Shown here piece by piece: positions 1 through 34,531 of a stretch of DNA of 34,531 nucleotides; within the stretch, counting starts at the first letter, position 1, and every line of letters starts with the position of its first letter. Source of the DNA: an uncultured Clostridia bacterium. Lineage in GTDB: Bacteria; Bacillota; Clostridia; Oscillospirales; Ruminococcaceae. A model generated the notes under the pieces. That model had not been told where the DNA came from. It ran no database searches and worked only from the letters and a program-made list of their open reading frames with translations. The DNA lies in NCBI GenBank assembly GCA_945873955.1, contig CAMCFA010000025.1, forward strand, positions 1-34,531, given 5' to 3'. A program made the translations under genes and the position numbers.

Positions 1-1349
1 TAGTTCTCGCTTCTTGCGGCGGGTCTTGCGGCGCTTATCGCGTCGGCTGCCTGTACAAGCGCTGCGATCACCGTGCGGCACTCAACGTCGCCGTGGTGAG
101 CCTCGATAGCGTGAATGACCTCCGGGCTTTCCTTGTACTTGCGGCATACGTCAACGCCGATCTGTACATGGGAGCCTTCGATCTCGTGGTCAAGAGATTT
201 TCCTATATCGTGCAGCAGACCTGCGCGTCTTGCCAGAGCCTCGTCAACGCCAAGCTCGCTTGCCATGATACCGGCAAGGTGTGCGACCTCGATAGAGTGG
301 CTGAGTACGTTCTGGCGGTAGGAGGTTCTGTACTTCAAGCGACCGATAAGGCGAACCAGCTCGTGGTTAAGACCATTGACGTTGGTTTCCATAACGGCGC
401 GTTCGCCCTCTTGACGGATACGCTGTTCGACCTCTTTGCGTGCCTTTTCAACGGTTTCCTCAATGCGTGCCGGGTGGATACGTCCGTCCTGGATAAGGCG
501 TTCAAGGGAGATACGGGCGATCTCGCGGCGAACCTGATCGAAGCTGGAGAGCGTGATAGCCTCCGGGGTATCGTCGATTATGAGGTCAACGCCGGTCAGA
601 GTTTCAAGGGCGCGGATATTTCTGCCCTCGCGTCCGATTATGCGTCCCTTCATCTCGTCGTTCGGGATAGCAACAACGGAAACCGCTGTTTCGGAGACGG
701 TATCTGCGGCAAGACGGGAGATAGCAAGTGAGATGTTCTTTCTTGCGAGTTCGTCCTCCTCGTCCTTCAGCTTCTGCTCGTAAGCGGCGATCTTGACTGC
801 CTTTTCGTGGTTAAGCTCGCTGTCAAGCATGGAAAGCAGGTGTTCCTTAGCCTGCTCGGTGGTGAAGCCGGAAATGCGTTCGAGTATGTCCATCTGGCTG
901 GCTTTTAGCTGCTCAGCCTCGGCGATTTTCTCGTCCGCCTTCTTGTGCTTCTGGTGGAGCTGTTCTTCTAAGCGCTCCATTTTATCAGTCTTTTTGTCGA
1001 GGTTTTCCTCTTTCTGCTGGAGTCTGCGCTCGGAGCGGGACAGCTCTCCGCGGCGTTCTTTCAGCTCCCGGTCGGTTTCGCTTTTAAGGCGCTGGATCTC
1101 TTTTTCTGCTTCTGTGCGCATTTTGTAGATCTCGTCCTTAGCTTCGACAAGGGCTGCTTTTTTGCGGTCTTCCGCTTTGGTGTTTGCTTCTTCGATAATG
1201 CGAGCCGATTCCTTTTCTGCTGACTCAAACTGGGCTTCCGCGGTTTTTATGCGGTGCTTGACGCCCATTTTGAAGCAGATAAAGCCTGCTGCGGCTGCGC
1301 CGACGATGAATGTAGCAACAGCGATAAGTATCGCGATCGGTAAATCCAT
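1..1349 (-). CDS. rny: Ribonuclease Y (3' end cut off by the window edge)
   Basis: Membrane-anchored endoribonuclease that starts mRNA decay in Firmicutes. The visible 449 codons show the family order: an N-terminal membrane helix (about residues 4-25, beginning [17 protein letters not shown]), a long charged coiled coil (about 30-200), a KH RNA-binding domain with the motif [13 protein letters not shown] near residue 236, and an HD phosphohydrolase domain with LLHDIGK, where H380-D381 are the metal ligands. The family is about 520 residues, so about 70 C-terminal residues lie outside the window. The start is the ATG preceded by AAAGGAGG about 8 bases upstream. The gene is read from a promoter about 370 bases upstream, through a structured leader. 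The identification is firm; only the C-terminus is unseen. Confidence 0.96.
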
Positions 1350-1711
1350 CTCGATTTCCCTCCTTTTGATTGATCGGCGGCAGCATAATGCTGCTCACCG
1401 TCACCGTTGCGGCGGCGGAAAGCCTGCCGTCGGTTAGTCGGCGGGAATAATATACAATTTTTTGGAATGAAGCCGCCGCCCTCTTACAGGGCGGAATTTT
1501 CATCGCAGTGCTATGCTGCGTTAAACTGAAAACAGTGCTTGGCACTGATAACTCATGGCAGGCAGACCGTCAGATAATCCCCCCGGAATCCGTCGGTCAC
1601 ATAGGTAACGTTCCTGTTGATCATATATTAATACCGCCATAACGTCTATAATACAATAGATATTAATGTAACGTGAGCTGGATCCTCCGGGCAAAACCGG
1701 TAGAATAGCCT
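1350..1711 (-). promoter_or_regulatory. Long structured 5' leader of rny
   Basis: About 360 bases between a predicted transcription start near 1712 and the rny start codon hold no conventional gene. Several strong hairpins can be drawn: 1476-1494 (7-bp stem CCGCCCT/AGGGCGG), 1504-1520 (5-bp CGCAG/CTGCG), 1533-1547 (6-bp CAGTGC/GCACTG with a 3-base loop), plus a short palindrome GCAGCATAATGCTGC near 1380-1400. No T-tract follows the 1476-1494 hairpin on the minus strand, so it is not an obvious terminator there. I do not recognise a riboswitch class; T-box and c-di-GMP signatures are absent. It may be a structured RNA, an autoregulatory leader, or a separate small RNA. Confidence 0.45.
1553..1624 (-). 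CDS. Possible 23-residue leader peptide upstream of rny (doubtful)
   Basis: ATG to TGA small ORF encoding MINRNVTYVTDGFRGDYLTV followed by CLP. It lies inside the rny leader, about 200 bases before rny. A weak purine-rich GGCGG lies about 8-10 bases upstream of the ATG. No family is recognised. The stop sits just before the 1533-1547 hairpin, an arrangement also seen in leader peptides, but an ORF this short can occur by chance. Confidence 0.2.
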   Translation of the reverse strand: MINRNVTYVTDGFRGDYLTVCLP

Positions 1712-1718
1712 AATTAAT

Positions 1719-1747
1719 ATTTTACATCAAAATAACAAAAATGTCAA
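1719..1747 (-). promoter_or_regulatory. Sigma-A promoter for the rny leader transcript
   Basis: On the minus strand TTGACA (1747-1742), a 17-base spacer, then TAAAAT (1724-1719). The -35 is a perfect consensus and the -10 differs at one base. It points toward rny and gives a start near 1712. It lies just past the stop codon of the upstream HD-GYP gene, so rny need not depend on readthrough. Confidence 0.75.
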
Positions 1748-1785
1748 GGGGAAAAGGCGGGAATTTTTGCAAAATGCACACAATA

Positions 1786-2970
1786 TTAATAGCAGTCGTC
1801 CGGGTATTTTTCGAGAATAGTGAGGAACTTGTCGTAATTTGCCTCGAAAAGGTCTACGATATGCGGATCGAACTGCCTGCCCCGCTGGGAGAGTATCTCG
1901 GCGCGGGCGTCCTCCGGCGCCCACGCTTTCTTGTAGGGGCGGCGGCTCACCAGCGCGTCGAACACGTCGGCAACGGACACGCAGCGGGCGTAGAGGTTGA
2001 TGTCCTCGCCCTTGACGCCCATGTAGCCGGTGCCGTCGTAGCGCTCATGGTGGTGGTAGGCTATGTCGGCGGATATCTGCATCAGCTCGCCCTGACACTT
2101 TTCCAGCAGCTTTTTGCCGTACTGGACGTGGGTCTTGATCACCGCGAATTCCTCGTCGGTGAGCTTACCGGGCTTGTTGATGATGTCCTGTGGCACCATT
2201 ATCTTTCCTACGTCGTGCAGGGCGGCGGCGCTGCTGACCTCCCACACCTCTTCGTCGCTCATGCCGAGGGCTTCGCAGAGGATACGGGTGTATTCAGACA
2301 CGCGCTTGACGTGCTTTCCGGTCTCCTGAGACTGCGCCTCTATCATCTCCGCAAGGGAGGTCACGAGGGTCTCCTGCTCCTGATACAGCTCGTCGTTCTT
2401 TTCGGCAAGGCGGTTTATCAGCTTCTGTATCTTGCGGGCGGTGGTTATGCAGATTATTGCCACGGCGGCGAACTCAATCACCCGGGGGAGTATGCCGTAC
2501 AGCCAGACGCCTTTCAGCGTGACAAGCGGCTCGTCAGGGACTATTTTAAGCTGAAAAGCGATAAGATGTGATACTATCATCACCGGGATACTGAGCACCG
2601 AGGCGTACATCACGCTTTTGGTGTCGCAGTAAAGACAGGATATCACCACCGGGAAAACCAGCATTATTATCACATGATAGGACAGAATGGAATACAATAT
2701 CCCGGACATCAGCACGATAAGCGTCAGCACTAAGTACCGCACATAAAGGTAGTTGAGGTGCAGGACGTTATACAGCAGAGTCGGCACAAGCAGGATAACG
2801 ATAGATACTATTATGGTGGGGTATATGTCGTTTCCTATCTTGAATACGCCGAACAGGTTAAGTACTATTGTCACCGCCATGAGCGCGGTCATTATGCGGC
2901 ATATCAGCGCCATAGTGAGGTTGGCTTTTTTTTGATAGTCCTGTATGAGAAGTTTTGAGAAGCCTTGCAT
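1786..2970 (-). CDS. Membrane HD-GYP domain protein, putative cyclic-di-GMP phosphodiesterase
   Basis: A 394-residue protein with six hydrophobic helices in the first half (about 22-43, 49-70, 74-95, 98-115, 119-139, 153-177), a short coiled linker (180-210) and a C-terminal HD-GYP domain. The HD pair is at 252-253 in LHDVGK, the second histidine cluster is HHHER at 306-310, and the signature is DGTGYM at 312-317, so the usual proline of GYP is methionine. HD-GYP enzymes hydrolyse c-di-GMP to pGpG or GMP at a metal centre. The metal ligands visible here are kept, so activity is plausible. The N-terminal helices may sense a signal. RBS GGAAGGAG precedes the ATG, and the gene has its own strong promoter. 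Enzyme activity and substrate are inferred. Confidence 0.88.
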   Translation of the reverse strand: MQGFSKLLIQDYQKKANLTMALICRIMTALMAVTIVLNLFGVFKIGNDIYPTIIVSIVILLVPTLLYNVLHLNYLYVRYLVLTLIVLMSGILYSILSYHVIIMLVFPVVISCLYCDTKSVMYASVLSIPVMIVSHLIAFQLKIVPDEPLVTLKGVWLYGILPRVIEFAAVAIICITTARKIQKLINRLAEKNDELYQEQETLVTSLAEMIEAQSQETGKHVKRVSEYTRILCEALGMSDEEVWEVSSAAALHDVGKIMVPQDIINKPGKLTDEEFAVIKTHVQYGKKLLEKCQGELMQISADIAYHHHERYDGTGYMGVKGEDINLYARCVSVADVFDALVSRRPYKKAWAPEDARAEILSQRGRQFDPHIVDLFEANYDKFLTILEKYPDDCY

Positions 2971-3010
2971 TAAGGACGCTCCTTCCTATTTTATTGCACT
3001 ATTATGTAAT

Positions 3011-3039
3011 ATTATAATGGATTGCGGTGGATTTGTCAA
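3011..3039 (-). promoter_or_regulatory. Consensus sigma-A promoter of the HD-GYP gene
   Basis: Minus strand TTGACA (3039-3034), 17-base spacer, TATAAT (3016-3011): a perfect match to both hexamers. The predicted start is about 35 bases before the HD-GYP start codon. It is divergent from the pyrE promoter about 85 bases away. Confidence 0.9.
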
Positions 3040-3123
3040 GTTTTGGGCGGCGGAAATGAGGTTTCTGTGCGGGCGGACAGGGGCTGAAGCCGCAAATTGT
3101 GTATTATTTTCTTCGTCAGCTAC

Positions 3124-3152
3124 TTGAAAATATTGTTATAGTGTGATATAAT
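3124..3152 (+). promoter_or_regulatory. Sigma-A promoter of pyrE
   Basis: TTGAAA (3124-3129), 17-base spacer, TATAAT (3147-3152). The predicted start is near 3159, giving a leader of about 48 bases that contains the short hairpin TATGCC-CTGC-GGCATA (3170-3185) just before the GGAGGGG ribosome binding site. I see no pyrimidine attenuator or terminator in this leader. Confidence 0.85.
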
Positions 3153-3206
3153 ATAGAAAAATGAAATAGTATGCCCTGCGGCATATTTCACGGAGGGGAC
3201 GTTCAA

Positions 3207-3863
3207 ATGACCTACAAAGAGAGCTTTATCAAATTCATGGTGGACAGCGGCGTGCTGAAATTCGGCGAATTCACGCTGAAAAGCGGCAGGCTCGCGCCAT
3301 ATTTCATCAACGCCGGGAACTACAAGACCGGCGCACAGCTTGCAAAGCTGGGCGAGTTCTACGCGGAGTGCATTATGGAGAACGGGCTGAAGCCCCAGAC
3401 ACTGTTCGGTCCGGCTTACAAGGGGATACCGCTGTCGGTTTCCGCCTGCACGGCGCTGTACAACAAGTTCGGCGTTGATGTGAACTACTGCTTCGACCGC
3501 AAGGAGGTAAAAGACCACGGCGAGGGCGGAATGTTCGTCGGCAAGACCCTTGAGGACGGCGAAAAGGTAGTAATCATAGAGGACGTTATGACCTCCGGCA
3601 AGGCGCTGAGAGAGGTGCTTCCGAAGCTCATGGGCGCCGCTAAGGTGGACGTCGAGGGCATGATAATCACCGTTGACCGCATGGAGAAGGGGCTGACCTC
3701 TGACAAGTCCGCGGTGCAGGAGGTTTACGACGAGTTCGGGGTAAAGGTTTACTCTATCGTCACGATAAACGACATTATCGACGCGCTGGAAAAGGGCGTT
3801 ATCCCCGGCGCAGAGTATGTTGACAAGATGAAGGAATACCGTAAGGTATACGGAGTAGGATAA
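3207..3863 (+). CDS. pyrE: Orotate phosphoribosyltransferase
   Basis: A 218-residue cytoplasmic enzyme of pyrimidine synthesis that joins orotate and PRPP to form OMP. The PRPP-binding motif VVIIEDVMTSGKA is at residues 121-133 and the mobile catalytic loop DRKEVKDHGEGG at 97-108. Both are family hallmarks and the length is typical. The frame is open from 3171, but the ATG at 3207 has GGAGGGG eight bases upstream and begins a normal N-terminus (MTYKESFIKFMV), so it is chosen. It is the first gene of a plus-strand group with the CofE-like gene 47 bases downstream. Confidence 0.95.
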   Translation: MTYKESFIKFMVDSGVLKFGEFTLKSGRLAPYFINAGNYKTGAQLAKLGEFYAECIMENGLKPQTLFGPAYKGIPLSVSACTALYNKFGVDVNYCFDRKEVKDHGEGGMFVGKTLEDGEKVVIIEDVMTSGKALREVLPKLMGAAKVDVEGMIITVDRMEKGLTSDKSAVQEVYDEFGVKVYSIVTINDIIDALEKGVIPGAEYVDKMKEYRKVYGVG

Positions 3864-3910
3864 TAACTTTTAGTATAATCACAGAATAAAAATACCAAGG
3901 GGAAAATACA

Positions 3911-4612
3911 ATGGAAATGCCATTTCAGCCCAACGAGGGCAAGAATCTTGAGATAGACACGAACTACGGCAGATATGCAAGATATCCGGTAAAGACCCAC
4001 GTCATCACAAAGGACGACGTGCTGGAGGACGTGCTGGACAAGTACGTCAAGGACTACATTCAGGACGGGGACACGATCATCATGTCGGAGAAGATAGTTG
4101 CGATCTCTCAGGGGCGCGCGTTCCCGATAGAGGAGATAAAGGTGTCGAGGCTGGCGAAGATACTGTCGCATTTCGTGGTAAAGACGAACTACGGCATTGG
4201 TCTTGGTATGCCGGAGACCATGGAGCTTTGTATCCGCGAGGTCGGCAGACCGAAGGTGCTGTGGGCGGCGTTCTGCGCGGCGATAGGCAAGCTGTTCGGA
4301 AAGCGCGGTGTATTCTACAACATCTGCGGCATGAAGGCGCGCGCTATCGACGGTCCGTGCGAATACACCCTGCCGCCGTATAATCACTACGCGAAGATGG
4401 CGCCCGACAAGCCGGACGAGGTGGCAGAGCGGCTGACAAAGCACCTCGGCGTGGACGTGGTTATAATCGACGCGAACGATATCGGCGCGAATGTCCTTGG
4501 CAAGCCGAGAAAGGATATGCCGGACGAATTCCCGATACAGGCGTTCAAGGACAATCCCCTTGACCAGTGCTCACAGCAGACTCCTATCGCAATAGTAAGA
4601 AAAGTTTCGTAA
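3911..4612 (+). CDS. CofE-like (F420-0:gamma-glutamyl ligase family) protein
   Basis: A 233-residue protein whose sequence (for example SEKIVAISQGRAFPIEEI near residue 60, and VVIIDANDIGANVLG near 180-195) matches the coenzyme F420-0:gamma-glutamyl ligase/CofE superfamily as I know it. In archaea and actinobacteria CofE adds glutamate to F420-0. Many clostridia carry relatives without an F420 pathway and there the substrate is unknown. No other F420 gene is in this window, so only a family name is given. Start ATG with AAGGGGA about 8 bases upstream; no signal peptide or membrane helix is evident. It is probably co-transcribed with pyrE. Confidence 0.7.
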   Translation: MEMPFQPNEGKNLEIDTNYGRYARYPVKTHVITKDDVLEDVLDKYVKDYIQDGDTIIMSEKIVAISQGRAFPIEEIKVSRLAKILSHFVVKTNYGIGLGMPETMELCIREVGRPKVLWAAFCAAIGKLFGKRGVFYNICGMKARAIDGPCEYTLPPYNHYAKMAPDKPDEVAERLTKHLGVDVVIIDANDIGANVLGKPRKDMPDEFPIQAFKDNPLDQCSQQTPIAIVRKVS

Positions 4613-4641
4613 AAAGTCGGAAATGGCTTGATATAAGAGAT

Positions 4642-4667
4642 TCACGCAACTCACGCAACTTACGCAG
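4642..4667 (+). repeat. Short tandem repeat before the FliD-like gene
   Basis: TCACGCAAC occurs twice head to tail (4642-4650, 4651-4659), followed by the degenerate TTACGCAG. It lies directly upstream of the AAAGGTGG ribosome binding site of the next gene. It could be slippage-prone or an operator, or chance. Confidence 0.4.
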
Positions 4668-4682
4668 AAAGGTGGTGTTATT

Positions 4683-5414
4683 ATGGCAACTATCGGTAAT
4701 ATGGCGATGACCCAGATACGCATGGCGCAGGTCGCTACCAAGTACGGGGTAAGCTCGTCCAATCTGTTCACAAAGAGCACGTTCGACCCGGGTACAAGCT
4801 CCAAAACGTCGGTGAACGACGCTATGGAGGGTATCCTCCGGAACAAGAGCGACTACATCAAGCAGCAGTACACAAAGCTGTACAAGTCTATCTTCCCGGA
4901 CGCGGAGGACTCCGAAAAGGCGGAGCAGACGGTTTCTGTAAAGGCGGCGGCTAAAAAGGCGGAGGGTTCTTCCTACGACCTTACCAGCTTCGCGAACTCG
5001 CTGGATTTCGGCGGCGAGGTGGACACTGAGGCGGCGGCGAAGAAGATACAGAGCTTCGTGGACGACTACAACAGCTTTATCGGCGCAGTCGGCGAGTCCG
5101 ATAACCAGTCGGTGCTGCAAAAGGGCGTTATCATGGTGAACACCGCAAAGGTCTACACCAGCGCGCTGAAACGCGCGGGGGTCACTCTTGGCAGCGACAA
5201 CAAGCTCACCTTTGACAAGGAGAAGCTGAACGGCATTAAGGCTTACGAGCTGAAATCCACTTTCGGCACAGGAGGTTTCTCTTCAAAGGTCAGCCAGAAG
5301 GCGGCGCAGGTGGAGCGGCTTCAGGGAAGCACCGGTGAGGTGTTCTCCTACTCGAACACTGTTACACCCAGCTATACCTATAATATCGGCGCTATGCTGA
5401 GTACTTACGCTTAA
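4683..5414 (+). CDS. Orphan protein resembling the C-terminal part of the flagellar cap protein FliD
   Basis: A 243-residue protein with no signal peptide or membrane segment. Residues about 120-235 resemble the FliD C-terminal domain: IQSFVDDYNSFIGAV parallels IKSFVEDYNKLIDDV in the true FliD of this window (31054-33462). A downstream stretch ending SDNKLTFDKEKLNG parallels that FliD's GKLEIDEDALDKAF. The N-terminal half (alanine, lysine and serine rich) is not recognised, and the usual FliD N-terminal domain is absent, so it is not a second full cap protein. It closes the pyrE/CofE-like group, 70 bases after the previous gene, and is followed by a good terminator. It may be a secreted flagellar accessory or a domain recruited elsewhere. 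The FliD relationship is by eye from shared motifs; the function is unknown. Confidence 0.6.
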   Translation: MATIGNMAMTQIRMAQVATKYGVSSSNLFTKSTFDPGTSSKTSVNDAMEGILRNKSDYIKQQYTKLYKSIFPDAEDSEKAEQTVSVKAAAKKAEGSSYDLTSFANSLDFGGEVDTEAAAKKIQSFVDDYNSFIGAVGESDNQSVLQKGVIMVNTAKVYTSALKRAGVTLGSDNKLTFDKEKLNGIKAYELKSTFGTGGFSSKVSQKAAQVERLQGSTGEVFSYSNTVTPSYTYNIGAMLSTYA

Positions 5415-5424
5415 ACGAGCTTCG

Positions 5425-5459
5425 CCCCTCCCGGTCACATTCGGGAGGGGTGATTTTTT
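5425..5459 (+). terminator. Rho-independent terminator of the pyrE group
   Basis: Nine-bp perfect stem CCCCTCCCG (5425-5433) / CGGGAGGGG (5442-5450), loop of eight, then TGATTTTTT. It lies 11 bases after the stop codon of the FliD-C-like gene. Confidence 0.92.
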
Positions 5460-5493
5460 ACCAAAACAAAACCCCCGGAGTGTTCTCCGGGGG
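5459..5493 (-). terminator. Rho-independent terminator of the rpsF-ssb-rpsR operon
   Basis: On the minus strand, stem CCCCCGGAG (5493-5485) / CTCCGGGGG (5480-5472) with a four-base loop, followed by TTTTGTTTTGG. It lies 19 bases after the rpsR stop and back to back with the plus-strand terminator, insulating two convergent operons. Confidence 0.92.
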
Positions 5494-5512
5494 ATATTGT
5501 GTTACTGATGAA

Positions 5513-5761
5513 TTACTCAGCGGTGTAGGGAATGAGTGCGATCTGTCTTGCTCTCTTTACTGCTGTGGTGAGCGCTCTCTGGTGATATGCGCAGCAGCCG
5601 GTCACACGACGGGGCAGGATCTTAGCGCGCTCTGTCATATACTTTCTGAGCTTGGCAACGTCCTTGTAATCAATGAATTCAGAACGGTCAACGCAGAACT
5701 GGCAAACCTTTTTTCTGGGACGCTTTACAGCGTGAGCAGGTCTTTCAAACTTTTCAGCCAT
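5513..5761 (-). CDS. rpsR: 30S ribosomal protein S18
   Basis: An 82-residue S18, which binds S6 and 16S rRNA on the platform of the small subunit. Core motifs [21 protein letters not shown] and [18 protein letters not shown] are typical. It keeps a Cys set (CQFC at about 20-23, GCCAYH at about 55-60), the zinc-ligand pattern of the C+ paralogue form. RBS AAAGGAGG precedes the ATG. It is the last gene of the conserved rpsF-ssb-rpsR operon. Confidence 0.97.
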
Positions 5762-5807
5762 GATACTGAACCTCCTTTATTATTCAGATAAAACGGAATT
5801 TTGTTGT

Positions 5808-6272
5808 TTAGAACGGGTAGTCGTCGTCGGACGCAGCAGAGCTGAAATCGCTTGCCGGGGACTGCGGAGCAGCCGGTGCGGGTGCAGCCGGAGCCGCGGG
5901 TGCTGCGCTCGATACGGAAGCGGCATAGTCGCTGTACGCGCCGCCGCCCTGTGATTTTTCGCCGGTGAAGGATATCCTGTCTGCAACTATCTCATACCAT
6001 GTGGCAGGATTGCCGTTTTTATCGGTGTAGTTTCTTGTTGTCATCTCGCCTTCAACTAAGATCATACGACCCTTGCTGAAATAGCGGTTTACGAATTCTG
6101 CCTGCTGACGCCATGCGACAACATTAAAGAAATCGGACTTTCTTTCCTCGCCCTTGGGCGTGAAGCGACGGTCTACCGCAATGCGGAAAGAGCATACGTT
6201 TACTCCCTGAGGAGTGGTTTTTAATTCGGGGTCGGAAACTAAACGACCCATCATAATAACCTTGTTATACAT
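5808..6272 (-). CDS. ssb: Single-stranded DNA-binding protein
   Basis: A 154-residue SSB. The OB fold (about 1-105) begins MYNKVIMMGRLVSDPELKTT and includes DFFNVVAWRQQAEFV and GRMILVEGEMTTRNYTDKNG. A low-complexity Ala/Pro/Ser/Gly linker follows (about 107-145), then the acidic tip SDDDYPF, the conserved docking tail for replication and repair proteins. RBS CGGAGGTG is upstream of the ATG. It sits between rpsF and rpsR as in most Firmicutes. Confidence 0.97.
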   Translation of the reverse strand: MYNKVIMMGRLVSDPELKTTPQGVNVCSFRIAVDRRFTPKGEERKSDFFNVVAWRQQAEFVNRYFSKGRMILVEGEMTTRNYTDKNGNPATWYEIVADRISFTGEKSQGGGAYSDYAASVSSAAPAAPAAPAPAAPQSPASDFSSAASDDDYPF

Positions 6273-6318
6273 GAATACACCTCCGATTCGATAATTACAG
6301 ACTTTTTGTTACCGGGAA

Positions 6319-6621
6319 TCAGTTCTGACCCTGTGCAAGAACAACGATGGAACGAAGAACGCCGTCGGTGATGTTGATGATACGCTCAAGCTCCATGGGG
6401 AAATCGGGCTTGGACTCGAAGTTGTAGAGCACATAGTAGCCCTCGCCTTCGTAGTTGATCTCGTAAGCCAGCTTCTTCTTGCCCCACTCATCAGTGTTGG
6501 TGAGTGTGCCGTTTGCCTGAATGAGGTCAGCGAACTTAGCTACCAGAGCCTTGATCTCGTCCTCGGTCTTCTTCAGAGAGAAAACGATTATCGCCTCATA
6601 CTTTTCAGATAACTTTGCCAT
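6319..6621 (-). CDS. rpsF: 30S ribosomal protein S6
   Basis: A 100-residue S6, the partner of S18 on the small-subunit platform. Motifs YEAIIVFSLKKTEDEI, WGKKKLAYEINYEGEGYYVL and the ending ITDGVLRSIVV match the family in order. RBS AAGGAGGTG lies seven bases before the ATG. First gene of the rpsF-ssb-rpsR operon. Confidence 0.96.
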   Translation of the reverse strand: MAKLSEKYEAIIVFSLKKTEDEIKALVAKFADLIQANGTLTNTDEWGKKKLAYEINYEGEGYYVLYNFESKPDFPMELERIINITDGVLRSIVVLAQGQN

Positions 6622-6652
6622 TTGTATAGCACCTCCTTATGGATATATATCC

Positions 6653-6668
6653 CGTGCGGTATTGCACG
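6653..6668 (-). promoter_or_regulatory. Candidate S6:S18-binding hairpin in the rpsF leader
   Basis: The minus strand reads CGTGC AATACC GCACG: a five-bp stem whose loop and closing region contain ACCGC, just upstream of the rpsF ribosome binding site. Many bacteria have a conserved leader hairpin with an exposed CCG that mimics the S6-S18 site of 16S rRNA and allows autoregulation. The match here is by position and the CCG only. A second hairpin (AAGGCT/AGCCTT, 6681-6697) lies further 5'. Confidence 0.5.
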
Positions 6669-6706
6669 AGAAAGGGGTTAAAGGCTTTTTTAGCCTTAAC
6701 TACACC

Positions 6707-6735
6707 ATTATATCAGAATTGATTTGTTTTGTCAA
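6707..6735 (-). promoter_or_regulatory. Consensus sigma-A promoter of rpsF-ssb-rpsR
   Basis: Minus strand TTGACA (6735-6730), 17-base spacer, TATAAT (6712-6707): a perfect match to both hexamers, as expected for ribosomal protein genes. The leader is about 80 bases. Confidence 0.92.
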
Positions 6736-6768
6736 GGGCTTTCATGGGACTTTTTTCGGATTTTGGCG

Positions 6769-6800
6769 AAAAATCCGCACAGATATTGCTCTGTGCGGAT
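6769..6800 (-). terminator. Rho-independent terminator of glgP
   Basis: Minus strand stem ATCCGCACAGA (6800-6790) / TCTGTGCGGAT (6783-6773), 11 bp, loop of six, followed by a short T-tract (TTTTT, 6773-6769). It begins eight bases after the glgP stop codon. Confidence 0.9.
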
Positions 6801-6807
6801 ATTGTAT

Positions 6808-9168
6808 TTACTTGTCCGGGGTTATCTTCCAGATGTCCCTTGCATATTCTGCAATGGTGCGGTCGGAGCTGAACTTTCCGGCGTTGCACATATTTATCCA
6901 GCACTTGCGGGTGAATTCGTTCCGGTGGTCGCGGTAGTCGGCGTTGGTTTTCAGCTTCGCCGCAACGTAGCTTTCGAGGTCGCCCAGCAGGTAATAATGA
7001 TCCGGAACATGCCAGCTTGCGCCGTCAAGGAGCGCGTAGTACAGCTCGCGGAAGGAGCCGTTCCCGCCGTCGGAGAAGGTGCCGTCGATCAGCGTGTCAA
7101 GAACGCGGGCGATCTTCCTGTTCTCTGCGTACAGCTTGCGGGGGTCGTAGGAGGGCATGATCTTTTCCAGCTCCTCTACCCGCGCACCGAAGATGTAATT
7201 GTTCTCAATGCCGGCTTCCTCGGCGATCTCGACGTTTGCGCCGTCGTAAGTCCCCAGAGTTACCGTGCCGTTGAGCATGAACTTCATGTTGCCGGTGCCG
7301 CTTGCTTCTGTGCCGGCGGTGGAGATCTGCTCGGAGATGTCCGCGGCGGTTACCAGCTTCTCGGCGTAGGAAACGTTGTAGTTCTGCACGAATACTACGT
7401 TTATAAGTCCCTTTGTGTCGGGGTCGGAGTTCACCAGCGCGGCGATCTCGTTGATGTACTTGATTATCGCCTTGGCGCGTGCGTAGCCGGGGGCGGACTT
7501 CGCGCCGAAAATGAAGGTTGTGGGGTAGAAGTCCTTTATACTGCCGTCTTTAATGCCGAAATAGATGTACATGATCGAGAACGCGTTCAGAAGCTGGCGC
7601 TTGTACTCATGCAGGCGCTTTATCTGGATATCGAAAATGCTGTTGGGGTCAACGGCGGTGCGCTCATGCTCGGTGATGTACTCCGCGAGAGCCGCCTTTT
7701 TCGCCAACTTGATGTTCGCGAAGCGTTCAAGCTGGGCGGGGTCGTCGGCGTATTTTTCAAGGGCTTTGAGCTGTGTGAGGTCGGTGATCCACCCTTCTCC
7801 GCCCAGAAGCTCGGTTATCTGCGCGGAAAGCTCCGGGTTGCAGAGGGCTATCCAGCGGCGGGGAGTAATGCCGTTGGTCTTGTTCTGGAAGCGCTCCGGG
7901 TAGAGCTCGTACCATTCCGGCAGGGCGCTGTGTTTCAGTATTTCGGTGTGGATCTGAGCTACGCCGTTGGTGTAGCTGGAGCAGTAGATCGCCATTTTTG
8001 CCATGTGGACTACTCCGCCGGAGACCGGCTTCATCTGCGCGATCTTTTCCTTAGGCATGTTGCGGCGGTACATATCGGCGATGAAATACTCGTTTATGCG
8101 CAGGATTATGCTGTAAACCTCCGGGAGAAGCTCCTCCATGAGGTCAACGCCCCATTTTTCAAGCGCCTCCGCCATAATGGTGTGGTTGGTGTAGTTGAAG
8201 GTCTTCTGCGCGATAGACATGGCGTTCTCAAAGGAAATGCCGTAGTCGGCGGTGAGCACCCGGATAAGCTCCGGAATGGAGATAGTGGGGTGGGTGTCGT
8301 TGAGCTGAATAGAGTTGAACTCGGCGAAATCCTCGATCTTTCTGCCGGCTTTGAGGTGCTTCTTGATAAGGTCGTGGATAGAAGCGGCGCAGAAGAAATA
8401 CTGCTGTTTCAGGCGCAGGAGCTTGCCGGGGCGGGCGTCGTCATTCGGGTAGAGCGTGCGGGAGATGTTCTCGGCTTCGATCTGCTCGCGGCATGCCGCC
8501 ATGTAGTCCTGCCGATTGAACGCGTCAAAATCGAACTCGTTTATCGGCTCTGCCTGCCACAGGCGGAGAGTTCCGGCGAAGTCGTTCTTATAGCCGAATA
8601 TCGGCATATCGTAGGGTACTGCCATGACGTCGCCGGTGGCGAAATGCACCCTTACCGCGTCGGAGGGGACGCGGTTGCTCCACGGGTCGCCGAATTTCGT
8701 CCAGTCGTCCGCGGTTTCTTTCTGGAAGCCGTCAACTATCGACTGCTTGAACAGACCGTACTTGTAGCGGATCCCGTAGCCGGTGAGGGGGAGCTTCATT
8801 GAAGCCGCGCTGTCAAGGAAGCATGCGGCAAGTCTGCCAAGACCGCCGTTGCCTAGCGCCGCGTCCTCGATCTCCTCTAAGTCGCAGAGGGAAGCGCCGG
8901 CGGAGTTCAGTATCTCCTCGGCTTCGTCGCGGATACCCAGACACAGCAGGTTGTTGTATACTGCTCTGCCTACAAGGAACTCCGCGGAGAGGTAGCTGGC
9001 GGAGCGTCCTTTCGGGGCTGAGTTTTCCATGAGCGGCGCCGCCTGCTTCATCACTGCGCGGGCAAGCGCGTCGTGGAGCTGGGGCGCGGTGGACTTTTCC
9101 GGGCTGTTTCCGCAAAGCCCCGACAGGTACTCGCTGAAGTCTTTTTTGAGGGTGAGCTTGTCTATCAT
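6808..9168 (-). CDS. glgP: Glycogen/alpha-glucan phosphorylase
   Basis: A 786-residue cytoplasmic enzyme that releases glucose-1-phosphate from alpha-1,4-glucans. The pyridoxal-phosphate lysine is K629 in EASGTGNMKFMLNG, followed by TLGTYDGANVEI. Earlier motifs GNGGLGRLAACFLDS, NDTHPTISIPELIRVL and RIHEYKRQLLN-like IKRLHEYKRQLLNAF also match the GT35 family in order and the length is normal. Start ATG with AAAAGGAG nine bases upstream; a longer overlapping frame in another phase is a shadow. It is a single-gene unit with its own promoter and terminator, and no other glycogen gene is adjacent. It points to glycogen storage or use of glucans. Confidence 0.97.
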   Translation of the reverse strand: MIDKLTLKKDFSEYLSGLCGNSPEKSTAPQLHDALARAVMKQAAPLMENSAPKGRSASYLSAEFLVGRAVYNNLLCLGIRDEAEEILNSAGASLCDLEEIEDAALGNGGLGRLAACFLDSAASMKLPLTGYGIRYKYGLFKQSIVDGFQKETADDWTKFGDPWSNRVPSDAVRVHFATGDVMAVPYDMPIFGYKNDFAGTLRLWQAEPINEFDFDAFNRQDYMAACREQIEAENISRTLYPNDDARPGKLLRLKQQYFFCAASIHDLIKKHLKAGRKIEDFAEFNSIQLNDTHPTISIPELIRVLTADYGISFENAMSIAQKTFNYTNHTIMAEALEKWGVDLMEELLPEVYSIILRINEYFIADMYRRNMPKEKIAQMKPVSGGVVHMAKMAIYCSSYTNGVAQIHTEILKHSALPEWYELYPERFQNKTNGITPRRWIALCNPELSAQITELLGGEGWITDLTQLKALEKYADDPAQLERFANIKLAKKAALAEYITEHERTAVDPNSIFDIQIKRLHEYKRQLLNAFSIMYIYFGIKDGSIKDFYPTTFIFGAKSAPGYARAKAIIKYINEIAALVNSDPDTKGLINVVFVQNYNVSYAEKLVTAADISEQISTAGTEASGTGNMKFMLNGTVTLGTYDGANVEIAEEAGIENNYIFGARVEELEKIMPSYDPRKLYAENRKIARVLDTLIDGTFSDGGNGSFRELYYALLDGASWHVPDHYYLLGDLESYVAAKLKTNADYRDHRNEFTRKCWINMCNAGKFSSDRTIAEYARDIWKITPDK

Positions 9169-9204
9169 GATAGTTCTCCTTTTGCATATTTAATATCTAG
9201 TATG

Positions 9205-9233
9205 ATTATAGCACAAAATCACGGTAAAATCAA
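9205..9233 (-). promoter_or_regulatory. Sigma-A promoter of glgP
   Basis: Minus strand TTGATT (9233-9228), 17-base spacer ending in TGTGC, TATAAT (9210-9205). The predicted start is about 30 bases before the glgP start codon. Confidence 0.82.
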
Positions 9234-9446
9234 TAACTCACCCTAAAAACAGAGAGATATGTGCGCGGATAATGTTAAATTAGAAAGCAGAACTGAGTTT
9301 CGCTGTTATTTTCTGTTGTGAAAAATGTAAAATTTTTTTAAATATTACATATCATTTGGTTAAAATGCACATAAACACGATTTGAAATTCTACACGAAAA
9401 ATCGGCTGTTTTTGCGGGAAAATCCGAAAATCTTCCCGGGGAACGC
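9234..9446. other. AT-rich intergenic region between glgP and the pilus operon
   Basis: No gene is visible on either strand. The stretch is AT rich, with a dyad TGTAA...TTACA (9326-9349) that resembles the GTAAA/TTTAC dyads upstream of the major pilin promoter. It is a plausible site for regulators of the pilus operon, but nothing more can be supported. Confidence 0.5.
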
Positions 9447-9475
9447 TTGAAATAAACGTGAAAATATGGTATAAT
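9447..9475 (+). promoter_or_regulatory. Sigma-A promoter of the pilC operon
   Basis: TTGAAA (9447-9452), 17-base spacer, TATAAT (9470-9475). The predicted start is near 9482, giving a 90-base leader before pilC. Confidence 0.87.
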
Positions 9476-9481
9476 CTATAT

Positions 9482-9571
9482 ACTATAAAATGGAGTATAG
9501 GGCGTAGTATGCCCCTTATCCGTTAATTTGGCGGCTGGGTATTCAGCCGCGGGGGGATTGGAGGTAATCCG
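9482..9571 (+). promoter_or_regulatory. Structured 5' leader of the pilC operon
   Basis: Two hairpins: GGGC-GTAGTAT-GCCC (9500-9514) and GCGGCTG-GGTATT-CAGCCGC (9531-9550), the second ending about ten bases before the GGAGG of pilC. The first is part of an 18-base stretch (9497-9514) nearly identical to one in the flgM leader (25669-25686). No known riboswitch is recognised. Confidence 0.5.
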
Positions 9572-10765
9572 GTGAAAAAATTCTCTTATCAAGCCACCGA
9601 TATAAACGGAAAAACCGTCCGTGGACAGGAGATGGCAGAGGATTATCAGGATCTTCAGCAAAAGCTGAAGGAACGGAACCTGTACGTTACGCGATATCGC
9701 GATATGGGCGCAAACGACGCGGTAGACGTTAAGTACAAGTTTAAAACTAAAGAGGTATCGTTCATAAGCAGACAGCTTGCGTCGATGACCTCGGCGGGTC
9801 TGTCGCTCGTCCGTGCGCTGTATATCCTTCAGGAACAGCAGGAGAACAAAAGGGCGAAGGCTGTTCTGCTGGATATCTATGAGGAGGTTCAGAAAGGTAA
9901 GTCTTTCTCGGAGGTGCTGGAGGCAAAGCCCGGCGTTTTCCCGGATCTGTTCGTCAGCATGGTTGCTGCCGGTGAGTCGTCCGGTACGCTCGACCAGATC
10001 CTTGTCAGAGTGTCCGACCACTTCGCTAACGCGAACAAGACAAACAACAAAGTAAAGAGCGCAATGGTTTATCCTATCATTCTGCTTGTTCTGGCGCTGG
10101 CTGTCGTTGTACTGATGTTCACGATGATCCTTCCTACTTTCGCAGATATGATGGAGCCGGAGGATATGTCCCCGCTTACACGAGGCATGATGGCATTCTC
10201 TGATTCACTTATTAACTACTGGTATATTTACATTATCGTTATTCTTGCACTTGTATTTGGTTTCTGGTTCTGCAAGAGAGTCCCGGCGATAAAGCTCAAG
10301 ATGGACGAATTGGTCCTCAGGATACCTAAGGTAGGAAAGCTGCTTGCGACTATCTACACGGGACGTTTTGCAAGAAATATGTCCAACCTTTACGCTGCCG
10401 GTCTTCAGATGGTAGACTGTATTCAAAAGTCTGTTCAGGTCCTCGGCAATACTTACATAAACAAGAAGTTCGAGGAAGTTATCGACAACATCAAGCTCGG
10501 TGAGAGCATGTCGAAGGCAGTTGAAAAGACCGGTATATTCGAGGGCATGTTTACCTCGATCATTTATGTCGGCGAGGAATCCGGTACGCTGGATACCATT
10601 CTTTCAAAGGCTGCGGATTACTACGAGGAAGAAGGCGATTCCGCTATTACCAAGCTGGTCGGTATGCTGGAGCCTGTCATGATCATCATCATGGGTATCG
10701 CTATCGGTCTTGTACTCGCGGCTATATTCCCGATGCTTTACGGCGGCATCACAAATGTAAGCTGA
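9572..10765 (+). CDS. pilC: Type IV pilus platform protein PilC (GspF family)
   Basis: A 397-residue inner-membrane protein with the duplicated GspF/T2SF domain. The first repeat (about 65-190) has LASMTSAGLSLVRALYIL and AGESSGTLDQIL; the second (about 265-390) has LYAAGLQMVDCI and VGEESGTLDTIL. Membrane helices lie near 165-188, 214-232 and 365-390. PilC is the platform that couples the PilB/PilT motors to pilin movement. The start is GTG with GGAGG nine bases upstream, followed by MKKFSYQATDINGKTVRG, the usual N-terminus (YxAxDxxGk). It is the first gene of the assembly operon. Confidence 0.95.
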   Translation: MKKFSYQATDINGKTVRGQEMAEDYQDLQQKLKERNLYVTRYRDMGANDAVDVKYKFKTKEVSFISRQLASMTSAGLSLVRALYILQEQQENKRAKAVLLDIYEEVQKGKSFSEVLEAKPGVFPDLFVSMVAAGESSGTLDQILVRVSDHFANANKTNNKVKSAMVYPIILLVLALAVVVLMFTMILPTFADMMEPEDMSPLTRGMMAFSDSLINYWYIYIIVILALVFGFWFCKRVPAIKLKMDELVLRIPKVGKLLATIYTGRFARNMSNLYAAGLQMVDCIQKSVQVLGNTYINKKFEEVIDNIKLGESMSKAVEKTGIFEGMFTSIIYVGEESGTLDTILSKAADYYEEEGDSAITKLVGMLEPVMIIIMGIAIGLVLAAIFPMLYGGITNVS

Positions 10766-10794
10766 TATCTACATTATAATTATGAGGTGAAAAT

Positions 10795-12426
10795 ATGCTT
10801 TCAATTGATATTACTGACAGACAAATCAAGCTGGTCAGAGGCGTACACAGCGGAAGCAAGATCAGAGTTCAGGACGCAGACATGCGCGAGCTTACTCTGG
10901 GTATGGTTTCCAACGGTTACATAACTGATGTCCCCATGGTCGCTGCGGAATTGAACGATATCATAAAGACCAAGGGCATTACCGAAAAGGACGCTATCGT
11001 GTCCATTACCTCCAGCTCTATCGTATACAAGGAAATGCTGCTCCCCAAGCCCAAGAGCTTAAAGAACACTGCCGCTATCGAGGCAATGATCCAGTCCAAC
11101 ATGGGCGTTTCCAAGGAGTTCAACATCTCCTTCACCATTGCCGGTGAGACCGAGGACGAGGAAAAGAACAAGATGATCAAGATCATCGCCACCGCCTGCC
11201 CGCAGCGTCTGGTAGACGGCTATGTAAGACTGTTCTCCCATATCGGTCTTTCACTTAAGGCGGTAAATATCTCCAACAACTCTGTAACCCGTCTTATCGT
11301 CAACACCCCGAAGATGGCGGACAGAATGCCTATGCTGCTCATTCAGATAGATAAGGGCTTCCTTAACATGAATCTGTATGAGGACAACCAGATCGTGTTC
11401 TCGCGTTACTTCAACGTTGACCCTGCGGACTACGACAACGCGCCGGACTATGTTATCCGCGCAGTTTACGACAACCTGTTCCGCATGATCCAGTTCATCA
11501 AGAGCCGCAAGGGCGCTAAGCCCCTTAAGGAGATCATGTTCTACGGCGATACCGGAAACTTTATCGAGCTTTCCAACGCTATCTCCTCGTTCAACGTACC
11601 CACTCATGTGCTGGCTACTCCCTCTACCGTTATCACAATGACGGAGATAGACTTCACAAAGTACGCGAACGCTATCGGCGCTATCTACCGCAGAAACAAG
11701 GATCTCGAGCACATCAACCTGCTGGAGGCTACCTCCGCTAAGGAATCAAAGGGCATGAACGGCTACCTGCTGGCGCTGGGCGCTTCCTGCGTCGGCGCGG
11801 TGGTTCTGGTGGGCGCTATCACCCTCGGTCTGGGTGCGTTTGACAACGCGATCAAGAGCCAGATCTCAGACGTTCAGCAGCAGATCAACAATCCTACGCT
11901 CCAGAATGATCTTGATATAGTTTCAAACCGCGAGAAGATGCTGGCAGGCTTCCAGAAATACAACGACAGCGTTGGAGAGACATCACAGCTCTTTAACTAC
12001 ATGCCCAAGGCGCAGAGCTACGTTATCGACAAGCTGAAGGAACCGATCGAGTCCATTGTCAACGACGATGTCGAGCTTGATCTGCTCAGCGTAAGTATCA
12101 GCGACTATTCTGTTTCAGCTACATTCATGGGACGCAGCAACGGCGATCCTACTCCTATTCCTTCGGATTATGTAGAGAAGCTCATTAAAGACGTTAAGAC
12201 CAAATACGGCGACTCTTATTTCCAGAATGTATCTTACAGCGGATTCCAGAAGGTAAATTCTTCGATTGAAAACAACTATCTTGTACTCAGCACGGAAAAG
12301 GAAAAGTATGACACTGTATTCACCTTCTCTCTGAGCATGAATATAAGAGCCGGTTCAGACGAGGAGAATGCAACGTCTATTGACCTTGATCCTCAGCCGG
12401 TCGAAGAAGAGGAGGTAGCTGAATAA
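10795..12426 (+). CDS. PilM-PilN fusion, pilus inner-membrane platform
   Basis: A 543-residue protein. Residues 1-305 form an actin-like PilM/SHS2 domain (MLSIDITDRQIKLVRG; VSITSSSIVYKEMLLP; YGDTGNFIELSNAI). Residues 306-312 read HINLLEA, a close match to the INLLP peptide at the N-terminus of PilN that normally docks into PilM. A membrane helix follows at 323-349, then a PilN-like extracellular part and an acidic tail (EEEEVAE). PilM and PilN are usually separate genes, so this looks like a natural fusion. RBS GAGGTGA precedes the ATG. The stop overlaps the start of the next gene by one base (TAATG), implying translational coupling. PilM identity is strong; the PilN half rests on order, topology and the INLL motif. 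Confidence 0.85.
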   Translation: MLSIDITDRQIKLVRGVHSGSKIRVQDADMRELTLGMVSNGYITDVPMVAAELNDIIKTKGITEKDAIVSITSSSIVYKEMLLPKPKSLKNTAAIEAMIQSNMGVSKEFNISFTIAGETEDEEKNKMIKIIATACPQRLVDGYVRLFSHIGLSLKAVNISNNSVTRLIVNTPKMADRMPMLLIQIDKGFLNMNLYEDNQIVFSRYFNVDPADYDNAPDYVIRAVYDNLFRMIQFIKSRKGAKPLKEIMFYGDTGNFIELSNAISSFNVPTHVLATPSTVITMTEIDFTKYANAIGAIYRRNKDLEHINLLEATSAKESKGMNGYLLALGASCVGAVVLVGAITLGLGAFDNAIKSQISDVQQQINNPTLQNDLDIVSNREKMLAGFQKYNDSVGETSQLFNYMPKAQSYVIDKLKEPIESIVNDDVELDLLSVSISDYSVSATFMGRSNGDPTPIPSDYVEKLIKDVKTKYGDSYFQNVSYSGFQKVNSSIENNYLVLSTEKEKYDTVFTFSLSMNIRAGSDEENATSIDLDPQPVEEEEVAE

Positions 12427-13367
12427 TGAAACTCACTAAACAGGAAAGGATCGCCGTTCTGGTGATCGCAGTTATTATTTTACTCGTACTCGGAGTTATT
12501 TTCTTTATTGTTCCTAAGTTCAACGAGATCGGCACTGACAGCGCTTCTCTTGTAAACAAGCAGAAGGAGCTTGCGGCGGCTGTTGAGAGAGCAGGTACAA
12601 AGGATCAGCTTGGTCAGGACGTTATCGCTGCTTACGACGAGGGACGCAATATCGCGGATATGTTCTTTGAGGAAATGCAGCCGTATGAGGCGGACGACGA
12701 GATCCGTAATTTTATCCAGTACTGCAAGGACAACGATGTAAACATTACCGTGGACTCGCTTTCCATTGGCAGCCCGTCTGTATCTACTCTCGGCGTTAAT
12801 TTCTACACCGAGCCTACGGTAGTTTACGATCTCAAGACCTACGCTACTCAAGGTCAGCAGGAGACCGAGGAGGAGCTTGCAGCGGAAGCGAGGGCTGCGC
12901 TGCTTCAGTCCCAGCTTTCTTCTACACAGACAGTTGGTTCTATTGATGTTACATTCACTGTTACCACCCTCAACGACGATGATATGCTCAAGTTTGTTGA
13001 TATCGTCAACAACTATGTAAAGCAGGAGAACGGAAGCAACGTCAGAAAGGCTATCCGTCTTTCCAGCGGCTACTCTGTAACTTACAGCGATGTAGAGGAA
13101 AAGTACAGCGAGCTTGTTGCCGATCTTACTGAGAGTGCCGCTAAGGACGCTGCGGCTCAGATCCAAAAGGATACCGGCGAGAAGGTGACCACTGACAACA
13201 CCGGAAACGACGCTGCTGCAAATGGCGAGGGCAATAACGAAGAGGAAGAGAAGAAGGACAATTCCTTTGAGGGCAATACACGTCAGATGGGCGTTACCCT
13301 TACTATGTACAGCATTGAGCGCATGCAGGATCCTACCGATCAGCTCGCAGCTCAGGACGCTCAGTAA
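12426..13367 (+). CDS. PilO-like pilus assembly protein
   Basis: A 313-residue bitopic protein with a short cytoplasmic N-terminus, one membrane helix (about 9-29, with VLVIAVIILLVLGVIFF), a coiled region (about 40-75) and an extracellular alpha/beta part. That order is typical of PilO, the partner of PilN. The C-terminal 60 residues are low-complexity and acidic (NNEEEEKKDN), with a final TLTMYSIERM segment. The position right after PilM-PilN, with coupled TAATG, supports PilO although sequence conservation in this family is weak. Confidence 0.75.
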   Translation: MKLTKQERIAVLVIAVIILLVLGVIFFIVPKFNEIGTDSASLVNKQKELAAAVERAGTKDQLGQDVIAAYDEGRNIADMFFEEMQPYEADDEIRNFIQYCKDNDVNITVDSLSIGSPSVSTLGVNFYTEPTVVYDLKTYATQGQQETEEELAAEARAALLQSQLSSTQTVGSIDVTFTVTTLNDDDMLKFVDIVNNYVKQENGSNVRKAIRLSSGYSVTYSDVEEKYSELVADLTESAAKDAAAQIQKDTGEKVTTDNTGNDAAANGEGNNEEEEKKDNSFEGNTRQMGVTLTMYSIERMQDPTDQLAAQDAQ

Positions 13368-13425
13368 CCGGCGTTTGTGATATCCTGTAACAGTTTGGGT
13401 ATTACAGCAATATAATAAACTAATC

Positions 13426-13464
13426 TTCTGCGCCGTTCCGCAAGTGATTGCCGGCGGCGCAGAA
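13426..13464 (+). other. Intercistronic hairpin between pilO and the PilX-like gene
   Basis: A ten-bp perfect stem TTCTGCGCCG (13426-13435) / CGGCGCAGAA (13455-13464), with a 19-base interior. There is no T-tract, so it is not a standard terminator; it may stabilise or be a processing point that changes the ratio of platform and pilin mRNAs. Upstream (13411-13416) TATAAT is present but without a convincing -35. Confidence 0.55.
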
Positions 13465-13502
13465 TAGCACATCTGCGTGATCAAGTATTGGAGGAATCAA
13501 AG

Positions 13503-15938
13503 ATGAAACACGCATTGAGAAAATATATCTCACCGTGTGGAAGCGCACTGTTTATGGTCGTCAGTACTATGGCGGCCCTGATCGTGCTGGTCACGGCTAT
13601 GTATATGTCCGTGCTTTCTTCCAGACAGGTGCAGTATGCAACTTTTGACCAGGAGCAGGCGTATGTATCGTCCACATCAATTGCGGATATCATCTGCTCA
13701 TATATCGCGGACAATAAAAACGGCAGCGACCCGTTTGTACAAAAGGTGCTGAAACTTGAAAATCCAGGGGACAGCATTTCCACAAATGGCAACGGTTTCG
13801 CTTCGCTGAACGGCGGTTCAAACGATGACACCATTCTTGGTGGATATGACGTTGGCGTTACCAAAATGAAGGACGAAACTATCAGCGGCACAACATGGCA
13901 TGTATATGATGTCGCTGTAACCGTGGCAAACAATGGCGTGCTTGAAACTACACATACCTATCTGCGAACAAAGGATCCTGAGCCGGAGGATATGCCTCCC
14001 ATTGACAGATTCTTTACGGCAACAGGATATATTCCGAACGACGTGTGGATCGATAGTGGAACATATAATTCTACTCTTTATGTTGACTCCGAGTATGTGC
14101 AGTTCGGTAACGTTGTAGGCGGACTTGGAAATCTGGACATCAACTCTGGTCTGATCTGCGCTGGTACGGCGGTGTTCAAGCATGGCTCGGCACAACAGGT
14201 AGACACTTCTGAGCCAACTCTTTGGGCTATCGGTAATAACATGATAATTCAGTCCCAGCCGGATAGATTCAATCTTGGAGGCACTGCCGCTGATCATGGA
14301 ACTTTGATCATTGGTGGAAATCTTGATGTTCAGCATATTACAGTTTTTGGTTCTGGTGATGGACCTACTGATGTTTATGTGCTTGGTGATCTTTATATCA
14401 GAAACTCAAAAACTGATTTTTACGGAAACCTCTATGTAAACGGCAATATCTATATAGATATCACGGGCGAGCAAAAGATGGATATGCACGGCGGAAGGAT
14501 CTATCAGACGTCCTCTGGCACAATAGATGTACCGACCGATGGTTCATTAACTCGAATTAGGTATGACGGCTCGGAAGTAACCATTGATGAGATCAAGTCA
14601 ACTCCGTGGATAGAATCTGAGACCTCTCCTATGGAAATGATGACGCAGGAAGAAGTTGGTTCAAAGCTAGATGAAGCTATCGGAGCTTCCGTTTATCCTA
14701 AGTGGATCGCAAACATCGATGCGGCAAAGAAAAATGTCAAGAACATATTCTTTAACGCTAACTGGGGCGAAACAGACCTTACCGCTATAGAGGTTCCAGA
14801 CCCTAACAATCCCGACAAAACCGTTTCACTTATCTCTCATTATGGACTGTCAGAGACAAAGATGACACCAAAATTTGTGGAAGTGATAGATTCCGACTGC
14901 ACGATCGGCGATATAGTAAATGTCGGTCCTTGGGTCCAAGGCACAAACTTGACCATTATTTTTGACACCGGTAGTGCGGGGAACACGCTTACCATTAATC
15001 TTGAGGCAAATACCGACCTTGATCCTGACGACGGTGACGACACCCTTAACGGATTTACCTGGGCTGCCGCTGACGAAAGCAGCGGGTTTATTGATCTTCA
15101 CAGCTCGGATAAGTTGCTTAGACAAGATAGGATGAATATCTTGACGGTAGGAGACGGAAATTTGGTTATCAATGTCCCTGAGTATACGGTCACTGATGAT
15201 GAAACCGGTGAAAAGGAGACCAGGAGCGTCATCTATCAAGCTACACCACAGGAGTTCTTCGGGCATTACGGCTGGTACATGTTCTCCGGAGGAAGCGTTC
15301 AAACATTAGAATTCAACGGAACAAGTTACCAAAGATACGGAAGCTGTACCACATCGTCAAATATGCCAGACAAGGTACGTAAAATGATCCACAGTGCAGA
15401 CGGCTGCACAGATTGTGCCGACCCTGCAAAACCCGAAGATAATAAATATGTTGAATGCAAGAATTCCAACGGCGATAAGGGTTATACATGCAGTATCCAC
15501 GGCGGATTTGTTGAGGCGGAGACTAAGCCCACAACCTGTCAGTGTACGGGAAGAATCGAGAAGGATGAATTCCCGGAGTATTACTATGAGGGCGAGCTTC
15601 AAAGACCTAATGTGAATATCTTCCTTGTATCCTGCAGCGAGAGCGCGGACATTCAAATCGGCTGTCTGAAATATCCGCTTGGCGGTAAGGTAGGCGTAAA
15701 CGAAAATGTTTACTACGGCTATGTTTACGCTCCTTATATGACCTACATGGATAAATCAGACGGTGCGGGCGGTGGTCTTAAGAGCACAGGAGGCATCATC
15801 GTATCAGACTATATCATGGCTGGATTCTACGAGTATGTTTATGCTAAGCCGGATCAGTCGATCGAGGAGATCGTTGGCAAGGATTTTGACCCGGTAACAC
15901 CTAATGCAAACCGTTCGTGGCGCATTCACGGTGTTTAA
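13503..15938 (+). CDS. Large PilX-like pilus-associated protein with beta-helix-like repeats and a Cys cluster
   Basis: An 811-residue protein anchored by an N-terminal helix (about residues 10-35, after PCGSALFMVVSTMAAL) that resembles PilX_N minor pilin N-termini but lacks the classical G/FxxxE cleavage site. Residues about 190-330 carry repeated short beta motifs with Gly/Asn turns (GTLIIGGNLDVQ, VYVLGDLYI, GNLYVNGNIYID), suggestive of a bactofilin-like or beta-helix fold. Cys 635 to Cys 681 form a cluster (CTDC, then CQC at 679-681), possibly zinc or disulfide. The start is the ATG with TTGGAGGAATC 8-14 bases upstream; a TTG start 15 bases earlier would overlap that RBS. It precedes two prepilin genes, so it may be a tip or adhesin-like minor component. 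Function is inferred from context. Confidence 0.65.
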   Translation: MKHALRKYISPCGSALFMVVSTMAALIVLVTAMYMSVLSSRQVQYATFDQEQAYVSSTSIADIICSYIADNKNGSDPFVQKVLKLENPGDSISTNGNGFASLNGGSNDDTILGGYDVGVTKMKDETISGTTWHVYDVAVTVANNGVLETTHTYLRTKDPEPEDMPPIDRFFTATGYIPNDVWIDSGTYNSTLYVDSEYVQFGNVVGGLGNLDINSGLICAGTAVFKHGSAQQVDTSEPTLWAIGNNMIIQSQPDRFNLGGTAADHGTLIIGGNLDVQHITVFGSGDGPTDVYVLGDLYIRNSKTDFYGNLYVNGNIYIDITGEQKMDMHGGRIYQTSSGTIDVPTDGSLTRIRYDGSEVTIDEIKSTPWIESETSPMEMMTQEEVGSKLDEAIGASVYPKWIANIDAAKKNVKNIFFNANWGETDLTAIEVPDPNNPDKTVSLISHYGLSETKMTPKFVEVIDSDCTIGDIVNVGPWVQGTNLTIIFDTGSAGNTLTINLEANTDLDPDDGDDTLNGFTWAAADESSGFIDLHSSDKLLRQDRMNILTVGDGNLVINVPEYTVTDDETGEKETRSVIYQATPQEFFGHYGWYMFSGGSVQTLEFNGTSYQRYGSCTTSSNMPDKVRKMIHSADGCTDCADPAKPEDNKYVECKNSNGDKGYTCSIHGGFVEAETKPTTCQCTGRIEKDEFPEYYYEGELQRPNVNIFLVSCSESADIQIGCLKYPLGGKVGVNENVYYGYVYAPYMTYMDKSDGAGGGLKSTGGIIVSDYIMAGFYEYVYAKPDQSIEEIVGKDFDPVTPNANRSWRIHGV

Positions 15939-15958
15939 TTGATAGGGAGGGAAGACGC

Positions 15959-16945
15959 ATGAAAAAGAAACTCCTTACCAAGCGGGGCTTCTCTATCGTT
16001 GAGGTTATGGTCGCTTTCGTCATATTCGCCATAATGGCAGGTATGGTCGCTACTATACTTAGCAGCACCATGCAGGCAAAGCGCGAGAACACAGACCTTG
16101 AAGAAGAAATAGCCCAACAGCAGAACGCGTATTACACGAAAACCCAAGATAAGACTTATGACAGCTCCAGCAGCGAGCAACTGACCTTCAATTTTACTGG
16201 GGTCGATCCGGTGAAAATAAAATACTCAATCGGAGATCCCAATGCAGCTGACGCGGATAACCAAATCGCACTTGAGTACTTTATCGGCAATGTGGATTAC
16301 AGTGTAATGAGCGGCAAGGGTGGCAGCTCAACTCCTGAAAAGGAGAGCGGCTCCGGCAGCGTGGCAGACCGTTTCGCTAAGACAAATATCTACGGCTCTA
16401 ACGGCATAACCAGCATAAACGTTATTTTACACAGGGACGAAAGCTATACCGAGGGAAACCGATATCTTATCGCAGCAAAGGCGGTGGGTCAAGTTGATAC
16501 TCAGTATGACATGTTCAAACAGTATCGGCTGACATTCCCTAGCAATATCTTGAAATATGGGTACTGCAACTATGAAGTCGCGAGCAAATCTTTCAGAGAT
16601 ATTGGAACAGCATCGCCCAGCGGCTATAATATCACCTCGACGACAAGCACTACGCTTAGGATTGCGCCAACGCAGTCATCATTAAGCGATCCCCTTGTAA
16701 ATAAGGGTTATAAGGCAATGTATGTTGTTCTGGATACTCCGCTTGAATCAATTTCGCCGACGCTTAATCTGTATGACATTTTCGGTTGCTGCTATACCGG
16801 GCAGACAGATAAGTCGGCGCAGACCGACGATGGAAGCTACAAGTTTACCAGATATGTTGAGAAGTCCACTGACAAAGACGGTAATACTGTTGAGACTACT
16901 CACATAAACATCTTCGCAGCAGTTGAAAAAGCAAAGGCTTCATAA
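15959..16945 (+). CDS. Minor prepilin, PilV-like
   Basis: A 328-residue prepilin: a basic leader KKKLLTKRG, then FSIVEVMVAFVIFAIMAGMV, which has Phe+1 and Glu+5 after the Gly of the PilD site and a hydrophobic helix. The rest is a long Ser/Thr/Asn-rich globular domain I do not recognise. The ATG at 15959 has GGGAGGGAAGACGC upstream; an earlier in-frame start at 15917 would overlap the previous gene and add residues before the leader peptide, so it is rejected. The PilV label rests on the V-E-V-M motif style and position; minor pilin class is uncertain. Confidence 0.8.
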   Translation: MKKKLLTKRGFSIVEVMVAFVIFAIMAGMVATILSSTMQAKRENTDLEEEIAQQQNAYYTKTQDKTYDSSSSEQLTFNFTGVDPVKIKYSIGDPNAADADNQIALEYFIGNVDYSVMSGKGGSSTPEKESGSGSVADRFAKTNIYGSNGITSINVILHRDESYTEGNRYLIAAKAVGQVDTQYDMFKQYRLTFPSNILKYGYCNYEVASKSFRDIGTASPSGYNITSTTSTTLRIAPTQSSLSDPLVNKGYKAMYVVLDTPLESISPTLNLYDIFGCCYTGQTDKSAQTDDGSYKFTRYVEKSTDKDGNTVETTHINIFAAVEKAKAS

Positions 16946-16957
16946 GGAGGGGCAGAT

Positions 16958-17776
16958 ATGAAGAAAATAATGCGCCTTTTCCGGAGAAAGTCAGGATTTA
17001 CGCTGGTCGAAATGGTTGTTGCTGTGGCTCTCTTGGCTATTCTCCTTGGCGGGATGATGCTCTTTATTTCGCCGATCGTAAGGAGCTTCAATGACAACCA
17101 CACTGACCTTACCGCCGAAAATGGGGCGGTTTGCGTACAGGAGTACATTACCAAAAGCATACGCAATGCAAATCAAGTCGCGATATTTGCTAACACCAAC
17201 TATTCAGATTTAAGCAGCAACGCAACCTACACTGCAAAAATCGCTAAAATGAACAAGTTCTGTACCGACGTTAATGCAGGTGCGAAGGACGACAAAAATA
17301 AGATCTACCTTCTCAAATGCATTAGTTTGAAGTATGATAGCACCGACGGGAGATATTATCTCTATAACGAAACCGTCAAGGATAACGGTGAGCTAGACAC
17401 CACAGCCGGCAAAACGCAAAAGGTTTTCAGCGACTGTCTGTTTAACGACCTGTATATGACCTTTGAACTCAAAAAGGCAAAGAACGGCGATTATCTGGTA
17501 ATTACTGGCGCGCCAGAATATCGTGACGATACGCTTGACATTACGATATGCGCTTACAGAGATGAAGATCGTAAGAGCCTTGCATTTCAAGGCAACGGGC
17601 TTTCGGAACTTCGGCAGATAAAGGTAATGCTAAATGCCGGCGGAAGCAAGGACGATTATAATTTATCTGTTTATCCTGATCCGGCAGTGCTGAAATCGTT
17701 CGCTGATATGGACGAGGGATCAAAAGATATCTTTATCTACTATGTTGTCCGCCAGATGAACACTTCTACTACTTAA
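16958..17776 (+). CDS. Minor prepilin, PilW-like
   Basis: A 272-residue prepilin with leader MKKIMRLFRRKSG and mature start FTLVEMVVAVALLAILLGGM (Phe+1, Glu+5). The globular part is unrecognised. RBS AAGGAGGGG precedes the ATG, and the gene starts 12 bases after the previous prepilin, so the two are likely co-translated. It is the last gene of the first pilus operon, which converges on pilD. Confidence 0.82.
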   Translation: MKKIMRLFRRKSGFTLVEMVVAVALLAILLGGMMLFISPIVRSFNDNHTDLTAENGAVCVQEYITKSIRNANQVAIFANTNYSDLSSNATYTAKIAKMNKFCTDVNAGAKDDKNKIYLLKCISLKYDSTDGRYYLYNETVKDNGELDTTAGKTQKVFSDCLFNDLYMTFELKKAKNGDYLVITGAPEYRDDTLDITICAYRDEDRKSLAFQGNGLSELRQIKVMLNAGGSKDDYNLSVYPDPAVLKSFADMDEGSKDIFIYYVVRQMNTSTT

Positions 17777-17785
17777 CAAAAAAAA

Positions 17786-17814
17786 TTCCGCACCGCATGG
17801 TCTGCGGTGCGGAA
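17786..17814 (-). terminator. Terminator between the first pilus operon and pilD
   Basis: A 12-bp perfect stem TTCCGCACCGCA (17786-17797) / TGCGGTGCGGAA (17803-17814) with a five-base loop. On the minus strand it is followed by AATTTTTTTT, a strong terminator for pilD. On the plus strand the tail is only AATT, so it may act bidirectionally but weakly for the pilus operon. Confidence 0.85.
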
Positions 17815-17845
17815 AATTACGCTGAATTACGGTTGATCCGACTGA

Positions 17846-18907
17846 TCAGCCTAATCCCGGAAACATGATACCCATGTACCAGTTGATGATCTGGCTGCCG
17901 AACAGGAACGCGGTCGCGATACCTACGGCAAGGAACGGGCCGAATACCATTCGGCGTGAATACTTTACCTTTTCTATTAGATCCTCCTTGATGAAGATCC
18001 GGAAAGTTCCCTCACGCTCGGTGGTGATCTTTTCACGGATCGTGCGGCTGAGGGCTGATTTGTCCGGGACGCCTTTCCACGCGTTCTCGTCGAGGAATTC
18101 CCACTCAATGTCCGGCTGACCGCCGGAGATATTTCCGACAATGATGTCGTCGTGACCTTCGGTCACATAACCGATGTCTTTGTCAAGCTGGTCTTGATAC
18201 CATTCAAGCGCTATTTCGCGGATCTGCTCGGTGATCTCTTTTTCCGCCTTCTTGTCGCGGATCTTCTTGACTACACCATAGATCGCTCCAAGTACAATTC
18301 CTATGAAAAGCGCCGGAAAAACGCGGTAGCCAAGCAGCAGTGAGGCTCCCAGCATAAGCTGGAGATCGCCGCCACCCATGCCGCCGATGAGTACCAGGAT
18401 CACGAACATTACTGCGACAACGCCAAGAGAGATCAGGCGCTCATACCACGGCGAGGTAAGTGCCGCGCCCCACGGAATGAAGAATGCTGCGATCCCAAGA
18501 ACTCCTACGGTTATACTGCACCAGTAGGGGATCTCAAAGTGGTCGATGTCGATACCGCTGAGTACTATCAGCACCGCAAACAGAATACACGCAACGGCGA
18601 ACTCCCATGAGAAGCCGTATACCAGATACGCCCCCAGATAGGACACTGCGCACAGCGCCTCCATTATCATGTAGCGGGGGGATATTTTCGAGCCGCAGAA
18701 GCGGCATTTCCCGCGGAGAATGATCCAACTGAATATCGGGAACATGTCATACCATTTCAGGCGATTTCCGCAGGAGAAGCAGTGGGACGGCTCGGTGACT
18801 ATCGACTGCTTGAGCGGTGTGCGGTAGATCACCACATTAAGAAAGCTGCCTATCACTGAACCGAAGATAAACACAAATACACAAATCACGATGTCAATTG
18901 CTGTCAT
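17846..18907 (-). CDS. pilD: Prepilin peptidase/N-methyltransferase with a large inserted loop
   Basis: A 353-residue membrane A24 peptidase that cuts the prepilins at Gly/Phe and methylates the new N-terminus. It begins SVIGSFLNVVIYR, has the four-Cys cytoplasmic motif C43-x2-C46 and C68-x2-C71, catalytic aspartate region GIDIDHFEIPYW (D120/D122) and GMGGGD with D181. Residues about 213-315 form a hydrophilic charged insert between helices, before FGPFLAVGIATAFLFG. PilD normally has only a short loop there, so the protein is longer than usual. The start is the internal ATG at 18907, with AAAGGAGT nine bases upstream; a longer start (18976) adds 23 residues before the RBS and is rejected. The gene is convergent with the first pilus operon and divergent from pilB. 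Confidence 0.93.
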   Translation of the reverse strand: MTAIDIVICVFVFIFGSVIGSFLNVVIYRTPLKQSIVTEPSHCFSCGNRLKWYDMFPIFSWIILRGKCRFCGSKISPRYMIMEALCAVSYLGAYLVYGFSWEFAVACILFAVLIVLSGIDIDHFEIPYWCSITVGVLGIAAFFIPWGAALTSPWYERLISLGVVAVMFVILVLIGGMGGGDLQLMLGASLLLGYRVFPALFIGIVLGAIYGVVKKIRDKKAEKEITEQIREIALEWYQDQLDKDIGYVTEGHDDIIVGNISGGQPDIEWEFLDENAWKGVPDKSALSRTIREKITTEREGTFRIFIKEDLIEKVKYSRRMVFGPFLAVGIATAFLFGSQIINWYMGIMFPGLG

Positions 18908-18937
18908 TGTTGTGACTCCTTTCAGAAAGCTGGTTAT

Positions 18938-18966
18938 ATTGTAGCACAAATTTCCTGCTTTTGCAA
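18938..18966 (-). promoter_or_regulatory. Sigma-A promoter of pilD
   Basis: Minus strand TTGCAA (18966-18961), 17-base spacer, TACAAT (18943-18938). The predicted start is about 20 bases before the GGAGT of pilD. It lies back to back with the pilB promoter region. Confidence 0.72.
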
Positions 18967-18993
18967 GATGTTTCACGAAATCGACAGTATTTA

Positions 18994-19057
18994 TATAATG
19001 AAACAGAGAGATAATTCCGCAGAGTGCGGCTCTTTATAACGGCGGCAGTTCCCGCCG
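18994..19057 (+). promoter_or_regulatory. Probable pilB promoter and structured leader
   Basis: TATAAT at 18994-18999 has only a weak -35 17 bases upstream (TTTCAC). The leader then has two hairpins, CCGC-AGAGT-GCGG (19017-19029) and CGGCGG-CAGTTC-CCGCCG (19040-19057), before AAAGGAAG of pilB. The weak -35 suggests activation or another sigma factor. The promoter is less certain than the hairpins. Confidence 0.45.
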
Positions 19058-19084
19058 AATACCCTGAAAGGAAGAATGTGCATA

Positions 19085-20791
19085 ATGGCTGGACCAATCA
19101 GAAATCTGCCTATCGGTCAGATACTGGTAGAGAACGGATTCATCAATGAAAAACAGCTTGCGGAGGCGCTGGAAAAACAAAAATCCAGCGGCGGCAAAAT
19201 GCTGGGCGACGTAATGCTGGAAATGGGGCTTGTGTCTGAAACACAATTGGCGCAGGCGCTGTCTATCAGACTAAAGGTGCCGTTTGTTGATCTGGCTTCC
19301 GTCCAGATCAACAAGGACGCCGTAATGAAGATCCCGGAGCAGACCGCGAGGGAAAAGACAGTCATTGCATTCGACATGCACAACAACCGGCTGATGGTCG
19401 CTTCTAACGACCCGATCAACTTCTACATCTTTGAGGAGCTGAAGGTTCAGACCGGCATGGAGATAGTGCCGCAGATCTCGACTAAAACCCAGATCGAGGA
19501 AGCTATCGGCAGATTCTACTCGCAGCAGACCGTAAACAAGGTTATGAACGAGCTGGACGACGAGGCTGCCGCTGCGGCTCAGGTCAACCAAGCAGATATA
19601 GAGTCCGGCGAGCGTATCGACAACGCGCCTATCGTTCGTCTGGTAAACACAATGGTAGAGACTGCGTTCAGAATAAACGCTTCGGATATCCATATAGAGC
19701 CGTTCAAGACCCGGACGAGAATTCGTTTCAGAATCGACGGCGAACTGGTAGAGCAGGAAGCCATGAAGGTTTCTATCGCGCTGCATAACTCACTTATCAC
19801 GAGAATCAAGATCCTCGGCGGTATGAATATCGCCGAAAAGAGAATCCCGCTTGACGGTCGATTCGGTATGAAGATCGACGGCGTAAGCCTTGATGTCCGT
19901 GTATCTACGATCCCCTGCGTTTACGGTGAGAAGTGCGTTATACGTCTTCTTTCCACCGCGGACGAAAAGACTCGTAAGATCACCGACCTCGGTATGACGG
20001 ACTATAACTACGAGATGTTCAAGCAGATAATCCGCTGCCCGAACGGAGTTATGCTGGTAACAGGTCCTACCGGTTCCGGTAAGTCCACAACGTTGTACGC
20101 GACCCTCGGCGAGCTTTCAAAGCCTAACGTAAACATCGTAACGGTTGAGGACCCTGTCGAGAAAAAGATAGACGGTGTAAACCAGTGCCAGATCAACGCT
20201 AAAGCCGGCATGACCTTCGCGGCGGCGCTGCGTTCTATCCTGCGTCAGGACCCGGATATCATAATGGTCGGTGAGATCCGTGACGGCGAGACGGCGGATA
20301 TCGCTATCAGAGCCGCTATCACGGGACACTTCGTACTTTCGACATTGCATACCAACGACGCGGCTTCGACTATCGTCCGTCTGGTGGACATGGGCGTTGC
20401 TCCGTACATGGTTGCGTCCTCGCTGGTAGGTATCATCGCACAGCGACTTGTTAAGCTGCTTTGCAACGAGTGCAAGGAAACAATCACGCTGACAGACCCC
20501 GCGGACCTCAGGCTGGTAAGCAAGGATAAGCCGGTGCAGATCTGCCAGGCGCACAAGGGCGGCTGCAAGAAGTGCAGAGGAACAGGTTATTCCGGACGTA
20601 CCGCTATCCATGAGATCATCGTTACGTCGAACGATATAAAGGAGCTTATCTCCAAGGGCGCTACCGCTGAGGAGATAGGAAAGAAAGCGACCGAAAACGG
20701 CACGCTGCTGCTCCGCGACAACGTAACTAAGATGGTTCTTGAAGGAAGGACCACCATGGACGAGTTGGTAAAAGCGACCTATACGGTTTAA
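19085..20791 (+). CDS. pilB: Type IV pilus extension ATPase PilB (GspE family)
   Basis: A 568-residue hexameric ATPase driving pilus assembly. Residues 8-70 form an MshEN/GSPII_E N-terminal domain (PIGQILVENGFINEKQLAEA; then LGDVMLEMGLVSETQLAQAL), a fold that binds c-di-GMP in MshE, but the leading arginine of its first motif is Pro here. The ATPase part has Walker A GPTGSGKST (327-335), Asp box VTVEDPVE, Walker B DIIMVGEIRD (391-400) and His box. A zinc motif lies at C460-x2-C463 and C494-x2-C497. The ATG at 19085 has AAGGAAG about ten bases upstream; the ATG at 19076 would overlap that RBS. It heads the second pilus group. Confidence 0.95.
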   Translation: MAGPIRNLPIGQILVENGFINEKQLAEALEKQKSSGGKMLGDVMLEMGLVSETQLAQALSIRLKVPFVDLASVQINKDAVMKIPEQTAREKTVIAFDMHNNRLMVASNDPINFYIFEELKVQTGMEIVPQISTKTQIEEAIGRFYSQQTVNKVMNELDDEAAAAAQVNQADIESGERIDNAPIVRLVNTMVETAFRINASDIHIEPFKTRTRIRFRIDGELVEQEAMKVSIALHNSLITRIKILGGMNIAEKRIPLDGRFGMKIDGVSLDVRVSTIPCVYGEKCVIRLLSTADEKTRKITDLGMTDYNYEMFKQIIRCPNGVMLVTGPTGSGKSTTLYATLGELSKPNVNIVTVEDPVEKKIDGVNQCQINAKAGMTFAAALRSILRQDPDIIMVGEIRDGETADIAIRAAITGHFVLSTLHTNDAASTIVRLVDMGVAPYMVASSLVGIIAQRLVKLLCNECKETITLTDPADLRLVSKDKPVQICQAHKGGCKKCRGTGYSGRTAIHEIIVTSNDIKELISKGATAEEIGKKATENGTLLLRDNVTKMVLEGRTTMDELVKATYTV

Positions 20792-20947
20792 TAGTGACAT
20801 TCACATTTGGCGGGGACTAAGGGACGCCGGGCATGAGGCTCATGGACGGAATACGGACAGCGGAACGCCGTGCGGACGTGGACGTTATGCCGGGCAGACC
20901 AACAGTACTGCTGCCGGAATAATTCTACATAAAGGAGCGTAATTAAC
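20792..20947 (+). other. GC-rich spacer between pilB and pilT
   Basis: 156 bases, G and C rich, with no recognised gene or terminator. A 29-codon ORF (20833-20922, beginning MRLMDGIRTAERR) has no convincing RBS. Short runs such as GGGACTAAGGGACGCC and CAGTACTG could fold, but no riboswitch class is recognised. It may be a structured spacer or degenerate sequence. Confidence 0.35.
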
Positions 20948-22027
20948 GTGGAAGGTATGACAAATATAATGGATATCAACAGGATCCTTGATGAGGCGCG
21001 CGAGTTGGGCTGCTCGGACTTGCACTTCACAGCGGGTCTGCCGCCGGTCGTAAGACTGCACGGCTCTATCAGGAAGCTGTCCGGATATCCCGACTGCACG
21101 GAGCCGATAATCGTTAATATCATCAATCAGATCACCTCGATCAAGCATAAGTCACAGATCTCAAAGGGTCTGGACACTGACTTCTCGTATGTGTCCACTG
21201 CGGGCTTCCGTCACAGAGTTAACGTGTACCGCCAGAGAGGCTACCACGCCGTGGCGATACGTCTTTTGAGAAACGATATCCCGACGCTGGCTGACCTTAA
21301 CCTGCCGGGAACGCTGGGCGAGTTCGCTATGGCGCCCCGTGGACTGGTGCTGGTAACAGGTCCTACCGGTTCCGGTAAGTCCACCACACTGGCGGCTATG
21401 ATCGACCACATCAACCGTTCAAAGAACTGCCACATCATCACAGTTGAGGACCCTATCGAGTATCTGCACACCCACAAACAGTCTATGGTGAACCAGCGTG
21501 AAATAGGACAGGACGTCGACAGCTTCGCAGGGTCGCTGAGAGCGGCTCTCCGTGAGGACCCGGACGTTATCCTCGTCGGAGAAATGCGTGACTTCGAGAC
21601 GATCAACGCGGCTGTTACTGCGGCTGAAACCGGTCACCTGGTATTCTCGACACTGCATACCACCGGCGCGGCTGAAACAATCGACCGTATCATCGACGTT
21701 TACCCGCCGCACTCACAGGGACAGATCCGTTCGCAGCTCGCGAACTCTGTCGTAGGTATCATCTCACAGACCCTCGTTCCCACAGCGGACGGCAAGGGCA
21801 GATGTGCGGCTCTGGAGATACTCGCGGCTACCGACGCGGTAAGAGCGATGATCCGTGAGGGTAAGATATTCCAGATCCCGACAGCTATCGCAACGGGTAA
21901 GAAGAACGGAATGTTCACCCTCGACCAAGACCTCGCACGTCTTGTTAATATGGGCAAGATCACGAACGAGGTCGCTCTGTCAAGATGTCAGGATCCGAAC
22001 GAGTACAGAAGATACCTGTCTATCTAA
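20948..22027 (+). CDS. pilT: Type IV pilus retraction ATPase PilT
   Basis: A 359-residue ATPase that disassembles the pilus and drives twitching. Motifs: early SDLHFTAGLPPVVRLHG (23-39), Walker A GPTGSGKST (138-146), VEDPIEYLH (166-174), Walker B DPDVILVGEMRD (204-215), His box STLHTTGAAETIDRIID, the QIRSQLANSV-GIISQTLVP segment, and AVRAMIREGKIFQI near 307, the PilT version of AIRNLIRE. The start is GTG with AAAGGAGCG upstream; an internal ATG nine bases later (in EGM) is a fair alternative. PilT rather than a second PilB, by length and the AIRNLIRE-like motif. Confidence 0.95.
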   Translation: MEGMTNIMDINRILDEARELGCSDLHFTAGLPPVVRLHGSIRKLSGYPDCTEPIIVNIINQITSIKHKSQISKGLDTDFSYVSTAGFRHRVNVYRQRGYHAVAIRLLRNDIPTLADLNLPGTLGEFAMAPRGLVLVTGPTGSGKSTTLAAMIDHINRSKNCHIITVEDPIEYLHTHKQSMVNQREIGQDVDSFAGSLRAALREDPDVILVGEMRDFETINAAVTAAETGHLVFSTLHTTGAAETIDRIIDVYPPHSQGQIRSQLANSVVGIISQTLVPTADGKGRCAALEILAATDAVRAMIREGKIFQIPTAIATGKKNGMFTLDQDLARLVNMGKITNEVALSRCQDPNEYRRYLSI

Positions 22028-22052
22028 GCGCACAGCATTATTTCACACGCAT

Positions 22053-22083
22053 AAGCCTGCAAGCCGGAAACGGCGGCAGGCTT
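22053..22083 (+). other. Intercistronic hairpin between pilT and the PilA paralogue
   Basis: AAGCCTGC (22053-22060) pairs with GCAGGCTT (22076-22083), enclosing CCG-GAAA-CGG (22064-22073), a GNRA tetraloop. It is followed by TTTGGC, too short a T-run for a good terminator. It may stabilise or attenuate the transcript before the pilin genes. Confidence 0.55.
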
Positions 22084-22120
22084 TGGCAGTTACGGCATTA
22101 TTTTGGGTAAGGGTGGTTAT

Positions 22121-22723
22121 ATGAAAAGAGCGGCGAAAAACCGCGGTTTTACACTGGTGGAGCTGGTCGTTGTTATTGCGATAATCGGCGTATTGGCGGG
22201 GATACTTATCCCGACAATGTACGGCGTGGTGACTGACTCGCGCATTGCTATGGGTAATCAGTCGGCGAAGGAGATCAAGGACAGAGCCACTGAATTCCTC
22301 ACGATGATGGACACGGATAACGCAGGTCACATCGGCGGAAAGCAGACCGTGATTATGAAAGCACAGGGTGGAAAATGGAATATCTCCGGGGGTAACGGCG
22401 AAAGCGACTGGCTGGACGATACCGACCACTGGACGACCGTGACCGAGGTCATAGCGCCGGGGTATGTCCCGAACAGGGGGACGGAGTTCCTGTCGTATAT
22501 GGCGGACAGCTTGTATACTCTGGGGGACAGCTATATTGAGGTGCATATAGACAACGGGCGGGTCATCGGCGTGGCGATTGTCATGGGGACGGTGGACGCT
22601 GTGGCAGTTATGCCCTCAATGGACGACTTCCAGCAGGGGGAGTTCGGGTTCAACGGGTCGAAAAAGGCGGGGATCGAGGATAATATTGTCGTCGGAACTT
22701 CGCCGGTGCTTATTTTACCGTGA
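22121..22723 (+). CDS. PilA-type prepilin, paralogue of the major pilin
   Basis: A 200-residue prepilin with leader MKRAAKNRG and mature start FTLVELVVVIAIIGVLAGIL. Its C-terminal part (SMDDFQQGEFGFNGSKKAG, then GTSPVLILP) parallels that of the next pilin (SIDDFKAGDTDEFEGKAG, then GTSPTLAL), so the two are tandem duplicates. Codons here look GC-rich and less biased, unlike the A/T-ending, highly regular codons of the major pilin, suggesting lower expression. The ATG at 22121 has GGGTGG upstream; a TTG at 22103 is open but lacks support. It may be a minor or alternative pilin, or an initiator. Confidence 0.85.
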   Translation: MKRAAKNRGFTLVELVVVIAIIGVLAGILIPTMYGVVTDSRIAMGNQSAKEIKDRATEFLTMMDTDNAGHIGGKQTVIMKAQGGKWNISGGNGESDWLDDTDHWTTVTEVIAPGYVPNRGTEFLSYMADSLYTLGDSYIEVHIDNGRVIGVAIVMGTVDAVAVMPSMDDFQQGEFGFNGSKKAGIEDNIVVGTSPVLILP

Positions 22724-22735
22724 GTATAAAATCGA

Positions 22736-22826
22736 TGTAAAATTTACGTCAAATGTAAATTTACACGAACCGGACATGGGCTGTCACGATAATTTGCACA
22801 AAAAACGGCTTGTAAAATAGATTACT
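22736..22826. promoter_or_regulatory. Cluster of GTAAA/TTTAC dyads upstream of the major pilin promoter
   Basis: Perfect palindromes GTAAAATTTAC (22737-22747) and TGTAAATTTACA (22754-22765), then a partial third (near 22812-22826, GTAAAATAGATTAC), all before the -35 of the major pilin promoter. A similar TGTAA/TTACA dyad occurs at 9326-9349 upstream of pilC. Could be an operator, but the sequence is AT rich and such palindromes arise easily. Confidence 0.3.
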
Positions 22827-22870
22827 TTCAACGAAATTATGTAAATGGCAGGAAATTATTAAAAAAACGC

Positions 22871-22899
22871 TTGCATTTTTTTCGGCGATAGGCTATAAT
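22871..22899 (+). promoter_or_regulatory. Sigma-A promoter of the major pilin
   Basis: TTGCAT (22871-22876), 17-base spacer, TATAAT (22894-22899). The predicted start near 22906 gives a leader of about 100 bases containing hairpin ATAACTCC-GCT-GGGGTTAT (22951-22969, one G-U pair), then AGGAGGTCTT before the ATG. An independent promoter and strong RBS fit a highly expressed pilin. Confidence 0.87.
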
Positions 22900-23005
22900 A
22901 TGGTTACAGCACAAGGGGACTAAAAATCTTCTGGTGCAGGGGGATCGGATATAACTCCGCTGGGGTTATACATAAACAAATTTTTATTTACAGGAGGTCT
23001 TTACA

Positions 23006-23701
23006 ATGATAAAGAAGCTTCAGGCTCTCAGAGCCAAGAAGGGCTTTACTCTCGTAGAGCTCGTAGTAGTAATCGCTATCATCGGCGTACTTGCTGCTAT
23101 CCTCGTTCCTACTATGCTGGGCGTTGTTCAGGATTCCAGAATCACTTCTTCCAACTCTACCGCACAGCAGATCAAGGACAGAACCACTGAGTTCCTTACC
23201 AAGATGGACGCTGCTAAGGCATCTTTCGTTGCTGATGACGCAGTAGCTGCTCCGTTCTATGTAGACAACAGCGAATGGAACCTTGGTACTGTAAGTTCAG
23301 GCAGCGGAACTACTGCAGGCTCTGGCACAACTACTGGTGACCCCGATGATGATAACTGGCTCGACGGCAACGATCACTGGGGCGAGAAGTTCGACAACAA
23401 GGATCCGGACGCTACTACCAATGACAACAAGGATACTCAGTACATCGCTTATGTTGCTGACTCCCTGTCCGACCTCAAGAACGCTGTTGGCATAGTTTAC
23501 ATTGAGGCTGGTAAGGTTGTAGGCGTAGCAGTTATCGAGGGTACTACCACTGTTCCGACCGGTGTTTCTTTCCCCAGCATTGACGACTTCAAGGCTGGCG
23601 ATACTGACGAATTTGAGGGCAAGGCTGGCGTTAAGAACAATGTAATCATTGGTACTTCTCCCACACTGGCACTCTCTACTACAGCTGCACCTACTACTTA
23701 A
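23006..23701 (+). CDS. pilA: Major type IV pilin (PilA type)
   Basis: A 231-residue prepilin with leader MIKKLQALRAKKG and mature start FTLVELVVVIAIIGVLAAIL (Phe+1, Glu+5), closely resembling Ruminococcus PilA-type pilins as I know them. After the helix come QDSRITSSNSTAQQIKD, a variable Thr/Gly/Asp-rich loop (TVSSGSGTTAGSGTTTG), and the conserved tail SIDDFKAG...GTSPTLAL. Codons are strongly regular, the RBS is near-perfect (AGGAGG) and it has its own promoter: these support the role of main pilus subunit. No Cys pair marks a disulfide loop. Downstream is a GNRA-loop hairpin then a long inverted repeat. Confidence 0.92.
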   Translation: MIKKLQALRAKKGFTLVELVVVIAIIGVLAAILVPTMLGVVQDSRITSSNSTAQQIKDRTTEFLTKMDAAKASFVADDAVAAPFYVDNSEWNLGTVSSGSGTTAGSGTTTGDPDDDNWLDGNDHWGEKFDNKDPDATTNDNKDTQYIAYVADSLSDLKNAVGIVYIEAGKVVGVAVIEGTTTVPTGVSFPSIDDFKAGDTDEFEGKAGVKNNVIIGTSPTLALSTTAAPTT

Positions 23702-23726
23702 TTAGTTATCCAGCACAACACTTTGT

Positions 23727-23750
23727 CCTCGGCGGCGCAAGCCGTCGGGG
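23727..23750 (+). terminator. Hairpin after the major pilin gene, possible weak terminator
   Basis: CCTCGGCGGC (23727-23736) pairs with GCCGTCGGGG (23741-23750) with two wobble pairs and a GCAA tetraloop. The tail is ATTTAG, poor in T, so termination is likely partial and the next gene could receive readthrough. It could also protect the pilin mRNA 3' end. Confidence 0.55.
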
Positions 23751-23754
23751 ATTT

Positions 23755-23804
23755 AGTGTTATTAATAAAGAAGATCAGAAGTGGTCTTTTTTATTAATAA
23801 CACT
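23755..23804. repeat. Perfect 15-bp inverted repeat between the major pilin and the protease gene
   Basis: AGTGTTATTAATAAA (23755-23769) and its exact complement TTTATTAATAACACT (23790-23804), spacer 20 bases. The spacer itself can add AAGATC/GGTCTT with wobble pairs, and contains TCTTTTTT. It could be a terminator/antiterminator, an RNA processing site or a protein-binding palindrome. Confidence 0.75.
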
Positions 23805-23824
23805 GGTATGGTATCGGAGGAACG

Positions 23825-24790
23825 ATGAAGAAAATACTGCTGATTGTCGTTTCAATAGCACTGATGATCGGTGCAGCAGTGTACATATTATTCGTGCTTG
23901 AAAGCAATGGTGTTGTTTCGATAGGCGATGCGCTGAGCCGAGCGTTTAAAGTGAAATATCCTCTGAGCTTTTATATGGGCGAAAACGGCACTGCCGACAA
24001 GCTGGAGGGCAAAACCGTATGCGTGTCGCTGTTTGTCGACCTTGAAAACAACAAATGGCATGACGAGGACACAGACAGCGAAAAAATAGAGAACTGTTAT
24101 GATAACCTGCGAATGGCAACATACTGGTTAACTGACCAAGTCGCTGAATACAGTAAAAGCGCTGAGTTTATCTATGACTGGAAGAAATATCCCGAGCTTT
24201 ATCATGAGGTGGAGCCGGTCGGAAAGTATTATGTCTATCAGCTCCGCGAGAATGACGGTTATAATCTGTTGTGGGATTATGTGAACAATAATGTGAATTC
24301 AGCAGAACTGCTTGAAAGATTTGATGCCGATAACATAATTTATGTTACATATTTTGATGTCAATAAGGGTAGCAGAACCGACGCCTGTGCTAAAGACTGC
24401 TATTTTGATCCGCAGTATTCCTATGAAATGATATATATTCCACAAGGGTACAATGGATTTGAAATTACTGCTACTGCAATTGCGCACGAAATACTTCATG
24501 TTTTCGGAGCGCCAGATTGGTTTCAAGGCGGTTCTGACCCGTTATTTTTTGGAGTCGGAGATAAGTGCATAAATTACATGTTTGAGAATTACCCGAACGA
24601 TATAATGGTGAGAACATTTGACCGAGAAAGAAACAAGCCGTTTTACGGCGAGGTCAACGGGGAAATCTCAGAAATGACGGCATATTATGTCGGGCTTATT
24701 GACGAAGCGCCCAGCGCCGTATTCGATTTTAACTTGGATCTTAGCCAGCACGATCCGAACCGTCCGAGGTTCGTTCCCGACGAGGAATAG
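23825..24790 (+). CDS. Membrane-anchored metzincin-like zinc protease in the pilus locus
   Basis: A 321-residue protein with a short basic N-terminus and one membrane helix (about residues 3-25, KKILLIVVSIALMIGAAVYI), so the catalytic part would be outside. Residues 221-231 read HEILHVFGAPD, an HExxHxxGxxD zinc site with H221, E222, H225 and D231. Metzincins use HExxHxxGxxH/D and a later Met-turn; NDIM (M261) is a candidate. I do not recognise the family, and proteolysis is an inference. RBS CGGAGGAACG precedes the ATG. The gene is more AT rich in codon use than its neighbours, with Cys and Asn common, hinting at separate origin. It sits between the major pilin and another prepilin. It might process pili or host/plant surface proteins. 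Confidence 0.75.
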   Translation: MKKILLIVVSIALMIGAAVYILFVLESNGVVSIGDALSRAFKVKYPLSFYMGENGTADKLEGKTVCVSLFVDLENNKWHDEDTDSEKIENCYDNLRMATYWLTDQVAEYSKSAEFIYDWKKYPELYHEVEPVGKYYVYQLRENDGYNLLWDYVNNNVNSAELLERFDADNIIYVTYFDVNKGSRTDACAKDCYFDPQYSYEMIYIPQGYNGFEITATAIAHEILHVFGAPDWFQGGSDPLFFGVGDKCINYMFENYPNDIMVRTFDRERNKPFYGEVNGEISEMTAYYVGLIDEAPSAVFDFNLDLSQHDPNRPRFVPDEE

Positions 24791-24841
24791 GCTGTGTGCT
24801 GATGTTATATTTGCAATTAATTCAGAAAGGCAGGATATCTC

Positions 24842-25558
24842 ATGATAAAATACCTTCAAAGACTTAAAGGCAAAAAGGGCTTCACGATCGTGGAGCTGGT
24901 AGTCGTTGTTGCTATCATTGCGGTGCTGATAACGATCATGTCTGCCGCGCTGCTGGGAGGAAATACGGAAAAGATCCTTTCCGCTAATGCAAGCGCTGAG
25001 GCGTTTTTCCCGGCATGCCAGCTTGCGTTCACAAGGGCGCAGCTCACCGAGCGGGAGCTTGTGACTTATGAATCCACGGATACCAAATTTATCGAATACA
25101 AGGAAGGCAAAAACCAGATTCCCGACGGGAAATTCTTGTTCGTAGAGGCTAAGTTCGAGCAGAGCGGTATTGTCGGGCTGCATATCAACTATACCCTCAA
25201 CGAGCTGATGGCGCGGGACGATTTCACCGCGGCTATGACAGCGCTGGAAAGATACCTTGCGACTAACATAAACGAGTACCTCGCGGACAGCTACGACGGG
25301 TATTTCTACGCGCAGGTGGACAATAATTTCAAGGTAGTGTTCACGCATTTCTGCGACGGCAGGCTTCCCGTTTGGAACGGCACGGACGATTATGATACCT
25401 TCCGCGACTCCATGATGGTGGACTCGCAGGGCAAGATCACAGGCAACAAGCTGATCATTGGCTCATGCTCGGACGTTTACACGGTGCCTGAGACCGGACA
25501 GTACGCGTTCGATCTGCCGGAATCAACAAGCGACTACTCGAAATATTTCAAGCTGTGA
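24842..25558 (+). CDS. Prepilin-type protein at the end of the pilus locus
   Basis: A 238-residue prepilin with leader MIKYLQRLKGKKG and mature start FTIVELVVVVAIIAVLITIM (Phe+1, Glu+5). The rest (many Tyr/Phe/Asp) is not recognised and does not share the GTSP tail of the major pilin. RBS AAAGGCAGGA is upstream of the ATG, and a strong terminator follows. It is likely another minor pilin or pseudopilin-like tip subunit. Confidence 0.82.
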   Translation: MIKYLQRLKGKKGFTIVELVVVVAIIAVLITIMSAALLGGNTEKILSANASAEAFFPACQLAFTRAQLTERELVTYESTDTKFIEYKEGKNQIPDGKFLFVEAKFEQSGIVGLHINYTLNELMARDDFTAAMTALERYLATNINEYLADSYDGYFYAQVDNNFKVVFTHFCDGRLPVWNGTDDYDTFRDSMMVDSQGKITGNKLIIGSCSDVYTVPETGQYAFDLPESTSDYSKYFKL

Positions 25559-25565
25559 CACTGCT

Positions 25566-25595
25566 GACCGCCCTGTGCTTCGGGGCGGTCTTTTT
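25566..25595 (+). terminator. Rho-independent terminator of the second pilus group
   Basis: Eight-bp stem GACCGCCC (25566-25573) / GGGCGGTC (25583-25590), then TTTTT. It begins seven bases after the prepilin stop and separates the pilus locus from the flagellar operon. Confidence 0.93.
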
Positions 25596-25627
25596 GCACA
25601 TTTATTCAAGAATTTTCGCCAAAAGGC

Positions 25628-25654
25628 TAAAGTTTAGCATTGTAGTGCCGATAT
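25628..25654 (+). promoter_or_regulatory. Sigma-28 (flagellar) promoter of the flgM operon
   Basis: TAAA (25628-25631), 15-base spacer, GCCGATAT (25647-25654): the classical TAAA-N15-GCCGATAA pattern with one mismatch. It precedes flgM, so the sigma-28 regulon would make its own anti-sigma factor. No equally good sigma-A promoter lies between it and the terminator upstream. Confidence 0.87.
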
Positions 25655-25668
25655 AATAATTAGGTAAG

Positions 25669-25686
25669 ATAGGGCGAATTATGCCC
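25669..25686 (+). promoter_or_regulatory. Leader hairpin of the flgM operon shared with the pilC leader
   Basis: ATAGGGCGAATTATGCCC folds as GGGC-GAATTAT-GCCC. It matches 16 of 18 bases of ATAGGGCGTAGTATGCCC at 9497-9514 in the pilC leader. Both lie within about 30 bases of the predicted transcription start. It could be a shared post-transcriptional site or coincidence. Confidence 0.5.
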
Positions 25687-25725
25687 GGCACAAAGAAAGG
25701 CAACATACAAAGGAGGCAGAAGTTT

Positions 25726-25989
25726 ATGGAAATAAAGAGGATCAACGGGGTTCTGTCCGCCTACAATACAACGAGAAAGGGCGCTGTCGCTAAGACAGAG
25801 AGCGCTTCACAGACGAGAAAGACCGACCGCGTGGAGTTCGGGTTCGATACCGCGCTTCAGGCGGCTAAAAAGGGTATCGCCGCAGAGGTAACTGCGGACG
25901 CTGCGCCCCACGAGCTGGAGCAGGCTCAGCAGACCCTAGACAACGGCGTGGAGGCAAACGAGCTTGCTTCCTACATTATCTTCGGGTGA
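25726..25989 (+). CDS. flgM: Anti-sigma-28 factor FlgM
   Basis: An 87-residue small polar protein, which binds and holds sigma-28 until the hook-basal body is finished. The pattern (disordered N-terminal half, then TDRVEFGFDTALQAAKKGIA and an amphipathic C-terminal helix ending NELASYIIFG) matches FlgM. The start is the ATG with AAAGGAGG 8-10 bases upstream; the open frame from 25681 would put 15 extra residues before the RBS, so it is rejected. Flagellar position (first gene, ahead of flgN-flgK) and a sigma-28 promoter agree. Confidence 0.87.
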   Translation: MEIKRINGVLSAYNTTRKGAVAKTESASQTRKTDRVEFGFDTALQAAKKGIAAEVTADAAPHELEQAQQTLDNGVEANELASYIIFG

Positions 25990-25993
25990 CGGC

Positions 25994-26482
25994 ATGGCAC
26001 AACTGAACGAAACGACCGCGCAGGCGGTGGTCAGATGTCTTGAAATAGACTGTGACTTCTACCGGGAGCTGCACAAGTTCCTGATGAAAAAGCATACCAA
26101 GATACTGGAGGACGACCTTGACTGGCTCACTAAGTCGCTCAACGATGAACAGGCTTACGTCATGAAGAGCCAATCGCTGGAGACAAAGCGGCAGGCGCTG
26201 TTTCAAGGGCTGGGTATCTCCGGGAGGAAGCTGTCGGAGATGATCGACGAGTTCCCGCAGGAGTACCGCGCGAAGCTCACGCTGCTGTCAAAGCAGCTTG
26301 GGGATCTGGTGGACGGTATCAGAGAGATCAATGAGCAGACAAACGAGATAGTAAAGCGCAAGCTGGATAACCAGAAGGAGTTCGTCCAGCGCGCCGGGAT
26401 ATTCAACAAGCCGGAAACCTACAACAAGAACGCTTCAAAGGTGACCGGGGGAAGCTCGGCTAAGGCATTCAGAGAAGTTTAG
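25994..26482 (+). CDS. flgN: Flagellar export chaperone FlgN-like
   Basis: A 162-residue, alpha-helical, Glu/Lys/Leu-rich protein (coiled coil about 15-135) without membrane segments. FlgN binds FlgK and FlgL before export. The location between flgM and flgK is diagnostic and the size fits. The start is the ATG preceded by GGGTGA, which overlaps the flgM stop. A TTG 30 bases earlier is open but less likely. FlgN sequences diverge, so the name depends mostly on context. Confidence 0.75.
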   Translation: MAQLNETTAQAVVRCLEIDCDFYRELHKFLMKKHTKILEDDLDWLTKSLNDEQAYVMKSQSLETKRQALFQGLGISGRKLSEMIDEFPQEYRAKLTLLSKQLGDLVDGIREINEQTNEIVKRKLDNQKEFVQRAGIFNKPETYNKNASKVTGGSSAKAFREV

Positions 26483-26493
26483 GGGGATCATCA

Positions 26494-28101
26494 ATGCGGC
26501 CTACATTTTTGGGATTTGAAACGCAGAAGCGCACCTTGCAGGTGGCGCAGAAAAGCCTTGATATCGCGGGCAACAACGTTTCTAATATAAACACCGTCGG
26601 CTACACACGGCAGAGGGTCGATTTGTACGCAATGTATGTCAGCGGCAACCAGAGCCTGCGGTGGTGCAGCGACACAAACAATCTTTCGCTCACCGGGCAG
26701 GGCGTCAATGCCTACGGCGTGAGCCAGATGAGGGATATCTACATTGACAAGCGCTACCGCGAGAACACCGCAGTTGAGGCGGAGACCGAAAAGACGGTCA
26801 ATATCCTGTCGGATATTGAGGACGTGCTGGATAATATCGACTCGGACGGCTTACAGTACTTCACAGAGCAGTTCTTCAAGGCTATGCAGGGCTATTCGGT
26901 AGAGCGTCCGGACGCTGCCGAGGTTGCTACGATCGCGGCGAACTCCGCGGTGAACCTCTGCCGGCTGCTGAACGATTACAGCGTAAAGCTGCGCGAGGTG
27001 GAGGATACCTACGTCGGCGAGCTGCAGGATACGGTGGGGTACCTCAACAATCTTCTGGGCGAGATGAACACCCTCAACGACCGTATCGCAAAGGAGAAGT
27101 TCAACTACCCCGAAGAGTACGGTCCGAACGAGTTGTACGACCAGATGAACATGTATATTGACGAGCTGGCAAACTACGGCGATATCTCGGTTACGCAGAA
27201 CTCAGACGGAACTTACTCGGTGGATATGGCGGGAATTAATATTGTCAATGGCGAGAAGCTCAAGGTCAACTACTTCGTATTGCAGGACTATGAGAAGAAC
27301 GGGCAGGCGTTCCTCAATTTTGAGAGCGGCGAGGAGGTAAACCTCCACTCCGGTATTCTGAAGTCCTATGTCGATATGCTCAACGGCAACGGCGTTTACG
27401 CCACCGGGCGGCAGAACGGGGCTTACGGTATCGCGTACTACAAGTCGGCGATCGACGAGTTCGCGAGAACCATTGCACAGACGTTCAACTCCGCCAACGG
27501 CGCGGACGACGATCCTGCGCGGCAGATGTTCGTGGGCTACCCCAGCGGGGAGCAGGATCCCACCGCCGATCTGAATCACGACGGCAAAATGGACATTGGG
27601 TATTCGCAGGTGCTGATCACCGCTGGGAATATCCACGTTTCGACGATATGGAAAGAAAATCCCACCATGATCGGTATGACTAAGACTATCGACGACGTTA
27701 CCGGAAAGCCGGTTTACGGCTACGATGAAGTCACCGAGGAGGACGGGACTGTTACATTACAGAACACCAACGTGCTGTATCTGCTGTCGAAGTTCGAGGA
27801 CGGCAACATAAAGTTTGGCAACGAGAACGATTTCCGGGGAGATGTTTACCAGTATATTTCGTTCCTCAGCGACAGGCTGGCGGAGACGATATCCTATGAG
27901 ACCAGCCGAAATGCGACGGCGGTTTCCACGGTGGACACCCTGCTGGACGCGCGGGACGAGGTTTCCGGCGTGCAGATGGACGAGGAAGGCATTAATATGC
28001 TGAACTACCAGAAGTGGTACAGCGCTTCTTCAAGAATGCTGACGACTCTGGACGACGCGCTGGATAAGCTGATAAACGGCACCGGCAGAGTTGGTCTATA
28101 A
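26494..28101 (+). CDS. flgK: Flagellar hook-associated protein 1
   Basis: A 535-residue secreted protein of the hook-filament junction. N-terminus MRPTFLGFETQKRTLQVAQK and DIAGNNVSNINTVGYTRQRV are the typical rod/hook family start. The C-terminus has GVQMDEEGINMLNYQKWYSASSRMLT followed by LDDALDKLINGTGRVGL, the usual FlgK ending. The middle (about 250-450) is the variable surface domain. RBS AGGGGG precedes the ATG. The length is normal for FlgK. Confidence 0.95.
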   Translation: MRPTFLGFETQKRTLQVAQKSLDIAGNNVSNINTVGYTRQRVDLYAMYVSGNQSLRWCSDTNNLSLTGQGVNAYGVSQMRDIYIDKRYRENTAVEAETEKTVNILSDIEDVLDNIDSDGLQYFTEQFFKAMQGYSVERPDAAEVATIAANSAVNLCRLLNDYSVKLREVEDTYVGELQDTVGYLNNLLGEMNTLNDRIAKEKFNYPEEYGPNELYDQMNMYIDELANYGDISVTQNSDGTYSVDMAGINIVNGEKLKVNYFVLQDYEKNGQAFLNFESGEEVNLHSGILKSYVDMLNGNGVYATGRQNGAYGIAYYKSAIDEFARTIAQTFNSANGADDDPARQMFVGYPSGEQDPTADLNHDGKMDIGYSQVLITAGNIHVSTIWKENPTMIGMTKTIDDVTGKPVYGYDEVTEEDGTVTLQNTNVLYLLSKFEDGNIKFGNENDFRGDVYQYISFLSDRLAETISYETSRNATAVSTVDTLLDARDEVSGVQMDEEGINMLNYQKWYSASSRMLTTLDDALDKLINGTGRVGL

Positions 28102-28114
28102 GGAGGTTAGGTAA

Positions 28115-29659
28115 ATGAGAATAACAAACTCGACGCTTCTGCGAAACTATGACAGAAATCTGAAAAGGATCTCCACGCAGAAGTTCGCCTCCGAGAACAA
28201 GATCTACACCGGCAGGCAGTATACAAGAGCCAGCCAGTCGCCGCTGAAGGCTTCAAAGGCGCTGACGGTAAGAAAGCAGCTCTGGCATACCGAGCAGTAC
28301 AAGGAGAACCTTGACGTTGCGGATAAGTTCTACACCGAGGCGGAGACCTCTCTGTTACAGATATCCGAATCGCTGGCGACTGTTCGTGAAACGATCATCT
28401 ACGCCTGCAACTCCACTAAAGACGCTGCCACCGACTTAAATATTCTGGCGGAGCAGATTGAAACCAAGGCAAAGGAAATGTGCTCGGTGTTCAACACCAA
28501 CAGCGCGGAGCGTGCGATATTCGGCGGCGAGAGCAACAGCAACGAGCCGTTCACGCTGGAATACGACGAGAGCGGACACGCTAAAAACGTGCTGTATCAC
28601 GGAGTTCCGGTGAACGCTTACAGCAGCGCGGAGGACTTCCCCTATTCCAACGATGTTTATATCGATATTGGTATCGGAATGGTCATCAACGACGATCAGG
28701 TGATCGACCCGCAATCGGCGCTGAAGATCTCCTTTATCGGCACGGACGTTTCCGGGTGTGGTTATGAAAAGAGCGGGGAGGTTTCCTCGAAGATAGATAC
28801 CATAAAGCTCAAGCAGGGAGCTGAGGACGCTAACTCGCTGAGGATCACCGCCGGCGGCAGGACCGTCACGGTGGATTTCAACGGGGCAAAGATGGACGAT
28901 ATCCGCACGGCGATGAACAATGCGTTCACTAATGCGGGTGCTGCTGCCGGAGAGATCCCGGTACTCAGTGACTCCGGGGAGCTCACCATGGCGGACGGCA
29001 GCGATGTGTTTATTTCAGAGCAGGCTTCGATAAATGTAGACCAGCTCACCGACGGGCAGATCTACACCTTCGATATTTACGCCGACGGCACTAAAAAGAC
29101 TATCATCTTCACCGCGCAGGGAACTGCCGCGGATACCGCCGCGGAAATACAGACGCAGCTTGACAAAGAGTTCCTGCGGGAAAAGCACACTCCCCAGATC
29201 GACGACAGCGGAAATCTGAGCCTTAAATACACCAACGCGCTGGGCAAGGAGATCGAAGGTGCGATCTATGTTCAGAAAAGCGACAGCGGTACGGCTCCCG
29301 GTTTCCAGAACGAGGACTATTATTCCAACAACTACATTCAGGTCACGCTGGACGCGGCTGCGGCGCTGCGCCGGGGCGATATTGAATACGCGAACGCTTG
29401 TATCGACAGGATAGTTAATTCGTCGGAGAATCTGCTGGTCGAGATCGCAGACCTCGGCAATGCGGAGGAATATATCGAATTCAACACAAATCGGTACGAC
29501 ACAAGAGAGCTGAATCTCAAGGACCGCCAGAAAACTCTGGAGGCAACAGAGCTTGAATCGGAGATCACGCTGATGAAGACCTATGAGGCTATTTACAACG
29601 CATGCCTCCAGATGTCCAGCTCGATCATTCCGAACAGTATATTCAACTACATAAGCTGA
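28115..29659 (+). CDS. flgL: Flagellar hook-associated protein 3, with long inserted domain
   Basis: A 514-residue FlgL, the second junction protein. N-terminus MRITNSTLLRNYDRNLKRI and C-terminus LESEITLMKTYEAIYNACLQ flank a central region of about 250 residues (about 160-430) with DUF-like beta-rich content. FlgL is commonly about 300 residues, so the insert is unusual, though surface inserts occur in flagellins and junction proteins. RBS AAGGAGG precedes the ATG, 13 bases after flgK. Confidence 0.9.
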   Translation: MRITNSTLLRNYDRNLKRISTQKFASENKIYTGRQYTRASQSPLKASKALTVRKQLWHTEQYKENLDVADKFYTEAETSLLQISESLATVRETIIYACNSTKDAATDLNILAEQIETKAKEMCSVFNTNSAERAIFGGESNSNEPFTLEYDESGHAKNVLYHGVPVNAYSSAEDFPYSNDVYIDIGIGMVINDDQVIDPQSALKISFIGTDVSGCGYEKSGEVSSKIDTIKLKQGAEDANSLRITAGGRTVTVDFNGAKMDDIRTAMNNAFTNAGAAAGEIPVLSDSGELTMADGSDVFISEQASINVDQLTDGQIYTFDIYADGTKKTIIFTAQGTAADTAAEIQTQLDKEFLREKHTPQIDDSGNLSLKYTNALGKEIEGAIYVQKSDSGTAPGFQNEDYYSNNYIQVTLDAAAALRRGDIEYANACIDRIVNSSENLLVEIADLGNAEEYIEFNTNRYDTRELNLKDRQKTLEATELESEITLMKTYEAIYNACLQMSSSIIPNSIFNYIS

Positions 29660-29742
29660 TTTAAGATGAGATCGCGGAGTTGAAGACACGGAAGTCCGCC
29701 GCAGATCTCAGGCAGGTTACAGACAAATGGAGGTGTTTGAAA

Positions 29743-30363
29743 ATGGACAGCAATTTACTGCAGATCACGACGATACCGATCTCTATTGAGATCAAGGTGA
29801 CAAACGCGAAGTTCGACTATCCGGAGGACAGACAGCCTAAGGTGAAGATCACAAACACCGAGGGCGGCTATGTCATGAAGGCTGACCCGATCAAGGTGAA
29901 CATAGACACCTACGAGGCGAGAAAGAGTCTCGGATATGGTCACATGAACGACGGGGATATGCTCAGCCAGAAGGCGCAGGAGGGTTTCTCACTGGCTTTC
30001 CAGGGCACGGCTAGGGTAGCCTCCGAGGGAAACAGTCTGGCGAGGGGCATGTCTGCCTCTGAAATAGCGATACAGAACGCCAGAGCGGGCGCTACCGTGG
30101 AAACTATCATGGAGTTCCTGCCGAAGGAGGGCGCGGATATCACCTTTGACGGAGGTACGCTCAGCATTGACTACCAGATGGGCGAACAGGATATCGACTG
30201 GGACGTTATGACCCAGCTTCCTATGGAGTTCGTTCCCGGCAGCGTGGAGCTTATCGTAAGGGACAGACCCCGCGTGGAGATAGAGTACACCGGCGGTCCG
30301 ATCTACTTCCCGGCGAGCGCAAACCCTGACTACAAGCCGCCGGTGCTTGATGTGAAAGGATAA
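29743..30363 (+). CDS. DUF6470/YviE-like protein of flagellar operon
   Basis: A 206-residue soluble protein. In Bacillus-type operons a gene of this size and place (between flgL and fliW) is yviE, now DUF6470, with unknown role. The sequence (KVTNAKFDYPEDRQPKVKIT; IDTYEARKSLGYGHMND; VPGSVELIVRDRPRVEIEY) is consistent with it as I know the family. The start is the ATG at 29743, which has AATGGAGGTG eight bases upstream; a TTG at 29680 is a less probable alternative. Confidence 0.7.
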   Translation: MDSNLLQITTIPISIEIKVTNAKFDYPEDRQPKVKITNTEGGYVMKADPIKVNIDTYEARKSLGYGHMNDGDMLSQKAQEGFSLAFQGTARVASEGNSLARGMSASEIAIQNARAGATVETIMEFLPKEGADITFDGGTLSIDYQMGEQDIDWDVMTQLPMEFVPGSVELIVRDRPRVEIEYTGGPIYFPASANPDYKPPVLDVKG

Positions 30364-30387
30364 TCCTTGAAAGGACGGTAAACGCCT

Positions 30388-30816
30388 ATGAAGATAATGA
30401 CAAGAGATTTCGGAGAGCAGGAAGTTGACGAGAGCAAGATCATCAGCTTTCCGGAGGGGATAATCGGTTTTGAGAACTCAAAGAGATACGCGCTGTTAAG
30501 CCCGCTTGGGGACGGCGTGTTCCCGATGTGGCTCCAGTCGGTGGACGGCAAGGAGCCGTGCTTCGTGGTATACGACCCTATGGAGATCTACGAGGACTAT
30601 AAGTTTGAGATCTCCGATGAGGAGCAGCAGACGCTCCGCATAGACGAGAATTCTCCCTACCGCTGCCTTGCAGTGGCGATAGTGCCGGAGGATTACAGAA
30701 AGACCACGATAAACCTCCGCTGCCCGATAGTTGTCAACACCAAGGAGCGTATCGCGGCTCAGATCATTCTGGTGGAGCACTACGATTTTAAGGCTCCGGT
30801 TTACGAGGAGGTCTGA
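30388..30816 (+). CDS. fliW: Flagellar assembly factor FliW
   Basis: A 142-residue soluble protein that binds flagellin and, when free, CsrA, so relieving CsrA repression of flagellin translation. The ISFPEGIIGFE segment near residue 18-28, WLQSVDG and the ending ERIAAQIILVEHYDF are family traits. RBS GAAAGGACGG precedes the ATG. It is immediately followed by csrA, the typical partnership. Confidence 0.93.
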   Translation: MKIMTRDFGEQEVDESKIISFPEGIIGFENSKRYALLSPLGDGVFPMWLQSVDGKEPCFVVYDPMEIYEDYKFEISDEEQQTLRIDENSPYRCLAVAIVPEDYRKTTINLRCPIVVNTKERIAAQIILVEHYDFKAPVYEEV

Positions 30817-30818
30817 CA

Positions 30819-31052
30819 ATGCTTGTTGTAACAAGAAAGACCGACGAGAGCCTTATAATTGCGGACAACATTGAGATCACCGTGCTTGAAATAGGCAAGG
30901 ACAAGGTGAAAATAGGCGTAAACGCCCCGAAAGAGGTAAAAATAATCAGAAGCGAGCTGAAGGACGCGCGGCAGACGAATGAGCAGGCGGCTCATGCTTC
31001 CGGCAGCGCGATTGCAGAGCTTCTTAAACAGCATAAGCAGGAGGATAAGTGA
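30819..31052 (+). CDS. csrA: Carbon storage/translational regulator CsrA
   Basis: A 77-residue RNA-binding dimer beginning MLVVTRKTDESLIIADNIEI and continuing KVKIGVNAPKEVKIIRSEL, the strands that bind GGA hairpins. The C-terminal 25 residues are a polar helix. The ribosome binding site lies within the end of fliW, with two bases between the genes, implying coupling. Its expected target is the flagellin leader, which is not in this window. Confidence 0.96.
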   Translation: MLVVTRKTDESLIIADNIEITVLEIGKDKVKIGVNAPKEVKIIRSELKDARQTNEQAAHASGSAIAELLKQHKQEDK

Positions 31053-31053
31053 C

Positions 31054-33462
31054 ATGGCAGTAAATAATATCAGACTGGGCGGTCTCAGCTCCGGGTTTGA
31101 TACGGAGGCTATGATCGAGCAGCTCATGTCGACCTACCAGACGAAGATCGACAACCAGAGCAAGAAGCTGACCAAGCTATCATGGCAGCAGGAAGCATAT
31201 CAGGACATCACCACAAAGATCACCGATTTCAAGAACAAGTACTTCGACGTGCTGAAGCGCGACAACTATCTTCTCAGCCCGTCTACGTTCAACAAGTACA
31301 AGTCGGCTGTTTCGGCGACCAACGGTGCGGATACCGAGGGGCTTTCCGTGACCACCACAAGCAGCTCCGCAGCCGGTACATACAAGCTGAAGCTCCAGCA
31401 GCTAGCCACCTCTACAAAGGCGGAGGGCAAGTCCATTAATATGGATAATTTCGTGCTGGATCTTGACAAGGCAATGGCGTCTGCTTCGGGGACAGTCAAC
31501 ACCGCAGAGGACGGCTCTCAGACCAAGACCTATAATTTCGCGCTGGACATTCAGGTGGGCAGCGTTAAGAAAACGGTTGAGTTTTCGGCAGAGGCGGCTC
31601 TTGACGCGAACGGCAACGTTGCGGATATGGACGCTCTGAAAAGCAGCGTGGTAGATTCGCTCAACAAGCAGCTTCAGGAGGACTTCGGCTACTCCGGAAA
31701 GTCCGGCTCCGGCGCTGCGGGCGCAGTTGACGATGACGGCAAGGAGTGGTTCTTACAGGTAAAGCAGAGCGCCGACGGCAAGCTGGACTTCCAAGTCGGC
31801 GGTAACGCTACTGTTAGTGTCACCGAGAACAAGGGCAACTTCGGGCTGGCTCAGAAGGCTGAGAAGGTGGCTATATCCACCGGCAGCGTTGTCAATGGTA
31901 CGAACACCTTTGCTGTTGAGATAGGCGGAACGACCCACCAGCTCAGCTTTGAGGGCGTTTCAACGACATATTACGACAGCAGGAATCTCTCCGGCAACCA
32001 GAGTATCCTAGACGAGTTCAACGAGCTGAAAGCGGCGGCATACCGCAAGGAATACGGTCTTGCGGAGGGCGCGACCGTTACTTCTACACAGCTTGAGAGC
32101 TTCACTTATACAAGTGAGCAGGCAGCAAAGGACAAGAACCAAGCGTCTATCCTGTCCGAGCTGAACAGCATTGATGGATACAACTTCGCCATGAGCGGCT
32201 CCTACATAACCGCGACAGACGACAGCGGCAATACCGCAGAGTTCAGCATGACGGCGGTAGACGGCGGTACGCTGGGGCTTACCAAGGCGGGCGCTTCAAA
32301 CAAGGCGACCTCCAATCTGAAGCTTTCCGCTCTCGGTGTTGAGCCGAACAACGCGGACGGCGGATATACACTCAAGATCAACGGCAAGGAGATCTCGGTG
32401 GACAAGGACGCTACCGTTTCCGGACTGCTTAACGCAGTGAACAAGTCCGGCGCCGGCGTGACTATGACCTATTCTTCGCTCACCAACAGCTTCACTGTTG
32501 AGTCCACAGAAATGGGCGGTGCGGGCAAGGTAGAGATCGAGGACAGCGACATCACCAGAAAGCTGGGTCTTACCGACGAGAACGGCACTGTGGGAGTTAC
32601 GCAGGGTCAGAACGCTGTTTTCGAGCTGAACGGACAAGAGATCTATCTGAACGACAACTCCTACACACTGGACGGCACGACCTTTAATTTCAACGACAAC
32701 ATGGCGATAGGCGAGACCTACACCGTGAATGTCACCAAGGACAACAGCTCTGTCAAGGACGTTATCAAGAGCTTTGTCGAGGACTACAACAAGCTGATCG
32801 ACGACGTTTACGAGCATATCGGCAAGGCTCCGGCGGAGGACTCCGACGGCAACAGATATGAGCCGCTTACCGACGCCGAAAAGGAAGAAATGGACGAGGA
32901 CGAGATCGAAAAGTGGGAGAAGTCCGCAAAGCAGGGCGTTATCTACAACGACTCCACCGTGTCCAGAATAATGAGCCAGATGCGCTCTGTGCTGTACAAC
33001 AGCATTACGCTGGACGACGGCTCCAAGTTCGGTATTTACAGCATGGGAATCAAGACCTCCAGTGATTATGGAGATCACGGCAAGCTGGAGATCGACGAGG
33101 ACGCGCTCGACAAGGCGTTCGAGGAGAACTCAGACGCGATCGTAAAGCTGTTCACTGATACTGAGACCGGCGTTATGTCCCAGTTCAACAAGGTGATGGA
33201 CAGCGCTGTAAAGAGCACCGGATCGGCAAACAACAGAGGTATCCTTGTACAGAAGGCGGGTAAGGCGAACAGCTCCGTCACCACCGACAGCCAGATCTAC
33301 AAGCAGATGCAGAAGCTTCAGGACAGGATCAAGGAATTGCAGAACCGGTACGACGACAAGGAAGAATACTGGTGGAAGGTATTCACCAACATGGAGTCGG
33401 CAATGACCGATCTGAACAGCCAGACAGATTATATTTCGCAGTATCTGGGAAGCTCATATTAA
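31054..33462 (+). CDS. fliD: Flagellar filament cap protein, large form
   Basis: An 802-residue FliD. N-terminus MAVNNIRLGGLSSGFDTEAM and DKIDNQSKKLTKLSWQQEAYQ-like region are typical; the C-terminal domain has SVKDVIKSFVEDYNKLIDDV and KLEIDEDALDKAFEENSDAI. The middle has about 300 extra residues compared with common FliD proteins, including Ser/Thr/Gly-rich beta segments. The start is the ATG at 31054 with GCAGGAGGATAAG upstream, overlapping the csrA end. It directly follows csrA, so flagellin, often found there in Bacillus, is absent. Confidence 0.93.
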   Translation: MAVNNIRLGGLSSGFDTEAMIEQLMSTYQTKIDNQSKKLTKLSWQQEAYQDITTKITDFKNKYFDVLKRDNYLLSPSTFNKYKSAVSATNGADTEGLSVTTTSSSAAGTYKLKLQQLATSTKAEGKSINMDNFVLDLDKAMASASGTVNTAEDGSQTKTYNFALDIQVGSVKKTVEFSAEAALDANGNVADMDALKSSVVDSLNKQLQEDFGYSGKSGSGAAGAVDDDGKEWFLQVKQSADGKLDFQVGGNATVSVTENKGNFGLAQKAEKVAISTGSVVNGTNTFAVEIGGTTHQLSFEGVSTTYYDSRNLSGNQSILDEFNELKAAAYRKEYGLAEGATVTSTQLESFTYTSEQAAKDKNQASILSELNSIDGYNFAMSGSYITATDDSGNTAEFSMTAVDGGTLGLTKAGASNKATSNLKLSALGVEPNNADGGYTLKINGKEISVDKDATVSGLLNAVNKSGAGVTMTYSSLTNSFTVESTEMGGAGKVEIEDSDITRKLGLTDENGTVGVTQGQNAVFELNGQEIYLNDNSYTLDGTTFNFNDNMAIGETYTVNVTKDNSSVKDVIKSFVEDYNKLIDDVYEHIGKAPAEDSDGNRYEPLTDAEKEEMDEDEIEKWEKSAKQGVIYNDSTVSRIMSQMRSVLYNSITLDDGSKFGIYSMGIKTSSDYGDHGKLEIDEDALDKAFEENSDAIVKLFTDTETGVMSQFNKVMDSAVKSTGSANNRGILVQKAGKANSSVTTDSQIYKQMQKLQDRIKELQNRYDDKEEYWWKVFTNMESAMTDLNSQTDYISQYLGSSY

Positions 33463-33496
33463 GGCTTAACAAACATAGAACCGAGGGCAAGAGGTT

Positions 33497-33910
33497 ATGT
33501 CAAATCCCTATTCCGCATATAAAAAGCAGTCCGTTTCCACGATGACGCCGGTTGAGGTAGTCATCAAGCTGTACAGCGAGACCGAGCGGCAGCTCGCGAT
33601 CGCTGTAAACGCTATCGAGGAAGTGAAGGACGTAAAGAAAGCTCACAATTCTCTTATGAAGGCGCAGGAGCTTCTTGGGGCGCTGCGCGGCGCGCTGGAT
33701 ATGAGCATACCGATATCCAGCAACCTTGATCAATTGTACGACTTCTTTCAGAGGACTGCTGAAAAGGCAAACATGCACAAGGACGCGGCTTCGGCGGAGG
33801 AACTGAAGAAGATCATTCCGATGATCGCCGACCTGCGGGACGCATTCACACAGATAAGCCAGATGACCAAAGAGGAAATCGAGGCGCAGGAGAAGAACCG
33901 CAAGAAATAA
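33497..33910 (+). CDS. fliS: Flagellin export chaperone FliS
   Basis: A 137-residue helical protein: MSNPYSAYKKQSVSTMTPVE, then VVIKLYSETERQLAIAV and LLGALRGALDMSI with LDQLYDFFQ. FliS wraps the flagellin C-terminus to prevent early polymerisation. The Y-A-Y start and LYDF are family traits. RBS AGAGG is moderate and the ATG is clear; the gene lies 34 bases after fliD. Confidence 0.9.
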   Translation: MSNPYSAYKKQSVSTMTPVEVVIKLYSETERQLAIAVNAIEEVKDVKKAHNSLMKAQELLGALRGALDMSIPISSNLDQLYDFFQRTAEKANMHKDAASAEELKKIIPMIADLRDAFTQISQMTKEEIEAQEKNRKK

Positions 33911-33928
33911 CACTTAGGGGGGATCACT

Positions 33929-34423
33929 ATGGCTGAGTTGGCTGAGTTAAAGGGCTGCGCGGGAGTGACCGAGATAATGAAGCAGATATACGAGGTACTC
34001 CAGGAATACGAAAAGCAGACGGACTCCATGAGCAACGCCGACCTTGAAGTGCTTCAGCAGGCGCTGTTCACACGCAACGAGCTTATCCAGAAGCTGGAGG
34101 AGCTTAAGCAGCAGCTATATGAGGTGATCGAGCTGGAGATGAACGACGAGAGGATCCTGCTTAAGAGCCTTGTTCACGGCAGCTATGTCAGCATGCCGCT
34201 GGACGAGGAGCACAAGAAGATCCAGCTTATTCAGCGGAACATCACTGTGATAAAGCAGCGGATCGTTGACAAGGATAAGGTGATCTCCGGGCAGTTCAAG
34301 AATCAGCACATTGATTCCCGCAAGGAGCTGGAGCAGCTCAAACAGACCCGGCAGAAGATCGGTTATTACAACAGCGCGGTCGTCGGCAGGGCTACCGGGC
34401 AGTCGCTTAATAAGAATTTATGA
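33929..34423 (+). CDS. FliT-like flagellar protein
   Basis: A 164-residue helical, Leu/Gln/Glu-rich protein with heptad-like stretches (about 15-60 and 90-145) and no membrane segment. A small helical protein after fliS is usually FliT, a chaperone of FliD. The sequence is too divergent to be certain. RBS AGGGGGGATC precedes the ATG; the terminator follows the stop by four bases. Confidence 0.6.
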   Translation: MAELAELKGCAGVTEIMKQIYEVLQEYEKQTDSMSNADLEVLQQALFTRNELIQKLEELKQQLYEVIELEMNDERILLKSLVHGSYVSMPLDEEHKKIQLIQRNITVIKQRIVDKDKVISGQFKNQHIDSRKELEQLKQTRQKIGYYNSAVVGRATGQSLNKNL

Positions 34424-34427
34424 GCAG

Positions 34428-34464
34428 TCCCGCCTTCGGTGTTTAAACCGGGGGTGGGATTTTT
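34428..34464 (+). terminator. Rho-independent terminator of the flgM-fliT operon
   Basis: Stem TCCCGCCTTCGGT (34428-34440) / ACCGGGGGTGGGA (34447-34459), 13 pairs including wobbles, loop of six, then TTTTT. No gene is visible in the last 70 bases of the window. Confidence 0.9.
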
Positions 34465-34531
34465 GTGTGGAAATGAGGTAAATTGTAATTTACTGGCGCA
34501 TTGAAATTGCTCTGTGAGGTTGTCCGCGGCT

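Follow-up and report, generated by a model that had tools for sequence, protein, structure and literature searches.

Why should a cluster of type IV pilin genes contain a gene for a membrane-anchored, metzincin-like protease? The recognized protease of type IV pilus systems is their prepilin peptidase. The question is raised by a 34,531-nucleotide stretch of DNA from an uncultured bacterium of the Ruminococcaceae, here called the window; the protease gene, its hairpins, the prepilins at 22118–25558 and the two ATPase genes lie on its plus strand. The gene at 23825–24790 has an ATG start and 321 codons, encoding 321 amino acids, with a GGAGG resembling a ribosome-binding site shortly upstream (23816–23820). 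A sequence-only reading had placed it between two prepilin genes, and domain matches bear this out: upstream is a DUF5021, N_methyl prepilin (23006–23701), referred to below as the partner pilin of the cassette, and downstream an N_methyl prepilin (24842–25558). A further DUF5021 prepilin of the array (22118–22723) and two genes for PilB- and PilT-like ATPases with T2SSE matches (19076–22027) precede them, and Pfam also finds T2SSF (PilC-like), PilM_2 and peptidase A24 (PilD-like) domains in the cluster. Flagellar genes adjoin it (FlgK by Pfam); the names PilB, PilT, FlgM and FlgN are our own assignments, that of FlgM being made in the absence of a Pfam match. The protease gene is single copy in its own genome, where the sole other match is a 40-residue stretch (E 0.149), and no Rfam family is matched in the window.

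The codon use of the gene had been described as more AT rich than that of its neighbors. This is true of most of them, since GC3 is 0.478 in the protease gene and 0.64–0.75 in the pilD, pilB, pilT, first pilin, next prepilin and flagellar genes measured, but it is not peculiar to the protease: GC3 is 0.500 in the pilin immediately upstream and 0.48–0.52 in an 816-aa gene and two prepilins at 13488–17776, so that AT richness is common to other pilus genes. The 816-aa gene itself (13488–15938) lies in the pilus cluster and has no Pfam match; its GC3, 0.480, is similar to that of the pilin upstream of the protease.

Is the product really a metzincin (MEROPS subclan MA(M))? The structure model (pLDDT 88.2, pTM 0.82) and fold comparison both predict a metzincin fold, with a catalytic domain at about residues 61–313 (24005–24763), the range aligned to metzincins. 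The fold matches are modest, with Foldseek TM-scores of 0.26–0.40 by query length among the 50 matches listed, and identity to adamalysin-type metzincins is 6–12% among the 50 alignments listed. The motifs picked out from the sequence are where they had been read, HEILHVFGAPD at exactly residues 221–231 (24485–24517) and NDIM, the predicted Met-turn, at residues 258–261 (24596–24607), ending at M261. From conservation, H221, H225 and D231 are the predicted zinc ligands and E222 the predicted general base, and a family signature, AYYVG, lies downstream of the Met (residues 286–290, 24680–24694). The pattern HExxHxxGxxD arose in 6 of 200,000 shuffles of the protease sequence and occurs once in the window (six frames, stop-to-stop segments of at least 60 residues). 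It is retained in all 16 rows of an alignment (A1) of relatives found by whole-sequence search with no motif filter, every row of which has H221, E222, H225, G228, D231 and M261. In a larger alignment of 76 members (A2), G55, W78, A220, H221, E222, H225, G228, D231, M261, A286, Y287 and G290 are invariant; the scan pattern behind A2 was AHE[IML]LHxFG, so that invariance in that stretch is by construction, and D231, M261 and the remaining positions lie outside it. The Asp of the motif is present in all 80 loci kept as the best 80 of 258 relatives, and one distant member (L164) has VM instead of IM at the Met-turn. Neither of the two outcomes named beforehand as refuting the sequence-only reading, a fold other than metzincin or loss of the motif in orthologs, was observed.

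For the window protease, all Pfam and NCBIfam matches fall short of the family cut-offs. Peptidase M6 (TIGR03296, cut-off 110.8 bits) has no match in the window protein and scores at best 22.1 bits in ten relatives scanned singly, with weak local matches around the motif in 50 of the 76 A2 members (best 2.5e-5). Peptidase M7 (PF02031) reaches 13 bits (E 0.11) in the window protein, against a gathering score of 25 bits. The M12B reprolysins of Pfam give no match to the window protein at E 1, and Reprolysin_5 is matched in 15 of the 76 A2 relatives (best 0.0031). M6 entries are absent among the fold matches listed, which is uninformative about M6. An Acyl_transf_2 match (Pfam, E 0.11) and, in the scan for defense and phage families, two PHROGs matches (E 0.063 and 0.055) were regarded as chance. 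By its predicted fold and conserved active-site residues, the product of 23825–24790 would be a membrane-tethered metzincin, for which zinc binding and activity are predicted.

Some members of the family are built differently. A bacterial SH3 match is found in four A2 rows and an fn3 match in one. At L056 7401–8768 (the locus of L007 and L022) a single 455-aa ORF combines a NUDIX and a protease domain, which may be a genuine fusion or the result of a wrongly called start. A paralog in G010 (L004 571–2292, 573 aa) begins with a lipobox-like sequence and has a long additional stretch on the N-terminal side, and at L096 3–4550 a 1515-residue open frame with the protease motif ends at the locus edge.

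How constant is the association with pilins? A first single-protein scan of genome contigs gave no matches; by the single-protein search, relatives are present at the genus level in 2 of 43 genomes and at the family level in 13 of 297, the window's own genome counted. Named genomes were also scanned with an alignment, which confirmed 258 relatives; the best 80 were retained, and these are mostly from Lachnospiraceae, Oscillospiraceae/Ruminococcaceae and unplaced Clostridia, with a few from Treponema and Erysipelotrichaceae, and many are from rumen or gut. A2 comprises the window protein and 73 of these 80, plus a second copy from each of L057 and L058; L055, L065, L068, L077, L078, L095 and L096 were left out as cut or fused ORFs or, by eye, near-copies. 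A profile (A3) of eight members already seen beside pilins was applied to another genus, g16, where it gave 24 matches in 19 of 71 genomes, 12 of them full length (from profile position 1–5) and 12 starting at position 32 or beyond. Full-length relatives are found in 14 genomes of two genera, namely 12 of g16, the window's genome and G010, and all 14 lie beside prepilin genes. Since eight of these are the profile's own rows, the linkage is tested by the six new ones (G432, G453, G461, G463, G479 and G485), and all six are beside prepilins. A motif scan of the 1.5-kb flanks finds prepilins in 13 of the 14; its strict pattern missed G010, which nevertheless has prepilins directly upstream. That scan found no prepilin near any of 29 other family members; some flanks are cut by contig ends (L178, L183 and L188 among them), where a pilin may have gone unseen.

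Among the best 80 of 258 relatives, a prepilin is close by in five (L032, L069, L072, L076 and L090), which, judged by identical ORFs, are the places of G010, G484, G482, G462 and G480. A 73-residue motif ORF about 5 kb from the protease (L110) and one of 70 residues at a distance of about 1.9 kb (L030) were not counted, and linkage was counted by full-length match, not by the form of the helix. The protease gene is directly downstream of the pilin in 12 of the 14 loci; one prepilin intervenes in G010 and two small ORFs in G482. No pilin subtype, cleavage site or tail special to the protease-linked pilins was recognized by eye. Small paired ORFs, toxin-antitoxin-like by eye, are present within cassettes at L072 7370–7937 and just downstream of the protease in L194; those of L072 have no Pfam match.

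The linked pairs are found in several chromosomal contexts. Those of the window's genome (G000) and G010 are in a pilus/flagellar locus; three (G173, G462 and G479) are alongside an alcohol-aldehyde dehydrogenase gene; two (G297 and G480) are alongside a SAM decarboxylase gene, in opposite orientations; four (G484, G461, G453 and G432) are alongside RNase Y and LytTR-like genes, called by Pfam in G484 and in the others by similarity (89–96% and 44–77%); and three (G482, G485 and G463) are at other sites. A search for an empty adhE-type site by means of the WYL gene matched 6 of 71 genomes, and the four loci read had no pilin just upstream. All 14 genomes with the protease have a PilB match and 13 a second, PilT-like match, missing in G484, whose pilB is near a contig end. 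In g16, pilB and the protease gene are on separate contigs, except that in G173, whose genome is closed, 163 kb lies between them; the protease thus accompanies the pilin and not the machine, which is the strongest argument for the pilin as its partner.

The protease is not a core pilus gene, however. The sequence-only reading had proposed a comparison of orthologous pilin loci for conserved presence, and the outcome is divided: every full-length relative is beside prepilins, but the gene is in only 2 of the 43 genomes of the window's genus, which argues against a genus-wide role, and is absent from six related pilin loci (G020, G015, G021, G006, G005 and G008) whose gene order is otherwise that of the window: PilB, PilT, a single pilin or a pair, the next prepilin and flagellar genes. 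The linked form is absent from 41 of the 43 genomes of this genus and from 59 of the 71 of g16, some of these genomes being incomplete.

The protein would be held at the membrane by a single N-terminal helix, as had been read from the sequence. Kyte-Doolittle hydropathy is 2.90 at residues 4–22 and at most 0.98 past residue 40, and the model has a helix at residues 2–27; the membrane helix, at about residues 4–26 (23834–23902), has no lipobox and is probably of the signal-anchor type. The MKK preceding it suggests that the protease domain faces outward. All 14 linked proteases have a strong membrane helix (2.45–3.27), and none has a lipobox, one chance match within a helix aside. The tether between helix and domain is 22–36 residues in the linked proteases (median 24) and 8–1164 residues in 103 other family members (median 64), 57 of which have a lipobox-like motif; the Mann-Whitney p is 3e-4, to be taken as a guide only, since the sequences are related. 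The controls were all 104 others (29 plus 75, with some overlap in genomes between the two sets); L055 was cut, leaving 103 to measure, and this set supersedes an earlier comparison with 56 hand-picked controls. The short tether of the linked form is a tendency and no rule. A strong helix with a short tether does not mark the linked lineage alone, since 8 of the 103 others (L039, L048, L075, L080, L108, L110, L161 and L162) have both, with no lipobox and no pilin near. With a protease fold only about 24 residues off the membrane, action on a plant polymer, one of the roles originally suggested, looks unlikely; another, that the protease matures or sheds pilins, may hold.

Between the pilin and the protease gene are a terminator-like hairpin (23725–23752, by folding and terminator scan) and a second, longer hairpin of 24 pairs (23754–23805); the whole gap folds with a z-score of −9.48. 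The terminator-like call comes from a scanner applied to the window, the sole place scanned. All 14 gaps contain a stable hairpin (z −3.71 to −9.48), the gap in G010 being that between prepilin and protease and that in G482 being represented by the first 147 of its 690 bases. The hairpin is not special to the protease, as the pilin gaps of all six protease-less loci fold equally well or better (z −7.18 to −9.55), so that it probably belongs to the pilin itself, the protease gene having been placed behind it. A near-fixed hairpin sequence (CCTCGGCGGCG...GCCGTCGGGG) is found 3' of pilins in the window (23725–23805) and, among loci of the genus, in L003, L113–L116 and L118–L122; several of these loci have a further hairpin behind it, whose sequence varies. 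The AACAC/GTGTT letters flanking the hairpin would allow two alternative pairings.

How do the pilin and protease vary together? Between G173 and G462, the nearest flanking proteins are 94–99% identical (adhE 99%, WYL 94% and 98%) and those further out 80–99%, but the upstream pilin is 43%, the protease 51% and the second pilin 60% identical. At the DNA level, identity is 0.92–1.00 upstream, falls to 0.51–0.70 from inside the pilin, past its conserved 5' end, and returns to 0.82–0.99 beyond the second pilin. The drop is milder between G484 and G461 in the RNase Y context, with 0.57–0.79 over the cassette genes, 0.94 at the pilin 5' end and 0.66–0.91 in the flank compared. Between G432 and G463, PilB is 98% and the non-linked paralog 86% identical, the pilin-linked protease 38% and the pilin head 34%. 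Other pairs have 36–55% identity in the protease and 39–76% in the first pilin (whole-protein BLAST). Between the window and G020, where the protease is absent, DNA identity is 0.84–0.99 in pilB/pilT, 0.76 in the gap between them, 0.47–0.63 in the pilin heads, 0.86 where the upstream pilin gene has its 5' end, 0.59–0.75 in the next prepilin and 0.76–0.89 in the flagellar genes. The protease and pilins are far more variable than the core genes, and the identity drop across the cassette is consistent with, and no proof of, joint exchange of pilin and protease. In a mirror-tree analysis with PilB distance removed, the correlation between pilin and protease is weak (partial r 0.19, p 0.056; g16 alone 0.20, p 0.068).

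The linkage may have arisen once or twice. In a first tree (88 rows, eight linked) the linked proteases form one group (SH-aLRT 85). In a more careful tree of 52 rows of our selection, including all 14 linked proteases, there are two groups, one of 12 rows (100/100) and one of the window protein and G010 (99/93); a single linked group appears in only 2% of 200 bootstrap trees, and the AU test does not reject it (p 0.438).

What, then, might the protease do? The recurrent pairing with a pilin gene, in a gut relative of the fiber-digesting ruminococci, suggests that it trims, sheds or otherwise tunes that pilin. Our preferred reading, which we would put at an even chance, is that it serves a type IV pilin cassette, itself swappable, as accessory protein and acts on the pilin or pilus encoded next to it by cleavage or quality control. 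The computed basis for this is the fold, the active-site residues, the single helix with a short tether, the pilin linkage and the joint variation; the reading further presumes an outward orientation, bound zinc, activity, the pilin as substrate and exchange as a unit. A cassette would consist of a pilin gene, a hairpin, the protease gene and usually further prepilins. The helix would insert the protease in the membrane with its domain outward, about 24 residues away, where pilins await assembly and retracting pili come back, and where it could cut a pilin or minor pilin encoded alongside, at exposed regions. Such cutting might remove misassembled subunits, set the number of pili or shed them, so that the cell lets go of plant fiber, and the hairpin after the pilin would hold the enzyme at low levels against an abundant pilin. 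In a bolder version, possible but distinctly more doubtful, each cassette would pair a variable pilin with a dedicated metzincin that cuts it, a built-in release switch following the sheddase logic of ADAM/TACE and swapped as a unit by recombination at the pilin 5' end.

Alternatively, the protease might travel with pilins and cut foreign proteins, such as the surface proteins of competitors, pilus-binding phage proteins or host proteins at the cell surface, the divergence of the cassettes then reflecting conflict with phages or neighbors. Variation of the cassette between near-identical flanks would fit this, as would, by analogy, the glycosylation of pilins by some accessory proteins of Pseudomonas cassettes, which leads to phage evasion (PMC11841053). 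However, exchange of pilin alleles alone would explain the variation, the pilins being equally variable; the short tether keeps the active site near the membrane, a poor position for meeting an external protein; and PADLOC gave no match in the three members scanned. We consider this unlikely.

Less probable again is that the metzincin domain acts as an assembly factor, a pilin chaperone like TfpY, with catalysis secondary. The domain is close to the membrane, and the gene sits in the slot taken by those for TfpX, TfpY and TfpZ, which raise twitching (PMC11841053). On the other hand, the zinc-site residues and the catalytic Glu are invariant among eight linked proteins that are only 25–32% identical to the window's, which points to selection for catalysis.

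We rate as equally improbable that pilin loci acquired a general surface protease by chance, recombination there now carrying it along. The wider family is indeed common and mostly unlinked to pilins, the gene is accessory, and eight unlinked members have the same helix and short tether. Chance entry would not account well for linkage in 14 of 14 cases against none of 29, in several chromosomal contexts, nor for the six genomes (G010, G432, G463, G480, G482 and G484) that hold both the linked form and a paralog, in each of which only the full-length form is pilin-linked. Finally, it is very improbable that the protease processes other products of the pilus system, whether proteins leaving by a pseudopilus-like, type II-like route or minor pilins only: further prepilins do lie 3' of the protease in most loci read, but inspection of the ORF lists by eye revealed no secreted cargo gene common to them, and the common neighbor is the upstream pilin.

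A pilin-cleaving accessory protease, as in our preferred reading, can be compared with several known systems. The adamalysins, ADAMs and TACE (M12B) are similar in predicted fold, in the HExxHxxGxx(H/D) helix and in the downstream Met, and TACE is a membrane-anchored sheddase. The window protease differs in having Asp at the place of the third zinc ligand, which is His in M12B, a Met 30 residues past that Asp, an N-terminal membrane helix and no clear pro-domain in the model. PPEP-1 of Clostridioides difficile is a secreted zinc protease that cuts the organism's own surface adhesins and thereby releases the cells; it is soluble and of an unrelated family, and its substrates are sortase-type adhesins, not pilins. 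Peptidases M6 (immune inhibitor A) and M7 (snapalysin), counted among the Met-zincins in PMC3890501, share weak local matches around the motif, with scores far under the curated cut-offs.

A related setting is that of the ruminococci, a lineage in which pili are linked to cellulose attachment. In Ruminococcus flavefaciens 007, pilD, pilB, pilT and pilins are clustered (pil3/pil4) with flagellar genes nearby, as in the window; in the text available, the sole protease named for that cluster is the prepilin peptidase, an unexplained OrfX is mentioned, and the one "metalloprotease" is FtsH (PMC3672088). The same paper describes the GP25/CbpC pilins of R. albus and a cellulose-linked pilin, in R. 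flavefaciens, that turns up in the supernatant of cultures (PMC3672088). With a protease linked to pilins, the manner in which pilins leave the cell would become directly testable in species that carry it. The prepilin peptidase is likewise the sole protease mentioned in the accessible text of PMC6916266, and the word "protease" is absent from that of PMC3244431. When open-access literature was searched for type IV pili jointly with metalloproteases, metzincins or sheddases, the titles and abstract openings listed described no metzincin in a type IV pilin locus.

The arrangement resembles, by analogy, the pilin-accessory cassettes of Pseudomonas aeruginosa, in which pilA is accompanied by tfpO, tfpW, tfpX, tfpY or tfpZ (PMC11841053). 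There, and in some other bacteria, a variable pilin is followed by a Rho-independent terminator, proposed to attenuate the accessory gene, and then by that gene, whose type differs by pilin group and whose product acts on or with the pilin (PMC11841053); found here are a variable pilin, a terminator-like hairpin and a protease gene. In P. aeruginosa, a diderm, the accessory proteins either are glycosyltransferases or lie in the membrane with three helices predicted (PMC11841053). Here, in Clostridia, a metzincin takes that place, often with more prepilins after it and sometimes away from pilB. The linkage, the within-genome control provided by the paralogs and the variation of the cassette provide a first functional lead for a widespread gut protease family that has no Pfam or NCBIfam model. 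The accessory proteins of P. aeruginosa glycosylate pilins or aid their assembly (PMC11841053), and a protease in the same slot would add proteolysis to the ways in which pili are tuned.
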